Shown in pieces: positions 1 through 64,000 of a stretch of DNA of 64,000 nucleotides. Under the pieces are notes generated by a model, which was not told the DNA's origin, did no database searches, and worked only from the letters and a program-made list of their open reading frames with translations. The translations under genes and the position numbers were made by a program. The DNA comes from Hirschia maritima DSM 19733 (GTDB lineage: Bacteria > Pseudomonadota > Alphaproteobacteria > Caulobacterales > Hyphomonadaceae): positions 1 through 64,000 of the forward strand of contig NZ_KB899548.1 of assembly GCF_000378345.1 (NCBI RefSeq), in the 5' to 3' direction. How positions within the stretch are numbered: the stretch's first letter is position 1; each line of letters opens with the position of its first letter.

Positions 1-42
1 GGGTGGGTTTATAGCCATGCAAAAAAATGCGGAGAATACAAA

Positions 43-222
43 ATGAAAAACCTATTGAACAAATTCTTTAAAGACGAGTCTGGTGCAACAGCTATTGAGT
101 ACGGTCTAATTGCTGCTCTAGTATCTGTAGCAATCATCGGTGGTGTAACAACAATCGGTAGTGAATCAGCAGAATCATTCACTACAGTTGGTACAGCTAT
201 CACTGCTGCAAACGACGCTTAA
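43..222 (+). CDS. pilA: Flp/Fap-type pilin (Tad pilus major subunit)
   Basis: A 59-residue type IVb prepilin of the Flp family, the structural subunit of the Tad pilus encoded just downstream. It starts with a short Lys-rich leader, then a processing site where Gly14-Ala15 follows Glu-Ser; Glu19 and Tyr20 give the conserved E-Y pair at positions +5/+6 of the mature protein. A hydrophobic helix of about 20 residues follows. ATG at 43 has GGAG about 9 bases upstream. The gene ends in a hairpin terminator, so it is probably transcribed mostly alone and at higher level than the assembly genes, as is usual for pilA upstream of cpaABCDEF in Caulobacter. Name is by analogy with that locus. Confidence 0.93.
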   Translation: MKNLLNKFFKDESGATAIEYGLIAALVSVAIIGGVTTIGSESAESFTTVGTAITAANDA

Positions 223-250
223 TAGTCAGACTGTTAAGATTAAAGAAGAA

Positions 251-282
251 GCCGTCAGAGTTATCTCTGGCGGCTTTTTTTT
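251..282 (+). terminator. Rho-independent terminator after the pilin gene
   Basis: A 10-bp stem (GCCGTCAGAG pairing with CTCTGGCGGC, one T:G wobble) with a TTAT loop, followed by nine T. It would separate abundant pilin mRNA from the downstream cpa transcript. Confidence 0.9.
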
Positions 283-368
283 GTGTAAATCCAGAAGTAA
301 CCACAAATTTACGATCGCACATTAACAATCTGCTTACACATGAAACGGGGCAGTGAGAATTATTTATT

Positions 369-881
369 ATGGTGGTCTTAGGTTTATCGGCAGTATGTGC
401 CGTATTGTTAGTTTTCGCTGCTTTTCATGATGTGTTTGATCGAACAATTCCCAATTGGGTTTCTATAGCAATCGCTGTATTGTTTCTTCCCGCCGCTTAT
501 TTTGCAAATTTAACGCTTGAAAATTTTGGTTGGCATTTGTTGGTTGGCTTTGCCGCCTTGGCGGTAGGTGTGGGGTTGTTTTACCTGAGAGTGTGGGGCG
601 GGGGAGATGCAAAGCTTGTAGCTGCGGCATCATTGTGGATGGGTGTTCCCGCTGAAATGGCTTTCTTAGCTGCCTTTGCGATAGCTGGTGGTCTCGTCGC
701 ATTGCCTCTTATAGTTGTTCGACGATTAGATCTTAAATTTTCAAACCCGAGAATGGCTAAGGTATTTGATACAAAAAAAGTACCTTACGGCGTAGCCATT
801 ACTGCCGGAGCTTTCTGGGCTGCAACTCAATCCCCAATTTTTACAATTGCGCTAAATGCAATTTCTACATCCCAATCGTAA
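369..881 (+). CDS. cpaA: CpaA prepilin peptidase (TadV-like, A24 family)
   Basis: A 170-residue polytopic inner-membrane aspartyl protease expected to cleave the leader of the Flp pilin encoded upstream. The first catalytic Asp lies in the segment FAAFHDVFDRTIPNW (about residues 16-30), matching the D-x-R-x-R/T-I-P-N pattern of the short A24 peptidases; the second is in GGGDAKL (about residues 77-83), the hallmark GxGD motif. About five hydrophobic helices are visible. It lacks the N-methyltransferase domain of PilD, as is normal for Tad systems. It lies 146 bases after the pilin gene, beyond its terminator, and is the first of the assembly genes. Confidence 0.92.
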   Translation: MVVLGLSAVCAVLLVFAAFHDVFDRTIPNWVSIAIAVLFLPAAYFANLTLENFGWHLLVGFAALAVGVGLFYLRVWGGGDAKLVAAASLWMGVPAEMAFLAAFAIAGGLVALPLIVVRRLDLKFSNPRMAKVFDTKKVPYGVAITAGAFWAATQSPIFTIALNAISTSQS

Positions 882-887
882 TAGGAA

Positions 888-902
888 TTAACGATACGTT
901 TA
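888..902 (+). promoter_or_regulatory. Possible CtrA-like site upstream of cpaB
   Basis: TTAA, seven bases, then TTTA. This is one mismatch from the TTAA-N7-TTAA pattern bound by the cell-cycle regulator CtrA, which controls pilus genes in Caulobacter. It sits in the 80-base gap between cpaA and cpaB. A single degenerate match in AT-rich DNA is weak evidence. Confidence 0.25.
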
Positions 903-961
903 GGACATGTGTGGAATTGTGTCGAAATAAATTGAAGTCCTTCGGGCTTTAGGAGAATCAA

Positions 962-1891
962 ATGCCAGTAATGCGTCTTGTTATTTTGTTGATCGCTGCA
1001 GCAGCAGCTGTGGGGGCTGCGCTGTTGGTGAATGGCATGCAAGGTTCATCTACACCTGCGGTTTTACCAATTCAGACATCTTCACTTGTTGCCGCCAAAG
1101 AAGTTGAAGAGGTGCCAACGTTAAAGGTTTTGGTTGCGACTAGCGACCTTAAAGTTGGACAGTTTGTTCAAGAAGGACAATTGAGTTGGCAAGATTGGCC
1201 AGAAGAGGCAAATACCACTTCTTTTCTTATAGAAGAAGTAAACCCCGATGCGATTGAGGGAATGCTTGGAGCTGTAGTTCGAGTAAACATGATGGCAGGG
1301 GAGCCATTAACAGCAGCGAAAATTGTGCATCCTGGAGAAGCAGGATTTATGTCGGCAGTTTTAACACCAGGAATGCGTGCAGTCGGCGTGGAAATCACTG
1401 CTGAAACCGCAGCTGGTGGTTTTATATTTCCAAACGATCACGTGGATGTGTTGCTAACTTTTGAAGTTGAAGTTGATGGGCCGAACGGGCGTCAGGAAGA
1501 AACAGCAATCGACACAATTTTGAATAATGTTCGCGTGTTGGCGATTGATGGATATTACAAACCAGTTGAAAGCGAAGCCGGCGAGGCTGTTGTGGGTAAC
1601 AGAGCGACTCTAGAGCTAAGTCGACAAGACGCAATGGTATTGATGGCTGCGCAAGAACGCGGCGAAATCAGTTTAGTATTAAGATCTGTAACGGAGTTAG
1701 CCGGCACATCAGGGGCAACTGCTAGCGGGTTGGCTTTAGCCTCTCGTCGCGGTGGTGGGTCTGACGGCGTGAGAGTGTTTCAACGCGGTGTCAGAACAGC
1801 TCTGATGAGTGCGCCTCCCGGGGTTGTTCAGCCGAATCAGACTTTTGAACCAAGTGAGATGGGGGCGAATGGACCGGAAGGTCCTCGCTAA
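962..1891 (+). CDS. cpaB: CpaB (RcpC) Tad pilus assembly protein
   Basis: A 309-residue periplasmic protein with an N-terminal membrane anchor (about residues 4-24, Ala-rich), then a SAF-like domain (residues about 50-115, LVATSDLKVGQFV and MMAGEPLTAAKI) and a second RcpC/CpaB domain ending in the typical beta-strand region around residues 150-235. CpaB proteins associate with the secretin CpaC. The C-terminus (after residue 250) is Gly/Ser/Pro-rich and probably disordered. ATG 962 is preceded by AGGAG at good spacing. Family length is usually 260-320 residues. Confidence 0.93.
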   Translation: MPVMRLVILLIAAAAAVGAALLVNGMQGSSTPAVLPIQTSSLVAAKEVEEVPTLKVLVATSDLKVGQFVQEGQLSWQDWPEEANTTSFLIEEVNPDAIEGMLGAVVRVNMMAGEPLTAAKIVHPGEAGFMSAVLTPGMRAVGVEITAETAAGGFIFPNDHVDVLLTFEVEVDGPNGRQEETAIDTILNNVRVLAIDGYYKPVESEAGEAVVGNRATLELSRQDAMVLMAAQERGEISLVLRSVTELAGTSGATASGLALASRRGGGSDGVRVFQRGVRTALMSAPPGVVQPNQTFEPSEMGANGPEGPR

Positions 1892-1912
1892 TAGGCTTTG
1901 AGAGTGTCAGTA

Positions 1913-3499
1913 ATGATAAAGAAAATACTATTTTCAGCGTGTGTAGCTGCCCTTGCATTGGGTAGCGAAAACGCATTTGCAGAGCCGTTAGCAGGTGGTC
2001 AGCAACAAGAAACCATCAGTGTAAAAGTTTCTGAGCCAGGGCAGAGCGCGACATCAAGAACGTTAAATATAGCTCAAAACAAAACTGCAATTCTCGAATT
2101 TGAAGAAGATGTAGATGATATTCTGGTGGCAAATCCAGAAATTGCCGATGTTTTAGCGCGTTCTAAGCGTCGAATTGCGGTTCTTGCTAAAGGTAAGGGT
2201 GAAAGCAGCATTATTTTCACCAATGCCCAAGGAAAAGAAATTCTGGCGCTGGATGTTGTCGTTGCCGGCCAAGGGGTGACTGAGCTTCAAGAGCTAATCA
2301 ATCAATATGTACCACGTGCAGCCATAAAGGCTGAGTTTGTAAATGGTGCAATTGTTTTAGCAGGTAAAGCGCCGAGTTTGTCAGATGCTGATATGGCAAT
2401 TCAGTTGGCACAACAATTTGTGGTCAATGATAGTCCAGTCATCAATATGGTTTCCATCGAAGGAAAAGACCAAGTTCTATTGAAGGTACGTATCGTTGAA
2501 ATGCAACGTACAGTCATTAAGCAATTGGGTGTGAATGTGTCGGGTTCTATGAATGTTGGTGAAATGGCCAATCGAACCTTGCAGACTGCAATCGATCCGG
2601 TAACAGGCCTTGTCGCGCTTGGTGCGAATGGAGACCCTCTGCAAATCTTTGCTCCTGATGCGCCTTGGGATCAATCTGTTTCATTTGGAACTTCCAACTC
2701 CCTCGGCATCTCGGGTGAATCATTAGGTGGCTTACGTTTAGCGCCTTCATACAATAATTTCGTGGGTGACAAACTTCAAAGCTCAGCCGGTCTTTCAGTG
2801 GATATGCTGGAACGCATCGGTCTAGTACGCACATTGGCGGAACCAAATCTCACAGCACTATCTGGAGAAAGTGCCAAATTCCTTGCAGGTGGTGAATTCC
2901 CTGTTCCAGCGGAAGTTGATGATGATGGTGATGTAGTTCTTGAATTTAAACCATTCGGGGTCGGGCTTGGATTTACGCCTGTTGTCCTGTCGGAAAGCCG
3001 TATTTCCATGCGGATTTCTACTGAGGTTTCTGAACTTACAAACCAAGGTGGTTATCAAGTTGGTGGAGGGGTTGCCGTCAATGCAGATGGTTCTACTTCG
3101 ACAATTCCAGCAACCGTTATTCCGGCACTAAAAGTTCGCCGAGCTGACACCACTGTTGAAATGCCTTCTGGTGGGTCGCTGGTCATCGCTGGATTGATTC
3201 AGGAGCAGACTCAGCAGGCAATGGACAAAGTTCCGGGCGTAGGAAATTTACCTGTTCTAGGATCGCTCTTCCGTTCACGCGAATTTCAAAACGATGAAAC
3301 AGAGTTGGTTGTGATTGTGACACCATACTTGGTAGATCCAACGGATCCAAAAAAGTTGAGATCACCTGATGATGGTTATGTTTCGGCCAAGGATTCCAAA
3401 GCGATTTTCTTTGGAAAAATGAACAAGGTCTACGCTGTTGAAGGTGCGGATGTTGAAGAGAATGCTGGTGTGCAAGGCGCTGGCTTCATTTTGGATTGA
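1913..3499 (+). CDS. cpaC: CpaC outer-membrane secretin of the Tad pilus
   Basis: A secretin of about 528 residues that forms the outer-membrane channel for the pilus. The frame is open from a TTG at 1898, but ATG 1913 begins a clean signal peptide (MIKKILFSACVAALALGSENAFA), so it is preferred. An N-terminal pilus/BON-like region (about residues 40-185) carries the motif around DDILVANPEIADVL typical of CpaC. The secretin core follows, with VLLKVRIVEMQR, the LAEPNLTALSGESAKFLAGGEFP segment and the C-terminal GSLVIAGLIQ and DETELVVIVTPYLVDP strands. It lies 21 bases after cpaB and 14 bases before cpaD. Confidence 0.95.
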   Translation: MIKKILFSACVAALALGSENAFAEPLAGGQQQETISVKVSEPGQSATSRTLNIAQNKTAILEFEEDVDDILVANPEIADVLARSKRRIAVLAKGKGESSIIFTNAQGKEILALDVVVAGQGVTELQELINQYVPRAAIKAEFVNGAIVLAGKAPSLSDADMAIQLAQQFVVNDSPVINMVSIEGKDQVLLKVRIVEMQRTVIKQLGVNVSGSMNVGEMANRTLQTAIDPVTGLVALGANGDPLQIFAPDAPWDQSVSFGTSNSLGISGESLGGLRLAPSYNNFVGDKLQSSAGLSVDMLERIGLVRTLAEPNLTALSGESAKFLAGGEFPVPAEVDDDGDVVLEFKPFGVGLGFTPVVLSESRISMRISTEVSELTNQGGYQVGGGVAVNADGSTSTIPATVIPALKVRRADTTVEMPSGGSLVIAGLIQEQTQQAMDKVPGVGNLPVLGSLFRSREFQNDETELVVIVTPYLVDPTDPKKLRSPDDGYVSAKDSKAIFFGKMNKVYAVEGADVEENAGVQGAGFILD

Positions 3500-3513
3500 T
3501 GTAAGGAGCGAAT

Positions 3514-4170
3514 ATGAGCAACTTTAAAGCACTCGCGCTTCTTGGCGCTTCACTAGTCGCAGTGTCTGCTTGTGGCCATTCACCAGAGTCGATCGCAGTT
3601 GCTAATGGTGATCACCGAGAAATTCAGGTGAAAGAACAAACTCACTATCTGGAACTCACAAATGTTGAAGTTGGACATCTAACGACAGCGGATAGAGCGC
3701 GAGTTGCTGAATTTGCGTCTATCTTTGCAAATGATGGTTACGGCCCAATCACCGTAAGCGCACCGGAAGGGTCTCGCGCCGCATTTGGTGTCGTGACTTC
3801 AATTCGATCTATACTGTCTCAAGCTGGTGTGTTGCCTGCAAATATTGCTGTTGGAGATTATGTCCCCAATGCAAATGATGAAGCACCATTAATCATGGCG
3901 TTTAAAACATACGAAGCCCATGTGCCTGGGTGTTCCAAAGTAAATGAACATGACTGGACTAAGCTCAGTAGCAATTCATCTTTGCCCAGCTTTGGGTGCG
4001 CTGTGAATGAAAACATAGCGATGATGATTGCTAAACCAGGCGACCTTCTCGGTGAAAGAGAATTGGGACCTGGGGACTCTTCAAGACAGCTAACAGTATA
4101 CGAAAAATATCGTCTGGGTGAGAACACCGCATCTTCGAGAGAAGCTGACGGTGGCAGTACGCAGAACTAG
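3514..4170 (+). CDS. cpaD: CpaD pilus biogenesis lipoprotein
   Basis: A 218-residue CpaD-family lipoprotein. The signal peptide ends in a lipobox, VSAC, with the lipidated Cys at residue 20. The central region (FASIFANDGYGPITVSAPEG) and the DWTKLSSNSSLPSFGCAVNENIAMMIAKPGDL stretch (about residues 147-180) are the conserved CpaD signature, with the N-P/D-L end close to the canonical form. CpaD likely acts as a secretin pilotin or stabiliser. GGAG lies about 9 bases before the ATG. Confidence 0.92.
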   Translation: MSNFKALALLGASLVAVSACGHSPESIAVANGDHREIQVKEQTHYLELTNVEVGHLTTADRARVAEFASIFANDGYGPITVSAPEGSRAAFGVVTSIRSILSQAGVLPANIAVGDYVPNANDEAPLIMAFKTYEAHVPGCSKVNEHDWTKLSSNSSLPSFGCAVNENIAMMIAKPGDLLGERELGPGDSSRQLTVYEKYRLGENTASSREADGGSTQN

Positions 4171-4197
4171 ACCAATAAAGATTTTAGGAGGGCTCAT

Positions 4198-6498
4198 ATG
4201 ACTGGTCCCAACGACACGCTTGATGATGAAACATATGAATCCCTAATTGAAGAGTTAGGGCTTGATTTGGACATTGATGAGCCGATTGGAGAGCATGATG
4301 ATGAGCAGGAGCAATCCTCTTCAACAGCGCCTTTCGAAACTGCAGACACTGCGTTGACAGATGTAGACCACTCTGAACAAAGTGATAGCGGCGTGGAGAT
4401 TCCGGCTGAACTACTAGCGGAGCTTCAAAGTGTTATTGAGGGTGGTGACCCTGAATTCAATGAAGATGCAACTTTTGTTGAAGATCCATTACAGGCTTCT
4501 GGTCCTGAAGGTAAAGATATTGATCTCGCATCCGCGCTGATGTCGGACGCCGCTGAAGAAGTCGAAGCTATTGTGCCAGTTGAGAGTGAAACTGAAGCAC
4601 TATTAGAAGAACTTAAGGGCGAGACCGCAGCAGACGCTACAGAAACAGACAGTGTTACTGGACAAATTGATGGTGAAGAAGTTTCTGTTTTTGATGGACT
4701 GGATTTATCTGAAGAAGCATTGTCTTCTGAATTTTCTGAAGATGAAAACAGTTTTGATTCTACGTCTTTAGAAGAAACGGAAGATGCTTATCCTGAAGTT
4801 GCGGTTGAATCGGTCAATGAAACTCAAGATATAGAAACATCAACAGATGATGACTGGGTATCAAGTGAGCCTTCAAATGTTGATAATCCTAAGTTTGAAG
4901 ACCTAGACAGTATTCTGGAAAATGCTCTTTCTAAAGATTTTGAACCACCGATCGACGATGGACAATTTTCTGATCGACTTTCTCAAATTGATGAACTTGA
5001 TGAAGAAGTCGAATTGGAAGCAAATAATGATGTGCCATTTGAAGCGTTTGAAGAGCCAGAAGTTAGCCCTTCTTCGAGAACGAGTACGCAGCGTTTGCCA
5101 TCGGAATTACCATCGTTTGATGAGGATTTAAACGCGCCAGACGGTGGGTTTAGTCTGAATGACTTTGCTGATGACACTTCCAATGAAGTTATGAGATTGG
5201 CTGAAGCTCCAGAGCAAACCGAAGCTTATGTTCCGCAAACTTCCGCACTGGAATCTTCGTATGAAGATGAAGCTGATTTAGGGTTTGAAATGTCGCAATC
5301 AGTTGGCGGCGATAGAATAATTCCTAGAATAACTATTCACGCTTTTTCACAAACTCAATTGTGCAATCAGATGCTTAAAAAATCCATGCAGGATAGACGC
5401 ATGGTAAATGTATCGGCTGAAATTGTTGAGGGTGGTGTTGAGGCTGCTATCAACTATTATCAGCAGCATGATTTACCTCATATGATTGTTGTTGAGTCTA
5501 TTGCAAAATCGGCTCGTTTGTTAGCTGAGTTAGATGAACTTGCTCAATTGTGTGACGAGAATGTCAAAGTGGTCGTCATCGGCGCGGCAAATGATATTCG
5601 GTTGTACAGAGAGTTAATGGCGCGTGGTGTATCAGAATACATTGTGCCTCCTCTTGAAACAGTACAATTGATCCGCGCAATTTCGGGACAATTTGCAGAC
5701 CCAGATCAGCCTTTTGTAGGTAAAACTTTAGCGGTGACAGGGGTAAAAGGCGGCGTTGGGTCTTCTACGATTGCTCACAATTTGGCTTGGTCTTTGTCTG
5801 AGAGATTGGATCAAGGCACAACATTGGTTGACCTTGATTTGAATTTTGGAACAACAGGTCTGGATTTCAACAGCGAAAACAATCAAACAATCGCTGATGC
5901 GCTTTTGGCACCAGAGCGTTTTGATGAAGCGGTGATGAGCCGCCTGATCACACCGGCGACTGACAACCTGTCTTTGTTCACTGCACCAGCTAGTTTGGAT
6001 CGAACCTATGACGTCGATGGGGATACTTATAATCTGGTTCTGAACAAGGTGCGTGAAACTGTTCCGTTCGTTGTGTTGGATCTTCCTCACATTTGGACAG
6101 ATTGGTTTAAAGACACTGTGATATCTGCAGATGAGATCGTTGTTGTGGCGCAACCTGATCTTGCTTCTCTGCGCAACGGAAAAAACCTTATTGATTTCTT
6201 GAAAGCCGCGCGTCCAAACGATTCAACACCTAGATTGGTGGTCAATCAGGTTGGTGTACCAAAACGTCCAGAAATTCCAGTGAAGGACTTTGCGCAAGCA
6301 ATGGATTTAGAGCCTGATCTAGTGCTGCCTTTTGATCCGCAATTATTTGGAACGGCAGCAAACAACGGACAGATGATTGCTGATGTTGCTGAAGATTCAA
6401 AATGTGCTCAAGGAATTGATTATCTTGCCTCTTTGGTTTCAGGCAAGGAAGTAAAAGTTGAACGTAGTTCTTTGTTGAACAAATTGTTCAAACGCTAG
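4198..6498 (+). CDS. cpaE: CpaE/TadZ-like localisation ATPase with a long acidic N-terminal extension
   Basis: A 766-residue protein whose C-terminal half is a TadZ/CpaE: an atypical receiver-like domain (about residues 375-500) and a ParA/MinD-type ATPase with a deviant Walker A, KGGVGSST, near residue 515. Family members place the Tad machine at the cell pole. The first 370 or so residues are extra: very rich in Asp, Glu, Ser and Thr, with few basic residues and no hydrophobic helix, so probably disordered. CpaE proteins are usually about 400-520 residues. ATG 4198 has GGAGG just upstream, and codon use and reading frame are continuous, so the extension is real coding sequence rather than a mis-start. 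Confidence 0.93.
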   Translation: MTGPNDTLDDETYESLIEELGLDLDIDEPIGEHDDEQEQSSSTAPFETADTALTDVDHSEQSDSGVEIPAELLAELQSVIEGGDPEFNEDATFVEDPLQASGPEGKDIDLASALMSDAAEEVEAIVPVESETEALLEELKGETAADATETDSVTGQIDGEEVSVFDGLDLSEEALSSEFSEDENSFDSTSLEETEDAYPEVAVESVNETQDIETSTDDDWVSSEPSNVDNPKFEDLDSILENALSKDFEPPIDDGQFSDRLSQIDELDEEVELEANNDVPFEAFEEPEVSPSSRTSTQRLPSELPSFDEDLNAPDGGFSLNDFADDTSNEVMRLAEAPEQTEAYVPQTSALESSYEDEADLGFEMSQSVGGDRIIPRITIHAFSQTQLCNQMLKKSMQDRRMVNVSAEIVEGGVEAAINYYQQHDLPHMIVVESIAKSARLLAELDELAQLCDENVKVVVIGAANDIRLYRELMARGVSEYIVPPLETVQLIRAISGQFADPDQPFVGKTLAVTGVKGGVGSSTIAHNLAWSLSERLDQGTTLVDLDLNFGTTGLDFNSENNQTIADALLAPERFDEAVMSRLITPATDNLSLFTAPASLDRTYDVDGDTYNLVLNKVRETVPFVVLDLPHIWTDWFKDTVISADEIVVVAQPDLASLRNGKNLIDFLKAARPNDSTPRLVVNQVGVPKRPEIPVKDFAQAMDLEPDLVLPFDPQLFGTAANNGQMIADVAEDSKCAQGIDYLASLVSGKEVKVERSSLLNKLFKR

Positions 6499-6507
6499 GG
6501 GTAGGCA

Positions 6508-8031
6508 ATGTTTGGGAAGAAGACAGGATCATTCGGTACAGGGGATGGAGGTGGCCAACCTCGTCGACCGAGTGCGCCACAAGCAGGAGAAGAGAGTGTT
6601 GCTGTAGCACCTCCGCCATCCGCAGAAAAACAAGCTGCACCGGAAAGGTCTGCTCCCAAGCCGCAAGCGTCCGCACCAAAACAGGCGAAGCCTAAATCGC
6701 CTGCTCCTGTAGCCAAAAAAGAGAAGCCCGTTGTTGCCAGTGTGGATGAACGCTCGGAAGAATACTATCTAGTAAAAACTGAGATATTTAATGCCTTAAT
6801 CGATACAATTGATCTCTCTCAACTTGCGCAATTAGATCAAGAAAGTGCACGTGAAGAGATCCGTGACATTGTGATTGAGATTATTGCGATCAAGAATGTT
6901 GTTATGTCATTGGCGGAGCAAGAAACGCTTCTGGAAGACATATGTAACGATGTATTGGGGTATGGGCCTCTTGAGCCATTGCTCGCTCGTGATGATATCG
7001 CGGATATCATGGTGAATGGAGCCAACACCACATATATTGAGGTGAATGGTAAGATTGAGCGGACCAACATTCGCTTCCGAGATAATGGTCAGTTGATGAA
7101 CATCTGTCAGCGTATCGTGTCTCAAGTTGGTCGTCGTGTTGATGAATCTAGTCCGATATGTGATGCGCGTCTTGCTGATGGCTCGCGTGTAAACGTAATC
7201 GCACCACCTCTGGCTATTGATGGTCCAACACTGACAATCCGTAAGTTTAAGAAAGATAAGCTTACTATTCAAAACCTTGTGGAGTTTGGGGCAATATCAC
7301 CAGCAGGTGCTGAACTTCTCCGTATAATCGGGACTGCACGTTGTAATGTGCTGATATCAGGCGGTACTGGATCGGGTAAAACAACACTATTGAACTGTTT
7401 GACTGCATTCATCGAGCCGGGCGAACGTGTAATTACTTGTGAAGATGCTGCGGAACTTCAACTGCAACAGCCTCACGTTGTTCGTCTTGAGACCCGTCCT
7501 CCGAATCTGGAAGGGCAGGGTAAGATCACCATGACTGATTTGGTGAAGAACTGTCTACGTATGCGTCCTGACAGAATTATCGTGGGTGAGGTGCGTGGTG
7601 CCGAAGCATTCGACTTACTTCAAGCGATGAATACTGGTCACGATGGATCAATGGGAACGCTTCACGCAAATACGCCTCGTGAAGGGCTTTCTCGTGTTGA
7701 GTCCATGATCACCATGGGTGGTTTTTCTCTTCCACAACGTACGATTAGAGAGATGATTGTTGGGTCTATCGATGTGGTGATCCAAGCAACTCGCTTGCGC
7801 GATGGGTCAAGAAAAATCGTATCTATTTCAGAAGTCATGGGCCTTGAGGGTGATGTGATCGTGACACAAGATGTGTTGCGATATGAAATCGATGGTGAAG
7901 ATAAAAACGGAAAAATTGTTGGTCGTCACCGTGGAACAGGTGTTGGACGACCTCGTTTTTGGGAGCGTGCTAAATACTACAATCTTGAGGGCGCTTTGGG
8001 ACAGGCACTTGATGAGTTGGAGACTGCCTAA
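6508..8031 (+). CDS. cpaF: CpaF/TadA secretion ATPase
   Basis: A 507-residue hexameric ATPase of the type II/IV secretion family that powers pilus extension. Residues 1-80 are a Pro/Ala/Lys-rich linker. Then come the N-terminal domain ([14 protein letters not shown] onward), the [12 protein letters not shown] segment and the RecA-like core with Walker [10 protein letters not shown] (residues 285-293), the Asp box [12 protein letters not shown], Walker [15 protein letters not shown] and the His box GSMGTLHAN. All catalytic motifs look intact. It starts 9 bases after cpaE and its TAA stop overlaps the tadB ATG by one base, indicating translational coupling. Confidence 0.96.
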
Positions 8032-9026
8032 TGGATCAGTCAATGACAGTCTACCTCATCGCTGGATTGGCTTTCATCAGTGTGGTGGGAGTTGGTTTTG
8101 CATTTACGACTGGTGGTTCAACTCAAACGCAACAAAAACGATTTAAGCAAGTTGCTTTAGGTGAGGTTGCCGCTGGATCAAAAAATCAAACAAATGATGC
8201 GGCGGCGATACGGCGAAAACAAATGCAGGATTCCATGAAAGTCCTGCGCGACAAAGAAAATAAACGCCGCCGGGATGTCGGTGGGAACTCAATCAAGGAT
8301 AAACTGGCGCAAGCTGGATGGACAATAGAACCGGCGGTGTTTTGGATGTTGTCAGCTGTGTTGGGAGTGGTTGTGGCTGCTGCTGCTTTTGTCATGGGAC
8401 AAACTTATCCAATTGTTGCTGCGGCAGGATTTGTCGGAGCTTTCGGTCTCCCTCGATGGATTGTTGGAATGGGGATTGGTGCTCGTCAAAAGAAATTCAC
8501 TCAGCAGTTTTCCGATGGTATTGATGTGATTGTTCGGGGTGTAAAATCTGGGCTTCCATTAATTGAATGTTTGAGAATTATTGCAGATGAATCTCCCGCT
8601 CCACTTGGGAGCGAGTTCTCTCGAGTGATTGATTCCATTCAAATGGGCGCAACTGTCGATAAAGCACTAATGAATATGTATCGTAGAATGCCACTGCCAG
8701 AAGTGAATTTCTTTGCAATTGTGATCGGTATTCAGCAACAATCTGGTGGTAACCTTTCAGAGGCATTGGGAAACCTTTCAGACGTTCTTCGTTCAAGAAA
8801 AATGTTGGCTGAAAAAGTGAAGGCTTTGTCTTCTGAGGCCAAAGCATCTGCAATGATTATCGGGGCATTACCTATAGCTGTTATGATATTGGTTTATCTA
8901 TCTTCACCTAGCTATATGTCGATATTGTTTACTCACCCAACCGGACATTTCATGCTTGGAGTGGGGGCATGTATGATGGGAGTTGGTATCTTCGTTATGA
9001 AGCAAATGATGAAACTGGATGTTTAG
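8031..9026 (+). CDS. tadB: TadB inner-membrane platform protein (T2SSF family)
   Basis: A 331-residue platform protein. The N-terminal helix (about residues 7-25) and three further hydrophobic helices surround a cytoplasmic T2SSF domain with the conserved FSDGIDVIVRGVKSGLPL and GGNLSEALGNLSDVLRSR segments. TadB pairs with TadC to form the inner-membrane core contacting CpaF. Its ATG shares a base with the cpaF stop codon. An internal low-complexity stretch (residues 45-85) is rich in Arg, Lys and Asp and likely cytosolic. Confidence 0.94.
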   Translation: MDQSMTVYLIAGLAFISVVGVGFAFTTGGSTQTQQKRFKQVALGEVAAGSKNQTNDAAAIRRKQMQDSMKVLRDKENKRRRDVGGNSIKDKLAQAGWTIEPAVFWMLSAVLGVVVAAAAFVMGQTYPIVAAAGFVGAFGLPRWIVGMGIGARQKKFTQQFSDGIDVIVRGVKSGLPLIECLRIIADESPAPLGSEFSRVIDSIQMGATVDKALMNMYRRMPLPEVNFFAIVIGIQQQSGGNLSEALGNLSDVLRSRKMLAEKVKALSSEAKASAMIIGALPIAVMILVYLSSPSYMSILFTHPTGHFMLGVGACMMGVGIFVMKQMMKLDV

Positions 9027-9035
9027 GAGCGCATT

Positions 9036-10025
9036 ATGATGGAAGCACTTCAAGATCCAGGGTTTCTAGCAGCATTGTTGGCTGGATTGGCTGCGTTTGC
9101 TACCATCCTGACGATTGCAGCCCCAGCTCTCAAGGGTAATAAATTAGAAACTCGCTTAAAATCGGTATCTAATAGACGTGAAGAGCTGCGTCGAAAAAGC
9201 CGAGAGCAGCTACAGGAAAAAAGTCTTCGTCGCAAAGATGAAGGTATGATGCGCAATGTTGTGGATAAATTGGATCTGCAATCTGCGCTAAAAGATGACA
9301 ACCTCGAAAAAGCACTTGTGCAGGCAGGGCTTCGTGGTCCTAGGCCCGTATCGGCATTCTATTTTGCTAGGTTTGCTCTTCCTTTCGCTCTTGGTCTTGC
9401 TTCTTTTCTGTATCTCAAGTTCGTAAATGATTTTGATTTGAATTTTCAGCTACAAATGTGTGTGGTTATGTTTGGAGCGGCTGCAGGATTTTATGCGCCA
9501 AACATGTATTTGACGAATAGGGCGGATAAACGAAAAGCTTCTATTATGAAGGCCTTTCCCGACAGTTTGGATATGATGCTTATTTGTGTTGAATCTGGGA
9601 TGTCAATTGAAGCGGCATTTGCACGTGTGGGTGAAGAAGTTGGTACAGCGTCGGTGGAGTTAGCCGAAGAATTAGGACTTACCACAGCTGAACTATCTTA
9701 CCTTCAAGAGCGACGCCAAGCCTATATTAATCTTGCAGAACGCACGAACCATCCTGGGATAAAGTCTGTTGCAACAGCACTTGTTCAGGCCGAAAAATAC
9801 GGTACGCCTATGGGAGTAGCGTTAAGAACGATGGCGAAAGAAAACCGGGAACTTCGAGAGCTTGAAGCAGAGAAAAAAGCAGCAGCGCTTCCCGCCAAGC
9901 TGACCGTCCCTATGATTGTATTCTTCTTGCCTGTTTTGTTCATAGTGATCGGTACTCCTGCCTACATCCAGATCAAAGAAAACGACGATGCAGAGCAAAA
10001 TCCAGTGGCAAGAGCAACTGAATAA
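9036..10025 (+). CDS. tadC: TadC inner-membrane platform protein (T2SSF family)
   Basis: A 329-residue paralogue of TadB with a T2SSF domain containing AFPDSLDMMLICVESGMSIEAAFARV (about residues 172-197) and GTPMGVALRTMAKENRELRELEAEKKAAALPAKL, typical of TadC. Two ATG codons lie in tandem (9036 and 9039) behind AGGAG; either may be used. It is the last gene of the operon, followed by a strong terminator. The usual tadE/F/G minor pilin genes are not here. Confidence 0.94.
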   Translation: MMEALQDPGFLAALLAGLAAFATILTIAAPALKGNKLETRLKSVSNRREELRRKSREQLQEKSLRRKDEGMMRNVVDKLDLQSALKDDNLEKALVQAGLRGPRPVSAFYFARFALPFALGLASFLYLKFVNDFDLNFQLQMCVVMFGAAAGFYAPNMYLTNRADKRKASIMKAFPDSLDMMLICVESGMSIEAAFARVGEEVGTASVELAEELGLTTAELSYLQERRQAYINLAERTNHPGIKSVATALVQAEKYGTPMGVALRTMAKENRELRELEAEKKAAALPAKLTVPMIVFFLPVLFIVIGTPAYIQIKENDDAEQNPVARATE

Positions 10026-10052
10026 AAAAACAGTTTGCATAATAAATAAAAA

Positions 10053-10090
10053 ACGCTCCCGAGACATACCGTCTGGGAGCGTTTTTTTAT
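10053..10090 (+). terminator. Terminator of the cpa/tad operon
   Basis: AACGCTCCC and GGGAGCGTT form a 9-bp stem (10052-10060 with 10075-10083) around a 14-base loop, followed by a T-rich run. The A-run before the stem means it could also act on the opposite strand, for the convergent TPR lipoprotein gene. Confidence 0.88.
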
Positions 10091-10126
10091 TTTTCAATTG
10101 TATTTTCTCTCGATATGCAGAGGAGT

Positions 10127-10948
10127 TTATTCAGATTGAGTTCTGCGAAGCGCATTCCAACTTCTTGAAGGTGGGGTTAATAGCTTTTTATAGTATTCTG
10201 CATTTGCCTGAACCATGCTTGGAGGAAGATCAATTGCAGATAATTCAGCAGCTTCGTCGAACTTTCCCTGAATACCTAGAATAAGGGCTAGGTTTTGGCG
10301 GACGCGTGGATCAACAAATTGGTTCTGCTCTACAGCGTATCGTAGTTTTTCTTCAGCGTCTTCTGGTTTGCCTTGTAGTGCCAAGGATAGTGCATAGTTT
10401 GCTAAAACGACTTGATTATCAGGAGAAATATCTAAAGCTTTGACATAGCGTAATTGAGCTTTCTCATGATCACCTAACTGATCAAGTGCCACACCATATA
10501 AAGAGTAGAGTGCCCAGTCGTCACCTTCTGGAGTGGCATTGTAGAGGGCAGTTGTTGCACGGTCTGGGCGACCAGCATCCATGTGGGCTTTTGCGAGTGT
10601 TTTGGATAGTTCAACATCTCCTGGATGAAGAGCCAATGCTTGTGTTGCGACGTCGACGGCACGCTCGGCGCTACCGATTGTTCTTAGTACGCTTGCAAAT
10701 TCAGTAGCGGCTTCATAATCGCTGGGATTTAGATCGAATTGATCTCCCCAGAATTTTGCCTGTGTAAAAGCGTCATGGTGTTTGATTTGTTGACGTTCTT
10801 GAGCTGACGCCGCGAGGATTTGTTTCTCATTTGCGACAGCTTCCATCATTTCTTCTTCTTTAGATGTTGGCGGCTTTGTACAAGCAGACACCAAAAGAAG
10901 GGCACTAGTAGACAGCAAAATGAGTCGGGATAAAGAATTGGTCGCCAT
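10127..10948 (-). CDS. TPR-repeat lipoprotein, TadD-like
   Basis: A 273-residue lipoprotein, probably the TadD-type TPR protein that helps secretin assembly in Tad systems. The open frame extends to a TTG at 10972, but ATG 10948 has GGGGGT 7 bases upstream and begins a normal lipoprotein signal ending LLLVSAC. Four or five tetratricopeptide repeats follow, for example DYEAATEFASVLRTIGSAERA and DNQVVLANYALSLALQGKPEDA. The gene is convergent with the tadC end, so it needs its own promoter in the gap shared with the aminopeptidase gene. Function is inferred from fold and location. Confidence 0.85.
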   Translation of the reverse strand: MATNSLSRLILLSTSALLLVSACTKPPTSKEEEMMEAVANEKQILAASAQERQQIKHHDAFTQAKFWGDQFDLNPSDYEAATEFASVLRTIGSAERAVDVATQALALHPGDVELSKTLAKAHMDAGRPDRATTALYNATPEGDDWALYSLYGVALDQLGDHEKAQLRYVKALDISPDNQVVLANYALSLALQGKPEDAEEKLRYAVEQNQFVDPRVRQNLALILGIQGKFDEAAELSAIDLPPSMVQANAEYYKKLLTPPSRSWNALRRTQSE

Positions 10949-11053
10949 GAAATGACCCCCAGAAGTTTTCAAAAAGAACGTTGATATAGTTTCAGGGCCT
11001 AACTATCCTATTTTCAGGTCAATGATTAGTTAACGCTTTCCTACACGCAGCGT

Positions 11054-12442
11054 TTGAATTTGGATGATTTTATGAATTCTGTTTTTACTGCTTCTGCAAA
11101 AGAAGTTGTGCACCTTCACATTGTTTCTTCTGATGAGTTTGAAAATTGGAATAAGACGCAAGATGATCGCGTCAAAAATTTCATTGAAGGAATGGGTTTT
11201 TCCGGACAGGTGGGTAAACTTGTATTGATACCAAATACAGATGGTAAAATTGAAAATGTTGCTTTTGGTATTGGCGAAGCAGAAGATGCACTGGTGTTGG
11301 CGAATGCTTCATCTAGCTTGCCAGAAGGTAGCTATGAAATAGCAACACAATCGGAGAAACTGAGTTTAGAGCAAGTATATGCAGGTTGGGCTGATGGTGC
11401 CTATCGATTTACGCGCTACAAAAAAGATTCTTCGACACCACCTATGCTTGTTGTAAATGACAAAGTGGCCCGTGAGGCAGCACAGATCGAAGAGGCTTCA
11501 ATCAAGCTCGTTCGTGATCTGATCAACACGCCCGCAGAAGACATGGGGCCAACTCAAATCGCTCAAACTATTGTGGAGCTAGGAGAAGAGTTCGGCGCAG
11601 ATACTTCTCAAATAATTGGCGATGATTTGCTCGCCGAAAATTATCCTATGGTTCATGCTGTGGGGCGCGCTGCAGCAGATGCGCCGCGTTACATCGAGCT
11701 AAGCTGGGGTAATAAAAAATCACCCCACATTGCCTTGGTAGGAAAAGGTGTAGCGTTCGATACAGGTGGTCTCAACATAAAAACGGGCAATTACATGCGC
11801 ATCATGAAGAAAGACATGGGCGGTGCGGCTCATGCTATCGGACTGGCTCGTATGATTATGGCTTCCAAACTGGACGTGTATCTAACACTGCATATTCCAA
11901 CGGTAGAGAACGCAGTTGGAGCAGGTGCGTTTCGTCCCGGTGATGTATTGGATAGCCGAAAAGGTATCACGGTTGAAATTGACAATACGGATGCAGAAGG
12001 CCGTTTAATCTTGGCTGATGCGCTTACGCGAGCCAGCGAATTGAAACCTGATTTGTTGCTTGATTTTGCCACTTTGACGGGAGCCGCACGTGTTGCATTG
12101 GGAACAGAAGTGGCTCCGTTTTTTGCAACAGATGATGTGTTTTCAGGTGAGCTTTCGCAAAGTGCATGTGATGTTGGGGATCCAATATGGCGATTGCCGT
12201 TGTGGAAATCTTATTTGTCTATGATGAAGAGTTCTATAGCTGACATTGTAAATGGTGCGGCTTCACCGTTTGCTGGAACCATTACAGCTGCTTTGTTTTT
12301 GCAGAAGTTTGTCGACGTTAAATCGTGGGCACATTTTGATGTCTGGGGTTGGCGATTAGGAAAATATGGACGGCCAGAAGGTGGGGCAGCATTTGCCTTA
12401 AGAGCGGTCATGAACCACTTAAAACAAAAATATCAGAAATAA
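11054..12442 (+). CDS. Leucyl aminopeptidase family protein (M17)
   Basis: A cytosolic M17 zinc/manganese aminopeptidase of about 462 residues, which removes N-terminal residues from peptides. The metal-binding core is clear: VGKGVAFDTGGLNIK, then DMGGAAHAIGLA, then the family signature NTDAEGRLILADAL (about residues 312-325). The C-terminal segment ASPFAGTITAALFLQKFV is also standard. The N-terminal domain is divergent from E. coli PepA, as in the alphaproteobacterial subgroup. The start is uncertain: the longest frame uses TTG 11054, ATG 11072 is possible, and neither has a clear ribosome binding site. Confidence 0.9.
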   Translation: MNLDDFMNSVFTASAKEVVHLHIVSSDEFENWNKTQDDRVKNFIEGMGFSGQVGKLVLIPNTDGKIENVAFGIGEAEDALVLANASSSLPEGSYEIATQSEKLSLEQVYAGWADGAYRFTRYKKDSSTPPMLVVNDKVAREAAQIEEASIKLVRDLINTPAEDMGPTQIAQTIVELGEEFGADTSQIIGDDLLAENYPMVHAVGRAAADAPRYIELSWGNKKSPHIALVGKGVAFDTGGLNIKTGNYMRIMKKDMGGAAHAIGLARMIMASKLDVYLTLHIPTVENAVGAGAFRPGDVLDSRKGITVEIDNTDAEGRLILADALTRASELKPDLLLDFATLTGAARVALGTEVAPFFATDDVFSGELSQSACDVGDPIWRLPLWKSYLSMMKSSIADIVNGAASPFAGTITAALFLQKFVDVKSWAHFDVWGWRLGKYGRPEGGAAFALRAVMNHLKQKYQK

Positions 12443-12459
12443 TTCAACGCAAAGGCATT

Positions 12460-12485
12460 GATTCGCGAATCGAATTAGGTGATTC
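12460..12485. promoter_or_regulatory. GANTC cluster and palindrome upstream of the MarR gene
   Basis: A perfect 12-base palindrome, GATTCGCGAATC (12460-12471), contains two GANTC sites, and a third GATTC begins at 12481. GANTC is the target of the cell-cycle methyltransferase CcrM in Caulobacter and relatives. The palindrome is also a candidate MarR-type operator. A GTGA/TCAC inverted pair follows (12490-12507). Confidence 0.4.
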
Positions 12486-12523
12486 TACTGTGATATATTC
12501 GCGTCACGGGAGAAATATTTGTC

Positions 12524-12898
12524 ATGGAATTGGATCGTACAGCAGCGCTACAGCTTTGGCGGGATGTATTAGCTAATTCCGTTCGTTCAGATGCGCCCGA
12601 TCTATCGGCGCGCCAGATGGCAATTCTGATGGCTGTATATTTGACACCACCACCTCATACGGTTCGCGGTTTGGCGCTCAGTTTGGATCTTGGGAAACCA
12701 GCGGTTACGCGCGCACTAGATACTCTGTCTAATTTAAAGTTGTTGAAACGTAGAAAAGATCCTGATGATTTGCGCAATGTATTGGTGCAAAGAACGGTGG
12801 CTGGTTCTGTTTTCTTAACCGAGTTCGGTGATACAATCTGTGACGCTTCAAAAATTATTGAAGCAAAACTTCCAGAGACAGCGAAGAAAGTCGCCTGA
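12524..12898 (+). CDS. MarR-family winged-helix regulator
   Basis: A 124-residue protein with a winged-helix DNA-binding domain. The helix-turn-helix is at LSARQMAILMAVYLTPPPHTVRGLALSLDLGKPAVTRALDTL (about residues 27-68) and the wing at RKDPDDLRNVLVQRT. It has the MarR layout with short dimerisation helices at both ends. GGGAGA lies about 11 bases before the ATG. The gene is 37 bases upstream of the NlpC/P60 gene, in the same direction, so the two probably share a transcript. The ligand and targets cannot be read from the sequence. Confidence 0.85.
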   Translation: MELDRTAALQLWRDVLANSVRSDAPDLSARQMAILMAVYLTPPPHTVRGLALSLDLGKPAVTRALDTLSNLKLLKRRKDPDDLRNVLVQRTVAGSVFLTEFGDTICDASKIIEAKLPETAKKVA

Positions 12899-12935
12899 TT
12901 TATAGGTAGTCTTCGCTCACAGATAGGCGAAGCTA

Positions 12936-13811
12936 ATGTCGCAAAAACCGCTAAACCCTCGTTTGAATCCATTTCGAGAAGATATCGCTGCTGCTCATCT
13001 GGAGGGGCAGGTCGAGGCTGCAAAGTTTGTCGAAGGTGTTGTTTATCAAGTGAATGCACCCGTTACTGGTGTGTTTCGCAATGCTGATGACTCTGCTTTG
13101 GATACACAGGCGCAAATGGGTGAAGTTTTTACTGTTTACGACGTGCAAGGTGAGTGGTCGTGGGGGCAACTCTCTAATGATAAATATGTTGGTTGGATAA
13201 AATCGGATCACCTTTCCGCGAAGCAGTTTGGTGCAACTCATAAAGTTGGTGTGCTTAGAACGATTGTGTTCTCGGAACCCAATCTCAAAACCACACCCAA
13301 ATACATGGTTAGCTTGAATGCGCGTGTTGCAGTCATTGGACAGGATGGTGATTATTCGGAACTTGCGACAGGAGGGTGGGTGGTCACAGAGCATCTTTTC
13401 TCAATTGGGGAAGGTTATGATGATTTTGTATCCGTCGCTGAGATGTTTCAGGATGCACCCTATCTGTGGGGCGGCAAGGATAGTCTAGGGTTGGATTGTT
13501 CTGGGTTGGTGCAATCGTCGATGATGGCCGCTGGATTTAGTGTTCCTCGCGATGCGAGCATGCAGGAAGTTTCTGCAAATGTCGGTGAGACAATGGATCT
13601 CGAAACCGGTTTAAAATCCTTTCAGCGTGGGGATCTTATATTTTGGCCGGGACACGTGGGGATCATGCAAGATAACGAATTCATGCTGCATGCGAATGCG
13701 CATCACATGATGTGTGCGAGTGAACCTGTTGAAGAAGCAATTGAAAGAATAAGCAAAAAAGAAGCGGCCGTTCGATCAATCAAACGGCCGCCTCATTTAA
13801 ATTCTTACTAG
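12936..13811 (+). CDS. NlpC/P60 family cell-wall hydrolase with SH3 domains
   Basis: A 291-residue C40-family cysteine peptidase expected to cut peptide stems of peptidoglycan. Bacterial SH3-like domains occupy about residues 40-165 (for example FTVYDVQGEWSWGQL and RVAVIGQDGDYSELATGGWV). The catalytic domain has Cys in GLDCSGLVQSSM (about residue 188), His in WPGHVGIM and a second His in MLHANAHHM. There is no signal peptide, as in the alphaproteobacterial members of this group. The last 20 codons contain a perfect inverted repeat that works as a terminator for the opposing cytochrome gene. Confidence 0.9.
   Translation: MSQKPLNPRLNPFREDIAAAHLEGQVEAAKFVEGVVYQVNAPVTGVFRNADDSALDTQAQMGEVFTVYDVQGEWSWGQLSNDKYVGWIKSDHLSAKQFGATHKVGVLRTIVFSEPNLKTTPKYMVSLNARVAVIGQDGDYSELATGGWVVTEHLFSIGEGYDDFVSVAEMFQDAPYLWGGKDSLGLDCSGLVQSSMMAAGFSVPRDASMQEVSANVGETMDLETGLKSFQRGDLIFWPGHVGIMQDNEFMLHANAHHMMCASEPVEEAIERISKKEAAVRSIKRPPHLNSY
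13755..13791 (-). terminator. Terminator of the cytochrome gene, embedded in the nlpC/P60 3' end
   Basis: A perfect 9-bp stem, GCGGCCGTT (13764-13772) with AACGGCCGC (13783-13791), around a 10-base loop. Read on the minus strand it is followed by TTCTTTTTT. It is entirely inside the coding sequence of the neighbouring gene, about 25 bases past the cytochrome stop codon. Confidence 0.75.
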
Positions 13812-13817
13812 ATGCAG

Positions 13818-14774
13818 TTATTGTTGAGCATCTTCGACGACTTCTTCAGCCGCATCGGTAACATCTTCTACCGCGTCAGAAACTGCTTCTTCCAAAGCAT
13901 CTGTACTGACGCCTTCTGAAAATGCTGGCGCAGCCTCTTCGGTGATATCGCCAACTGCAGCTTCTACAGCATCTGTTGCTTCAGTTGTTACATCTTCTAC
14001 AGCGTCTTCAACAATGCTTGCCGCATCTTCGCTAACTTCAGAAACAACTTCTTCCGCAGCAGCTTCAACTGTCTCTACAACGTCGTTTGTTTCAATTTCA
14101 GCTGCAACACTTTCAACGGCTTCAGTTGCTTCTTCAGCAACTTCAGTAACTGCGTGTGCTGCATCAGCTGCGTGTTCTTCTGCAGAATGCTCAGCATCTT
14201 CCGTAGGCTCGATGAATGCTTCTGCTGGAAGAGGAGCTGGTAGTGCAGCTGGAGAAGCTGACAATGTACGTAGGTAAGCGATAACATTCATGCGGTCTTT
14301 TTCTTTAGATAGACCAGCATAGTTCATAGCTGTACCAGATGCGTATTTCTTAGGGTTTTTCAGGAAGCCATCTAGAGCTTCATAATCCCATTGGCCGCCA
14401 AGGTCAGTTAGGGCTGATGAATAGCTAAATCCAGCGACTGATGCTTTGTTAGCCATAACTATATTATAAAGAGCTGGACCAGTGCCGTTTGCACCGCCTT
14501 GCTCAAACTTGTGACAGCTTATGCAAGCTGCTGTTTTCTTTTCACCCTTGGCGATGTCTGCTTCAGCAAGCAGAACACCATAATCAGTTGGTGGTATCCA
14601 AGCTGGTTTGTCGTCGCCGTGCCCAGCGTCCGCAGAAGCAACTTCAACCAGATATCCTGGCTGTTCTGGTTTTTCGTGCTTGAAAAAAGCATTACTTGCT
14701 TCGTTAACACCAAGGATCACAAGACCCGTGGAGAAGGCCGCAGCCATATATTTATTTAAGCCCAAGTCGCTCAT
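13818..14774 (-). CDS. Membrane-anchored cytochrome c (c2/CycM-like) with an acidic Ala/Val/Glu-rich tail
   Basis: A 318-residue c-type cytochrome. An N-terminal hydrophobic segment (about residues 9-28) anchors it in the inner membrane, facing the periplasm. Haem is bound at CISCH (residues 84-88), and Met150 in GTAMNYAGL is the likely axial ligand; GTGPALYNIV is also conserved in class I cytochromes such as CycM. Residues about 185-318 are unusual: built almost only from Ala, Val, Glu, Asp, Thr and Ser, with no Lys or Arg after Arg169. Ordinary CycM proteins end soon after the haem domain. Most likely an electron carrier between the bc1 complex and the terminal oxidase. Confidence 0.88.
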   Translation of the reverse strand: MSDLGLNKYMAAAFSTGLVILGVNEASNAFFKHEKPEQPGYLVEVASADAGHGDDKPAWIPPTDYGVLLAEADIAKGEKKTAACISCHKFEQGGANGTGPALYNIVMANKASVAGFSYSSALTDLGGQWDYEALDGFLKNPKKYASGTAMNYAGLSKEKDRMNVIAYLRTLSASPAALPAPLPAEAFIEPTEDAEHSAEEHAADAAHAVTEVAEEATEAVESVAAEIETNDVVETVEAAAEEVVSEVSEDAASIVEDAVEDVTTEATDAVEAAVGDITEEAAPAFSEGVSTDALEEAVSDAVEDVTDAAEEVVEDAQQ

Positions 14775-14964
14775 GAAACGCCCTTGTCATAGATTCGTAT
14801 TTTTTGGTTTGTGCGGGCCTTTTGCCACGCTATTGCCTGAACTGCAACATAGCGAGTCTTGCAGGAATTACGACCCGCTTTTACAAGCGACGAACCGTCG
14901 CACTCTGATTCAGCCAAATTTGAGTGAATGATGCATTTCTAAGACCCCACAGAAAGACGATTTA

Positions 14965-15822
14965 ATGACCAAGAAAATTGCATATCAAGGTGAGCCGGGA
15001 GCTAATTCCCATATAGCGTGTTCGGAAGCACGACCAGATCTTGAGCCTATGCCATGCAGAACCTTTGAAGACGTCTTTAGCGCTGTAGAACAAGGGGATG
15101 CAGCTGAAGCTATGATCCCTGTTGAAAATTCTATCGCGGGCCGTGTGGCGGATATTCACCACCTTTTGCCGGATTCGGGATTGCATATTAATGCTGAGCA
15201 TTTTCTACCAATTCGTTTTTTCATGATGGCAAATAGAGGTGTGAAACTTGATCAAATAAAACGCGCCAGATCCCATATTATGGGGCTTGGTCAGTGCAGA
15301 AATTTTTTGAGAAAACATGATATTGAAGCGGTTACATCTGCCGATACTGCTGGAGCAGCGCGTGAAGTTTCCGAATCAGATGATGGAAACTTAGCGGCAA
15401 TCGCACCAGAATTGGCGGCGGAAGTTTATGGGCTAGATATCCTCGCATCCAATATTGAAGATCACACACATAACACGACTCGTTTTGTGATTATGGCGAA
15501 AGAACCAGCCGTATTGGAACGTACCAGCAAGACCGAAGAATTTGTGACTGCATTTGTTTTTAAAGTTCGTAATGTGCCCGCAGCGCTTTATAAAGTGATG
15601 GGCGGATTTGCGACGAACAATGTTAATATGACCAAGCTGGAAAGCTATCTAAGTGAAGGCTCATTCACAGCAACTTTGTTCTACGCGGAAGTGGAAGGGC
15701 ATCCAGACGACCGCAATGTGCAACTTGCATTGGAGGAGATGAGTTTTTTCTCAACACGTTTGGATATTCTCGGTGTTTTCCTTGCTGATCAATACCGTAA
15801 AACGGGTGTGCATAAACAATAA
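14965..15822 (+). CDS. pheA: Prephenate dehydratase
   Basis: A 285-residue enzyme that converts prephenate to phenylpyruvate in phenylalanine synthesis. The catalytic domain starts IAYQGEPGANSHIAC and has EAMIPVENSIAGRV, GLGQCRNFL and the catalytic Thr-Arg-Phe region in HNTTRFVIM (about residue 175). A regulatory ACT domain follows (about residues 192-275), with KLESYLSEGSFTATLFY in place of the ESRP motif, as is common in alphaproteobacteria. It has no chorismate mutase domain. It is divergent from the cytochrome gene across 190 bases. Confidence 0.96.
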   Translation: MTKKIAYQGEPGANSHIACSEARPDLEPMPCRTFEDVFSAVEQGDAAEAMIPVENSIAGRVADIHHLLPDSGLHINAEHFLPIRFFMMANRGVKLDQIKRARSHIMGLGQCRNFLRKHDIEAVTSADTAGAAREVSESDDGNLAAIAPELAAEVYGLDILASNIEDHTHNTTRFVIMAKEPAVLERTSKTEEFVTAFVFKVRNVPAALYKVMGGFATNNVNMTKLESYLSEGSFTATLFYAEVEGHPDDRNVQLALEEMSFFSTRLDILGVFLADQYRKTGVHKQ

Positions 15823-15908
15823 TTGCGCATCACGAAAAAGTGGTTTGATAGTGAACTGACAACACGGCACATTTAGGGTTAATTTAAATTAGCTTGGGAG
15901 CGTTTGTC

Positions 15909-16364
15909 GTGAAGCGATTGATTTCGTCTGTATTCCTATCGGCCACTGTTTTGTTAGTCACACCAGCTGCATATGCTGGGAAAGATCCAATTTACACAAA
16001 GTCGTTCAATAATAATGCGGCTGGCGGATATGATGTCGTGTCGTATTTTGATGGCGGTGAACCGGTAAAGGGAAACAAAGAGTTCAAGACTAGCCATCTT
16101 GGGGCAGACTTCCTTTTTGCCTCTCAGGAAAATCTCGACAAGTTTCTAGCTTCTCCTGATGCTTTTGTTCCTCAGTACGGCGGATATTGTGCATGGGCGA
16201 TGGCTGATGGAAAATTCTTTAAAGGTGATCCCAAGCAGTGGACAGTTTTAGACGGCAAGCTCTACTTGAACTTCAGTGATAAAATTCAGGCTAAGTGGAA
16301 AGCAGATCCTCAAGGTTTTATTGAATCTGCTGATTCCAAATGGCCGGACATTCTCGATAGATAA
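15909..16364 (+). CDS. Exported YHS-domain protein
   Basis: A 151-residue secreted protein with a YHS domain, a small fold often linked to metal handling. The longest frame opens at a TTG (15894), but GTG 15909 has GGAG 8 bases upstream and begins a good signal peptide, MKRLISSVFLSATVLLVTPAAYA. The mature part follows the pattern GGYDVVSYF, FLFASQENLDKFLASPDAFVPQYGGYCAWAMADG, typical of this family. Its exact role is unknown. It is convergent with nudC, with only 5 bases between stop codons. Confidence 0.85.
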   Translation: MKRLISSVFLSATVLLVTPAAYAGKDPIYTKSFNNNAAGGYDVVSYFDGGEPVKGNKEFKTSHLGADFLFASQENLDKFLASPDAFVPQYGGYCAWAMADGKFFKGDPKQWTVLDGKLYLNFSDKIQAKWKADPQGFIESADSKWPDILDR

Positions 16365-16369
16365 ACGAT

Positions 16370-17326
16370 CTATTCCATTTCAACCCATGCTTTTAGAACA
16401 TGGTAGGCAACGGCAATATCGGCGGGCGCGTCAACATCTGGGTGGTTCCCATCCAGAATTTGGCGCGCTTCGTCTTTTGAGAACCAACGTGCTGTTTCCA
16501 GTTCGTTTTCATCAATGGTCAGCTCTTCATTTTCTACTTCGACTATCATTCCAATCATTAAGGAAGACGGGAAGGGCCAAGGTTGGCAAAATAGATATTG
16601 AGCATTGTTTGTTGCCACGACTCCAGCTTCCTCAAATAGCTCCCGTGCTGCGGCCTGTTCCATTGTTTCGCCTGGTTCAACAAAGCCAGCGAGACAGGAA
16701 TACATGCGCTCCCCCCATTGTGCGCCGCGACCCATTAGGCATTTGTCACCCTTTACAGCCAACATAATCGCAACTGGATCAACGCGTGGAAAGTGCTCAG
16801 TGCCACACGCAGGACATTCCCTTTTCCATCCTGCCTCTGATATCTGAGTTGCTTCACCACAATTTGCGCAAAAGCCATGTTTTCGATGCCAATTGAGAAT
16901 TGCAGCGCTTGTCGATGCGAAATGAGCATCTTCAGCGCTAATCCCGCCTGATATTGCGCGCAAATCACCCTCAACCAAATCTGCCAGAAGGGAGGTTTCG
17001 AGGTTGATAGATGTCGGGATGGAAACAGCAAAGCGAGCCTTGCCTTTTTCTTCACCTAGGAAAATAAACTGGCAGTGGCTGAAATTCGGAATCTCATCAT
17101 TGTAAAGCCAGGCAATTTTTCTTGGTGTTTTCGAAATTTTTATGCCTGGAATAATTGCATCTGCGGGCTCACCATTATTAATGCAAAGAATTTTTCCTGC
17201 ATAGAATGGTAGGAATAATGTGTCGTCAGCTTTAATAGCTTTTTTCAACCATTCCTCATCCTTGCGAAGATGTGCGGCCCGATCAAAAGGGGCGTTGGCG
17301 AATTTAAGGGCGTCATTTTGCAGCAT
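16370..17326 (-). CDS. nudC: NAD(+) diphosphatase NudC (Nudix hydrolase)
   Basis: A Nudix hydrolase of about 318 residues that splits NAD(H) and, in known NudC proteins, removes NAD caps from RNA. A four-Cys zinc ribbon (CANCG and CPACG, about residues 152-173) precedes the Nudix box GFVEPGETMEQAAARELFEE (about residue 212). The NudC-specific motif SQPWPFPxS appears as CQPWPFPSS near residue 247. The reading frame stays open upstream to 17470, but that part runs antisense through the SRP RNA gene, so ATG 17326 is preferred; no strong ribosome binding site is visible there. Confidence 0.93.
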   Translation of the reverse strand: MLQNDALKFANAPFDRAAHLRKDEEWLKKAIKADDTLFLPFYAGKILCINNGEPADAIIPGIKISKTPRKIAWLYNDEIPNFSHCQFIFLGEEKGKARFAVSIPTSINLETSLLADLVEGDLRAISGGISAEDAHFASTSAAILNWHRKHGFCANCGEATQISEAGWKRECPACGTEHFPRVDPVAIMLAVKGDKCLMGRGAQWGERMYSCLAGFVEPGETMEQAAARELFEEAGVVATNNAQYLFCQPWPFPSSLMIGMIVEVENEELTIDENELETARWFSKDEARQILDGNHPDVDAPADIAVAYHVLKAWVEME

Positions 17327-17406
17327 AAGGAGTGTTTTTCTTAGATTCTTTGTGATTAAAATCGAGCCTACTCTTGCTAAATGGGCCGAGCGTTGCGATA
17401 TATCAA

Positions 17407-17504
17407 CCCGAAGCTGGTGGCGGACGAGCCGCTCGCGAACTCGGTCAGGTCCGGAAGGAAGCAGCCGCAACGGGTTTCGTTCGGGTCGTCGCCAGTTTCA
17501 CCTT
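17407..17504 (+). ncRNA. ffs: Signal recognition particle RNA (4.5S RNA)
   Basis: The segment at about 17442-17465 contains the nearly invariant SRP RNA core GGTCAGGTCCGGAAGGAAGC, which forms the symmetric loop and GGAA tetraloop bound by Ffh. The flanks pair in a long imperfect hairpin: GAAGCTGGTGGCG from 17410 pairs with the complement of CGTCGCCAGTTTC ending at 17499. This gives the roughly 95-nt bacterial small SRP RNA. Ends are estimated from the last paired bases. Frames that cross it on both strands are not genes. Confidence 0.95.
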
Positions 17505-17605
17505 TCCCTAAAAATTGATGAAACGAAGGATAAGTACTTAGTGACCCTAGGTTCGAAACTTTTGTTTATTATTGCCGATGGGAATGTTTGAGGGGGTAGA
17601 AAGAA

Positions 17606-18511
17606 ATGGCTAAGAAAAATAAATCCAATTGGTTTTCAAATCCACTTCATTTTAGGGGAGATGAAACTCCGCAATTTGTTAAAGATTTTATGCGCGGTAA
17701 AAAGTATACAGATGAAATTAGACCCCCATCTCAAAAGTTATTGGAAGTTTTAGCTGAACGTGGGGAGGAATACATTCCTCCAAGAGAAGGTAGAACGCAA
17801 AGCTATACGCGTAAATTGCCCTATGAATTATATGATTGGGAAGCGAATGGTTTCGTTGGGCTGATAACATCTTCAATACCATCAGGTAATGTGGCGTGTT
17901 TTCGTTCTGTGAATGGTTATCCAGCGCCGTATGTTAGAAGTTTGAAAGGTGGATTTGAGCGAGATGAAAATGGCGATGTGATTTTAACAAAATGGAATTA
18001 CACAGATGAGGGAGAGCCTCTTCCTGATGAGATCACTACATCGAATAAAGTAATACTTGAGCCGGTTTCAAATCCTTCAAAGAAATACTTTAAATTTGTT
18101 CCTGACGCGCCCATTCAGTTTCGCGTCAGTGGTTCGTTTTGTTGTTCGCAAAAAGTAAAAAATATTCTCGATGAATTTGCGGCTGGCGAAGTTGACTATG
18201 TTCCAGTTGAATTTGTTGAAAATGGAATTTCAGCGCCTGAAGAGAATTGGTATTATTTTTATCCAAAACGCCGACTGCTTTCCTTAGATCTAGAAAAAAG
18301 TGAATTCAATTGCTCGTATTCACCGGTAAACGAAGGGTATAGGATCGCCGCTGAAATGACATCGCGGCTTACATTTGAAGATAAAGTCCGGGATTTGAAT
18401 TTTTTTGAGGACCCCATGTTGGGAAGTAGATTCGTGGTTTCAAAACAATTGTATCAACAATTGGTTGAAATTATTGGCAATGAAGTATGGTCGCTATTTA
18501 ACGGCAAGTAG
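17606..18511 (+). CDS. Imm11-like (DUF1629-type) protein of unknown role
   Basis: A 301-residue soluble protein without signal peptide or membrane helix. The C-terminal half (about residues 170-300) resembles the Imm11/DUF1629 family: VSGSFCCSQKVKNILDEF, then VDYVPVEFVENG, a Trp-Tyr-Tyr stretch, LLSLDLEKSEF and the terminal segment GSRFVVSKQLYQQLVEII. Family members are proposed immunity proteins of polymorphic toxins, but many occur alone in chromosomes. A GAGGGGG ribosome binding site lies 8 bases before the ATG. The gene is AT-rich, sits just after the SRP RNA and is convergent with the TIR gene. Family placement was made by eye and no toxin gene is adjacent. Confidence 0.7.
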   Translation: MAKKNKSNWFSNPLHFRGDETPQFVKDFMRGKKYTDEIRPPSQKLLEVLAERGEEYIPPREGRTQSYTRKLPYELYDWEANGFVGLITSSIPSGNVACFRSVNGYPAPYVRSLKGGFERDENGDVILTKWNYTDEGEPLPDEITTSNKVILEPVSNPSKKYFKFVPDAPIQFRVSGSFCCSQKVKNILDEFAAGEVDYVPVEFVENGISAPEENWYYFYPKRRLLSLDLEKSEFNCSYSPVNEGYRIAAEMTSRLTFEDKVRDLNFFEDPMLGSRFVVSKQLYQQLVEIIGNEVWSLFNGK

Positions 18512-18520
18512 TATTCGTTT

Positions 18521-19648
18521 CTATATCTTATCCACATTGGCGTTGAAGTTGCGGATTGTGCGTTGGAAGTGCATTAGGCCGTAGAGGGCAAAAGCACCGA
18601 TACCAAAACCTAGCCAAAGCAACCCAAAGCCTGCACAAACGCTTGCAACTTCGTCAAATTCGCCTTCAATTGTGGCATAGGTCAAACCTGCAGCCCACAG
18701 CAACGCATAAAGTGCTAGACTGGATTTTGCATAGGCTTTTGCCGCGTCTTTCAGGCGTAGATTGCGCATATAGTATCTAATTGGGAATAGAAGAGCACCA
18801 ACACCAGCCAGCCCAATAGCGATAAATGCAACTAATTCTGTTAGCTCAGGTATGTCGGTGAGGTCGATATCATCAATATCCATGCCATTCGATTGCATTA
18901 CAAAATATACAATCGGAGCCATTAAAATCACATCAATCCATTTAAATGGGAGGAAGTTTCGATATTGCGTTTTAACTTTCCCGCGTTTGGAGGATTTTTT
19001 TGCTGCAGTCTTTTTTGATTTACCTTTAGAGGCTTGTTTGGCTTCTTCTTTTGCCTTTTTCTCAGCAATTTTCAGAAGTGCTTCTTCACGCTTTAAAGCT
19101 TCACGGCGCGCTTCCAAATCATTTGGGTCGATATTTGTATATGAAGAGAGTGGAGGCGCAATCGTTTCTTGAGCAGGTGTTTCTGAAGAAACGAGGTTTG
19201 ATTCCTGCGTCTGTTCAGCTTCAGGCTTTGTTCCTGCTAACCCACCGGGGCTGTCTTCCGCCAATAATGTTAGCCGGTCTGCTAGATCGTTGATCTTTTC
19301 TTGTGGGTTTGGAAAAATTTGGATCCAGTTTCGAGCCGCCAATTCATATAAAAAATGACCTTTGGGCTTGGTATCTTCAATCAAGACAGGGATGACGTCT
19401 TTGTCCAGATCATCAGCCAACGCCAATTCTTTTTTGAGTTGCTTTGATTCATTACATTCATTCGAAAACAGAATGACTAGCATGTCTGAAGCGATCAGGT
19501 TTTCAACGATAGCATCACGCCAATCAACGCCACCATCGATCTTTTGATCCCACCAGACACCGACGCCTCTGGCTTCAAGGGCTGCAACTAAATCTCGCGC
19601 CAATTCTTGATCTGCGCGCCGATAACTTAAGAAAATATCGTAGTCCAC
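18521..19648 (-). CDS. Membrane-anchored TIR-domain protein
   Basis: A 375-residue protein. Residues 1-130 form a TIR domain: DYDIFLSYRRAD at the start, the BB-loop region VWWDQKIDGGVDWRDAI, and SNECNESKQLKKEL, where Glu74 lines up with the catalytic glutamate of NAD-cleaving TIR enzymes. A charged linker and coiled coil follow (about residues 165-225, very Lys/Ala/Glu-rich). The C-terminus has about four hydrophobic helices (residues about 230-365). The start is GTG 19648 with GAGGGC upstream. Bacterial TIR proteins are often antiphage effectors, and the membrane domain suggests anchoring or sensing at the membrane. The role is an inference. Confidence 0.85.
   Translation of the reverse strand: MDYDIFLSYRRADQELARDLVAALEARGVGVWWDQKIDGGVDWRDAIVENLIASDMLVILFSNECNESKQLKKELALADDLDKDVIPVLIEDTKPKGHFLYELAARNWIQIFPNPQEKINDLADRLTLLAEDSPGGLAGTKPEAEQTQESNLVSSETPAQETIAPPLSSYTNIDPNDLEARREALKREEALLKIAEKKAKEEAKQASKGKSKKTAAKKSSKRGKVKTQYRNFLPFKWIDVILMAPIVYFVMQSNGMDIDDIDLTDIPELTELVAFIAIGLAGVGALLFPIRYYMRNLRLKDAAKAYAKSSLALYALLWAAGLTYATIEGEFDEVASVCAGFGLLWLGFGIGAFALYGLMHFQRTIRNFNANVDKI
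18528..18536 (+). promoter_or_regulatory. Perfect DnaA-box match at the TIR gene 3' end
   Basis: TTATCCACA, the strict DnaA consensus, lies in the last codons of the TIR gene. A single box in coding DNA may be chance. Confidence 0.2.
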
Positions 19649-19850
19649 AGTTTTCGCCCTCGTAAAACTTGTCCTTTATTTATCTTAACACTTTCAGGCA
19701 GCAGGTGAAGTGTTTTCTGGCAAAATGGATTTTTGAAGAGGAAATCAACAATAAATGGTTGCAGCGAGCGGGGTGATGTGTTGACGCATCTAATAGACTA
19801 GGTGGTTCTAGCGGGACTGAGGAAAACAGCTTCAGAGCGAGGAGTTTGAC

Positions 19851-20405
19851 ATGTCATCTGATCACCATTTCACATCACGTTTGGCGGGTGCCGATGATAT
19901 CCCGCAAATTGTTGAGCTTATGAGAGCTTCCATAGAAATCAATATGAAAGCTTTTCTCTCTGAGAAAGAGATAGAGGCGGCTAAAGAGAGTATGGGACTC
20001 GATCAGAGCCTCATTGAAGATCAAACATATTTCGTTATTGAAACCCTTCAAAATGGTCTGCCAGTCATGGTTGCATGCGGCGGTTGGGGCAAGCGTAAAA
20101 CTCTATATGGCGGTGATCACACACAGGGCCGGGATGACAGTTTGGGTGATCCGACAAAGGATCCCGCCCGTATCCGCGCCATGTACACTCATCCACAATG
20201 GATCAGAAAAGGGTTGGGAACTATGTTGCTTGATTTGGGAGAAGGTGCGGCACGAAATGCTGGTTTTAAAACGATTGAACTCGGCTCTACCGTGCCGGGA
20301 TTACCTCTCTATGAAACGCGCGGGTATAAAGCCTATTTCACAGAAGAAATTCCGGGCTCTAATGGAGAAATTAAGACTGTCATTCATATGCGCAAAGAGC
20401 TGTAA
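19851..20405 (+). CDS. GNAT-family N-acetyltransferase
   Basis: A 184-residue acetyltransferase. The acetyl-CoA binding motif A is seen in RAMYTHPQWIRKGLGTMLLDLGEGAARNAGF (about residues 104-134), containing the R/Q-x-x-G-x-G/A pattern as RKGLGT. Motif B follows with GYKAYFTEEI. An aminoglycoside or protein target cannot be told apart from sequence. GAGGAG lies 9 bases before the ATG. It stands alone between the TIR gene and dnaX. Confidence 0.88.
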   Translation: MSSDHHFTSRLAGADDIPQIVELMRASIEINMKAFLSEKEIEAAKESMGLDQSLIEDQTYFVIETLQNGLPVMVACGGWGKRKTLYGGDHTQGRDDSLGDPTKDPARIRAMYTHPQWIRKGLGTMLLDLGEGAARNAGFKTIELGSTVPGLPLYETRGYKAYFTEEIPGSNGEIKTVIHMRKEL

Positions 20406-20496
20406 GTGAGTTGCGGGCGTGAATTTTAGGAAAGGCGCGTGGAATTTCGTCATTTGCCCTATATGCAAGTGCGTTCAGTAAGGTTAAGTTCCGCCA

Positions 20497-22338
20497 ATGA
20501 ACGACTCAAATGATATGCAAGATGAAGGTCCAGATCCAAACACGGCATCCATGTTTGGAGATGACAACCCCAATGCGGGGAGTGATGAAGCTTATCAGGT
20601 CTTAGCCCGAAAATATCGGCCAACCACTTTTGATGATATGGTTGGACAAGAAGCGATGGTGCGTACGCTGACCAATGCGTTTAAAACGGGACGTATTGCG
20701 CACGCATTCATGCTGACGGGGGTGCGTGGTGTCGGGAAGACGACAACAGCTAGATTGCTTGCTCGCGCGCTCAACTATGTGGGTAATGGAGAGGATGGGC
20801 CAAGTGTGAAGCTCAACCCGATGGGCACGCATTGTCAGGCGATTATGGAAAGCCGGCATCCTGATGTGCTGGAGTTAGATGCCGCATCTCGCACAGGTGT
20901 GGCAGACATGCGCGAGTTGTTGGATGGTGTACGGTATTCTCCGGTCAATGCTCGCTATAAAGTTTACATCATAGATGAGGTGCACATGCTCTCTACAGCA
21001 GCGTTTAATGCGTTGCTGAAGACATTGGAAGAGCCGCCTCCACATGTGAAATTCATTTTTGCAACAACTGAGATCCGCAAAGTCCCCGTGACGGTACTTT
21101 CGCGGTGTCAGCGTTTCAATCTTGCAAGGTTGACGACAGAAGCTCTTGCCGCCCACCTTAGCCGTATATGTGAAAAAGAGGGCGCGAAGGTATCCGAAGA
21201 AGGACTGGCATTAGTCGCGCGCGCCGCTGAAGGGTCTGCACGTGATGCGCTGTCGGTTCTTGATCAAGCTATAGTTCAGTCGACTGGCGAAGAAGTATCA
21301 GTTGAAGCAATTCGAGACATGCTCGGTTTGGCAGATCGAGCGCGCGTATTTAATCTTTTAGATGCAGCGACATCAGGCCAGCACAAAGCGGCCTTAGAAG
21401 AAACCACTTCACAATTGCAGGAGGGGGCTGAAGCCCAAGTCCTAATGAAGGACTTGCTCGATGCTATGGCTGAAATAGCGCGCGCTCAAGCAATGGGGGA
21501 TGCCTATATTTTTGCTGGGCCGACCGAATGGACAGACCGCACTAAAAAGCTAGCTGCAAGCATGAGCAATGCTCAGTCAGCACGTTATTGGAAATTATTG
21601 CTTCAGGGGTTTGAAGATTGCGCACGCGCACCAGATCCAAATGTTGCTGCCGAAATGGCAGTATTGAGGTTAGCGGCTGCTGCGGCTCTTCCTTCACCAG
21701 AAGAAGCAGCGCGTATGTTCCAAGGTGGACCCACTGGCGGTCCAGCAGGCGGCGGTCCTAATGGCGGTGGATATGCTAACGGTGATCCAGGACCGGGGGC
21801 GCAGGCTTATCAGGCAGGTGGCAGTGGTGGAGCAAAAGCTCATGCACAAGCTGGGCAGGTGGTCGCTCGCGCGGTTCCCGATCAATATGCAGAAGCTGCG
21901 CCGGGGCCTGTATTGGGTTCATTGAATCAGATTTGTGCAGCATTGCAGACGGATAAACAAATCCACTTATTGTATGATGTAGAGCATTATGTGCGCCCAG
22001 CAGAGGTGCGTTACGGCTTATTTACATATGCAGCTGCACCGGGAATTCCTGCTGATTTTCAGATGCGCATGAAAAATTGGCTGGAAGATAAAACAGGCGT
22101 AGAATGGCAGGTTGATCTAGGTCATTCGACGCGCGAGAGTCTTGAAGAAATACGTGTTCGTCAGGAAAAAGAGCGTATTGACGAGGTATCCTCAATTCCG
22201 CGCATAGCAGAAGCGCTGGATCTTTTGCCCGGTGCAAAAGTTGTCAAAATCGAAAAGTTCGATACTGACGATGAAGGAAATGTTGTTCGTGTAGATTTCA
22301 ACCGTCGCCGCGACTTTAGTAAATTAGATGATGTTTAG
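20497..22338 (+). CDS. dnaX: DNA polymerase III subunit gamma/tau
   Basis: A 613-residue clamp-loader ATPase. Walker A is GVRGVGKTTT (residues 75-84), Walker B is VYIIDEVHML with the sensor AFNALLKTLEEPPPHVKFIFATTE, and the arginine-finger SRCQRF follows. Between residues 92 and 113 the zinc-binding module keeps only one of the four Cys found in E. coli DnaX (Cys113); the rest are replaced. A Gly-rich linker (about residues 410-455) leads to the tau C-terminal domain. ATG 20497 starts an N-terminal extension of about 30 acidic residues, as seen in relatives. It heads the dnaX-ybaB-recR group. Confidence 0.96.
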   Translation: MNDSNDMQDEGPDPNTASMFGDDNPNAGSDEAYQVLARKYRPTTFDDMVGQEAMVRTLTNAFKTGRIAHAFMLTGVRGVGKTTTARLLARALNYVGNGEDGPSVKLNPMGTHCQAIMESRHPDVLELDAASRTGVADMRELLDGVRYSPVNARYKVYIIDEVHMLSTAAFNALLKTLEEPPPHVKFIFATTEIRKVPVTVLSRCQRFNLARLTTEALAAHLSRICEKEGAKVSEEGLALVARAAEGSARDALSVLDQAIVQSTGEEVSVEAIRDMLGLADRARVFNLLDAATSGQHKAALEETTSQLQEGAEAQVLMKDLLDAMAEIARAQAMGDAYIFAGPTEWTDRTKKLAASMSNAQSARYWKLLLQGFEDCARAPDPNVAAEMAVLRLAAAAALPSPEEAARMFQGGPTGGPAGGGPNGGGYANGDPGPGAQAYQAGGSGGAKAHAQAGQVVARAVPDQYAEAAPGPVLGSLNQICAALQTDKQIHLLYDVEHYVRPAEVRYGLFTYAAAPGIPADFQMRMKNWLEDKTGVEWQVDLGHSTRESLEEIRVRQEKERIDEVSSIPRIAEALDLLPGAKVVKIEKFDTDDEGNVVRVDFNRRRDFSKLDDV

Positions 22339-22357
22339 ATTATAGAGGAATGACCTC

Positions 22358-22678
22358 ATGGATATGAAAGAAATCATGCGTCAGGCGCAGCAGATGCAAG
22401 GAAAGCTCGCTGAAGCGCAGGAAAAGCTTGAAGAAATAGAAGCTGAAGGTACATCAGGCGGCGGTATGGTGAAGGTTGTCCTTAAGGGGAAAGGTGACAT
22501 GGCCAGCATGTCTATCGATCCTAGTTTGATCGATCCCAACGATGCTGAAATCATTGAGGATTTAGTCAAAGCTGCTCATGATGATGCTCGCCGTAAATTG
22601 GAAGTCGCTCATGCAGATGCTATGAAAGATGCGACATCAGGTATGGGTATGTTGCCGGGCTTTAAAATGCCATTTTAG
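22358..22678 (+). CDS. ybaB: YbaB/EbfC nucleoid-associated protein
   Basis: A 106-residue YbaB/EbfC protein, which binds DNA as a dimer. The N-terminal helix is Gln/Met-rich (MRQAQQMQGKLAEAQEKLEEIEAEG), followed by the family core GGGMVKVVLKGKGDMASMSIDPSLID and a C-terminal helix ending in MLPGFKMPF, the normal family end. It lies 19 bases after dnaX and is followed by recR after one small gene, the widely conserved dnaX-ybaB-recR arrangement. Confidence 0.95.
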   Translation: MDMKEIMRQAQQMQGKLAEAQEKLEEIEAEGTSGGGMVKVVLKGKGDMASMSIDPSLIDPNDAEIIEDLVKAAHDDARRKLEVAHADAMKDATSGMGMLPGFKMPF

Positions 22679-22717
22679 TGGTGAATGAGCATTGAAACGT
22701 TTTTAGGGAAGTTTTTG

Positions 22718-23062
22718 ATGACAGATACGACACGCAAAAGCGATTTTGATGATATTCCATTGGATGGATTCCGTAGGGAGTCTTCGGATTCTTTTGCGAA
22801 ATCCAATAAAAAGAAAAAAGACCCGCTAAAGATTAAAAAGAGTGATGAGAAAAAGGAGGGGTTTTTGCCTTCTAATACTCCCATTCCATTTTGGTTGGAT
22901 ATCATCCTTTTCTTTCTTTGGTGCGGAGCTGTCGCGGTAGCTGTGTTAATGGCTTACCCAATGGCTGATATGTTCTTTAGCGTTTCGTTATTCTTGGGAA
23001 GTGCCATTATATTGTTGTCTATTCGGACAGGGATAAAGCGTATTATGCTTGGGATGTCTTAG
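22718..23062 (+). CDS. Small membrane protein of unknown function between ybaB and recR
   Basis: A protein of about 114 residues. The frame is open from ATG 22685, but ATG 22718 has AGGGAAG at good spacing and is preferred. The N-terminal half is Lys/Asp/Ser-rich and hydrophilic (for example KSNKKKKDPLKIKKSDEKKEG); the C-terminal half has two hydrophobic helices (about residues 56-78 and 84-103) with a short basic end. I do not recognise the family. It is inserted into the dnaX-ybaB-recR series with tight spacing (9 bases to recR), so is probably cotranscribed. Confidence 0.75.
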   Translation: MTDTTRKSDFDDIPLDGFRRESSDSFAKSNKKKKDPLKIKKSDEKKEGFLPSNTPIPFWLDIILFFLWCGAVAVAVLMAYPMADMFFSVSLFLGSAIILLSIRTGIKRIMLGMS

Positions 23063-23071
23063 GATAATTCC

Positions 23072-23671
23072 ATGGCGCATAGATCGATAGGCCCTGAAAT
23101 AACACGACTCATAGAAATGATGTCTAAGCTTCCAGGAATGGGGCCCAGGTCAGCGCGTCGTGCTACGCTACACTTACTTAAAAAACCAGAGCAGCTACTT
23201 GCTCCAATGTCTCGTGCAATGGCAGACGCAGCTCAAAAGGTAACTGCATGCGATGTTTGCGGAAACTTCGATACATTGAACCCTTGCGGAGTGTGCCAAT
23301 CTAAAGGGCGCGATGATAGCGTAATTTGTGTTCTGGCAGATGTTGGCGACTTATGGGCAATGGAGCGCTCTGGGGTGTTTCGTGGGCGATATCATGTATT
23401 AGGTGGTTGCTTGTCTGCGCTGGATGGTATTGGGCCTGATGATCTAAACATCGCGAGCCTTGTAAAACGCGCATCTGATGGTGGGGTGAAAGAGATTATC
23501 CTAGCATTAAATGCTACTGTAGATGGACAAACAACATCACACTATGTTGCTGATCAATTAGAGGGAATTGATGTAGCAGTATCCCGTTTGGCACATGGTG
23601 TTCCAGTTGGTGGTGAGCTAGGTTCACTTGATGACGGAACGATTGCAGCAGCATTTTCTTCGCGCCGATAA
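23072..23671 (+). CDS. recR: Recombination mediator RecR
   Basis: A 199-residue RecR, which with RecF/RecO loads RecA at gaps. It has the N-terminal helix-hairpin-helix (SKLPGMGPRSARRATLHLL), a four-Cys zinc finger (CDVCGNF and CGVCQS, about residues 56-73), the Toprim region VICVLADVGDLWAMERSGVFRGRYHVLGG and the C-terminal LARGVPVGGELG-type motif as LAHGVPVGGELGSLDDGTI. Length and order match the family. Confidence 0.97.
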   Translation: MAHRSIGPEITRLIEMMSKLPGMGPRSARRATLHLLKKPEQLLAPMSRAMADAAQKVTACDVCGNFDTLNPCGVCQSKGRDDSVICVLADVGDLWAMERSGVFRGRYHVLGGCLSALDGIGPDDLNIASLVKRASDGGVKEIILALNATVDGQTTSHYVADQLEGIDVAVSRLAHGVPVGGELGSLDDGTIAAAFSSRR

Positions 23672-23683
23672 TACATTATCATT

Positions 23684-23692
23684 TGTGGATAA
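23684..23692 (-). promoter_or_regulatory. Perfect DnaA-box match between recR and rmuC
   Basis: TGTGGATAA on the plus strand is TTATCCACA on the minus strand. It lies in the 83-base intergenic gap ahead of rmuC, where a regulatory DnaA site would be plausible; a GANTC site follows at 23696. Confidence 0.35.
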
Positions 23693-23754
23693 GTGATTCG
23701 TTTTTAGTTAAATATCGCCTTGTAGGGGAATAAAAAACGGGATATGATCTCGTT

Positions 23755-25317
23755 ATGTTCTCATTATCCTTTGGCGAAAACGCTCTCGTATTCGATTTGT
23801 ATCACATTTGTTTCCTCGCTGTTGCGGTGGTTGCACTAATTTTATCATTAATACTTGGATTTCGAATTTCGCGTGTACGCAAATCGATGCAGGAACGCTT
23901 TGATGCTGAAACTCATTTTCTTAAAGGTGAAGTTGAAGTTGGTGCCTTGCGATTGCAAAATCTTGAGGAAACATATCAGCGAGAACAGGGTATTTGGTCT
24001 GGTGAGAAATTAAAGCTAGAACAATCTCTAGCTGTAGAGGCTCAAAATACTGAAAAGTATAAAGAAGCTCTGGAAAAGTACCGTGTTCATGCAGAAAACG
24101 TGTCGCGGAAATTAGCTGGATTAGAAGCAGGGCATGAAGAGCGCGAAAAAGCTTTCGAAGCAGAGCGTGCTTCCATGAAAACGCTGAATGAAGAGATCCA
24201 TCAAAAGTTTCAAAGTTTAGCTGATAATGCTTTGCGCCAATCTCAAAAACAGTTCCTTGAAATTGCCAATGAACAAATGCGGCAACATAAGGAAGTGTCT
24301 AAGGCTGATCTAACAAGCATGATTGGTCCAATTAAAGAGAGTTTCTCACAATTTAGTCAGAAGGTTGAGAATATTGAGAAGGTCCGCAATGAGGATAGGG
24401 CGTCTTTAAGGTCAGAGATCGAAAAATTATCTCAGACCATGGCGGATACACAAAACATTACCGGTAAGCTTGCGAATGCTTTATCTGCGCCTAAATCGGG
24501 TGGTCGCTGGGGCGAAGAAACACTTCGCAATGTGCTGGAAATGGCGGGCCTTTCTGAACATGCCGATTTTACAGAGCAGGTACATGCAAATGTAGAAGAA
24601 GGCGCGAATATCCGGCCGGATGTGATGGTACGTATGCCCGGCGGCCGGCATTTGGTGATCGATTCAAAAGTAAGTGTAGATGATTTCCTGCAAGCATCTG
24701 AAGAAACAGACATTCAGCGTCAAAATTTGTTGTTGCAAACTCATGCACGTAAAATGAAAGATCATGTCACTGCATTAGCGCGCAAAGCTTATTGGGCGCA
24801 ATTGCCCGATACTGTGGACTTTGTAGCTATGTTTGTGCCGGGTGAAAATTTTTATGCAGCAGCTTTAAGCGCAGATCGTGACTTGTTTGATTATGCTGCA
24901 CGAAACAAGGTCATCATTGTTACACCATCCACGTTGGTGGCGCTTGCTAAAGCGGTCGCGTTCGGGTGGCGTCAGGAGAATGCTGCGCGTAATACGAAAG
25001 AAGTTACAGAATTGGCGCGCGAGCTATACAGCCGCATTGCTATAATGGGAGACAAGGTTGTGAAAATGGGGCGCGGACTGAATGGCGCTTCAGCTGCATA
25101 CAATGAATTAGTGGGGACATTGGAAACCAAAGTTCTGCCTCAAGCACGCAAATTTGACGCGTTGGGGGTGAGTGCTGATGGCAAAGAAATTCCTGATTTA
25201 GAAGAGATAGAAGATCATATGCGTGAGCCAAGAAGAGGGCGTGATCTATTATTCAACGCGGATGAAATTCCGCCTTTACCAGAGGCAATTGTATCGGAAA
25301 GTGAAAAACTGGTATAA
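23755..25317 (+). CDS. rmuC: RmuC family DNA recombination protein
   Basis: A 520-residue RmuC protein. An N-terminal membrane helix (about residues 20-40) is followed by a long coiled coil (residues 45-250) and the conserved nuclease-like core: GRWGEETLRNVLEMAGL, RPDVMVRMPGGRHLVIDSKVSVDDF, ALARKAYW and FVPGENFYAAALSAD, with VIIVTPSTLVALAKAVAFGWRQE. RmuC limits inversion at short repeats in E. coli. It has its own 83-base upstream gap. Confidence 0.95.
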   Translation: MFSLSFGENALVFDLYHICFLAVAVVALILSLILGFRISRVRKSMQERFDAETHFLKGEVEVGALRLQNLEETYQREQGIWSGEKLKLEQSLAVEAQNTEKYKEALEKYRVHAENVSRKLAGLEAGHEEREKAFEAERASMKTLNEEIHQKFQSLADNALRQSQKQFLEIANEQMRQHKEVSKADLTSMIGPIKESFSQFSQKVENIEKVRNEDRASLRSEIEKLSQTMADTQNITGKLANALSAPKSGGRWGEETLRNVLEMAGLSEHADFTEQVHANVEEGANIRPDVMVRMPGGRHLVIDSKVSVDDFLQASEETDIQRQNLLLQTHARKMKDHVTALARKAYWAQLPDTVDFVAMFVPGENFYAAALSADRDLFDYAARNKVIIVTPSTLVALAKAVAFGWRQENAARNTKEVTELARELYSRIAIMGDKVVKMGRGLNGASAAYNELVGTLETKVLPQARKFDALGVSADGKEIPDLEEIEDHMREPRRGRDLLFNADEIPPLPEAIVSESEKLV

Positions 25318-25335
25318 AATCCAGTTCATATAAGC

Positions 25336-25364
25336 TTGACGCAGCAATTCATCACACTTAGCTA
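25336..25364 (+). promoter_or_regulatory. Candidate promoter placing the def start codon at the mRNA 5' end
   Basis: TTGACG (25336-25341), a 17-base spacer, then TAGCTA (25359-25364). A transcript starting about 7 bases later would begin at or next to the def ATG (25371), and there is no ribosome binding site before that ATG. This would make a leaderless mRNA. The -10 element is imperfect. Confidence 0.4.
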
Positions 25365-25370
25365 AGTTCC

Positions 25371-25913
25371 ATGACGATACGACCTATTTTAACAGTTCCA
25401 AATCCTCTTCTTAAAGAGGTTTCCAAGCCGGTTGATGCTGTGACCGATGAAATCCGTGTACTCATGGATGACATGTTGGAAACAATGTATGACGCCCCTG
25501 GTATCGGTCTAGCCGCAATTCAGATTGGTAAACCTGTCCGAGTGATTGTTATGGATCTCGCTGGTCCAGAAGATGAGCCGAACCCACAGTATTTTGTGAA
25601 TCCAGAGATTTTGGAGACCGTTGAAGAGACAGCGCCTTATGATGAAGGATGTTTGTCTGTACCTCAGGTTTATGAAACGATTGATCGTCCTTCACGTGTG
25701 CGTCTGAAATATCTCAATTATGATGGTAAAGAGGTCGAAGAGTGGGCTGAAGGCCTATACGCGACTTGTATACAGCATGAGATGGACCATTTGGAAGGCA
25801 CGCTTTTCATTGATTATTTATCTCGTTTGAAAAAGACACGTGCATTAGCCAAAGTTAAAAAAGCCCAAAAGTTTGCTCCAGTGGCTCACGGTTCTGATTG
25901 CGATTGTTGTTAA
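25371..25913 (+). CDS. def: Peptide deformylase
   Basis: A 180-residue metalloenzyme that removes the N-formyl group from new proteins. All three motifs are intact: [10 protein letters not shown] (about residues 44-53), EGCLSVP with the metal-binding Cys (about residue 97) and QHEMDHLEG with the metal-binding His pair and catalytic Glu (about residues 138-146). The C-terminus ends Cys-Asp-Cys-Cys, an oddity. It leads the def-fmt-truA group. No Shine-Dalgarno is seen before the ATG. Confidence 0.97.
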
Positions 25914-25954
25914 GCGCGATTTATTCTTAGTTTTCAATTTATGGGGATCACATA

Positions 25955-26887
25955 ATGAGCCTTAGACTTGTGTTTATGGGGTCTCCAGATTTCTCTGTGC
26001 CGTGCCTGAAAGCATTGGTTGATGCTGGGCATGAAGTGGTGTGTGTGTATTCACAACCTCCGCGCCGTGCAGGGCGAGGAAAAACTGAACGAAATACACC
26101 CGTGCATGATGCTGCTTTAGAGTTGGGCATTGAAGTTCGCACACCTAAATCGGTAAAATCAGAAGACGAGCTAGCGGCATTTGCGGCATTGGAAGCAGAT
26201 TTGGCTGTTGTGGTGGCTTATGGGCTGATCTTGCCACAAGCCTTGCTCGATGCGCCTCGTTTGGGGTGTATCAACGCGCATGCTAGCTTGCTGCCTAGAT
26301 GGCGCGGCGCAGCACCTATCCAGCGGGCTATTATGGCAGGTGATGAGGTGACAGGTGTTGAAATTATGCAAATGGAGGCGGGGCTTGATACAGGACCAGT
26401 AATGGCGTCGGTATCTGTGGAAATCCTACCTGAGACAACTGCAGGTCAATTGCATGATGAATTGTGTGAAGCCGGAGCCAAATTGCTTGTAGATGCGGTT
26501 GGGCAATTGGAAGATGGCGAAGCAGAGTTTGTAGCGCAGTCAGAAGAGGGAATAGAATACGCTCACAAGCTGACCAATGAAGAGACACGTATAGATTGGT
26601 CTAAGTCAGCAAGAGAGGTGCGACAGCACATTCACGGATTATCACCATTTCCAGGTGCTTGGTTTGAGATGGAAAGCGCGAAAGGCCCGGTGCGCGTGAA
26701 GGTGTTGGAGGTGACTGAAAGTTTGGGGGATGGTCCAGTGGGCCAAGTGTTGGATGATAATCTGAAAATAGCTTGCGGCGATGGGGCTATCCGTATCAAA
26801 CGTCTCCAACGTGCGGGAAAACCGGCAATGAATTCCGAAGACTTTCTACGCGGCAATGATGTTTCAGAGGGGGTAATCCTAGCGTGA
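25955..26887 (+). CDS. fmt: Methionyl-tRNA formyltransferase
   Basis: A 310-residue enzyme that formylates initiator Met-tRNA, the partner step to def just upstream. The N-terminal formyltransferase domain contains [37 protein letters not shown] (catalytic Asn/His region) and GLDTGPVM; the C-terminal tRNA-binding domain follows residue 210 ([18 protein letters not shown]). Length and motifs fit Fmt. GGGG lies about 10 bases before the ATG. Confidence 0.97.
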
Positions 26888-26893
26888 GAAGCC

Positions 26894-27634
26894 ATGCCAC
26901 GATATAAGCTTACAATCGAATATGATGGTTCACCCTATGTCGGATGGCAGCGGCAGAAAGAGCATTTGTCTGTTCAGCAGGTGCTTGAAGAAGCCATCCC
27001 CAAGTTTGCTGGCGAAACCGTCAATGTGTATGGAGCTGGACGCACTGATGCTGGCGTACATGCGTTGGGGCAGGTGGCGCATATTGATCTGACAAAAGAT
27101 TTCACCACGGACAAAGTGCGCGATGCGATGAATCATTTCATGAAGGATGAACCTGTTTCAATCCTTCAAGCTGAATTGGTCGATGAAGAATTCCATGCGC
27201 GTTTTAAGGCGCACGCTCGCCATTATATTTACCGCATTGTAGATCGTCGCGCTGATCTGACATTTGATCGCAAACTTGCGTGGAAGGCCATGTCTCTAGT
27301 TGATGCCTCAGCGATGCATGAAGCGGCTCAGTGTCTCGTTGGGAAGCATGATTTTTCAACATTTCGGGATGTGCAATGTCAGGCTGATAGTCCGGTAAAA
27401 ACACTCACTAGCATTGATGTTGTAAGAGAAGGTGATGAGATAGAAATCTTTGTTTCCGCGCCATCATTTTTACACAGACAAGTTCGGTCTATCGTTGGCT
27501 CTTTAATGGAAGTCGGACGGGGTAAAAAGCCAGTTTCCTGGATGAAGGATATCCTCGAAGCAGCGGACCGTTCAAAATGCGGAACGGTCGCGCCACCAGA
27601 TGGTTTATACCTCAGTCAGGTAGATTATCCTTAG
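26894..27634 (+). CDS. truA: tRNA pseudouridine(38-40) synthase
   Basis: A 246-residue TruA that modifies U38-U40 in the tRNA anticodon stem-loop. The catalytic Asp is in [14 protein letters not shown] (about residue 52). [12 protein letters not shown] at the start and [20 protein letters not shown] near the C-terminus are also typical. It begins 6 bases after the fmt stop, indicating cotranscription, and its last 4 bases overlap the end of the convergent secreted protein gene. Confidence 0.97.
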
Positions 27635-28791
27635 TTTTGTAAGGGCAGGTGAATGTCTTCAAGGTTATCAAATTCTGCGCTGAGCCCCCAGCCGTTTGCG
27701 CGCTCTTCTAGTTCAAAGACAATTTCATTCTTTCCTTTTGTTAAAGGTAGAAAGATAGATTGAGCTTTTGCATTGAAGTCACCTCTGAATAGTGGGCCTT
27801 TGGCACGGAAACTATTATTTCCTTTAAATAGCGGCTCGCCATTGAGGTGGATTGTGACTTGGTCAGAAAAGTCAAAATTCAATTGTTTGGTGATGGTTTT
27901 CTCGGCTTTTACAGGTATTTTGATCAAGACTTTATCATCACTATTGCCCTCAAAATCTCCACCTCTAGCCTTAGGTGCATAGCGGGATACATACAATAAT
28001 CCATCATCCAGATTTGATTGAACAATAGACCAGTCTGGTTTTACACCATCTTCGCCATTGAAATTAAAGTGGTTATCCGCGGTGATGGACTGAGAAATTT
28101 TCCATTTTTGAATTTGCGTTTTTGGTAATGGTGTTGTTGTTGTCTCAAGACTTAGATTAGTTTGGGTACTATAGCGGAAATTGCTGTAATGGCCTTTAAA
28201 TAAGGCCCATATTCCAATGTGACCGGATTGAAATTTATTATTTTTGAGTGTGGGAATATTCAGTGGTTTCGTTTCCTTGCCCGTGATGATGCTTGCGCGG
28301 GCCTGAGTTTCTGTGAATTCCACTCTCAACGTGAACCATTCATTTTGTGGCCAAGCATTTGCGGTTTGTGCATTTGCAAGCATTTGCCAATTGGATTCAC
28401 CATTGAAGTGCGGTGTGTATTGCATGGCATCAGGACTGTTTGCTTTGTGCATGCGAACATAAACCGATTCATTGAAAGGAAGGTTGTATGGTTCAACGCT
28501 TTCATTTGCGTGGAACAATACTCCTGCAAAATGTCGTGGTGAGGAACGGATAATATCCACTTCAATTGTTCCGCGGGAAAGTTCGAGATCTTTCACGATA
28601 GCAGGGCGGGATAATGTGAAAGCTTCGCGTCCGGCAATGGTTGTCGTTTCCCATTCTTGTCCCGCATGCAACTCCCAATATTCTGGTGAAGCTGGTACGG
28701 AGGTAAAGTCATCAGCGTTTGCAATTGCTAGCCCAAACGTAGGGATGAAAAACAAAAGTAGATGAAGAAATTTTTTTGCTGAGAATGTCAT
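27631..28791 (-). CDS. Secreted concanavalin-like (DUF1080/LamG-type) protein
   Basis: A 386-residue exported protein. The signal peptide is [26 protein letters not shown]. The first domain (about residues 30-210) looks like a jelly-roll of the DUF1080/LamG kind, with [28 protein letters not shown] and [19 protein letters not shown] second beta-rich domain follows (about residues 230-385) with [27 protein letters not shown], like a carbohydrate-binding or accessory fold. Function is unknown; sugar binding is the obvious guess. Domain assignment was made by eye. Confidence 0.75.
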
Positions 28792-28894
28792 TGAAAATCC
28801 ACTTGAATTGAAATCAAAGTTTCAAGCTAAGGAGGAGCGATGGCAGAAGCAATCAGCAGGGATTTCACAAAAACGAGAGCATTGTGACAATCCA

Positions 28895-28928
28895 ATAAAA
28901 AAGCGCGCAAACTTATATTGCGCGCTTT
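28895..28928 (-). terminator. Terminator after dapD
   Basis: A 10-bp perfect stem, AAGCGCGCAA (28901-28910) with TTGCGCGCTT (28919-28928), followed on the minus strand by TTTTAT. It ends the long minus-strand operon. Confidence 0.85.
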
Positions 28929-28957
28929 GAATGTTTTTGCCAGCTGGACTGGCTGAG

Positions 28958-29791
28958 CTAGTCTCTCAGCAGCTCGTTTACGCCAGTTTTAGAACGTGTT
29001 TTAGCATCCACTGTTTTCACAATAACAACACATGCCAATGATGGACCACCATTTGTCGAAGGCATAGCGCCTGGAACTACAACTGAATAAGGTGGCACTT
29101 CACCATAAGTGAATTCACCTGTTGCGCGGTTCACGATCTTTGTTGATTGAGAGATAAAGGTTCCCATGGCCAAGACTGAACCTTCGCGCACGATAACACC
29201 TTCAGCTACTTCAGCGCGGGCACCGATGAAACAATTGTCTTCGATAATGACAGGGCTAGCTTGAAGTGGCTCCAATACGCCGCCAATGCCTGCTCCGCCA
29301 GAGATGTGAACATTCTTACCAATTTGTGCGCATGATCCTACGGTCGCCCATGTGTCGACCATTGTACCTTCATCTACATAAGCACCGATGTTGATGAAGG
29401 AAGGCATTAGCACAGTGTTTTTGGCGACATACGATCCGCGGCGCACTGTACAGTTAGGAACTGCGCGGAAGCCCGCTTCTTTAAATTCTGCTTCGCCCCA
29501 ACCATCAAATTTGGAAGGCACTTTGTCATACCAAGTTGCTTCGCCTGGACCGCCTTTTATGATTTCATTTGGATTTAGACGGAAAGACAGAAGAACAGCT
29601 TTCTTTACCCATTCATTGACCTTCCAACCATCATTTCCGTCTGGCTCAGCTGCACGCAAAACACCTTGGTCTGTTAGTAACAGCGCCTGAGTGACTGCCT
29701 CGCGAACATCGCCTGTGGTGTCAGTTGAAATTGTATCGCGCGCATCCCAAGCAGCATTGATTGCGGATTCTAGGGCTGAAATATCAGTCAT
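28958..29791 (-). CDS. dapD: 2,3,4,5-tetrahydropyridine-2,6-dicarboxylate N-succinyltransferase
   Basis: A 277-residue lysine/diaminopimelate biosynthesis enzyme that succinylates tetrahydrodipicolinate. It has the left-handed beta-helix hexapeptide pattern in [45 protein letters not shown] and the DapD-specific VPSKFDGW and RRGSYVAKN segments. C-terminal VVPGAMPS and [27 protein letters not shown] match the family end. It is the last gene of the rpmH to dapD series, which is common in alphaproteobacteria. Confidence 0.97.
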
Positions 29792-29845
29792 GGGGTCGGA
29801 CTTTCATTCTAAATTCAAATTGTATTGATGCAGGAGTTAGCTTGC

Positions 29846-30580
29846 CTAAGCTTTTGGTGCAATCTCTTTTGCAACATCTTCTAAAAAGCTGGGTAAATCA
29901 TCTGTGGTGTGATGAACATGATCGGGCTTTTCGTCGTCTGCGTGAGCAGGGCGTACCCCTTCTGGTTCATGGCTCCAGTCTTTGTCCGAAGTCACAAGCA
30001 CAGTTCTAAATCCCAGCTGATGGGCTGGGATGAGGTTTTTGGACAAATCTTCGAACATGGCTGATTTGTTGGGATCAACCCCTGTTAGTGAGATGAATTT
30101 TTCAAATGCTCCATCTTCGTGCTTGGGAAGAAAATCAGATTTGGCGATGCAGATCATGTCTTCGAATAAGTGATCCAATCCCATGTATTTTGTAACTTTT
30201 TCAGCGTGGCAGGTGGAGCCATTTGTGTAGATGTATTTTTTGCCGGGCAGAGCAGATAATTGCGATTTTAGATCCGGTGCAGCATTAAGTGGGCTGTGAT
30301 CAATATCGTGTACAAATCCCATGAACACATGTGGATCTAGATTGTGTTCGATCATCATCCCGCGGAGCGTTGTCCCGTAGCGTTTGTAGTAGTCTTTTTG
30401 AACAATGCGAGCCTGATCGTGTGGTAGGTTCAGTTCTTTCTGCACGAAAGCCGTCATCCGTTGATCTATCTCTGCAAATAAGTCGCATGCTGCTGGATAT
30501 AAGGTGTTATCCAGATCAAACACCCAGTTATCTACATTGCTAAAACTCGTGGACAATACAGGTGCAACGAATTTGCTCAT
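29846..30580 (-). CDS. HAD-family pyrimidine 5'-nucleotidase (Sdt1-like)
   Basis: A 244-residue HAD hydrolase. Motif I is FDLDNTLYP (about residues 20-28), motif II is IYTNGS and motif III/IV lies in KSAMFEDLSKNLIPAHQLG. The YYKRYGTTLRGMM cap helix is characteristic of the Sdt1-type pyrimidine 5'-nucleotidases found between argB and dapD in alphaproteobacteria. Substrate is inferred from family. The last 25 residues form an acidic, His-rich tail. Confidence 0.9.
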   Translation of the reverse strand: MSKFVAPVLSTSFSNVDNWVFDLDNTLYPAACDLFAEIDQRMTAFVQKELNLPHDQARIVQKDYYKRYGTTLRGMMIEHNLDPHVFMGFVHDIDHSPLNAAPDLKSQLSALPGKKYIYTNGSTCHAEKVTKYMGLDHLFEDMICIAKSDFLPKHEDGAFEKFISLTGVDPNKSAMFEDLSKNLIPAHQLGFRTVLVTSDKDWSHEPEGVRPAHADDEKPDHVHHTTDDLPSFLEDVAKEIAPKA

Positions 30581-30582
30581 CT

Positions 30583-31641
30583 CTAATAAACCTCGGTCGG
30601 TTCCTCATTGAAATCACGATCAAAGAATTCGTAGATTAATCGGCCATCTACAGGAGATTTTGTGATTAGGAAGTCAGCCTCTTTGTAAGCGCGTACTTCA
30701 CAACCTTCACGTCCCACAACTGCAAACTTTGAACGTGCAATACAGAAGATATGTTCTGCATCTAGTAAATGGCGTGTGCCTTCTTCTGTTTCAAGCTCAG
30801 CATAAACATAGTGAGCTGTTGGGATTAGGCTTTCATCAATCGTTCGGGCGCATGCATCTGAATCCAATGACCACCATCCGCGGCTTTCCCAACCATTTCC
30901 TCTACGCCGGCCAATGGCTGTCCACATTTTATGAGGTGTACGATTGCATATCGTCATACCAACTTCGCGCGATCGATTGCTGGCGACCTCTTCCAAAATA
31001 TCGATGAGTGTTGCATCTGCAGTGTCAGAGGAGAGGTTGTTGGCCTTAAGAAAAGCGGCAATTGCACCACGCGTCCGGCGTCCGACATAACCATCAATAG
31101 ATGTATTTGCGACACCGGCATCTTTAAGAAGCCTTTGTAGTCCAGCACTTTCAGAACGTTTGGTTCCATATGGCTCGGTTTCAGTCAGGCGTGTTGTCCA
31201 ATTGTTGCGGTTTTCAATTTTGACAGCGCGAAATTTTCGTTCTTCTAATCCCATAGCAGAACACGATGGGGGATTTTCAACGGCAAAAGATCCCGTTGTG
31301 TCTATACACAATGGAATTTCTCCGCCCCAATTACGTTGCCCACCATGATGGGCTGTAGAAGAGCGTGCCATGACATAGTGAATGCCCTCACGAAGGGGAG
31401 CGCTGACGGCGCTACGACATTCGCCGGGACGAAGCCGCGTCCAGCCTTCAACAATCACCCCTGTAGATCCTTCAGGGCGTCCTGTTGCAGCTTCTAATAC
31501 AAAGCTAGTTTCGTTGCACAAGCGCCAACCATTGGCAGTTTGAGCCTGAGCAGCTGGTGGAAGCAAGTTAGCAAGGCATGCAATGGCAAGTGCAGCTAAG
31601 GCTGTTTTGATGTGATCAAGAGATAAGTGTTCCGGCACCAT
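30583..31641 (-). CDS. Exported protein with two DUF1036 domains and a peptidoglycan-binding-like domain
   Basis: A 352-residue exported protein with signal peptide ending PPAAQAQ (about residue 34). The first DUF1036 domain (about residues 37-150) has [25 protein letters not shown] and [14 protein letters not shown] short peptidoglycan-binding-like domain lies at about residues 165-215 ([31 protein letters not shown]). A second DUF1036 domain (about residues 225-330) has [26 protein letters not shown] and [13 protein letters not shown]. Its start overlaps the argB end by 26 bases. No known function. Confidence 0.82.
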
Positions 31642-32518
31642 GATCAGTGAACAACTCCGTTAAAAGCGCATGGGGTGTACGACCATCTAGAATAACTGAC
31701 GCCTTAACGCCATTCTTTACTGCAGTTAGAGCAGTTTCGATTTTTGGAATCATACCGCCGCTAATTGCTCCAGTAGAGATGAGCTTACTTGTGGTGTCTT
31801 GGTCAAGCTCTCTGATGAGTTCTTTCTTCTCATCTAACACACCTTTAACATCAGTCAGAAGTAAAAGGCGTTCTGCTTTTAACGCGCCAGCAATCGCGCC
31901 GGCAGCTGTATCAGCATTAATATTATAGCTTTCACCCTCATTGCCAAAACCAACAGGGGCAACAACCGGTATGAAATCTTCTGATTGGGCGGCGAGTGTT
32001 TCCAAAATAGTTGGGTCTATTTTTTTAGGTTCGCCTACAAAACCCAAGTCGAGAACTTTCTCGATATTGGAGTCTGGGTCTTTTTTTATTTTTTTTGCTT
32101 TTTCAGCATAAATTAAATTTGAATCTGCGCCAGACAAACCAACTGCGTTTCCGCCCGCCATGTTAATCGCGCGGACGATCGTTTTGTTGATTGAGCCGGA
32201 TAGAACCATTTCAACTATTTCCATCGTTGCGGCATCAGTAACGCGAAGTCCATCTTCAAATTTGCTGGTCACGTTCAAGCGTTTGAGAGCATCACCAATT
32301 TGTGGTCCTCCACCATGCACGATGACTGGATTAACACCCATTTGTTTCAGTAAAACAACATCACGCGCAAAGCCTTTTGCCAACGAAATGTCAGCCATGG
32401 CATGACCGCCATATTTGATAACTATCGTTTTTTTGTCATAGCGTTGAATAAACGGAAGGGCTTCAGCCAGCGTATTGACTGTTGGAAGTCCAGAGGATTG
32501 GGATGTGTCTTTAGTCAT
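31616..32518 (-). CDS. argB: Acetylglutamate kinase
   Basis: A 300-residue amino-acid kinase for the second step of arginine synthesis. Motifs include VIKYGGHAM (about residues 33-41), [16 protein letters not shown] with the Gly-rich substrate loop, and the C-terminal [28 protein letters not shown]. The length fits ArgB. It lies 107 bases downstream of engB in the same direction. Confidence 0.97.
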
Positions 32519-32625
32519 AGCGTCATGTCTATCTGCTTTCGACAGAAATCAAAAGTTCAATTTGTCAAAAGAAGTGCAATGGTGCCCAGTTTTTTGATCA
32601 ATCTGAGCGGAAATAACTTAAATTA

Positions 32626-33267
32626 TTACAGCAAAGCGACGATTTCTGCTTTTAACTCTGGAAGTCCCAGTCCTTTTTCTGACGACGTCATCATGATACG
32701 TGGATGGGCTGCTGGGTTTTTCTTGATTGCCTCAACAGCACCTTCAATAACTTTGTCCAGTTCAGACTTTTTAAGTTTGTCTGCTTTGGTGAGCACTATT
32801 TGATAATTCATTGCTGCGCGGTCCAAAGTCTTCATGATACCGCGGTCGACATCACCTACACCACGTCTGCTATCAACCAGAAGAAATACGCGTTGCAAAT
32901 TGGTGCGCCCACGCAGATAGTTGTTTGTGAATGCGGTCCATTTTTCAACGACAGCTTTGGGAGCCTTGGCATAACCATAACCCGGTAAATCAACCACATA
33001 CATTGCTTCAAGGATTGTAAAAAAGTTGATCTCTTGTGTGCGACCAGGTTGAGCAGACGCACGAGCCAATTGCTTGCGGTTAAATAGGGCGTTGATCAGG
33101 GAGGATTTGCCCACATTCGATCGACCTGCGAAAGCAATCTCGGGTCTATCCGCAGGTGGAAGACCTTTCATGTTTACGACACCTTTGACGAAATTAACTT
33201 CAGACGCAAAAAGCTTGCGACCATCTTCAATTTGCAATGCTGGATATTCGTATTCGTCGCTAGTCAT
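32626..33267 (-). CDS. engB: Ribosome-biogenesis GTPase EngB (YsxC/YihA)
   Basis: A 213-residue GTPase needed for assembly of the 50S subunit. G1 is GRSNVGKSSLIN (about residues 48-59), G3 is DLPGYGYAK, G4 is TKADKL and the G5 region is MMTSSEKGLG. RPEIAFAGRSNVGKSS is the family hallmark. It follows yidC in the minus-strand series. Confidence 0.97.
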   Translation of the reverse strand: MTSDEYEYPALQIEDGRKLFASEVNFVKGVVNMKGLPPADRPEIAFAGRSNVGKSSLINALFNRKQLARASAQPGRTQEINFFTILEAMYVVDLPGYGYAKAPKAVVEKWTAFTNNYLRGRTNLQRVFLLVDSRRGVGDVDRGIMKTLDRAAMNYQIVLTKADKLKKSELDKVIEGAVEAIKKNPAAHPRIMMTSSEKGLGLPELKAEIVALL

Positions 33268-33299
33268 TGTTGGCTCGGATAAAATAGTTTGAAAATAGA

Positions 33300-33323
33300 G
33301 AACGGGGCGCTTAGGCCCCGTTC
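33300..33323 (-). terminator. Hairpin between yidC and engB, possible attenuator
   Basis: A perfect 9-bp stem, GAACGGGGC with GCCCCGTTC, around a 6-base loop. On the minus strand it is followed by a mixed CTCTATTTT, a weak T-tract, so it may only partly terminate transcription between yidC and engB. Confidence 0.6.
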
Positions 33324-33349
33324 AATGTGTATTGTTTTTACTGTTTCGT

Positions 33350-35146
33350 CTATTCGGCTGGTTTGGCACCTTTGCCAAACCTTGCTTTCAAGAATTTATC
33401 GAATTGAGTTTCGACACCATTCTTGCGCATAATGTAATATTGTTGCGCAATGGATAGGATGTTTGACCATGTCCAGTAGACAACCAATCCAGCGGCAAAC
33501 CCTGCAAAGATGAAGGTAAAGACGATCGGTAGGAATTGCATCATCATGCGTTGAGTTGGATCAGGTGGTGGCGGGTTGAGGCTTTGAAGCGCCCACATCG
33601 TTACACCATACATGATTGGCAAAATACCGATTGATAGCATTCCGATTAATGGAATTGCACTTGGATCAAATGGTAACAGCCCAAATAGATTCATGAATGA
33701 AGTAGGGTCCGGCGCGGAAAGGTCTTTGATCCAACCGAAGAATGGTTCGTGGCGCATTTCCAATGTTACAAACAGAGTTTTATACAATCCGTAGAAAACA
33801 AACATTTGAGGGATTAGCGGTAAACATCCTGAGAAGGGGTTAGCCTTCTCACGTTTATAAAGCTCCATGGTTTCCTGTTGGATTTTCATCCGGTCGTCGC
33901 CATACTTCTTTTTAATCTCTTCCATTTGCGGCATTAGCTTACGCATCTTAGCCATGGAAGCATAAGCTTTGTTCTGGATGGGGAAGAAAGCCAGTTTTAC
34001 GATCACAGTAAGGGCAAGGATCGCCAAACCAAAATTCCCAAACCAGCCGTTAAATATGTTCAAGAACCAGAAGAATGGTTTTGTGAAGAACCAGAAATTC
34101 CCCCAATCAACTGCATCTGTGAAACGAGGAATAGCTTCCTGACCGGTCTCACCTTTTTGATAAGCGTCCAATACTGCAACACGTTTTGCTCCGGCAAAAA
34201 TGCGTTGCGCATATGATATTGTTTGGCCGGGTGCAATTATGCGGTCCATACCTTCGATGGAAGCAACATATGTTGGACGCAGTCCTTCCATTACCACACG
34301 CGCTTGCACCGCAATGTTTTCAGATTGAGCAGGTACAAAAGCTGTCATCCAGTATTTCTGGGTTAGGCCGATCCATCCACCTTGAGAGGTAAAGGAAAGG
34401 TCTTTTCCTTTATCTAGGTTTTTATACTTTTTCAGTTTCAATTTGTTGGTGGCCATTCCGATCGCACCTTCGTGCAATATGTAGAATGGTGACCAGTCAT
34501 CTGGCATTCCAAACTGGCGCATGATACCGAAAGGACGGATAGAAACTTCTTCAGTGCCTTTGTTCGTCACCGTATCAGTGTAGGTGAACATATAGTTGTC
34601 ATCGATTTCGATCTGACGCGAGAATGTCAGTTCATTTGTTTCATAGCTCAGTGTAATAGGTGAGCTAGGTGTCAGTGTAGAGCCAGCTGTTTGCGTCCAT
34701 TGTGTGCGAACGCTTGGAAGCTTGTCTGCATCACCACGCCAGCCCAATGCAGCATAGTATGCACCTTTCGAGCCTTCAGGTGAAAGAAGGTGAACTTCCT
34801 CTTCTTTTTCCAATGTTTCAAAGTGACGTTTCATTGAAAGGTCATCAATGCGTGCACCTTTCAGTGAGATTGAGCCATCCAAAGCTGGGGCATCAAAAGT
34901 GACGCGGCCACCACTAGAAGAACCTGAGATGATTTCTTTTCGGTCAACTGGCGCTGTATTAGTTGATGAACCTAAATCCGTTGCAGAAGGGGAGTTTGCC
35001 GCAGCAGACTTTTGCAATTCTTGGCGTGCTGCTTCTCGAGCTTCCTGTTGAGGTCCCCATACAAAGAACTGGGATATGGCCATCACAACTAGGATAAGGC
35101 CGATTCCGATCAGGAAACTTTTTTGGTCTTGTGGTTGTTGCTGCAT
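33350..35146 (-). CDS. yidC: Membrane protein insertase YidC
   Basis: A 598-residue insertase that integrates inner-membrane proteins. It has an N-terminal membrane helix (about residues 9-29), a large periplasmic beta domain (residues 60-350) and a five-helix C-terminal insertase core starting near FWFLNIFNGWFGNFGLAILALTV, with KAYASMAKMRKLMPQMEEIKKKYGDD (the coiled cytoplasmic helix) and NPFSGCLPLIPQMFVFYGLYKTL. The conserved positive residue of the hydrophilic groove lies in the NKAYASMAKMRKL area. It is downstream of rpmH and rnpA, the standard order. Confidence 0.97.
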   Translation of the reverse strand: MQQQPQDQKSFLIGIGLILVVMAISQFFVWGPQQEAREAARQELQKSAAANSPSATDLGSSTNTAPVDRKEIISGSSSGGRVTFDAPALDGSISLKGARIDDLSMKRHFETLEKEEEVHLLSPEGSKGAYYAALGWRGDADKLPSVRTQWTQTAGSTLTPSSPITLSYETNELTFSRQIEIDDNYMFTYTDTVTNKGTEEVSIRPFGIMRQFGMPDDWSPFYILHEGAIGMATNKLKLKKYKNLDKGKDLSFTSQGGWIGLTQKYWMTAFVPAQSENIAVQARVVMEGLRPTYVASIEGMDRIIAPGQTISYAQRIFAGAKRVAVLDAYQKGETGQEAIPRFTDAVDWGNFWFFTKPFFWFLNIFNGWFGNFGLAILALTVIVKLAFFPIQNKAYASMAKMRKLMPQMEEIKKKYGDDRMKIQQETMELYKREKANPFSGCLPLIPQMFVFYGLYKTLFVTLEMRHEPFFGWIKDLSAPDPTSFMNLFGLLPFDPSAIPLIGMLSIGILPIMYGVTMWALQSLNPPPPDPTQRMMMQFLPIVFTFIFAGFAAGLVVYWTWSNILSIAQQYYIMRKNGVETQFDKFLKARFGKGAKPAE

Positions 35147-35193
35147 GTTTGCGCGGTCTCTACTTTTACAAGCTCAGTCTGCCGTTTGATGTC

Positions 35194-35688
35194 TCAACGC
35201 TTTTTAGGACGATGATTACCAAAGCGGTTTGGTTTCGGGTCAGGTGGATCACCTGAAAGAATTTTCTGACGCAGGCTTAACAATGCACTTTCTACATCGT
35301 CAAGTAATCCGTCCCAATTGCGGGTCGCAGTGTCACGTCTTGCTATAAACACATAGTCGACATCGGCAAGAGCATGTTGACGCATAAATTGGTTGGAAGC
35401 TTCCCGCAAGCGACGTTTTGCGCGGTTTCTTGTGACTGCGCCGCCAATTTTTTTCGTCGCAGTGAAGCCGGCTCCGGCAGTTAGCTGTTTATCAGAAGGT
35501 GCAGCTGACTGTTGAGAGGAATCAGTTGGGGCTTGATTGTCGGAAAGTTGGTTGGGTCTCGGGCGGGCTTGAATTACGACAGAGCGTCGTTTTTCAGCAT
35601 ATCCCTTTGCCACAAACAAAAACGCGCGCCGAACACGCAAGCGCTCGACGCGGTCAATGTTAGTCTCGTTCAGCGTCGTAGACGCCAT
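35194..35688 (-). CDS. rnpA: Ribonuclease P protein component, with a low-complexity insert
   Basis: A 164-residue protein subunit of RNase P, which trims tRNA 5' leaders. The signature GGAVTRNRAKRRLREASNQF lies at about residues 83-102. Typical RnpA is 110-130 residues. Here about 30-35 extra residues rich in Gln, Ser, Asp, Pro and Ala (around residues 42-72) sit between the first strand (SVVIQARPR) and GFTATKKIGG, and the C-terminus (after residue 145) is basic and Pro-rich. Starts 5 bases after rpmH ends. Confidence 0.94.
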   Translation of the reverse strand: MASTTLNETNIDRVERLRVRRAFLFVAKGYAEKRRSVVIQARPRPNQLSDNQAPTDSSQQSAAPSDKQLTAGAGFTATKKIGGAVTRNRAKRRLREASNQFMRQHALADVDYVFIARRDTATRNWDGLLDDVESALLSLRQKILSGDPPDPKPNRFGNHRPKKR

Positions 35689-35693
35689 CGGAC

Positions 35694-35828
35694 TTAAGCC
35701 GATAGCTTCTTACGGCCTTTCGCGCGACGACGGGCCAGTACTTTCTGACCGTTAGCTGTTGCCATGCGCGAACGGAATCCGTGGCGACGTTTGCGAACGA
35801 GGTTGCTTGGTTGAAATGTACGTTTCAC
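35694..35828 (-). CDS. rpmH: 50S ribosomal protein L34
   Basis: A 44-residue ribosomal protein, too short for many gene finders. It reads [18 protein letters not shown] and ends in [16 protein letters not shown], the standard L34 form. The start codon is GTG (35828), which is common for this gene in alphaproteobacteria. It heads the rpmH-rnpA-yidC series. Confidence 0.97.
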
Positions 35829-36029
35829 GGCTCACGCCCTCTAACAAAAATCTCTAATAAGAAGGAGCGGTAGCTATAGGCTCGGTGCGTATAAGTCAAG
35901 AGGTTTTTGCCAAAAGATTAAGCAAACCAATTTTCTCGTAAATTCCAGTGCTTTCTAATATTTACCTTACAATGTAGATAGTGCAAAAGAGAGGTCGCTT
36001 GGGGAAAAGTAAAGGAATGTTGGTCATTT

Positions 36030-37865
36030 ATGGGCGATAAACCACAAAATGATATTGCAACACGAGTAGAAACAATCGGTTCCTTGATGGGACGCCGACT
36101 ATTTCAACCTGCGAGCATTCAGCGAGATTTTAAGTGGGAAGCGGCCAACTGTGTCGCTTTGTTTGAGGATATCTATCGTGTTTTTTCCGCGCATTATGCT
36201 GGAAATAACGAAGAGGAAGATGATCAAGCAATCCCGATTCCTTCAAGTGATGAGTTAATTGATGCTGATCTATCAGGTGTAGCTCCACCCATTGATATGG
36301 AGATAGAAGGACCGCCCAATGCTTATCTTTTGGGACCAATGTATTTGGCACCACCTAAAAATGGCATTAGCGAAGTTTATGATGGCCTTCAACGTCTCAC
36401 CAGTTTGACAATTCTCATCTCGGTATTGAGAGACAGAATTTCACTTGTATCTAAAGAGTGGGGTGATTGGCTTCACACTTTTGTCGAAGATGAAAAATGG
36501 GGATACCGATTAACGTATCCCACTAAAAGCCACAAAGAAACAGGAACAGCGCGTTGGCTTTCGGAAATGGCGCAACGTCGAGGCGAGAGCATCAAAGCAC
36601 GGCGCAACCTTGAATCGAAAACGCCTCGTGGCCGTGTCACACGGGCGATTAGAGAGTTTCGTCGTTTAACGCAGGATATGAGCCCATCAGAACTTACATC
36701 TTTTGCTGAGTTTATGATGACGCGCGTGCGAATTGTTGCGATTCAAATCGCAGATATGCAATTAGCGAGACAAGCATTTGTGACATCCAACCAACGTGGT
36801 GTGGCTTTGTCCTCTGTTGATATCCTCAAAGGTGTTTTGATGGATATCGCGGGCAATGATGAACGTGCTGCTCAGGTAAAAGACACATGGGACCGTATTT
36901 CAACGACACCTGATCTTGAAAACTTTATGAGTGCTGTCGATTTCATTGAACGGCGCGCTCAACAGGGGCCATCTCACCTTGTTGAGTTTGGAGATTATCT
37001 GGCTGAAGCACGTCCGGGTTTTGCTATTTTGGAATGGATGGATCGTTTGGAAGCGTTGTCAGCTTCTTGGCGGACAATGAAATCTGCTCTGTTCGATCCT
37101 CAAAAAGATCCATTTGAAGGTGATTTGTGGCGTCTTGGTCTTCAAAATTGGAATGAGTGGAAACCGTTAGCGCTTCATTTCGTGTTTGTTTATCAGCAAG
37201 CCAAGAAAGAAAATAATAAGCGTCGGATGGATACAGTAATCAGTCGTTTCTCTGATTTCCATCGACGCGCCATGGCGATTTCGCTGGCAGGACTAGGGGC
37301 AAAAGCGCGTCACACCATTATCCGTAGAGCTATCGAACAATCTGAAGGTTTAACGGGAGACGGAAAAGCCAGAAACTGCATGTCTCTTTCTTATGGGGCT
37401 CTTCGATTGAAGCCAACTCAGAAAGATAGAGCCCAACGCCAATTATCAACAGGGTTTGATGATTATGAAGCGCGTGTTGCTTTTTTGCGTTGGTTGGAAA
37501 GCTTGCACTGGACGCGTGACGCGTTACCTGACTATGTGGCGGGAGGAACAGTCGAGCATGTTATGCCGACTTCGCCGGCACCTGAAGCTAAGCAGTGGGC
37601 TATAGATTTTCCAGATCCAGATGCTCGCCTCGGGCTATGCAATATGCTTGGTAACTTGATCCTGATCGATAAAGAAACCAATCACAAAGCAGGTTCGGGA
37701 GATTTTTCCGAGAAAGTTCAATTCTATCGTGAGATGAGACCTCCATTTGCGATGTCAGCAGAAGTAGCAGAATTAAGTAAATGGCGTCCACAAGACATTG
37801 TTGCTCGTTCAGAACGTATGAGAGAATTCGCTTTGGAACAACTCGATTGGGACAATAACTCTTAA
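36030..37865 (+). CDS. DUF262 and DUF1524 (GmrSD-like) protein
   Basis: A 611-residue protein. The N-terminal DUF262 domain has IQRDFKWEAANCVALFEDI (about residues 30-48) and the signature DGLQRLTSLTILISVL (about residue 118), normally DGQQRLTT and linked to NTP binding. The C-terminal DUF1524 domain has an HNH-like pair, VEHVMPTSP (about residue 508) and LGNLILIDKETNHKAG (about residue 540). This layout is that of GmrSD-type restriction enzymes, which attack modified phage DNA. It stands alone next to rpmH with no methylase. Defence is inferred from the family; the DGLQR variant should be noted. Confidence 0.88.
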   Translation: MGDKPQNDIATRVETIGSLMGRRLFQPASIQRDFKWEAANCVALFEDIYRVFSAHYAGNNEEEDDQAIPIPSSDELIDADLSGVAPPIDMEIEGPPNAYLLGPMYLAPPKNGISEVYDGLQRLTSLTILISVLRDRISLVSKEWGDWLHTFVEDEKWGYRLTYPTKSHKETGTARWLSEMAQRRGESIKARRNLESKTPRGRVTRAIREFRRLTQDMSPSELTSFAEFMMTRVRIVAIQIADMQLARQAFVTSNQRGVALSSVDILKGVLMDIAGNDERAAQVKDTWDRISTTPDLENFMSAVDFIERRAQQGPSHLVEFGDYLAEARPGFAILEWMDRLEALSASWRTMKSALFDPQKDPFEGDLWRLGLQNWNEWKPLALHFVFVYQQAKKENNKRRMDTVISRFSDFHRRAMAISLAGLGAKARHTIIRRAIEQSEGLTGDGKARNCMSLSYGALRLKPTQKDRAQRQLSTGFDDYEARVAFLRWLESLHWTRDALPDYVAGGTVEHVMPTSPAPEAKQWAIDFPDPDARLGLCNMLGNLILIDKETNHKAGSGDFSEKVQFYREMRPPFAMSAEVAELSKWRPQDIVARSERMREFALEQLDWDNNS

Positions 37866-37975
37866 TACTCATCAATAACCGATCACGTGCTTGTTAGAAG
37901 CCCAGGTACGCTTGTGAGGATATTTTTTGAATAAAGTCTGTTATTTAATTGGTCAGATCTAGAAGGACCGATTGG

Positions 37976-38758
37976 ATGACACGCTCCATATTTTCATTTT
38001 TGTTGCTAGTGCTGCAGACGATTGCTGTGCCGTCTGCATTGGCGCAAGCGCATGATGAATGGTCCTTCCTGTTAAGCAAATATGTTGAAGAGGGTGAAGA
38101 CGGGATCAATCGCGTGGATTATGCAGCTTTCAAACGCAATGATCATGATCGCCTGGAATTAAACCAATATATTCAGAAATTGATTGAAAGCGATGTGTAC
38201 ACCAATGGTTCAAAAGACGAAAAGTTTGTTGCTTGGGTAAACCTTTACAATGCTTTGACGGTAAACATTGTTGTCGAAAATTATCCAGTAAAGTCTATTC
38301 GAGACATTGGAGGCAACTTCGTTTTCAAAGGTCCTTGGAAGAAAAAGCTTGTCGAAATTGATGGTAAGAAGCTGAGTCTCGATGACATTGAGCACCGTAT
38401 TCTACGAAAAAAGTGGGACGAACCGAGAGTTCACTATGCTGTAAATTGTGCCTCAATTGGGTGTCCGAATTTGCAACCCAAAGCATGGGAAGTAGAAACA
38501 TTGGAATCTGATCTGAAGAAAGCAGCCATAGAATTCATTACTCATCCAAGAGGGGTTGAAGTGTTACCCGACGGCAGATTGCGAATCTCTAAAATTTATC
38601 GTTGGTTCAAAAAGGATTTTGGTGGTTCCCAAGTTGGGGTTGTCATGCATTTAATGAAAAATGCGCCTGCTGACCTTGCGTCCAATTTAACTGCTGAAAC
38701 AATGATAAAATCATATCGATATGATTGGTCACTCAATGATATTGGGTCTAAAAAATAA
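37976..38758 (+). CDS. Exported DUF547 protein
   Basis: A protein of about 260 residues. The frame is open from TTG 37949, but ATG 37976 follows GAAGGA at 8 bases and begins a signal peptide ending PSALAQA. The DUF547 signature is clear: FVAWVNLYNALTVNIVVENYPV (about residues 82-103) and HYAVNCASIGCPNLQPKAW (about residues 154-172). The function of this domain is unknown; the conserved Asn, Cys and His residues suggest a possible peptidase-like or transferase fold. First of four genes in one direction with short gaps. Confidence 0.88.
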   Translation: MTRSIFSFLLLVLQTIAVPSALAQAHDEWSFLLSKYVEEGEDGINRVDYAAFKRNDHDRLELNQYIQKLIESDVYTNGSKDEKFVAWVNLYNALTVNIVVENYPVKSIRDIGGNFVFKGPWKKKLVEIDGKKLSLDDIEHRILRKKWDEPRVHYAVNCASIGCPNLQPKAWEVETLESDLKKAAIEFITHPRGVEVLPDGRLRISKIYRWFKKDFGGSQVGVVMHLMKNAPADLASNLTAETMIKSYRYDWSLNDIGSKK

Positions 38759-38771
38759 AGGTGGAATCACG

Positions 38772-39530
38772 ATGGAAAATATAGAGAATTCAGGTGATGA
38801 GGCACCCGTCAAAAAGTCTAATATGTTTGTAAAGCTGTGGCCAATCTTTGCAATCATTGCCGCAGTCGTGGTTTTCATTTCAAATGGTTGGCATGAGGTT
38901 CTTACGCTCGAAACATTAAGAGAGCGAAGAGAAGTGCTGTTGGCATTTGTACAAGAAAACATGCTCATTGCAGTGCTTGCTTATATTGGAATTTACATCG
39001 TTGCTACTGTCGTGATGACACCGGGAGCAGGTGTGCTGACGATAGCTGGAGGGTTTCTGTTCGGTTTGGTAACTGGAAGCATATTGACAGTGATAGGAGC
39101 CACTTTGGGCGCTTCTACGTTATTCTTTGCGGCTAAATCTTCTGTTGGAAGCATTTTGCGTGAAAAAGCCGGTCCATTTGTCTCTAAGATGGAAGAAGGA
39201 TTCAAACAGGACGCTTGGTCCTATATGTTTGCCTTACGGTTTATCCCAGCAGTGCCTTATCCAGTGGCGAATATAGCTCCGGCAATTTTTGGTGCAAAAT
39301 ACTCACAATATGCAATCACAACGATGCTCGGCATCATTCCGGGTGTTATTGCTTACACGTGGATTGGGTCTGGTCTTGGGGCAACATTTGACGCTGGGGA
39401 GAACCCAGATTTAGCTGGAGTGGCTAAAAACCTTATTCCAGCATTGGTAGCGTTGGGTGTTGTCGCTTTGATACCTGTTGCATGGAAAAAATTTGGTCCT
39501 AAATCAGCTGTAACTGCTGATAGTGAATAG
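38772..39530 (+). CDS. TVP38/TMEM64 (VTT/DedA-like) membrane protein
   Basis: A 252-residue inner-membrane protein of the TVP38/VTT family. The longer frame overlaps the previous gene; ATG 38772 has AAAGGTGG upstream and is preferred. The VTT motifs are TPGAGVLTIAGGFLFG (about residues 86-101) and FALRFIPAVPYPVANIAPAIFG (about residues 152-173), with the F-x-x-R-x-x-P pattern. Some DedA/VTT proteins move phospholipids between leaflets or support the proton motive force. It lies between the DUF547 gene and the disulfide reductase gene, a recurring arrangement in proteobacteria as I recall it. Confidence 0.88.
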   Translation: MENIENSGDEAPVKKSNMFVKLWPIFAIIAAVVVFISNGWHEVLTLETLRERREVLLAFVQENMLIAVLAYIGIYIVATVVMTPGAGVLTIAGGFLFGLVTGSILTVIGATLGASTLFFAAKSSVGSILREKAGPFVSKMEEGFKQDAWSYMFALRFIPAVPYPVANIAPAIFGAKYSQYAITTMLGIIPGVIAYTWIGSGLGATFDAGENPDLAGVAKNLIPALVALGVVALIPVAWKKFGPKSAVTADSE

Positions 39531-39545
39531 AAGCTTCTGAGGAAA

Positions 39546-41021
39546 ATGAATATGAGTGAGACTTTGGAAGCTAATGCTTCAACTGAGAGCAAGAAAAAGC
39601 GTTTAAAAGCAGACTTGGTGGTCATTGGAGCAGGTGCAGGTGGACTATCTGCTGCTGCTGGGTGTGCGATGCTTGGCCTAAAAGTAGTTCTTTATGAAAA
39701 GGGCGAAATGGGCGGTGATTGTTTGAATTATGGGTGTGTGCCGTCTAAAGCCCTGATAGCAGCAGCAAAACAAGCACAAGCCTTTAGAGAGGCAGACAAA
39801 TTTGGGCTAACATCTGCTGACCCTGGAGTGGATTGGAAACGAGTTCAGGCACATGTGAAGGAAGCAATCGCTACAATCGAACCAAATGACAGTCAGGAAC
39901 GATTTGAGGGACTGGGTGTTACAGTTATTCGTGAGGAAGCGCATTTTGTAACAGAAAACGTAGTGGCCTCTGCTTCAACGCAAGTTGAAGGAAAACGTAT
40001 TATCATAGCCACTGGTTCTCGCGCATTTGTTCCTCCAATTGATGGATTGGAGGATACGCCATATCTCATCAATGAAACCCTCTTTGATGTTGAAGAATTG
40101 CCGGAACATTTAATCATACTTGGCGGCGGTCCGATCGGGATTGAAATGGCGCAAGCCTTCAAACGATTAGGGTCTAAAGTAACAGTTATCGAGCGTGCTA
40201 GAGCAATGGAACGCGCGGATGAAGAGCATGCAGCGATTGCAGTTGAAGAATTGAGAAAAGAAGGTGTTGAAATTCTCGAGCGCACAACAGCGACTGCTAC
40301 TTCTCAAACAGGTTCTGGCGTAAGGGTTGAAACCAAAACGGCTGATGGCGAAGTTGATGCCGTTACGGGATCGCACCTATTAGTCGCGACGGGGCGTGTA
40401 CCGGTTATTGAGAGCCTAGCTCTTGAAGCTGGTGGTGTGGATTTTGATCGTCATGGCGTAAAAACAAAACCAAATCTGCGTTCGGTATCGAATGGTCGTG
40501 TTTGGGCTTTGGGTGATGCTGCAGGACGTGGACAGTTCACTCACCTTGCTGGGTGGCATGCATCGGTATTTGTTAGAAACGCTCTGTTTAAATCCGCCGC
40601 TCGTGCGGATTCTCTTCCAACTCCTGCGGTGACGTATACATCTCCCGAGGTTGCACAAGTTGGAATTACCGAAAAACAAGCTCGCGAAGAACATGGAGAA
40701 AAGGTTCGTGTCTCTCACTTCGAGTTCAAAGAGAATGATCGCGCAATTGCAGAGAAAGACACGATAGGTGGCGCAAAGATAGTAACTTTGAAAAATGGAA
40801 CTGTGCTTGGTGTGTCCGTCGTGGGAGAGGGAGCAGGGGATATTATTCAGCTTGCGAGTGTTGCTATGTCCAACGGATTGAAAATTAGAGCGCTTACAAA
40901 TTTTATTTCACCATATCCAACTCGGGCAGAAATTTTGAAACGTGCCGCGTCAAAATGGTATGAGCCATTGGTATTCGGTAAAAAAGGTAAGTTCATGGTA
41001 AAGTTTTTGAAGAATTTTTAG
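39546..41021 (+). CDS. FAD-dependent pyridine nucleotide-disulfide oxidoreductase (MerA/Lpd-like)
   Basis: A 491-residue flavoprotein. FAD binding is at VVIGAGAGGLSAAAG (about residues 24-38), the redox-active Cys pair in GGDCLNYGCVPSKALI (about residues 57-72), NAD(P)H binding at LIILGGGPIGIEMAQAFKRLG and a C-terminal dimerisation domain with YTSPEVAQVGITEKQA. The C-terminal Cys pair of mercuric reductase and the His-Pro-Thr end of lipoamide dehydrogenase are both absent (the matching site reads ISPYPTRAEI). The substrate is therefore unknown. Starts 15 bases after the VTT protein gene. Confidence 0.9.
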   Translation: MNMSETLEANASTESKKKRLKADLVVIGAGAGGLSAAAGCAMLGLKVVLYEKGEMGGDCLNYGCVPSKALIAAAKQAQAFREADKFGLTSADPGVDWKRVQAHVKEAIATIEPNDSQERFEGLGVTVIREEAHFVTENVVASASTQVEGKRIIIATGSRAFVPPIDGLEDTPYLINETLFDVEELPEHLIILGGGPIGIEMAQAFKRLGSKVTVIERARAMERADEEHAAIAVEELRKEGVEILERTTATATSQTGSGVRVETKTADGEVDAVTGSHLLVATGRVPVIESLALEAGGVDFDRHGVKTKPNLRSVSNGRVWALGDAAGRGQFTHLAGWHASVFVRNALFKSAARADSLPTPAVTYTSPEVAQVGITEKQAREEHGEKVRVSHFEFKENDRAIAEKDTIGGAKIVTLKNGTVLGVSVVGEGAGDIIQLASVAMSNGLKIRALTNFISPYPTRAEILKRAASKWYEPLVFGKKGKFMVKFLKNF

Positions 41022-41032
41022 TTGAGCTTTAA

Positions 41033-42577
41033 TTGCTTCAGAGCAAACGTGGTTTAGTGAAACAAGAAATTGGTCTTCAAGGGACGGAGGATGCTCCGGT
41101 TGATCCTGATAGGCTTCACTCTGCGCAGGCGGATGTGAAGATGACGGGGCGTTTGCCCAATGTAAAAATTGGATTGATGGAGCGATTGTTGATTTTGACA
41201 GTCGCTTTTGTCCTTGTCGCGGAATTTCTGATTTTCCTTCCTTCAATCACCAAGTTTCGAAGCGACTGGTTTGCAGAACGTGTGCAAGCAGCTGAAATCG
41301 CGGCAACAGCGCTGGAAATTGCGCCGGATCGTAAAGTATCTCAGGAATTGAGCGCAAGATTATTGAACGAGACTCAATTGCTTGCTGTCGCCATGGGAGA
41401 TGAGGAGATGTGGGAGCAGGTGTTTAGTCCTCCCATGCCCATTGCTTCTATGCCAGTCACAATGGATTTGCGTGATGAAACTTGGTTTGACGCTTTCTTC
41501 TGTCTTTTTGCGCACGCAACGGCCAAAGACGGTCGCATTCTTCAAGTCATCTCTCATACTGATAGCGGGACGGAAGATTCATACATCGATATCATTGTGC
41601 CCGAAGAAGCATTGCGTTCTGATCTGCTTGAATACTCCATCAATATCCTTTTGATTTCTTTGCTTATCTCAGCGATCGTTGGATCGTTTATTGCGTGGTC
41701 ACTTTATCATTTGGTGGTGAAGCCTATGATGAAAATCACGAATGCTGTTGCTGATTTTGGTGAAGCTCCTGAAAGATTGGCGGCATTTAAACCGTCTGGG
41801 CGGGATGATGAAATTGGTAAAGCGGAACTTGCACTAGTAGATATGCAAAGTGCGGTTTCCAATTCTTTTCGCCAAAATAAGCGTCTTGCGGAACTGGGCG
41901 AGGCTGTAGCTAAAATTTCCCATGACCTTCGAAATTCATTATCGGTAGCGCGTCTGGCGTCTGACAGTTTGATGAGATCAGAAGACCCTCGTGTGCAATC
42001 TGCAGCACCAAGGCTGGAACGTGCCATAGAGCGTGCCATTGGGTTAGCAGAGGCAACGCTGCAATATGGCAAAGCTGATGCACCCAAGGCGCACATGGTC
42101 ACCGTAGAGCTTAGAAACATAGCTGAAGACGCTTTGTTGGAAGGTGTAGCAGCTAATCCTGAGGTTGATTGGCTTAATGATGTTGATGAAGAAGTGCAGG
42201 TGTATGCAGATCCTGAAATGCTTCATCGCTTGCTTGCAAACTTAGTTCGCAATGCTGGACAAGCTATTGCACAGCAGGAAGCAGACGCAGAGCCAGGGTT
42301 AATACGCATTGGCGCGGAAATCATTGATGATACTTGGATACAGATATTGGTCGAAGATAATGGACCTGGCGTGCCTGAGAAGGTGAAAACAAAAATTTTT
42401 CAACCATTCTCAACTTCAGAAAATAAAGGCGGTAGCGGATTGGGGTTGGCAATCACGCGAGAGTTAGCTTTGGCAATGGGCGGTGAAGTTGCGCTTGATG
42501 AAACTGTTGAAAAAGGTGCGGTTTTCAAACTGAAACTTCAACTCGCCGGAGTAAGCTCCGGCGAGATTTCCAGTTAG
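41033..42577 (+). CDS. Orphan sensor histidine kinase
   Basis: A membrane kinase of about 514 residues. Two membrane helices (about residues 48-68 and 205-225) flank a periplasmic sensor region, followed by a HAMP domain. The H-box is ISHDLRNSLSVARLASD with His near residue 301, the N-box is NLVRNAGQAI, G1 is VEDNGPGVP and G2 is GGSGLGLAITREL, all intact. No response regulator is nearby. The start is uncertain: TTG 41033 is the longest, with GTG 41057 and ATG 41141 as alternatives. It follows the disulfide reductase by 11 bases and may read out the same membrane or redox process. Confidence 0.87.
   Translation: MLQSKRGLVKQEIGLQGTEDAPVDPDRLHSAQADVKMTGRLPNVKIGLMERLLILTVAFVLVAEFLIFLPSITKFRSDWFAERVQAAEIAATALEIAPDRKVSQELSARLLNETQLLAVAMGDEEMWEQVFSPPMPIASMPVTMDLRDETWFDAFFCLFAHATAKDGRILQVISHTDSGTEDSYIDIIVPEEALRSDLLEYSINILLISLLISAIVGSFIAWSLYHLVVKPMMKITNAVADFGEAPERLAAFKPSGRDDEIGKAELALVDMQSAVSNSFRQNKRLAELGEAVAKISHDLRNSLSVARLASDSLMRSEDPRVQSAAPRLERAIERAIGLAEATLQYGKADAPKAHMVTVELRNIAEDALLEGVAANPEVDWLNDVDEEVQVYADPEMLHRLLANLVRNAGQAIAQQEADAEPGLIRIGAEIIDDTWIQILVEDNGPGVPEKVKTKIFQPFSTSENKGGSGLGLAITRELALAMGGEVALDETVEKGAVFKLKLQLAGVSSGEISS
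42542..42565. terminator. Perfect hairpin at the kinase 3' end, between convergent genes
   Basis: A 10-bp perfect stem, CTCGCCGGAG with CTCCGGCGAG, and a 4-base loop, lying within the last codons of the histidine kinase gene and 14 bases before the ggt stop. There is no strong T-tract on either strand, so its terminator role is uncertain. Confidence 0.5.
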
Positions 42578-42578
42578 G

Positions 42579-44402
42579 CTAATCTGCTTCTTTATCGATG
42601 CTAACGACAATACCTTCGCGGCGCATATCAGCTGCACCTTCATAGTGGTCAGTGCGAGCTACAATTGTGTGAATTCCAGAATTTTCACCTTCTCGCTCTT
42701 TAACTGAGTAACCAGCGGCTTTTAATGTATCTGATGCATGTTGACCGTTAGCTACACCAATTTCAACATTCACAGTGTCGCCGCGGGCGATTATGTTCGG
42801 AAGGTCCGCAGCTGTCTGTGCATCCATCTGCCAATCCAAAACTCCCAAGAGAGATTTTGCTGTGTAAGCGATAATTGAGTTTCCGCCAGGTGATCCTGTT
42901 ACCATGAAGAGATCATCATTCTCGTCAAATACCAATGTTGGCGACATGGAAGAGCGTGGGCGTTTATTTGGAGACGGAGCATTGGCCACCAGCTTCCCTT
43001 CAATTCGCGGATTGCGTGCAAAGTCAGTAAGTTCATTGTTGAGAAGAAATCCGCCTTCAGGCACCCAGATTGATGATCCAAAAGGACTTTCGACTGTGGC
43101 TGTCATAGATACAGCATTCCCGTAAACATCAACGATGGAAAGATGGGTCGTGCCTGGCGTTTCGTCTGTGGTATCGCGCCCCCACATATCAATGATTGGT
43201 TCATTTCGTAGGACTTTTCCAGGGTCACCTGCTTTGGATTTTTGAGAAGGTTCGAATCTTTCTTTGGCCCTCGCATCCAAATATTTTGAATTGATAAGAT
43301 CATGCATTGGAACTGAAACAAAATCTGAGTCCGCTACATAGTGATCTCTGTCTGCATAAGCTAGGCGTTGTGCATCTACAAAAGCTTTCAGGTGTTTATC
43401 TGATGGAAATGAATTGGAATTTTCAGCGGTAGTAAAATCAAGCCCATCAGTAAAACGCTCATACAACCCAAGGATCATTGGTTGGGTAATGCCGCCAGAT
43501 GAGGGAGGGGGAGCAGAACAAATTTTATAGGTTTTATATGCTCCGCAAAGTGCGTCACGTTCAATCGTTTGGTAGGCTGCGATATCTTCAGCTGTTAGCT
43601 CGCCTGGAATAGTGGTTGATTGAACAGCTGTTTCGATAGCCCCTGCCATGCCTTCACCGTAAAACCAATCAGCTCCATTTATAGCAATGTTCTGCATCAT
43701 GTCTGCATATGCTGGATTTGTGAGGAGTGTGCCTACCACAAGAGGTTCGCCGTCTGGATAAAAATAAGCGGCACTCTTGGGATTGTCATCTAGGTTGATA
43801 GCACCACGTAGACGCGGGTTCGAAAGTAATTTGTTTAGACGTGGAGAGACATTAAATCCATCTCTGGCTAAGGTTTCAGCATCGCCAAATAGTTTTTCCC
43901 AGCTGGCCATTCCAAAGTCTTCATGAGCTTGTTCGTAGGTTCGAACAATTGAGGGAACGCCGACGCTTATTCCGTTTTGCCAAGATTCGACATATCCGCG
44001 TGTTTTTCCATTTTCATCAAGGAATAGGCTTTCATCGATGGATGAAGGAGCTGTTTCGCGTCCATCATACATTCGGATAGTATCGCTGGCACGATCATAG
44101 ACCATCATGAAACCACCACCACCAATGCCAGAGCTTTGTGGTTCAACTAGTCCCAGAACCGCATGCGCTGCGATAGCAGCATCCACTGCATGTCCGCCTT
44201 CGGCTAACACTTTTTCAGCGGCCTTAACTGCGTGCGGGTTTGCCGCTGTGGCCATAGCTTTTCCGGCAAGACGCCATTCAGGTTGCGAAACATCTTTTGT
44301 CGCATTTGAGGGTGGCGTGGGAGTTTTAACCGCATCCTCTGTTTGGCAAGCAGACAGGGAGATCAGCGCTGTGGCGGAAAGTAAAACATGCTTGAAGATC
44401 AT
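42579..44402 (-). CDS. ggt: Gamma-glutamyltransferase (lipoprotein)
   Basis: A 607-residue Ntn hydrolase that transfers or hydrolyses the gamma-glutamyl group of glutathione in the periplasm. The signal peptide ends LSAC (lipobox, Cys19), so it is probably lipidated. The nucleophile of the small subunit is predicted at Thr418 in PGTTHLSIVD. Other motifs are GIGGGGFMMVYD, RETAP and the GSPGGNSII oxyanion region. The protein should autocleave before Thr418 into two subunits. It is divergent from the P1 peptidase gene, sharing a 110-base promoter region. Confidence 0.95.
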   Translation of the reverse strand: MIFKHVLLSATALISLSACQTEDAVKTPTPPSNATKDVSQPEWRLAGKAMATAANPHAVKAAEKVLAEGGHAVDAAIAAHAVLGLVEPQSSGIGGGGFMMVYDRASDTIRMYDGRETAPSSIDESLFLDENGKTRGYVESWQNGISVGVPSIVRTYEQAHEDFGMASWEKLFGDAETLARDGFNVSPRLNKLLSNPRLRGAINLDDNPKSAAYFYPDGEPLVVGTLLTNPAYADMMQNIAINGADWFYGEGMAGAIETAVQSTTIPGELTAEDIAAYQTIERDALCGAYKTYKICSAPPPSSGGITQPMILGLYERFTDGLDFTTAENSNSFPSDKHLKAFVDAQRLAYADRDHYVADSDFVSVPMHDLINSKYLDARAKERFEPSQKSKAGDPGKVLRNEPIIDMWGRDTTDETPGTTHLSIVDVYGNAVSMTATVESPFGSSIWVPEGGFLLNNELTDFARNPRIEGKLVANAPSPNKRPRSSMSPTLVFDENDDLFMVTGSPGGNSIIAYTAKSLLGVLDWQMDAQTAADLPNIIARGDTVNVEIGVANGQHASDTLKAAGYSVKEREGENSGIHTIVARTDHYEGAADMRREGIVVSIDKEAD

Positions 44403-44512
44403 AAGGCCTATGTCCCTTTAAATTTGCTTGTATAGTGGTGATGTGAGACTCACAGAGAATAAGTTCAAATCACAATTGCCGTGATAAATATATAGATAGG
44501 TATAACTTCCCA

Positions 44513-45535
44513 ATGACGACAACACGTATAGGTACGAAAAATCTTATTACTGATGTTGCTGGCTTAAAAGTAGGCAATAGTCATGACGGTGAAGTTCTGA
44601 CCGGTACTACTGTTATATTACCGGATGACCGTGCCGTTTGTGGCGTGGCTATTGTGGGAGGAGGACCGGGAACGCGTGAGACTGACGCTTTAGGTGCTGA
44701 TAAGCTTGTCGACGCCGTGGATGCAGTCGTTTTATCCGGTGGTTCTGTGTACGGCTTAGCTGCTGCGGATGGGGTGGTTGCAGCATTGGGAGCACAGGGT
44801 GAGGGTTTTTCTCTTATGGATTTACCTGATGTACCCAAATCACCCGTCGTACCTTCGGCTATCCTTTATGATCTCGCTAATGGTGGGAATAAAAAATGGG
44901 GAGAGGACACGCCATACCGTGTTTTAGGGCGTGCGGCTTATATGGATGCAGTTGAAAACGGAGAAATGCTTTCTTTAGGAGCAGTTGGAGCGGGTTACGG
45001 CGCACGCGCCGGTGCTGAACGTGGCGGTCTCGGGTCGACTAGCATCGTCACAAGTGATGATATTACGGTAGGGGCTTTAGTTGCGGTCAATTGTTTTGGA
45101 GCTACCCGTATGCCAGGATGTGATGCCTTTTGGGCTCACCCTTATGAACTGAATGATGAGTTCGGTGGTTCGCGTCCGCCAGAAGGTTTCGTTTTAGATC
45201 CAGACGATTGGGGAGCTGCGAAAGTTAATCCAGCGAGTCAGGCCAATTCAACCAATGAACGTCAAAATACGACAATTGCTTGTGTGGCAACTGATGTAGA
45301 GCTTACGCCTGCACAAGCTAAACGCGTTGCACAAATGGCAATCTCCGGATTGTCGCGCGCTATTCGCCCTGTTTTTGCACCTTTTGATGGCGATGTCGTT
45401 TTTGTCGTGTCGACAGCAAAAAAGAAATTACCAGAACCGAATCCTTTAGCTTTGGCCCGTCTAGGTGAATTGGCTGCAGGTACGCTTGCTAGAGCGGTGG
45501 CGCGCGGTGTTTTTGAAGCAAATAAAACCGTTTAA
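44513..45535 (+). CDS. P1-family (DmpA/BapA-type) aminopeptidase
   Basis: A 340-residue self-processing peptidase of family S58. Typical features are ITDVAGLKVGN at the start, VCGVAIVGGGPGTRETD, AVVLSGGSVYGLAAADGV and RGGLGSTSIV. The predicted cleavage site is Asn252-Thr253 in RQNTTIACVATD, where Thr (instead of Ser) would be the nucleophile. Known members cleave N-terminal or beta-amino acids from peptides; the true substrate here is unknown. No signal peptide, so it is cytosolic. Confidence 0.9.
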   Translation: MTTTRIGTKNLITDVAGLKVGNSHDGEVLTGTTVILPDDRAVCGVAIVGGGPGTRETDALGADKLVDAVDAVVLSGGSVYGLAAADGVVAALGAQGEGFSLMDLPDVPKSPVVPSAILYDLANGGNKKWGEDTPYRVLGRAAYMDAVENGEMLSLGAVGAGYGARAGAERGGLGSTSIVTSDDITVGALVAVNCFGATRMPGCDAFWAHPYELNDEFGGSRPPEGFVLDPDDWGAAKVNPASQANSTNERQNTTIACVATDVELTPAQAKRVAQMAISGLSRAIRPVFAPFDGDVVFVVSTAKKKLPEPNPLALARLGELAAGTLARAVARGVFEANKTV

Positions 45536-45644
45536 AATCAGTTGTCGTTGAAGTTTTTTGACGAAGAGGCGATCTTTTTCAAATTTCCTCTTGCATAGTT
45601 TGAATGAGAACGATAGAAACCGCCTCTCAGACGAGATGGTGAAT

Positions 45645-45721
45645 GGTTTGGTAGCTCAGTTGGATAGAGCACTTGACTACGAATCAAGGGGTCGGGGGTT
45701 CGAATCCTCCCCAGACCGCCA
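45645..45721 (+). tRNA. tRNA-Arg(ACG)
   Basis: A full cloverleaf: acceptor stem GGTTTGG with CCAGACC (one T:G pair), D-arm with AGCTCAGTTGGATAGAGC, anticodon stem CTTGA/TCAAG around loop CTACGAA (anticodon ACG), TPsiC arm with GGTTCGAATCC, and an encoded CCA end. ACG will be read as ICG after deamination by TadA. Confidence 0.97.
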
Positions 45722-45877
45722 TCACCTCTCAGTCTGATTATTTCCCAAAATTGATTGTTTTTTTGAATGCTATGAATTTAGTTAGTAAAAGTTCATAAGT
45801 TTTTTCTGTTCAAAAAAAATGAATTATGTAGGCTCCTTCTCCAAAGGTGAACTCCTGGGAAGGTGAGGCATTATCTG

Positions 45878-47686
45878 ATGAGGAAACAACTTCTAAAACA
45901 GACTAGTTTGGCACTGAGTGTATTGTTTTTCGCCGCAGCTTGTTCTGGTGGAGGGGGCGATTCTAATCCAACCCCAACGCCAACTCCGCCACCAACCGGT
46001 TCGACTCCCACGCCCACACCGACACCTCCAGCTTCGTCTGCTTTTACATCAAATACTGAAACTGCTCGTTTTTTGACTCAAGCAACGTTTGGAGCAAATT
46101 CTCAAAAAATTGATGGATTGACGGGAACATCACCTTCAGAATGGTTTGTTTCTGAATTGGCAAAAACGCCGACTCTCCACACGCCCATTGTACAGGGATT
46201 TCTGGATGGGATAGATGATAATTCTTCAAATATTGAAGGATTTATCGCTGATATTTCCCCACGTTTTTCATTCTTAATGAATGCAATTGATGGGGATGAT
46301 GAATTACGTCAGCGCGTGGCTTTTGCGTTATCCGAAATTTTGGTCATTTCTCTGTTGGATTCAACCCTATCAGATGCGCCGCGAGCTGTTGCTTATTATC
46401 AAGATATTTTGACTGAACACGCGCTAGGCAACTATCGAGACCTTTTGGAAGAGGTGACTTATTCTCCTGCGATGGGGCATTATCTGACCTATTTGGGCAA
46501 CAAAAAAGCTGATCCAGCTAGCGGCCGAATGCCAGATGAAAACTATGCGCGTGAGATCATGCAACTTTTCACTATTGGTTTGGTTGAATTAAACCAAGAT
46601 GGAAGTCTTAAAGTGGGCGCTGATGGTGAGCCGATTGAAACGTATGACAATGATGACATTACTGAACTAGCGAAAGTGTTTACAGGTTTGTCTTTGAACA
46701 ATGAAAATTTCAGACGGAATTTGTTGGCGAATGATGGAGCACACCAAGCTCAAAGAATGGTTATATTTGAAAATCAGCATTCGGATTTAGCCAAGAGCTT
46801 TTTAACGACTGAGATTCCGACTGATACATTGGGTGAAGAGAGTATCGTTACGGCATTGGATGCATTGGTGAATCATGAGAACACCGCGCCGTTTGTTAGT
46901 CATCAACTAATTCAAAGGCTAGTTACGAGTAATCCTTCTCCAGACTATATCCAGCGCGTTTCTGGAGCATTTGCTGCTGGGCAATTTACACTGCCCAATG
47001 GCGAGGTTGTTGGAGATGGTCGCCGAGGTGATCTGGCTGCAACGGTAGCTGCAATTTTGTTTGATGATGAAGCGCGTAATTCGGCCAATATTAATTCAAA
47101 CACATTCGGAAAAATCAGAGAGCCAATCATTCGTTTTATTCACTGGTCGAGAGCATTTGATGTGGGAACTGTAACGCCTGCATCCATGCCATCTCTTTGG
47201 CATACAGGCGATGTAAACAGTTTGGGCCAGCAGGGGTATGGTGCTCCATCTGTATTTAATTTTTTTCGCCCGGGGTATGTCCCACCGGGAACTGAAAGTG
47301 GAGCAGCAGAACTAACCGTGCCCGAGTTGCAGATCATAAATGCAGCGAGCATTGCGGGTTATGTTGGAACCATGAATGCCTTCATTTTTGAAGGATTCGC
47401 AAACAATGATGGCGGCGAGCTTGTCGATACAGCTGAGATGAGAGCGAGCTTCAGGCCAGATTATTCCGACGAGTTAGCCTTGGCAGATAGTCCATCCGAT
47501 CTAATTGATCATCTCGATATTATTTTGACCAACGGTCAGATGTCGCAAGATACAAAAGATATCGTTCAAGATGCCGTGAGTGCCATTCCCAATGTCACAA
47601 CAACTGACTTTGATGGGCCACGTTTACGGGTTTATTACGCAGTTTTACTGGTGATGACGTCACCTGATTACATTGTGCAGCGCTAA
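45878..47686 (+). CDS. DUF1800 lipoprotein
   Basis: A protein of about 602 residues. The frame opens at GTG 45863, but ATG 45878 has GGTGAGG at 9 bases and begins a lipoprotein signal ending FAAAC (Cys near residue 22), then a Gly stretch and a Pro/Thr linker that reaches about residue 55. The DUF1800 domain follows: TARFLTQATFGANSQ, QRVAFALSEILVIS and YAREIMQLFTIGLVELNQDG. DUF1800 proteins nearly always pair with DUF1501 proteins, as here. The domain's biochemical activity is not known. Confidence 0.9.
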   Translation: MRKQLLKQTSLALSVLFFAAACSGGGGDSNPTPTPTPPPTGSTPTPTPTPPASSAFTSNTETARFLTQATFGANSQKIDGLTGTSPSEWFVSELAKTPTLHTPIVQGFLDGIDDNSSNIEGFIADISPRFSFLMNAIDGDDELRQRVAFALSEILVISLLDSTLSDAPRAVAYYQDILTEHALGNYRDLLEEVTYSPAMGHYLTYLGNKKADPASGRMPDENYAREIMQLFTIGLVELNQDGSLKVGADGEPIETYDNDDITELAKVFTGLSLNNENFRRNLLANDGAHQAQRMVIFENQHSDLAKSFLTTEIPTDTLGEESIVTALDALVNHENTAPFVSHQLIQRLVTSNPSPDYIQRVSGAFAAGQFTLPNGEVVGDGRRGDLAATVAAILFDDEARNSANINSNTFGKIREPIIRFIHWSRAFDVGTVTPASMPSLWHTGDVNSLGQQGYGAPSVFNFFRPGYVPPGTESGAAELTVPELQIINAASIAGYVGTMNAFIFEGFANNDGGELVDTAEMRASFRPDYSDELALADSPSDLIDHLDIILTNGQMSQDTKDIVQDAVSAIPNVTTTDFDGPRLRVYYAVLLVMTSPDYIVQR

Positions 47687-47701
47687 AGGGAGTTAGAGAG
47701 T

Positions 47702-49105
47702 ATGACCAATCAACGCCGTCGCTTCCTTAAAGGGCTATCAGCATCTGCGCTCGCTGGAGCAACGTATAGTACGCTGGGCTCCGCTCTGCCGGCATTTCAA
47801 GCACATGCTGCCGATACATCAGGATATAAAGCCGTTGTATGCCTATTCCTATTTGGAGGGATGGATAACCACGATACTATACTTCCCTTTGATCAAACTT
47901 CTTACGATCGTTACGCAGAAATTCGATCTTCAATGTTAGCTGGATATAGTTCGCGCCAACATGATCAATTGTTGCAATTAACTCCGGCAAACCAAGCTGA
48001 TTTTGGTACACGTCAATTTGCTCTGCCGCCCCAGTTGCAAAATTTACATACATTGATCGCTGAAGGGAATGCTTCGGTTATCGCGAATGTTGGACCACTA
48101 GCTGTTCCAACCACTAGATCACAATTTGAAAATGGCAGTGTGATTTTACCAAAACGTTTGTTTTCTCATAATGATCAACAATCAACTTGGATGGCTTTAG
48201 CTCCAGAAGGGACAGCTGTGGGATGGGGAGGTCTGATGGCCGATGCCGCTGTCGATTCCTTGGCCAATAATTCCAATTCCTTCACTGCAATTACCGCAGC
48301 GGGAAATAATGTATTTCAGTCTGGGAATCGCGTGTCTCCATATCCTGTTACCAATGATGGTGCGGCTGAATTTGGTATTATTCAATCATTGGAAGGCGAG
48401 CGCCATTCAGATGAAGGTGAAATGCTTTATCAGGCAGTTCGAAGCGCATTATCGAGAAATAGTTTTAGCGGAACTAATTTGCTTCAAAGGGATATCGCCA
48501 ATGCTGGCGCGAGTGCTCTGAGCGATAATGAAGGGTTTAATGAGGCGCTGAGCAATTCGACTGATTTGAGCACTGCTTTTCCACGAACTGGTGTGGGGCG
48601 ACAACTTGAAAATATTGCGCGGTCTATTTCAATTCGAGATGATTTGGGTATGAGCCGTCAGGTGTTTTTTGCCTCGCGTGGGGGATTTGATACCCATTCA
48701 AATCAAGCCAATGCTTTGCCAAATATTCAAACACAAATTGATGAAGCAATTTTTGCTTTCTACACGGCGATGATTGAGCTTGGCTTACAAAATGATGTGG
48801 TGTTGTTCACTGCATCAGACTTTGGAAGAACACTGGCTGTTAATGGTGATGGAACAGACCATGGATGGGGGGGGCATCAGTTTGTAGTCGGTGGAGGCGT
48901 ACGAGGAAACCGTATATTTGGAAGCATGCCAGAGTATGACTTTGATCATGAGCAGGATGCAGGGCATGGACGCTTGATCCCAACGACTTCATTGGAACAA
49001 TTTGCAGCGCCCATTGCGTCTTGGTTTGGATTGACGAATTCAGAGCTTGCAAATGTTTTTCCCAACTTCCCAAGTTTTGGAAACAATGGGTTGGAGCTAT
49101 TCTAA
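47702..49105 (+). CDS. DUF1501 Tat-exported protein
   Basis: A 467-residue protein with a twin-arginine signal, NQRRRFLKGLSASALAG (residues 3-19), so exported folded through Tat. The DUF1501 domain resembles the alkaline phosphatase/sulfatase fold: LFLFGGMDNHDTILPFD, QSTWMALAPEGTAVGWGG, GGFDTHSNQ and FTASDFGRTLAVNGDGTDHGWGGHQFVVGGGV, with the metal-ligand-like Asp/His residues in place. It follows the DUF1800 gene by 15 bases; the two are usually found together and likely act in one envelope process, unknown in detail. Confidence 0.92.
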   Translation: MTNQRRRFLKGLSASALAGATYSTLGSALPAFQAHAADTSGYKAVVCLFLFGGMDNHDTILPFDQTSYDRYAEIRSSMLAGYSSRQHDQLLQLTPANQADFGTRQFALPPQLQNLHTLIAEGNASVIANVGPLAVPTTRSQFENGSVILPKRLFSHNDQQSTWMALAPEGTAVGWGGLMADAAVDSLANNSNSFTAITAAGNNVFQSGNRVSPYPVTNDGAAEFGIIQSLEGERHSDEGEMLYQAVRSALSRNSFSGTNLLQRDIANAGASALSDNEGFNEALSNSTDLSTAFPRTGVGRQLENIARSISIRDDLGMSRQVFFASRGGFDTHSNQANALPNIQTQIDEAIFAFYTAMIELGLQNDVVLFTASDFGRTLAVNGDGTDHGWGGHQFVVGGGVRGNRIFGSMPEYDFDHEQDAGHGRLIPTTSLEQFAAPIASWFGLTNSELANVFPNFPSFGNNGLELF

Positions 49106-49516
49106 CTACACACCAGTTTGGTCTGGCTTTGAAAGGTCTTTTCCTCGAGGACCATTGGGACGTGTCCAAATGAAAAGTCCCACAAGCGGTAAAATGACTA
49201 ATTGGGCGATAACAACTGGTTGAGGAGCATGGAGAAGAAATGCGCTTGCAAGTGCTCCTCCCATCATCAAAGTTGCTAAAATTTTAGCACCAGTCGGTAT
49301 AGCACCATGGTCATTCCAGTCTTTTATCGGGGGACCTAAATGTTTGTGATTGATTAGCCAATTGTGTAGGCGTTCAGAACTACGAGAAAAACAAAATGCC
49401 GCGATCAGTAGAAATACAGTGTGCGGTAATAAGGGAAGAATAACACCTGCAATCCCGAGCCCCAGAGCTAAGAAACCGCAAATCATCCAGAAAAAGCGTT
49501 TAGCGCTTTGTGTCAT
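49106..49516 (-). CDS. YbaN-family (DUF454) membrane protein
   Basis: A 136-residue inner-membrane protein with about four hydrophobic helices. The DUF454 motif is GLGIAGVILPLLPHTVFLLIAAFCFSRSSERLHNWL (about residues 19-54), closely matching the family's G-P-L-P-T-P-F and R-S-S-x-R pattern. Function unknown. Convergent with the DUF1501 gene with no gap between stop codons. Confidence 0.9.
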   Translation of the reverse strand: MTQSAKRFFWMICGFLALGLGIAGVILPLLPHTVFLLIAAFCFSRSSERLHNWLINHKHLGPPIKDWNDHGAIPTGAKILATLMMGGALASAFLLHAPQPVVIAQLVILPLVGLFIWTRPNGPRGKDLSKPDQTGV

Positions 49517-49588
49517 TCCTATTCCAGTTTCAGTATGTGTCGAGCCGTTTGATAGATAGTTATGGCGTTTGGTGTGACATTAACAGTA

Positions 49589-49607
49589 ATTGCAAAGGGT
49601 TTGCAAT
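49589..49607. promoter_or_regulatory. Perfect inverted repeat upstream of leuC
   Basis: ATTGCAAA and TTTGCAAT with a 3-base spacer form an 8+8 perfect inverted repeat in the gap between ybaN and leuC. A tight spacer and lack of T-tract favour an operator over a terminator. The binding factor is unknown. Confidence 0.35.
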
Positions 49608-49703
49608 TTCATTCGTAGTCTACGTTGGATTTAATTGATTTGCTGGAACGAATAAGCGTGCCATCATCTTGCATCAGTTTGATAGTCGCTGCATATAGTC
49701 GGC

Positions 49704-51104
49704 ATGACACACAAGACCCTTTATGACAAAATTTGGGATTCTCACCTAGCGCATATCAATGCGGAGACGGGTGAGGCACTCCTATTCATTGATCTACATT
49801 TGATCCACGAAGTGACAACACCGCAAGCTTTTGCTGGCTTAAAAGCTGCTGGGCGTAACGTACGCAGGCCTGATTTGACGCTTGCAACGGCCGACCATAA
49901 TACACCCACTGAAAATCAGGCGGCTGGCCTTGAGGGTGTAAAGGATGAGCAAGCTCGCACTCAGCTTGAAATGCTCTCTAAAAATGTCAAAGAGCACGGT
50001 ATCGAGTTTTATCCAATGGGGCACATCAATAATGGGATTGTGCACGTTGTTGGGCCTGAACAAGGGCGCACACAGCCAGGCATGACTATTGTCTGCGGTG
50101 ACAGCCACACTTCAACTCATGGAGCATTCGGTGCGCTAGCGCATGGCATAGGGACTTCAGAAGTCGAGCATGTGTTAGCTACCCAGACATTGCGCGCCCG
50201 TAAAATGAAGAACATGGCTGTGCGTGTTTCTGGAAAATTTCAAGACGGTGTCGGTGCAAAAGATCTTGCTCTGCATTTGATCTCAGTCATTGGGACCGCC
50301 GGTGGTACTGGCTCTGTGATGGAATTTATGGGTGAGGCGATTGAAGCCATGTCCATGGAAGCTCGCATGACGCTGTGTAATCTGTCGATAGAGGGGGGGG
50401 CTCGAGCTGGACTTGTTGCGCCAGACGAAACGACATTTGATTATATTAAAGGACGCCCATCAGCACCCAAAGCAGGGCAATGGGATGCTGCGCTCTCGTA
50501 CTGGAAAACTTTGTTTTCAGATGAGGATGCGCATTGGGATGAAGTTGTAGAGATTCGGGCTGAAGATGTTGCTCCCACGGTGACTTGGGGAACATCTCCT
50601 GAGCAAGCATTGCCATTATCTGCAGACGCGCCAATTCCTTCTGAAATATCGGATCCCATAAAACGAGCTGCAGCTGAACGCGCTCTTGATTATATGGGAA
50701 TAGAAGCTGGAAAACCTCTAAAAGACTTGAAAATAGATCGCGTTTTCATTGGTTCATGCACTAATTCACGAATTGAAGATTTTCGTGCAGCAGCTGAAAT
50801 TGTCAAAGGTAAAAAGGTCGCTGATGGCGTGAGAGCGATGGCTGTTCCTGGTTCCGGCTTGGTAAATGCACAGGCTGAAGAAGAAGGTCTTGACCAAATT
50901 TTTGTAGAGGCTGGATTTGAGTGGCGTGAACCGGGCTGTTCAATGTGTTTGGGGATGAACCCAGATACGTTGGCACCACAGGAGCGTTGTGCTTCAACAT
51001 CTAATCGAAACTTTGAAGGACGTCAGGGGCGTGGAGGCCGCACACATTTGCTTAGCCCTGTTTTGGCAGCAAAAGCAGCAATTGCTGGTGTGTTAGGCGG
51101 ATAG
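49704..51104 (+). CDS. leuC: 3-isopropylmalate dehydratase large subunit
   Basis: A 466-residue aconitase-family enzyme that isomerises 2- to 3-isopropylmalate in leucine synthesis. The 4Fe-4S ligands are in [12 protein letters not shown] (about residue 351) and [13 protein letters not shown] (about residues 411-423). Other motifs: [22 protein letters not shown] and [15 protein letters not shown]. The partner leuD is not adjacent here, unlike in most proteobacteria; its 3' end overlaps the opposing phosphatase gene by 12 bases. Confidence 0.97.
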
Positions 51105-51659
51105 GCTAGCGGCGAGCTTTGTATCCATGTCAGGGGCAATTTGTTTGATGAATTCAAACAGATTGCCTTTTTCAAATAGAAAGCCCTGAATTCCTGCGTT
51201 TTGTGCTGCCACGATATCTGTCAGTTTGTCCCCTATGAGAAATGATGAACCGGTTTGTGTTGGAAACTCTCTCATTGCTTTTAGAAGCATTCCGGGGGCA
51301 GGCTTTCTATCTTCGCTATCTAGACAATATTGCGTGACGCTTCCGCGAATATCATACGGGCAATAATAAATGCGATCGATGTGCGCATGTTGTTTAGAAA
51401 GTTGCGAGTTCATGTAGGCATGCACACGAAACATATCGTTTTCGGTATAGTGTCCGTGAGCAATACCAGTTTGATTTGTGACGATGAAAACCCGCCATCC
51501 GATTGAATTAAATTTTGCTATTGTTTCAATCGCGCCAGGGATAAATTCAAAGCCATCAGCAGTGTTTACATAGCCCTTATCCACATTGATAACCCCGTCT
51601 CTATCTAGAAATAGAGCAGGGCATTCTTTATCATCAGGGATACGAATTGATGAGGACAT
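51093..51659 (-). CDS. gmhB: GmhB-like HAD phosphatase (heptose-bisphosphate phosphatase type)
   Basis: A 188-residue HAD-IIIA phosphatase. Motif I is [16 protein letters not shown] (about residues 17-32), motif [10 protein letters not shown] and motif [19 protein letters not shown]. Family GmhB proteins dephosphorylate heptose-1,7-bisphosphate for lipopolysaccharide. The zinc loop looks altered: [21 protein letters not shown] instead of the usual C-x-H ... C-x-C, so the substrate may differ. Convergent with leuC. Confidence 0.82.
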
Positions 51660-51737
51660 TTAAATCTCTTGCTTGCACAAAGCTCTAGCGATGGCTATTT
51701 GCACTTTGATGCACTCTAAAAGGACGTCTTACAAGCC

Positions 51738-52607
51738 ATGACCCCCAACTCTGATCAAGACAGTTTTATTCTTCGCTTATCATGTAAGGATTCTATCGGA
51801 ATTGTCGCTGAAATAGCCAGTTTTCTATCCGAGAGACGCCTATTTATAACGGAAAGTGCCAATTTTGGTGATCAAGCGACTGGTTTATTCTTCTATCGAG
51901 TGAAATTTACACCTGAAAATGCTTCTTTTTCACGGTCTGAATTTGGAAATGAATTCGATGCCGTTGCAAAAAAGTGGGATATGAATTGGGAATTGCGCGA
52001 TGCAAAAGTAAAACCCAATGTTGTGATATTTGTATCTAAAGGTGATCACTGCCTGAATGATCTTCTTTATCGTCACCGCACTGGTGCTTTAAACATCAAT
52101 ATATCCGCAATTGTGTCGAACCATGCCACATGTGGTTGGTTGGCTGAGCGCCACGATATTCCTTACTTTCACGTACCTGTAACTAAGGATACCAAGCCGA
52201 AAGCGGAAGCACGCATGCTGGAAATTATTTCAGATGTTAAAGCTGATTTAGTGGTTCTCGCTCGCTATATGCAGGTTCTCTCAGACGATATGTGCCGTCA
52301 GCTTGAAGGGCGTTGTATCAATATACACCACTCGTTCTTGCCATCATTTAAAGGTGCTAAACCATATCACCAAGCTTTTGATCGCGGTGTAAAACTTGTT
52401 GGTGCGACTGCACACTACGTGACGCCAGACCTTGATGAGGGGCCCATTATTACACAAGCTGTCGAGCCTGCGGATCATCGTCTTTCAGCTGAAGATATGG
52501 CAGCATTGGGAAGGGATACAGAGTCACGCGTTTTAGCAAGAGCTGTGAAATTGCATACCGAAGGGCGTATCTTTAGTAATGAAAAGAAGACGGTTGTTTT
52601 TGGCTAA
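51738..52607 (+). CDS. purU: Formyltetrahydrofolate deformylase
   Basis: A 289-residue enzyme that releases formate from 10-formyl-THF. The N-terminal ACT domain (about residues 9-85) has LRLSCKDSIGIVAEIASFLSER. The formyltransferase-like domain follows with SNHATCGWLAERHDIPYFHVPV, and the catalytic Asn/His/Asp set in INIHHSFLPSFKGAKPYHQAF and ATAHYVTPDLDEGPII. Normal length. No strong ribosome binding site next to the ATG. Confidence 0.96.
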   Translation: MTPNSDQDSFILRLSCKDSIGIVAEIASFLSERRLFITESANFGDQATGLFFYRVKFTPENASFSRSEFGNEFDAVAKKWDMNWELRDAKVKPNVVIFVSKGDHCLNDLLYRHRTGALNINISAIVSNHATCGWLAERHDIPYFHVPVTKDTKPKAEARMLEIISDVKADLVVLARYMQVLSDDMCRQLEGRCINIHHSFLPSFKGAKPYHQAFDRGVKLVGATAHYVTPDLDEGPIITQAVEPADHRLSAEDMAALGRDTESRVLARAVKLHTEGRIFSNEKKTVVFG

Positions 52608-52717
52608 TACGTTGCTGCACTTGAATGTGGACCAATAGCAAATCTGTGTATACCCTTCTGCGGGGCGTATAATTCGTATCATGGATTGTACACAAATGAT
52701 CATATAGGGGTTTGAAT

Positions 52718-52999
52718 ATGCAGGATTTATTACCACTTTTGTTAAATGGTGTTGGCGGAGCAGTGCTTGGGCCAATCCTAATGAAACTCGCGGGCGGCAA
52801 GGGCGGCTTGGGAACGATTATGGGCCTAATCGGCGGTGTCGTTGGTGGAGTCGGTGTTGGTCAGGCAACTGGATTTGCTGGCTTTGATCTCGCTTCTTTA
52901 ATGGGCGGGGGCGACATGATGCGTATGCTAGCCAACCTTATCGAAGGTGGCGTTGGCGGCGGCATTCTTGGTGTCCTTGCAGGTAAAATAGCCAAATAA
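52718..52999 (+). CDS. Small glycine-rich membrane protein
   Basis: A protein of 93 residues, preferring ATG 52718 (after TAGGGG) to the TTG six bases earlier. It is made of Gly/Leu/Val/Met-rich hydrophobic segments (for example GGVVGGVGVGQATG and GGVGGGILGVLAGKI) with almost no charged residues until the C-terminal Lys pair. It resembles glycine-zipper proteins. A hairpin terminator follows, so it is a stand-alone gene. Family not recognised. Confidence 0.75.
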   Translation: MQDLLPLLLNGVGGAVLGPILMKLAGGKGGLGTIMGLIGGVVGGVGVGQATGFAGFDLASLMGGGDMMRMLANLIEGGVGGGILGVLAGKIAK

Positions 53000-53018
53000 A
53001 TAGAACAAAGAATTTTTA

Positions 53019-53056
53019 GCGCACGCTCTTGTATACGGGAGCGTGCGTTTTAGTTT
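53019..53056 (+). terminator. Terminator after the Gly-rich protein gene
   Basis: GCACGCTC (53021-53028) pairs with GAGCGTGC (53039-53046) around a 10-base loop, followed by TTTTAGTTTT. The T-tract overlaps the stop codon of the convergent MFS gene. Confidence 0.85.
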
Positions 53057-54339
53057 TCAGTGGCAATATCTTCAGTTGAATTGGTCTCTTCGTCCTGATG
53101 TTTTGCTATCTCACTGGCTTTTCGTGCATTTGAGTGCTTCAGCCCCACAATGATGAGGGGGGCTGCTAGGCAAGCTAATATAGCCGCTAAGATGAAGGGT
53201 GCCCCCATGAATTGGATCGGGGCGTCATCTGCTGAAAACCTAGATAATGTTTGTGTCATCATCAGTGGCGCGATGATTTGCGCTAATGCCAAAAGACTAG
53301 ATTGTGCTCCTTGTAATTCTCCTTGCTCGCTTTTGCTTGTTTGCGCTGAAGTGATTGAGTTGAGCGCAGGCGTTGTGAGACCCGCTAAGCCAGAAATCGG
53401 GATAATGAGATAAGCAATCCAAGGCACATCAGCAAAAGCAAAACAGACGTAGGAAATTATCGAAATACCAACACCGATCCATACTGTTTTTGCTGGACCA
53501 AATCTTTTCAATGCTGGGCCAATAAGTGCACCTTGTACAATGGCTGCTGTAAGTCCGACCAATCCTAGAGAGTTTCCGATTTCGGCTCTGCTCCAATCAT
53601 ATCGAATTTCCCCGTGGAAAGACCAAATAGCTGGGTAAACATTATGGGCAAGGGCCAACAACCCTACGGCTAGAAGAAGCCAGGCTATGTGGGGCAGTTT
53701 AGAAAAGTGTTTAAAGGCACCAAAAGGGTTTGCTCTCGCTAGACTGAATGAGCGGCGGTTTTCCGATGTGAGAGATTCAGGAAGAACAAATAGTCCGTAT
53801 AAAACACTGACAAAAGATAGGCCAGCTGCGGCAAAAAATGGTGCGCGCATGTGTAGTTCGCCTAAATATCCACCCAGTACAGGGCCGATAATGAACCCCA
53901 ACCCGAACATGGCTCCCACCATTCCGAAGGCCTTGCCTCGGTTTTCCGGTTCGGTAACGTCTGCGATATAGGCGTTGGCTGTGGCGATTGTTGCGCCGGA
54001 CACACCAGATAAGACGCGCCCGATAAATAGCATCCAGATCGTGGAAGCTAATCCGCTAATTAAAAAATTTACGCCAAGCATTGCCACGGAAACTAAAATG
54101 ACAGGCCTTCTACCGTATCGATCCGACAAGCTACCAAGCAGTGGTCCACATAGGAAGTTCATTAAAGCGTAAACAGCTATAATTGGTCCTGCCCATGCTA
54201 CAGCTTTCACTTCTTCTAGACCTGTTAATTCGGTGATCAAGTCAGGCATTACGGGCATAACAAGCCCAAAACCGATCATGTCTAACAGCACTACGATCAG
54301 AACAAAGTAGAATGCATTTTTGCTATTTTTCTCGGGCAT
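53050..54339 (-). CDS. MFS efflux transporter (TetA-like)
   Basis: A 429-residue twelve-helix major facilitator. The N-terminal half has GFGLVMPVMPDLI, the loop 2-3 motif GSLSDRYGRRPVILVS (about residues 64-79) and GRVLSGVSGATIATANAYIADVT, characteristic of the TetA/Bcr drug exporter branch. C-terminal residues after 405 form a charged tail (Glu/Asp/Thr-rich). Proton-driven drug efflux is the family role; substrate unknown. Confidence 0.9.
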   Translation of the reverse strand: MPEKNSKNAFYFVLIVVLLDMIGFGLVMPVMPDLITELTGLEEVKAVAWAGPIIAVYALMNFLCGPLLGSLSDRYGRRPVILVSVAMLGVNFLISGLASTIWMLFIGRVLSGVSGATIATANAYIADVTEPENRGKAFGMVGAMFGLGFIIGPVLGGYLGELHMRAPFFAAAGLSFVSVLYGLFVLPESLTSENRRSFSLARANPFGAFKHFSKLPHIAWLLLAVGLLALAHNVYPAIWSFHGEIRYDWSRAEIGNSLGLVGLTAAIVQGALIGPALKRFGPAKTVWIGVGISIISYVCFAFADVPWIAYLIIPISGLAGLTTPALNSITSAQTSKSEQGELQGAQSSLLALAQIIAPLMMTQTLSRFSADDAPIQFMGAPFILAAILACLAAPLIIVGLKHSNARKASEIAKHQDEETNSTEDIATEN

Positions 54340-54424
54340 TAGTGAGGGCTTCTTTCCTGCTACAGCCTAGAATGCATATGGACTGACGGTTATTGAGTTA
54401 TAAACAACACCAGAAATGCTGTTA

Positions 54425-54461
54425 AAAATTTGACCCGCCAGATTCCAAGAACAGGCGGGTC
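54425..54461 (-). terminator. Terminator after the TPR-sulfotransferase gene
   Basis: A perfect 8-bp stem, GACCCGCC (54432-54439) with GGCGGGTC (54454-54461), followed on the minus strand by AAATTTTT. Confidence 0.8.
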
Positions 54462-54522
54462 TTTAATGAACTGAATCGTTTTAACCCTTGAGCTGTAGGT
54501 GATCAACGATCGAAATTTGTAG

Positions 54523-55989
54523 TTAGGCTTTTGCCGCAGTGTAGGCTTGCCTGAACACTTCCATTTGTTGAGAAAAACGAGCGCCATTTCCAATTGCATT
54601 GGCATGGATTGGCTTTTGTAAAGCTGCGACGCTTGAAGAAATCACAGGGTTGTCCTGAACTTCATGTGGAGCCACCACTTCAGGTGAGGCTGCAAGGCCA
54701 CAATGGGCGAATATGCGAGCCCGTTCTGCTTCTGGGTTAGCAACCATGTCTTCATAATTGACGGTGAGGAGTGCGTTGCCCAATGCTGGTGCAATGGCTT
54801 CATACAACTTCTCTTCCAAAGCTAGGTGTTCGCCGAGGTTCTTTTGATCAAATGACCAACGTCCGCCGCTTGGGAAACATGTCTTGAATTGAGATAAAGC
54901 TGTGTCTTCAATGTTTCTACGAACCCAGATCAAAGGTGCCTTAGGCATTGCTTGATGAATAATAGGAGCTAAACGTCCTTGAGACATAGTTCGGTCAACG
55001 ATGCGGCCTTCAGCTCCAAATCTGGACTTTGCCATGTGATAATAGGCTGCAGCCATATCACGCCATGGATTTTCGTACTTTGTTTGAATTTCCAGTAAGT
55101 CTTGCGAAGAAATGCCATTCAAGGAAGCGGCAGCCAAAGAGAACAGACCAGTAGAATCACCTGCGGTTACTTCAGGGTGACCAACAAGCATTCTTTGAAC
55201 AAGGCATCCACCCGAACGTAGATTTCCAAAAATGAATATAGCTCGATTTGAAGCATCAGGGCTTTGCTTCAATTGACCAAAAGTATTTTGTTGAATAGCG
55301 CCGATAATGCCAGCGACATTCTCATTGTTTCTATCTTTTTCATACGGCGAAACTTGGTTCATTATTGTCGCTGCAGTGTTTGTGGCCTGCCAGGCTTGAT
55401 CTGTTTCGCCCAGATCAAAAAACACTTTGGATAAGGCGTATAAATAGGCTCCCTGATTCATTGGAGACGTTGCTGCCATGGAATTTTGCAGTTTTAGGAT
55501 GTCTCTCACAAGTGGATCATCAGGTGTGAAGGTGTGTATAGTGGCCAACTCTAACCAATGTATTGCTGATTTAGGCTGAATGAAGATCGCTTTTTTTAAG
55601 CTTTCCTCTGCTTCTGCAAAATTACCTTGTTGCGCCTGCAGTGTCCCAAGAACATTCCAACCCGGTGCAAAATCTTTGGCTGTTTTCACAACGCGAGTTG
55701 CCATTTTTATGGCGTTTGGATAATCGCCAACATCCGCAAGAAGAGTTGCTGCCTTAAGAGCTGTGTTTGAACTTGAATCACCCGCTACTGCATGAGTTGC
55801 ATAAAAGCGTGTAGTCGCAGTTTCACCGATTGTTGCGGCTAATTGCGCAAGACCAAGACGGTGTACTGTTTCCTCAGGTAGTTCTTTAGCTTGCTCAGTT
55901 AGTAAGCGAGCAGCTTTATTGCGGTTGTTGTTTTCAAGAGCTTCTTGAATTTCTTTCAATTTGCCTGGCAATACAGTCTCGGTTTCCAT
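54523..55989 (-). CDS. TPR-repeat sulfotransferase family protein
   Basis: A protein of about 488 residues (ATG 55989 preferred over 56025 because METETVLPG starts right after a GAGA site). TPR repeats fill residues 10-230 (for example APGWNVLGTLQAQQGNFAEAEESLKKAIF). The C-terminal sulfotransferase domain (about residues 240-488) has the PAPS-binding region FIFGNLRSGGCLVQRMLVGHPEV, where RSGGC replaces the usual RSGTT/S, and VNYEDMVANPEAERARIFAHCGL. Proteins of this layout are common in alphaproteobacteria; substrate unknown. The altered P-loop-like motif may affect PAPS binding. Confidence 0.85.
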   Translation of the reverse strand: METETVLPGKLKEIQEALENNNRNKAARLLTEQAKELPEETVHRLGLAQLAATIGETATTRFYATHAVAGDSSSNTALKAATLLADVGDYPNAIKMATRVVKTAKDFAPGWNVLGTLQAQQGNFAEAEESLKKAIFIQPKSAIHWLELATIHTFTPDDPLVRDILKLQNSMAATSPMNQGAYLYALSKVFFDLGETDQAWQATNTAATIMNQVSPYEKDRNNENVAGIIGAIQQNTFGQLKQSPDASNRAIFIFGNLRSGGCLVQRMLVGHPEVTAGDSTGLFSLAAASLNGISSQDLLEIQTKYENPWRDMAAAYYHMAKSRFGAEGRIVDRTMSQGRLAPIIHQAMPKAPLIWVRRNIEDTALSQFKTCFPSGGRWSFDQKNLGEHLALEEKLYEAIAPALGNALLTVNYEDMVANPEAERARIFAHCGLAASPEVVAPHEVQDNPVISSSVAALQKPIHANAIGNGARFSQQMEVFRQAYTAAKA

Positions 55990-56274
55990 GATTTCTCTAC
56001 ATTTTCTTGGTGCCACGCACATCAATACGGGCAGGAATGACTCAACTTAAACTATACTATAGCCGTAAAAAACTATCCCTCATGTACAATATGAAGGTAA
56101 TCATACCGCTGTTCATCATGTTCTAATCGCTAAAGTGCAATTGTAGAATGTCCTAATTGGAGAATTTTTCAGATTTATGTCTTCAGTATTAATTTATAGG
56201 ATGGAAATCAATTTTCTTATTTGAAAAATTGCAAGTTTAATCTGGATTCAGTTTCGATTTTCCTTCAATACGAA

Positions 56275-56643
56275 ATGATGAAAAATCGACTTATTTTTAA
56301 AATTTTGGAAAATTCATCTTGGGAAGCTGCAAAAGAGGGAGCGTTGATTCAAGCTCCTGTCGATATTGCAGATGGATATGTGCATTTTTCAACGGCCGCT
56401 CAAGTGCAGGAAACGCTCGATAAATGGTTTCAGGGCGTCGAAGGTGCAGTTTTGATCGCGTTCGATACAGACGATTTTTCGGAGACATTGAAATGGGAAG
56501 TTTCTCGAGGTGGAGAATTGTTTCCTCATGTTTACGGCGAAGTGAGAGCGGCTCAAGCAAAGAAGTCATGGCAGATGGAGTTAGGTCCATCAGGCGCACC
56601 CTTAGCGCCGCAGGAAGCTTTGGAGTATGATCTAAGCACATGA
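56275..56643 (+). CDS. DUF952 protein
   Basis: A protein of about 122 residues; ATG 56275/56278 preferred to the TTG at 56221 because the family begins with an IFKIL-type strand. The DUF952 signature is DGYVHFSTAAQVQETLDKWFQG and LIAFDTDDFSETLKWEVSRGGELFPHVYGEV. Its fold is related to ADP-ribosyltransferase-like proteins; function unknown. Its TGA overlaps the pyrD ATG (ATGA), as is common for this pair in alphaproteobacteria. Confidence 0.88.
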   Translation: MMKNRLIFKILENSSWEAAKEGALIQAPVDIADGYVHFSTAAQVQETLDKWFQGVEGAVLIAFDTDDFSETLKWEVSRGGELFPHVYGEVRAAQAKKSWQMELGPSGAPLAPQEALEYDLST

Positions 56644-57728
56644 CGATCTTCGACGACATTGGACTAGCGCTCATCAAGCAACTCTCTCCAGAGGCTGCGC
56701 ACACCGCAACGATAAAAGCGCTGAAGATTGGATTGGCTAGTAAAGCGAAAATTCTGGATGAAGAATTGGCTGCATTGCTTCGAACAAATCTCCCCATCTC
56801 GGGGTTAGAGCTGCCCAACCCATTAGGTATTGCTGCCGGTTTTGACAAGAATGCTGAAGCGTTCATCCCTAGTTTAAATATGGGGTGTGGGTTTGTGGAA
56901 TGCGGTACGGTTACACCTAAGTCTCAACCTGGAAACCCAAAACCTCGCCTGTTTCGTTTGAAAGAAGATCAGGCGGTTATCAATCGGATGGGCTTTAATA
57001 ATGAGGGGTTGGAACCCTTTGTCCGTAGGTTGAAGAATGGAGTAAAAGGAGCCGGTATTGTGGGGGCCAATGTTGGTGCCAACAAAACCTCTGTAGGTGC
57101 TAAACGTGTCGAAGATTATGTAGATGGAATTAAATCCGTGTGGGAGCACTGCTCTTATGTCACGTTGAACATTTCTTCGCCCAATACACCTGGTCTGAGA
57201 GGGCTTCAAAATAAATCCGATCTTCAAGAGTTATTAGCCTCAGCTTCACGTGCGATAGGTGAGCAACAGGACGCCACTCAAATTGAGCGTCCCGTGTTTC
57301 TTAAGATTGCGCCGGATATAGATGATGAAGCGATTGCTGATATCGTCGATGCAGTTCTCGAGGCTAGAGGCCTCACCGGAATAATCGTTTCAAATACGAC
57401 AATAGACCGCCCTGAAACATTGAAGAGCCAGCATGCATCACAAGCCGGTGGACTATCCGGAAAGCCATTATTTGAAAAATCTACTATCGTGCTAGGTAAG
57501 GTTGCCCGCAGAGTGGATGGAAGATTAGACATAATCGGAGTTGGCGGAGTTCATGATGCCCAATCCGCTTATAAGAAAATCAGGGCGGGTGCTCACTGCT
57601 TCCAATTGTATTCTTCGCTTGTATATGGTGGAGCTCCACTTATTCCTGCTATCTTGGAAGGGGTAGGCAATTTATTGAAAGCTGATGGGTTTTCTCAAAT
57701 AAGTGATGCTGTAGGAGCGGATTTATAG
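56640..57728 (+). CDS. pyrD: Dihydroorotate dehydrogenase (quinone)
   Basis: A 362-residue class 2 DHODH of pyrimidine synthesis, membrane-associated and quinone-linked. The N-terminal helix (LALIKQLSPEAAHTATIKALK) contacts the membrane. Motifs are GIAAGFDKNAEAF, CGTVTPKSQPGNPKPRLFRL, INRMGFNN, and NISSPNTPGLRGLQ containing the catalytic Ser. FMN-binding GVGGVHDA lies near the C-terminus. Translationally coupled to the DUF952 gene. Confidence 0.97.
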   Translation: MTIFDDIGLALIKQLSPEAAHTATIKALKIGLASKAKILDEELAALLRTNLPISGLELPNPLGIAAGFDKNAEAFIPSLNMGCGFVECGTVTPKSQPGNPKPRLFRLKEDQAVINRMGFNNEGLEPFVRRLKNGVKGAGIVGANVGANKTSVGAKRVEDYVDGIKSVWEHCSYVTLNISSPNTPGLRGLQNKSDLQELLASASRAIGEQQDATQIERPVFLKIAPDIDDEAIADIVDAVLEARGLTGIIVSNTTIDRPETLKSQHASQAGGLSGKPLFEKSTIVLGKVARRVDGRLDIIGVGGVHDAQSAYKKIRAGAHCFQLYSSLVYGGAPLIPAILEGVGNLLKADGFSQISDAVGADL

Positions 57729-57731
57729 GTT

Positions 57732-58130
57732 CTAAGCATTATGCTTTGCATCCGTGAGTTTTCCTTTTTTCTCCAAATGCTTGATCAACATATTAATGTT
57801 CATGGAATTTGATCTGAAAGCGAGATCAAAGACATCGCCAAGAAATGGAAAAGCACCGAGCACAGCATCAATAATTAGATTGATGAACATCCGCACGATT
57901 AGCGTAGCCGATCCACCCAGTAAAATAGCACGGCCGATTATATAAAGGCCGAGCAAGGCTGTAAAAATATCTCCAACAACCGGTATAAGTCCAATCAGGC
58001 TATCTATTCCAAATTTCATGTTGAAACCGGGAATATTGAACCTTGAATCTAGGAGGCGTGCGAGCGCTTCTACATCAGACACATGGTTGGATTCTTTTTG
58101 TTCACTGTCTGATTGCTGTGTGTCGTGCAT
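57732..58130 (-). CDS. DUF4112 membrane protein
   Basis: A 132-residue protein with two hydrophobic segments (about residues 43-60 and 75-100). The family pattern is FNMKFGIDSLIGLIPVVGDIFTALLGLYIIGRA and GAFPFLGDVFDLAFRSNSMNINMLIKHL. The first 25 residues are hydrophilic. Function unknown. It starts 11 bases after the MATE gene ends and is likely cotranscribed with it. Confidence 0.85.
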   Translation of the reverse strand: MHDTQQSDSEQKESNHVSDVEALARLLDSRFNIPGFNMKFGIDSLIGLIPVVGDIFTALLGLYIIGRAILLGGSATLIVRMFINLIIDAVLGAFPFLGDVFDLAFRSNSMNINMLIKHLEKKGKLTDAKHNA

Positions 58131-58141
58131 TCATCGCCTCG

Positions 58142-59482
58142 CTAAGAAATATCATTTGTTTCAATTTGCTTTGCTACAGAGGGGAAATAAACTCCAAGCG
58201 TTACAGCTCTTAGAACATATGAAGCAATAAAGGCTATCCATACGCCCCAATTCCCCAATGGTCGCAATAAAACATCAAGGGCAATATACCCAATCAGTGC
58301 AATGATTGTGCTGTTTCTCATCGCTGAAGAGTTTGTTGCCCCAATGAAAATCCCATCTAATTGCCAACTCGCGACACCCAATATCGGTGCGAGGGCGACA
58401 ATAGGAATGAATTGTTTTGCTAGTTCTGCTACGGCGTTATCCGCAACAGCATAATCAACGAAAATTGGACCTAAAAGTGCGATAAGAATTGAAGTTACAA
58501 TTGCGCTCACAACAGCAAACTCTGTTGTAAGTCTGACGGCTCGCCAGAAATTAATTCTTGACTTGGCACCTATCGCTGCACCTACGCGAGCCTCTGCAGT
58601 GACGGCAAAAGCATCAAGGATAAACGCTGATACGGTTATGATCTGTAAGAGTACATGATTTGCGGCTAACGCAACACCGCCTTGGCGCGCACCTGAATTG
58701 GCAAACCAGGTCATCAGTCCCAATAGGGCAATTGTTCGGATCATGATGTTTGCATTGACTGCAAACATGTGTTTGAGCCGATCTAATGCAAACAGATTGT
58801 TTTTGTGGAGGAGACCTGAAGCCGGGCCGCCTTTTAAAACAATCAAAATACTGCAAATAATTATGCCGGTTAGGAGAGACGTCCATTCGGCGATTGCGGT
58901 TCCTAAGCCAACGCCTTTAGCTCCCATTCCCAATTCTTGCACAAAGTAGATATCCAATCCGATATTCATTGAATTCGTGATTATCTGAAGAATAAGAGCG
59001 CAAGCAGTTTTACCTTGCCCCAGCAGCCAACCATTGATCGCATAACAGGCAAGGATTGCAGGAGCTCCCCACATTCTTGCAGCCATGTATTGTGATGAAA
59101 TTCCTTCAATATCTTGACTTGCCTGCATGAATTTGAGTGCGGTGGGGATTAAGAATAATTGTAACGCGAATAGCAAAGCACCGATTGCTGTGCCAGCGAC
59201 CACTGAACGAAGAAGAATTGACTGTGTTTCTTTTGGATCTTCTTCACCTACGGCTCGGGCAGTTAGGCCAGTAACTCCCATGCGCAAGAAGCCAAAACTC
59301 CAGAAAATGAAGCTCATCACAGTTACACCTAATGCGACGCCAGCAAGTTCGAGTGTTTGGCCTGTGCGTCCGATTATGATGGTATCAACAAGTCCGACCA
59401 GTGGAATAGAAGCTTGTGAGAGAAGAACTGGCCATGCTTGAGATAAGACACCTTTTCGTGTGAGGGGAAGAATCGTTTGCAT
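58142..59482 (-). CDS. MATE-family efflux transporter (DinF-like)
   Basis: A 446-residue twelve-helix transporter. Typical MATE features are the N-terminal SQAWPVLLSQASIPLVGLVDTIIIG (substrate/cation region), FLRMGVTGLTARAVGEED and the repeated WGAPAILACYAINGWLLGQG. DinF branch members exchange drugs or bile salts for Na+ or H+. Substrate unknown. Transcribed with the DUF4112 gene. Confidence 0.92.
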   Translation of the reverse strand: MQTILPLTRKGVLSQAWPVLLSQASIPLVGLVDTIIIGRTGQTLELAGVALGVTVMSFIFWSFGFLRMGVTGLTARAVGEEDPKETQSILLRSVVAGTAIGALLFALQLFLIPTALKFMQASQDIEGISSQYMAARMWGAPAILACYAINGWLLGQGKTACALILQIITNSMNIGLDIYFVQELGMGAKGVGLGTAIAEWTSLLTGIIICSILIVLKGGPASGLLHKNNLFALDRLKHMFAVNANIMIRTIALLGLMTWFANSGARQGGVALAANHVLLQIITVSAFILDAFAVTAEARVGAAIGAKSRINFWRAVRLTTEFAVVSAIVTSILIALLGPIFVDYAVADNAVAELAKQFIPIVALAPILGVASWQLDGIFIGATNSSAMRNSTIIALIGYIALDVLLRPLGNWGVWIAFIASYVLRAVTLGVYFPSVAKQIETNDIS

Positions 59483-59709
59483 GAGAAAAAATGCCGAAAG
59501 TGTAGAATGTGAGCTATCTATGCTTTGTGGCTTTTATACAAAAATAGCAATGATCAAGTTGGGTGTATTAGACGTTTGTTTTTCAAGTCCAATGCCTCAA
59601 GAAAAATTCTCACATTTTGTTGAATGACGGCTGACCAATCCGTGAAGCAATAGGTCTTGTTCATGTCACATGCGTGCTTATCTGCTCAATATATTGAACA
59701 GGAACAGGA

Positions 59710-59738
59710 CGACGCGTTTCCCATAAATAAAAGCGTCG
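59710..59738 (+). promoter_or_regulatory. Leader hairpin before the MlaC-like gene
   Basis: CGACGC (59710-59715) pairs with GCGTCG (59733-59738), with further T/A pairs inside. The right arm touches the purine-rich ribosome binding site ahead of ATG 59751, so it could mask translation start. The stem is short. Confidence 0.3.
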
Positions 59739-59750
59739 AGGATAAATAAA

Positions 59751-60368
59751 ATGAAAAAACTTGTTTTATCGACTTTACTACTATTGTCAGCTTCAACCGC
59801 ATGGGCAGAGGCTCCATCTCAATTGATAAAAACGGGGCTCGCTACAACTTCTCAAAAAGATATCTCCAAGCATGATGCAAAAAGTGTTGTAAGCTTGGCT
59901 GGAAACTCTGCGATCGAATTTTTAAATGACGGCAATTTGAGTGATTCTGAGGCTCAAGCGCTTTTAGGTTTTTTGGACATTGAACGAGTTGCGCGTTTTA
60001 CACTTGGGCGTCATGGAAGAGCATTATCAGCAGCTGAGATTGAACGTTTCACTGTTGCATTTGAAAATTATGCATCCAAGCAATTTCAAACACATCTGTC
60101 TGCCTTTGCTGGCGCTAATTTAAGTATTGTCGATACAGTGGAATTAAAACCCACGGATACAGTCGTGAAAACCGAAATTCGCACAGAAAATGGAAATATC
60201 CAGAAAGTGAATTGGAGATTGCTCAAACGAGAAAACCAATGGAACGTAGTTGATGTTGAAGCATTGGGGTTTTGGTTTGCTATCGAACAAAGAGCACAAT
60301 TTTCAGCGACTTTGGACAAATCGGGTGGTGATATCACTGCATTGATTCAAACACTTAATGCGAAGTAA
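59751..60368 (+). CDS. MlaC/Ttg2D-like phospholipid-binding protein
   Basis: A 205-residue exported protein with signal peptide ending AWA (about residue 19). It belongs to the MlaC/toluene tolerance Ttg2 family, which shuttles phospholipids in the periplasm: ALLGFLDIERVARFTLGRHGRALSAAEIERFTVAFENYASKQF (about residues 75-117) and KVNWRLLKRENQWNVVDVEALGFWFAIEQRAQFSATL fit the family. The usual mlaDEF partners are not adjacent. A terminator follows. Confidence 0.9.
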   Translation: MKKLVLSTLLLLSASTAWAEAPSQLIKTGLATTSQKDISKHDAKSVVSLAGNSAIEFLNDGNLSDSEAQALLGFLDIERVARFTLGRHGRALSAAEIERFTVAFENYASKQFQTHLSAFAGANLSIVDTVELKPTDTVVKTEIRTENGNIQKVNWRLLKRENQWNVVDVEALGFWFAIEQRAQFSATLDKSGGDITALIQTLNAK

Positions 60369-60393
60369 TTTTACAGGAATCTAAATCAATAAG

Positions 60394-60428
60394 AGGCTCC
60401 AGAGATTGTTTTCTCAGGAGCCTTTTTT
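60394..60428 (+). terminator. Terminator after the MlaC-like gene
   Basis: AGGCTCC (60394-60400) with GGAGCCT (60417-60423), followed by six T. Confidence 0.88.
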
Positions 60429-60473
60429 ATTGTGAGGATTGTCATATCCAGTGGAAAGGGGGTAGCGATAGAC

Positions 60474-61379
60474 ATGCTAAAAATTGTTCACCACCCTTTA
60501 TATGATGCAGCTACAGTGGCGGACACGCATCGCTTTCCAATGCGTAAATATACGTTGCTGCCGGTCGAATTGATGAAAGCAGGAATCGCATATCCTAATA
60601 GTTTCTATGAACCGGAACTTGCAAGTAGAGAGCAATTAGTCGCTGCTCACTGTGCAGATTATGTAGATGCGGTTCTCACAGGTGGTTTGGATAGACAAGC
60701 TCAACGAAAGTTGGGTTTTGAATGGACAATTGATGTCGCAAATCGTGCGCGAGCGTCATCAGCAGGCACGTTGATGGCCGCAAAGTTAGCGCTCAAACAT
60801 GGAGTTGCTGCCAATACTGCTGGTGGGTCTCATCATGCTTCATATGATTTTGGTGCGGGATTTTGCGTGTTCAATGATGTTGCAGTGGCTGCAAGCAATT
60901 TGCTTAGAGAAAATTTAGTGCAGCGTATTTTGATCATCGATTTGGATGTGCATCACGGTGACGGCACTGCGCGCATTTTTGCTGATGAGAAACGCGTATT
61001 CACATTTTCTATGCATTGTGAAGATAATTGGCCGCGTGAAAAGCCAGCATCTAGTTTGGATATTGGTCTTCCGCGTGGCGTGGGGGATCTGGAGTATATC
61101 GAAAACCTTAGATCAGCGCTTGATCGCGTTTTTTCAAAGATTGAACCTGATATTGTGTTTTATAATGCAGGTGTGGATCCCCACGAAGAAGATCGGTTGG
61201 GGTTGCTCAATTTGTCAGATGAAGGGCTTCAAGAACGAGATCGTATCGTTGCTGAAAGATGTTTTGGTCATGACTATCCTTTAGTTGGAGTACTTGGCGG
61301 AGGATATAGTAAAGATCCATTCGAGGTTGTTCACAGACATGTCGGCATGTTTCGAGCACTGAGGGACGTTTGCGTGTGA
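60474..61379 (+). CDS. Histone deacetylase-family protein (AcuC-like)
   Basis: A 301-residue zinc amidohydrolase. The frame opens at GTG 60432, but ATG 60474 follows AAAGGGGG and starts at the family's IVHHPLYD, so it is preferred. Key residues are in GGSHHASYDFGAGFCVFNDVAV (His pair), LIIDLDVHHGDGTARIF (zinc-binding Asp/His) and FYNAGVDPHEED (second Asp). These bacterial members remove acetyl groups from proteins or small amines. It is followed by a strong terminator. Confidence 0.92.
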   Translation: MLKIVHHPLYDAATVADTHRFPMRKYTLLPVELMKAGIAYPNSFYEPELASREQLVAAHCADYVDAVLTGGLDRQAQRKLGFEWTIDVANRARASSAGTLMAAKLALKHGVAANTAGGSHHASYDFGAGFCVFNDVAVAASNLLRENLVQRILIIDLDVHHGDGTARIFADEKRVFTFSMHCEDNWPREKPASSLDIGLPRGVGDLEYIENLRSALDRVFSKIEPDIVFYNAGVDPHEEDRLGLLNLSDEGLQERDRIVAERCFGHDYPLVGVLGGGYSKDPFEVVHRHVGMFRALRDVCV

Positions 61380-61399
61380 ACACCATTCTAAACAAGCAA

Positions 61400-61431
61400 A
61401 GGCCGAAGCTGTGGGAGCTTCGGCCTTTTTT
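61400..61431 (+). terminator. Terminator after the deacetylase-family gene
   Basis: An 11-bp perfect stem, AGGCCGAAGCT with AGCTTCGGCCT, followed by TTTTT. Loop of 5 bases. Confidence 0.93.
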
Positions 61432-61489
61432 ACCTGCCTGACCGCGTAAGGGGGGATGAGCGGGGCGTCAGGCAAATTATTCTGCTGTT

Positions 61490-61825
61490 TTAGCCAGCAG
61501 CATTCTGCTTGTATTGAGCAACTAGCTCAGGTGCAGATATAGACTTCACAGCGTTTTCTACAGCTATGGATACACATTTGTTCTGAGCAATTTGGTTTTG
61601 CAAAGTCAAACGTTGGTGAGCACTGCCACAAGCGCGTTTTGCTTTTTTCTCAATGCGTTCAAGTACGGCTTGATTTCCGGCCTTAGTCGCGAGCTCAGAA
61701 TCTGAGTATGAGACATCAAAAGTCACGACATCTTGAGCAGCGGCTACCGGAGCCATCAGGCCCGCAACTGCGATTGAAGCTGCAATTAAACCAGCGGGGA
61801 TCATGTTTGAAGTTGGGTTTTTCAT
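61490..61825 (-). CDS. UrcA family exported protein
   Basis: A protein of about 111 residues. ATG 61825 has AAGGA upstream and begins a signal peptide ending APVAAAQ; the longer frame to 61918 is not supported. The mature part has the UrcA pattern VTFDVSYSDSELATKAG, an Ala-rich charged helix, a Cys in RACG and a second Cys near QNKCV, which may form a disulfide. UrcA proteins are common in sphingomonads and Hyphomonadaceae; function unknown. Confidence 0.87.
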   Translation of the reverse strand: MKNPTSNMIPAGLIAASIAVAGLMAPVAAAQDVVTFDVSYSDSELATKAGNQAVLERIEKKAKRACGSAHQRLTLQNQIAQNKCVSIAVENAVKSISAPELVAQYKQNAAG

Positions 61826-62209
61826 GGGCTGTTCCTTTACGTTATTGTTCTTTTTTTGAGGTGCGGAGTAGCTTGGGCATGCTACTCCGCTATACACGGT
61901 GTCTTTCTCGGGGGTCATCTCGAAAGACGATTAATATTTACTGTTTTTCGATAAACATTGCAAGTAAAACAATAAGGAAATATTGTGGCAATGATGACCG
62001 ATTTGGATTAGAAGCTTGGAAATTATGGCTTTTTTCAAAATTTCAGCACCAAAGATTTTTAATTTTCCTTTCCAATATCACAGATGTACTACCAATACCG
62101 CCGTGTTGTTACATGTGTAGCATATTTGTTTTTGTTGTAAAATAGAAAATTGTGATGTTTATGCGGATAGTGTGTCGCTTTGGGTGCATGCACGCTGTAA
62201 ACTCTTTGC
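61826..62209. other. AT-rich intergenic region between urcA and recQ
   Basis: About 384 bases between divergent genes. It holds the urcA ribosome binding site (AAGGAAC) near its left end. I see no convincing gene, RNA or hairpin. The open frame running across it from 61708 lacks any family resemblance and looks like chance. Confidence 0.7.
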
Positions 62210-64000
62210 ATGTCTACTGAGTCGGCCTTGGTGCAATCTCCACTTTCAGAAGAAATGTCTTCCCAAACAGAAGTTATGGGGGAGGCTCTGCGCGTGCTCG
62301 AGCAAGTTTATGGGTATGATGCTTTTCGAGGGTTGCAGGCTGACGTGATTTCCCACGCATTGGTTGGAGAAGATGTGATTGCAATCTTGCCAACAGGAGG
62401 TGGGAAGTCTCTTTGCTATCAAATACCTGCCCTTGTCCGAGAGGGGGTTGGATTGGTCGTATCGCCTTTGATCGCGCTTATGGCAGATCAGGTAGATGCA
62501 TTACGTACCGCAGGTGTAAGGGCTGAGCGTCTAGATTCATCATTAGACTATGAAGATCGCATGGTTGCTTTGGATAGAGCCGTAAATGGACAAGTGGATT
62601 TATTATATGTCTCTCCCGAGGGATTGATGAGCAATGGGCTTCGTGCTCGTTTGCAAACGTTGAATTTGTCTTTAATTGCTGTGGATGAAGCGCACTGTGT
62701 GAGTCAGTGGGGGCATGATTTTCGGCCGGATTATCGCGCTTTAGGTGAATTAAAGGAATTGTTTCCAAATGTTCCTCGCATAGCCGTCACTGCCACTGCT
62801 GACCCTCGTACGCGAACTGATATAAGAGAACAATTACAGCTGGAAAAGGCTGTAGAGCTTGTCGACAGTTTTGATCGCACAAATCTTATTCTGCATGCCG
62901 AGCGTAAAGATGGAAAAGGGACAGACCGAGTTATTCAGCTTGTGAGGGCACAGGCAGGAAAATCGGGTATCGTCTATACAAGCTCTAGAGACGGAACAGA
63001 GAGACTGGCTCAGGCACTTGAGAAAGCCGGCATTCCGGCATTGGCATATCATGCAGGATTAGAGGCTAATATAAGAGAAGAGCGTCAACGTCGCTTTTTG
63101 CTAGATGATGGCTTGGTGATGTGTGCTACGGTAGCTTTCGGCATGGGCGTAGATAAACCGGATGTTCGGTTTGTGGTGCATGCAGATCCTCCAAAGTCTA
63201 TTGAAGCTTATTGGCAAGAGGTGGGCCGCGCGGGCCGTGACGGAGAAATCGCAGAAGGGTATTGCCTCTATTCTCCATCAGACATGCGGCGATTGGTGAG
63301 ATGGGCTGAACAATCCGATGCCAAGGAAGATGTACGACAGGTACAGATTCGTAAGACGAGGCAATTGTTTGGTTTTCTTGATGGCATGGCCTGCCGTCGC
63401 GCGGGCGTACGTCGGTATTTTGCTGAACAAGATGTAGAAAACTGTGGTGAATGCGATAATTGTCTAAATCCGCGTACAGAAGGATATGATGCAATTGTTT
63501 GGGCCCAGATGGCGGTTTCCGCTGTTTTAAGAATGGGGCAGCGCTTCGGACGAGGGCGGGTTATTTCCCATTTGCGCGGCGATGCAAAAGACCAAATTGA
63601 TGAAGACTTATCCAAACTAACGACATTTGGTGTGGGGTCTGAACTTGGCCCTGTTGGTTGGCGTTCGGTTATCGATCAATTGCTATTTGACGGGTATTTG
63701 GCCGAAGACGACAATGATAATCGTCCAACTTTATATGCTCCAGATAAAGAAATGACGCGTGATTTGTTCAGCGGAGATGTTTCTATTTCCATGCGGGAAG
63801 ACCCAACAAAAATCCGCAGACGTGAGAAAACAAGAACTAGCAGTACTAATATTCGAGATGGCTTGAGCCGCGAGGATATAGATTTGTTTGAAGATTTACG
63901 TGATTGGCGACGTGAACTAGCGGCGGAAACGGGCGTACCACCTTATGTGATTTTCAACGATAAAACTCTTCGTGGAATCGCAGAAGCGAAACCGATTAGC
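62210..64000 (+). CDS. recQ: ATP-dependent DNA helicase RecQ (partial, cut by the window end)
   Basis: The first 597 codons of RecQ; no stop within the window. Motifs: [11 protein letters not shown], Walker [14 protein letters not shown], Walker [27 protein letters not shown], the helicase motif [18 protein letters not shown], a zinc finger ([11 protein letters not shown] and CGECDNC), the RQC domain and the start of an HRDC domain ([30 protein letters not shown]). Start at ATG 62210 with an N-terminal stretch of about 30 residues before the helicase core; ATG 62255 is also possible. Confidence 0.95.

What the first reader, a model, noticed from the sequence alone, without database searches (positions are those of the whole stretch)
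37976..42577. Four-gene envelope-redox run: DUF547, TVP38/VTT, FAD disulfide reductase, orphan kinase
Gaps are 11-15 bases, so the genes probably form one transcript. A periplasmic DUF547 protein, a membrane VTT lipid scramblase-like protein and a Cys-pair flavoprotein lacking both the MerA and the Lpd C-terminal active-site features suggest a still unnamed pathway, with a membrane kinase that may report on it.
Basis: partly seen in the sequence, partly recalled or inferred. Interest (0 to 1): 0.5.

Follow-up and report, generated by a model that had tools for sequence, protein, structure and literature searches.

The report
Conserved membrane-redox gene cluster in Alphaproteobacteria
Four neighbouring genes for an apparently exported protein, a membrane protein related to lipid movers, a mercury-reductase-like flavoenzyme and a sensor kinase form a recurring set in many related bacteria; in some others the enzyme and the membrane protein are one fused protein, but what they act on is still unknown.

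Summary
The four genes are real and lie as described (37976-42577; gaps 13, 15, 11 bases). In wider regions of relatives, 6 of 38 had DUF547 without VTT or reductase. Elsewhere the set is rearranged, or VTT and reductase are one protein. The reductase keeps MerA's Tyr where Lpd has His (133 of 134) but lacks MerA's Cys pair. DUF547 has an invariant CX4C pair; VTT has no conserved Cys. The kinase is a looser partner: adjacent in 78 of 111 genomes compared, present without a reductase match in 24 of 176. Reductases without the kinase often neighbour TIGR04282/TIGR04283 glycosyltransferases, radical-SAM genes or ArsS (18 of 48). ArsS-based arsenosugar synthesis is unlikely here (0 of 61 relatives; 1 of 130 class genomes). 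The VTT-reductase fusion is already in print (Todor 2023). Best reading: a membrane-docked flavin reductase plus transporter plus exported CX4C partner; substrate unknown. Envelope-stress and kinase-reporter claims remain untested.

The parts
37976..38758 (+). DUF547 protein, 260 aa, signal-like N-terminus (read by eye); Cys158-x4-Cys163
   Evidence: Pfam PF04784 88 bits; both Cys kept in 112 of 112 distinct relatives aligned; AlphaFold model mean pLDDT 91.1
38772..39530 (+). VTT (TVP38-like) membrane protein, 252 aa, without Cys
   Evidence: Pfam PF09335 72.8 bits; alignment A3; of 111 relatives 70 have no Cys, and no column has Cys in more than 12%
39546..41021 (+). FAD pyridine-nucleotide disulfide reductase, 491 aa; Cys59-x4-Cys64; Tyr457 in place of the Lpd/GR His; no C-terminal Cys pair
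   Evidence: Pfam; below the cut-off of each of the 25 NCBIfam models shown; best solved relative MerA 5x1y; motifs over 134 relatives
41033..42577 (+). Membrane sensor histidine kinase, up to 514 aa (TTG start as called; start uncertain)
   Evidence: HATPase_c and HisKA; alignment A4

Best explanation
The run holds a portable module (VTT + reductase, often with DUF547) plus a locally resident kinase. Shown by sequence: the reductase is a MerA-like flavin disulfide reductase with one CX4C pair and a MerA-type Tyr; VTT and reductase are neighbours in many lineages and one polypeptide in others; DUF547 has an invariant CX4C pair. Inferred: the reductase docks on the cytoplasmic face of VTT and uses NAD(P)H to reduce a thiophilic, disulfide- or sugar-linked small molecule; VTT moves the substrate or product, or a lipid carrying it, across the inner membrane; exported DUF547 acts on it in the periplasm. 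The kinase may tune the cluster but is not an obligate part.
For: Trio order in 27 of the 29 best-scoring relative loci. Among 164 distinct loci, not randomly drawn: 86 with reductase and kinase (79 with VTT, 63 with DUF547); 41 with reductase, no kinase (28 VTT, 17 DUF547); 7 fused (2 with DUF547). Three arrangements: D-V-R-H; R-V-D in L166, L175, L184, L202, L215, L221; fused V-R. Median gaps -4, -1 and 15 bases (starts taken as the first possible start codon, so overlaps are overstated; duplicates kept). The fusion is in print (PMC10127716, section 7). CX4C in 134 of 134 reductases, Tyr in 133 of 134. TIGR04282-, TIGR04283-, radical-SAM- or ArsS-like neighbours at 18 of 48 reductase loci without kinase, 6 parsimony changes on the 134-tip tree. 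With one genome per family, TIGR04283 is in 43 of 66 genomes with the reductase and 11 of 71 without.
Against: No substrate, docking or transport was shown. None of the 86 reductase+kinase loci, the window's kind, has those neighbours. TIGR04283 tracks the kinase as well as the reductase (40 of 58 vs 14 of 79); among genomes without the kinase its link to the reductase is not significant (5 of 18 vs 8 of 55, p 0.29), and families are still related by descent. Six of 38 wider relative regions have DUF547 without VTT or reductase. VTT stands beside the kinase without the reductase in 5 of 20 regions, so it can work without it.
Confidence: 0.45

Rival explanations
1. Arsenosugar or arsenolipid pathway: the reductase reduces methylated arsenicals for ArsS, and VTT flips a lipid form.
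For: ArsS-type genes beside the reductase in L129-L131 and near fused L136 (one, L130, scanned: TIGR04167 402 bits against cut-off 300; the others by cluster and profile); TIGR04282/TIGR04283 bear the library name 'arsenosugar biosynthesis glycosyltransferase'; two TIGR04283 genes in the own genome.
Against: The ArsS domain DUF3641 is in 0 of 61 relatives including the own genome, and TIGR04167 in 1 of 130 class genomes, while 206 of 385 class genomes have the reductase. No arsenic genes were recognised in the window cluster.
Confidence: 0.1
2. Envelope lipid/redox homeostasis: VTT is a phospholipid scramblase, the reductase keeps it or a membrane pool reduced, and the kinase senses the state.
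For: Todor et al. 2023 suggest phospholipid scrambling for COG0398 proteins, link them to aerobic metabolism and report them essential in Caulobacter crescentus and Dinoroseobacter shibae (section 7 read); VTT stays beside the kinase without the reductase in L243, L244, L245, L252 and L259.
Against: It leaves the recurrent glycosyltransferase and radical-SAM neighbours unexplained; lone kinases without VTT or reductase occur.
Confidence: 0.25
3. Transmembrane thiol relay (CcdA/DsbD-like): electrons pass from the reductase through VTT to the DUF547 CX4C pair.
For: CX4C pairs invariant in reductase and DUF547.
Against: VTT has no conserved Cys; 70 of 111 relatives have none at all.
Confidence: 0.07
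4. Inherited synteny only: unrelated genes that stayed together near yidC.
For: Similar yidC/rnpA surroundings at many kinase-type loci; lone kinases often stay there.
Against: VTT, reductase and DUF547 are together in another order elsewhere, and VTT-reductase fusions exist.
Confidence: 0.12

Closest known systems
COG0398 DedA/TVP38 protein fused to a pyridine nucleotide-disulfide oxidoreductase (Todor et al. 2023, PMC10127716)
   Same: Same domains, PF09335 with PF07992/PF02852; the authors call these the most common COG0398 fusions
   Different: In the window they are separate genes with DUF547 and a kinase added; the sections (6, 7) and passages I saw mention neither
MerA mercuric reductase (5x1y, 1zk7)
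   Same: CX4C pair, same domains, Tyr in the place of the Lpd His; best solved-sequence match
   Different: No C-terminal Cys pair; no separate N-terminal metal-binding domain among the Pfam matches; TIGR02053 348.1 against cut-off 454.45
Dihydrolipoyl dehydrogenase / glutathione reductase
   Same: Same domain architecture and CX4C
   Different: Tyr instead of the His of HPT..E; TIGR01350 341 against cut-off 408.8. The catalytic role of that His is recalled.
E. coli ydjXYZ-ynjABCDEF region
   Same: TVP38-type proteins beside a YnjBCD ABC transporter and a CDP-alcohol phosphatidyltransferase-domain protein; L137 has fused VTT-reductase, DUF547, relatives of these transporter genes (by cluster, representatives scanned) and a CDP-alcohol phosphatidyltransferase
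   Different: The annotation of the stretch shown has no DUF547 and no such reductase; compared by annotation, not by tree

Membership tests
MerA mercuric reductase | CX4C redox pair | tested here: met
   C59/C64 invariant in A1; motif in 134 of 134
MerA mercuric reductase | C-terminal Cys pair | tested here: not met
   No CC or CxC in the last 25 residues of 134 of 134
MerA mercuric reductase | NCBIfam TIGR02053 cut-off | tested here: not met
   348.1 vs 454.45
Lpd/GR class I disulfide reductase | C-terminal His (HPT..E) | tested here: not met
   Tyr457; Tyr in 133 and Phe in 1 of 134
VTT domain family | PF09335 over cut-off | tested here: met
   72.8 vs 33.9
UptA undecaprenyl-phosphate transporter | NF052604 cut-off | tested here: not met
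   19.7 vs 250
DUF547 | PF04784 over cut-off | tested here: met
   88 vs 27
Two-component sensor kinase | HisKA and HATPase_c | tested here: met
Two-component sensor kinase | cognate response regulator | tested here: inconclusive
   None next to it in the window; 12 downstream neighbours from other loci scanned, none a regulator, two without any family; the genome was not searched for partners
ArsS arsenosugar pathway | ArsS in the same genome | tested here: not met
   Own genome without match for PF12345 and TIGR04167
VTT transporter or scramblase | movement of a lipid or other substrate | not testable with these tools
   needs biochemistry

The most novel reading that the evidence does not exclude
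The cluster is the membrane end of a widespread, undescribed pathway for a sugar-linked or metalloid/sulfur-containing small molecule: TIGR04282/TIGR04283 glycosyltransferases and a radical-SAM enzyme build it, a VTT protein coupled to a MerA-like flavoenzyme moves and reduces it, and DUF547 is a periplasmic CX4C enzyme. In the window's lineage the biosynthetic genes would lie elsewhere in the genome.
Probability: 0.15. Interest if true: 0.75.

Novelty: new variant of a known kind. Interest (0 to 1): 0.42.

Why it matters
COG0398 proteins are the bacterial relatives of TMEM41B and VMP1 and are reported essential in two Alphaproteobacteria, with unknown function (PMC10127716, section 7). A conserved reductase and an exported DUF547 partner give testable handles on that function, and the motifs point to MerA-like chemistry without mercury's Cys pair.

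Tried and rejected
ArsS-based arsenosugar synthesis: unlikely in this lineage. Thiol relay through VTT: disfavoured. Kinase as dedicated reporter: weakened. Function of DUF547 from its fold: no Foldseek match with E of 0.001 or less (best 0.85); the VIA-align rows reached Z 5.2 at most, many of them 14-3-3 chains, taken as a common helical arrangement; this does not show a new fold. Plasmid records: one hit at E 1e-80 or better, Roseomonas, 47.5%. Twenty TIGR04283 loci (19 of other genomes, one of the own): TIGR04282-like neighbour in 15 of 20, among housekeeping genes and a radical-SAM gene, no shared partner of the window cluster recognised.

Paper searches: searches found none; others (21 papers; 3; 5; 20 of 32 listed; 10 of 85 listed; 2) gave listings whose titles and abstract starts did not show this cluster. 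Passages seen: PMC3836016, PMC7818093, PMC8679861, PMC8801600, PMC10127716 (sections 6 and 7 in 67, 68). Only open-licence PMC papers are covered.

Controls and limits: PhaC against the reductase gave odds ratio 2.1 (p 0.051), but PhaC also tracks TIGR04283 (3.3) and the kinase (4.1); reductase-TIGR04283 was 10.3, reductase-kinase 13.8 (128 genomes; two of the 130 searched were left out). 'One genome per family' rests on the order of handles and family numbers (G061-G197). Loci were chosen by DUF547 or reductase matches, so locus counts are not frequencies. 180 loci became 164 after removing duplicates and loci without a core gene. 14 of 206 reductase genomes with E above 1e-140 were left out of the strong set. 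Adjacency used only the 147 and 150 genomes whose positions were listed; contig breaks can hide adjacency. Neighbour profiles were built from 3-6 sequences each; of them ArsS, TIGR04282 and TIGR04283 had one representative over the NCBIfam cut-off, the radical-SAM group none. Three of the 8 hits at loci without reductase score only 49-103 bits. Labels such as argB, engB and tam in the scripts were recognised by eye or by close scores; yidC, rnpA, ggt and the S58 peptidase were checked. The residue patterns used in scripts are recalled.

Full report
Observation. Pfam assigns DUF547, VTT, a pyridine-nucleotide disulfide reductase and a HisKA/HATPase kinase, all over cut-off. None of the 25 NCBIfam models shown for the reductase reaches its cut-off: best 427.8 bits against 620 for an FAD-containing oxidoreductase subfamily, MerA 348.1 against 454.45, lipoamide dehydrogenase 341 against 408.8.

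Conservation. DUF547 matches occur in 44 of 61 genomes, own included. Of the 29 relative loci fetched with that search, the best-scoring ones, 27 hold DUF547-VTT-reductase in this order and two are cut by contig ends. Of 38 wider regions around DUF547 in relatives, 24 hold all four genes, 6 the trio without kinase, 1 all but VTT, 1 VTT and reductase without a called DUF547, and 6 DUF547 alone (with the ORF caller). yidC and rnpA lie upstream. In 385 genomes of the class 206 have the reductase at E 1e-110 or better and 176 the kinase at 1e-90 or better; in a phylum sample the reductase profile matched 174 of 398 genomes, fused and other forms included. Eighty loci with record titles, found through DUF547, include Hyphomonas, Ponticaulis, Henriciella, Stappia, Parvibaculum and Roseomonas. 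In six loci of the Roseomonas-type clade (L166, L175, L184, L202, L215, L221) the order is reductase-VTT-DUF547, and no kinase of this kind was found in the fetched stretch. In seven loci, six from other classes of the phylum and one (L141) from this class, VTT and reductase are one protein of 712-748 aa; two of these have DUF547 next (L137, L138). This fusion type is in print: Todor et al. 2023 (PMC10127716, section 7).

Context. Among 164 distinct loci, none of 86 reductase+kinase loci has TIGR04282-, TIGR04283-, radical-SAM- or ArsS-like neighbours (one has a YnjB-type gene); 15 of 41 reductase loci without kinase, 3 of 7 fused and 8 of 30 without reductase do, three of the last 8 on weak scores. 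On a tree of 134 reductases this context changes six times and kinase presence sixteen times by parsimony. The tree was rooted at its midpoint, and the fused forms are not one clade. Nine Roseomonas-type reductases form a clade (support 1.0) inside a group with three kinase-type ones (support 0.92), so one enzyme family serves both contexts. L215 also carries a phosphonate-type binding protein and a metallophosphatase.

Genome-wide co-occurrence. TIGR04283 (E 1e-30 or better in 146 of 385 genomes, over its cut-off in 125) is present in 121 of 192 genomes with a strong reductase match and 25 of 193 others. With one genome per family it is 43 of 66 against 11 of 71, p 3e-9; but for the kinase it is equally 40 of 58 against 14 of 79. 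PhaC as control gives odds ratio 2.1 with the reductase against 10.3 for TIGR04283, yet 4.1 with the kinase. Among kinase-bearing genomes the reductase-TIGR04283 link is 36 of 45 against 2 of 10; without the kinase it is not significant, 5 of 18 against 8 of 55. The link is therefore suggestive, not settled. ArsS is absent by DUF3641 from 61 of 61 relatives and present by TIGR04167 in 1 of 130 class genomes, so the library name 'arsenosugar' should not be carried over to this lineage.

Active-site features. CX4C is in 134 of 134 reductases and a C-terminal Cys pair in none; the Lpd His position holds Tyr in 133 and Phe in 1. DUF547 Cys158 and Cys163 are in 112 of 112 relatives. VTT has no conserved Cys; 70 of 111 have none. 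The DUF547 model is confident (mean pLDDT 91.1).

Kinase. Of 111 genomes with both positions listed, kinase and reductase are adjacent in 78, within 4 kb in 2, farther apart on one contig in 5 and on different contigs in 26. Twenty-four kinase-bearing genomes have no reductase match. Around 20 kinases chosen as lone or non-adjacent, my reading of the maps finds yidC and/or rnpA in 12 and other genes of that neighbourhood in one more (L245); VTT stands beside the kinase without the reductase in 5 (L243, L244, L245, L252, L259); one region (L262) did hold VTT-reductase-kinase. The kinase thus looks like an old resident of this locus. Twelve downstream neighbours scanned were not response regulators; two of them matched no family.

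Mechanism. Shown: a conserved module with a MerA-like reductase, a VTT protein without conserved Cys and a CX4C protein with a signal-like N-terminus. Inferred: docking of reductase and VTT (from fusions), reduction of a thiophilic, disulfide or sugar-linked substrate, movement across the membrane and a periplasmic step by DUF547. The substrate is unknown. The report that COG0398 proteins are essential in Caulobacter and Dinoroseobacter may concern this VTT, but I could not check which gene is meant.

Noticed in passing
36030-37865: GmrSD-type (type IV restriction-like) gene directly upstream on the same strand; in the maps the same cluster appears at this place also in the same-genus locus L042.
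   Followed up: no
L080 7666-12718 (own genome, C2): A second DUF547, about 47% identical to the window's, lies with a TonB-dependent receptor, a polyketide-cyclase-like protein, a TIGR04283 glycosyltransferase and a MerC-domain protein.
   Followed up: partly
L223 6470-10368 (own genome, C5): A TIGR04283 gene and a TIGR04282-like gene beside a radical-SAM gene and a DNA methylase gene; such a pair is in 15 of 20 regions mapped.
   Followed up: partly
L215 6932-17643: Roseomonas locus: TIGR04282-like gene, reductase, VTT, DUF547, TIGR04283-like gene, radical SAM, phosphonate-type binding protein and metallophosphatase; perhaps a fuller version of the pathway.
   Followed up: partly
L137 8173-15521: Fused VTT-reductase and DUF547 are followed by YnjBCD-type transporter genes and a CDP-alcohol phosphatidyltransferase, resembling the E. 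coli ydjXYZ-ynjABCDEF region.
   Followed up: partly
L243, L244, L245, L252, L259: VTT and the kinase are adjacent where the reductase is missing or elsewhere, hinting at a closer VTT-kinase tie.
   Followed up: no
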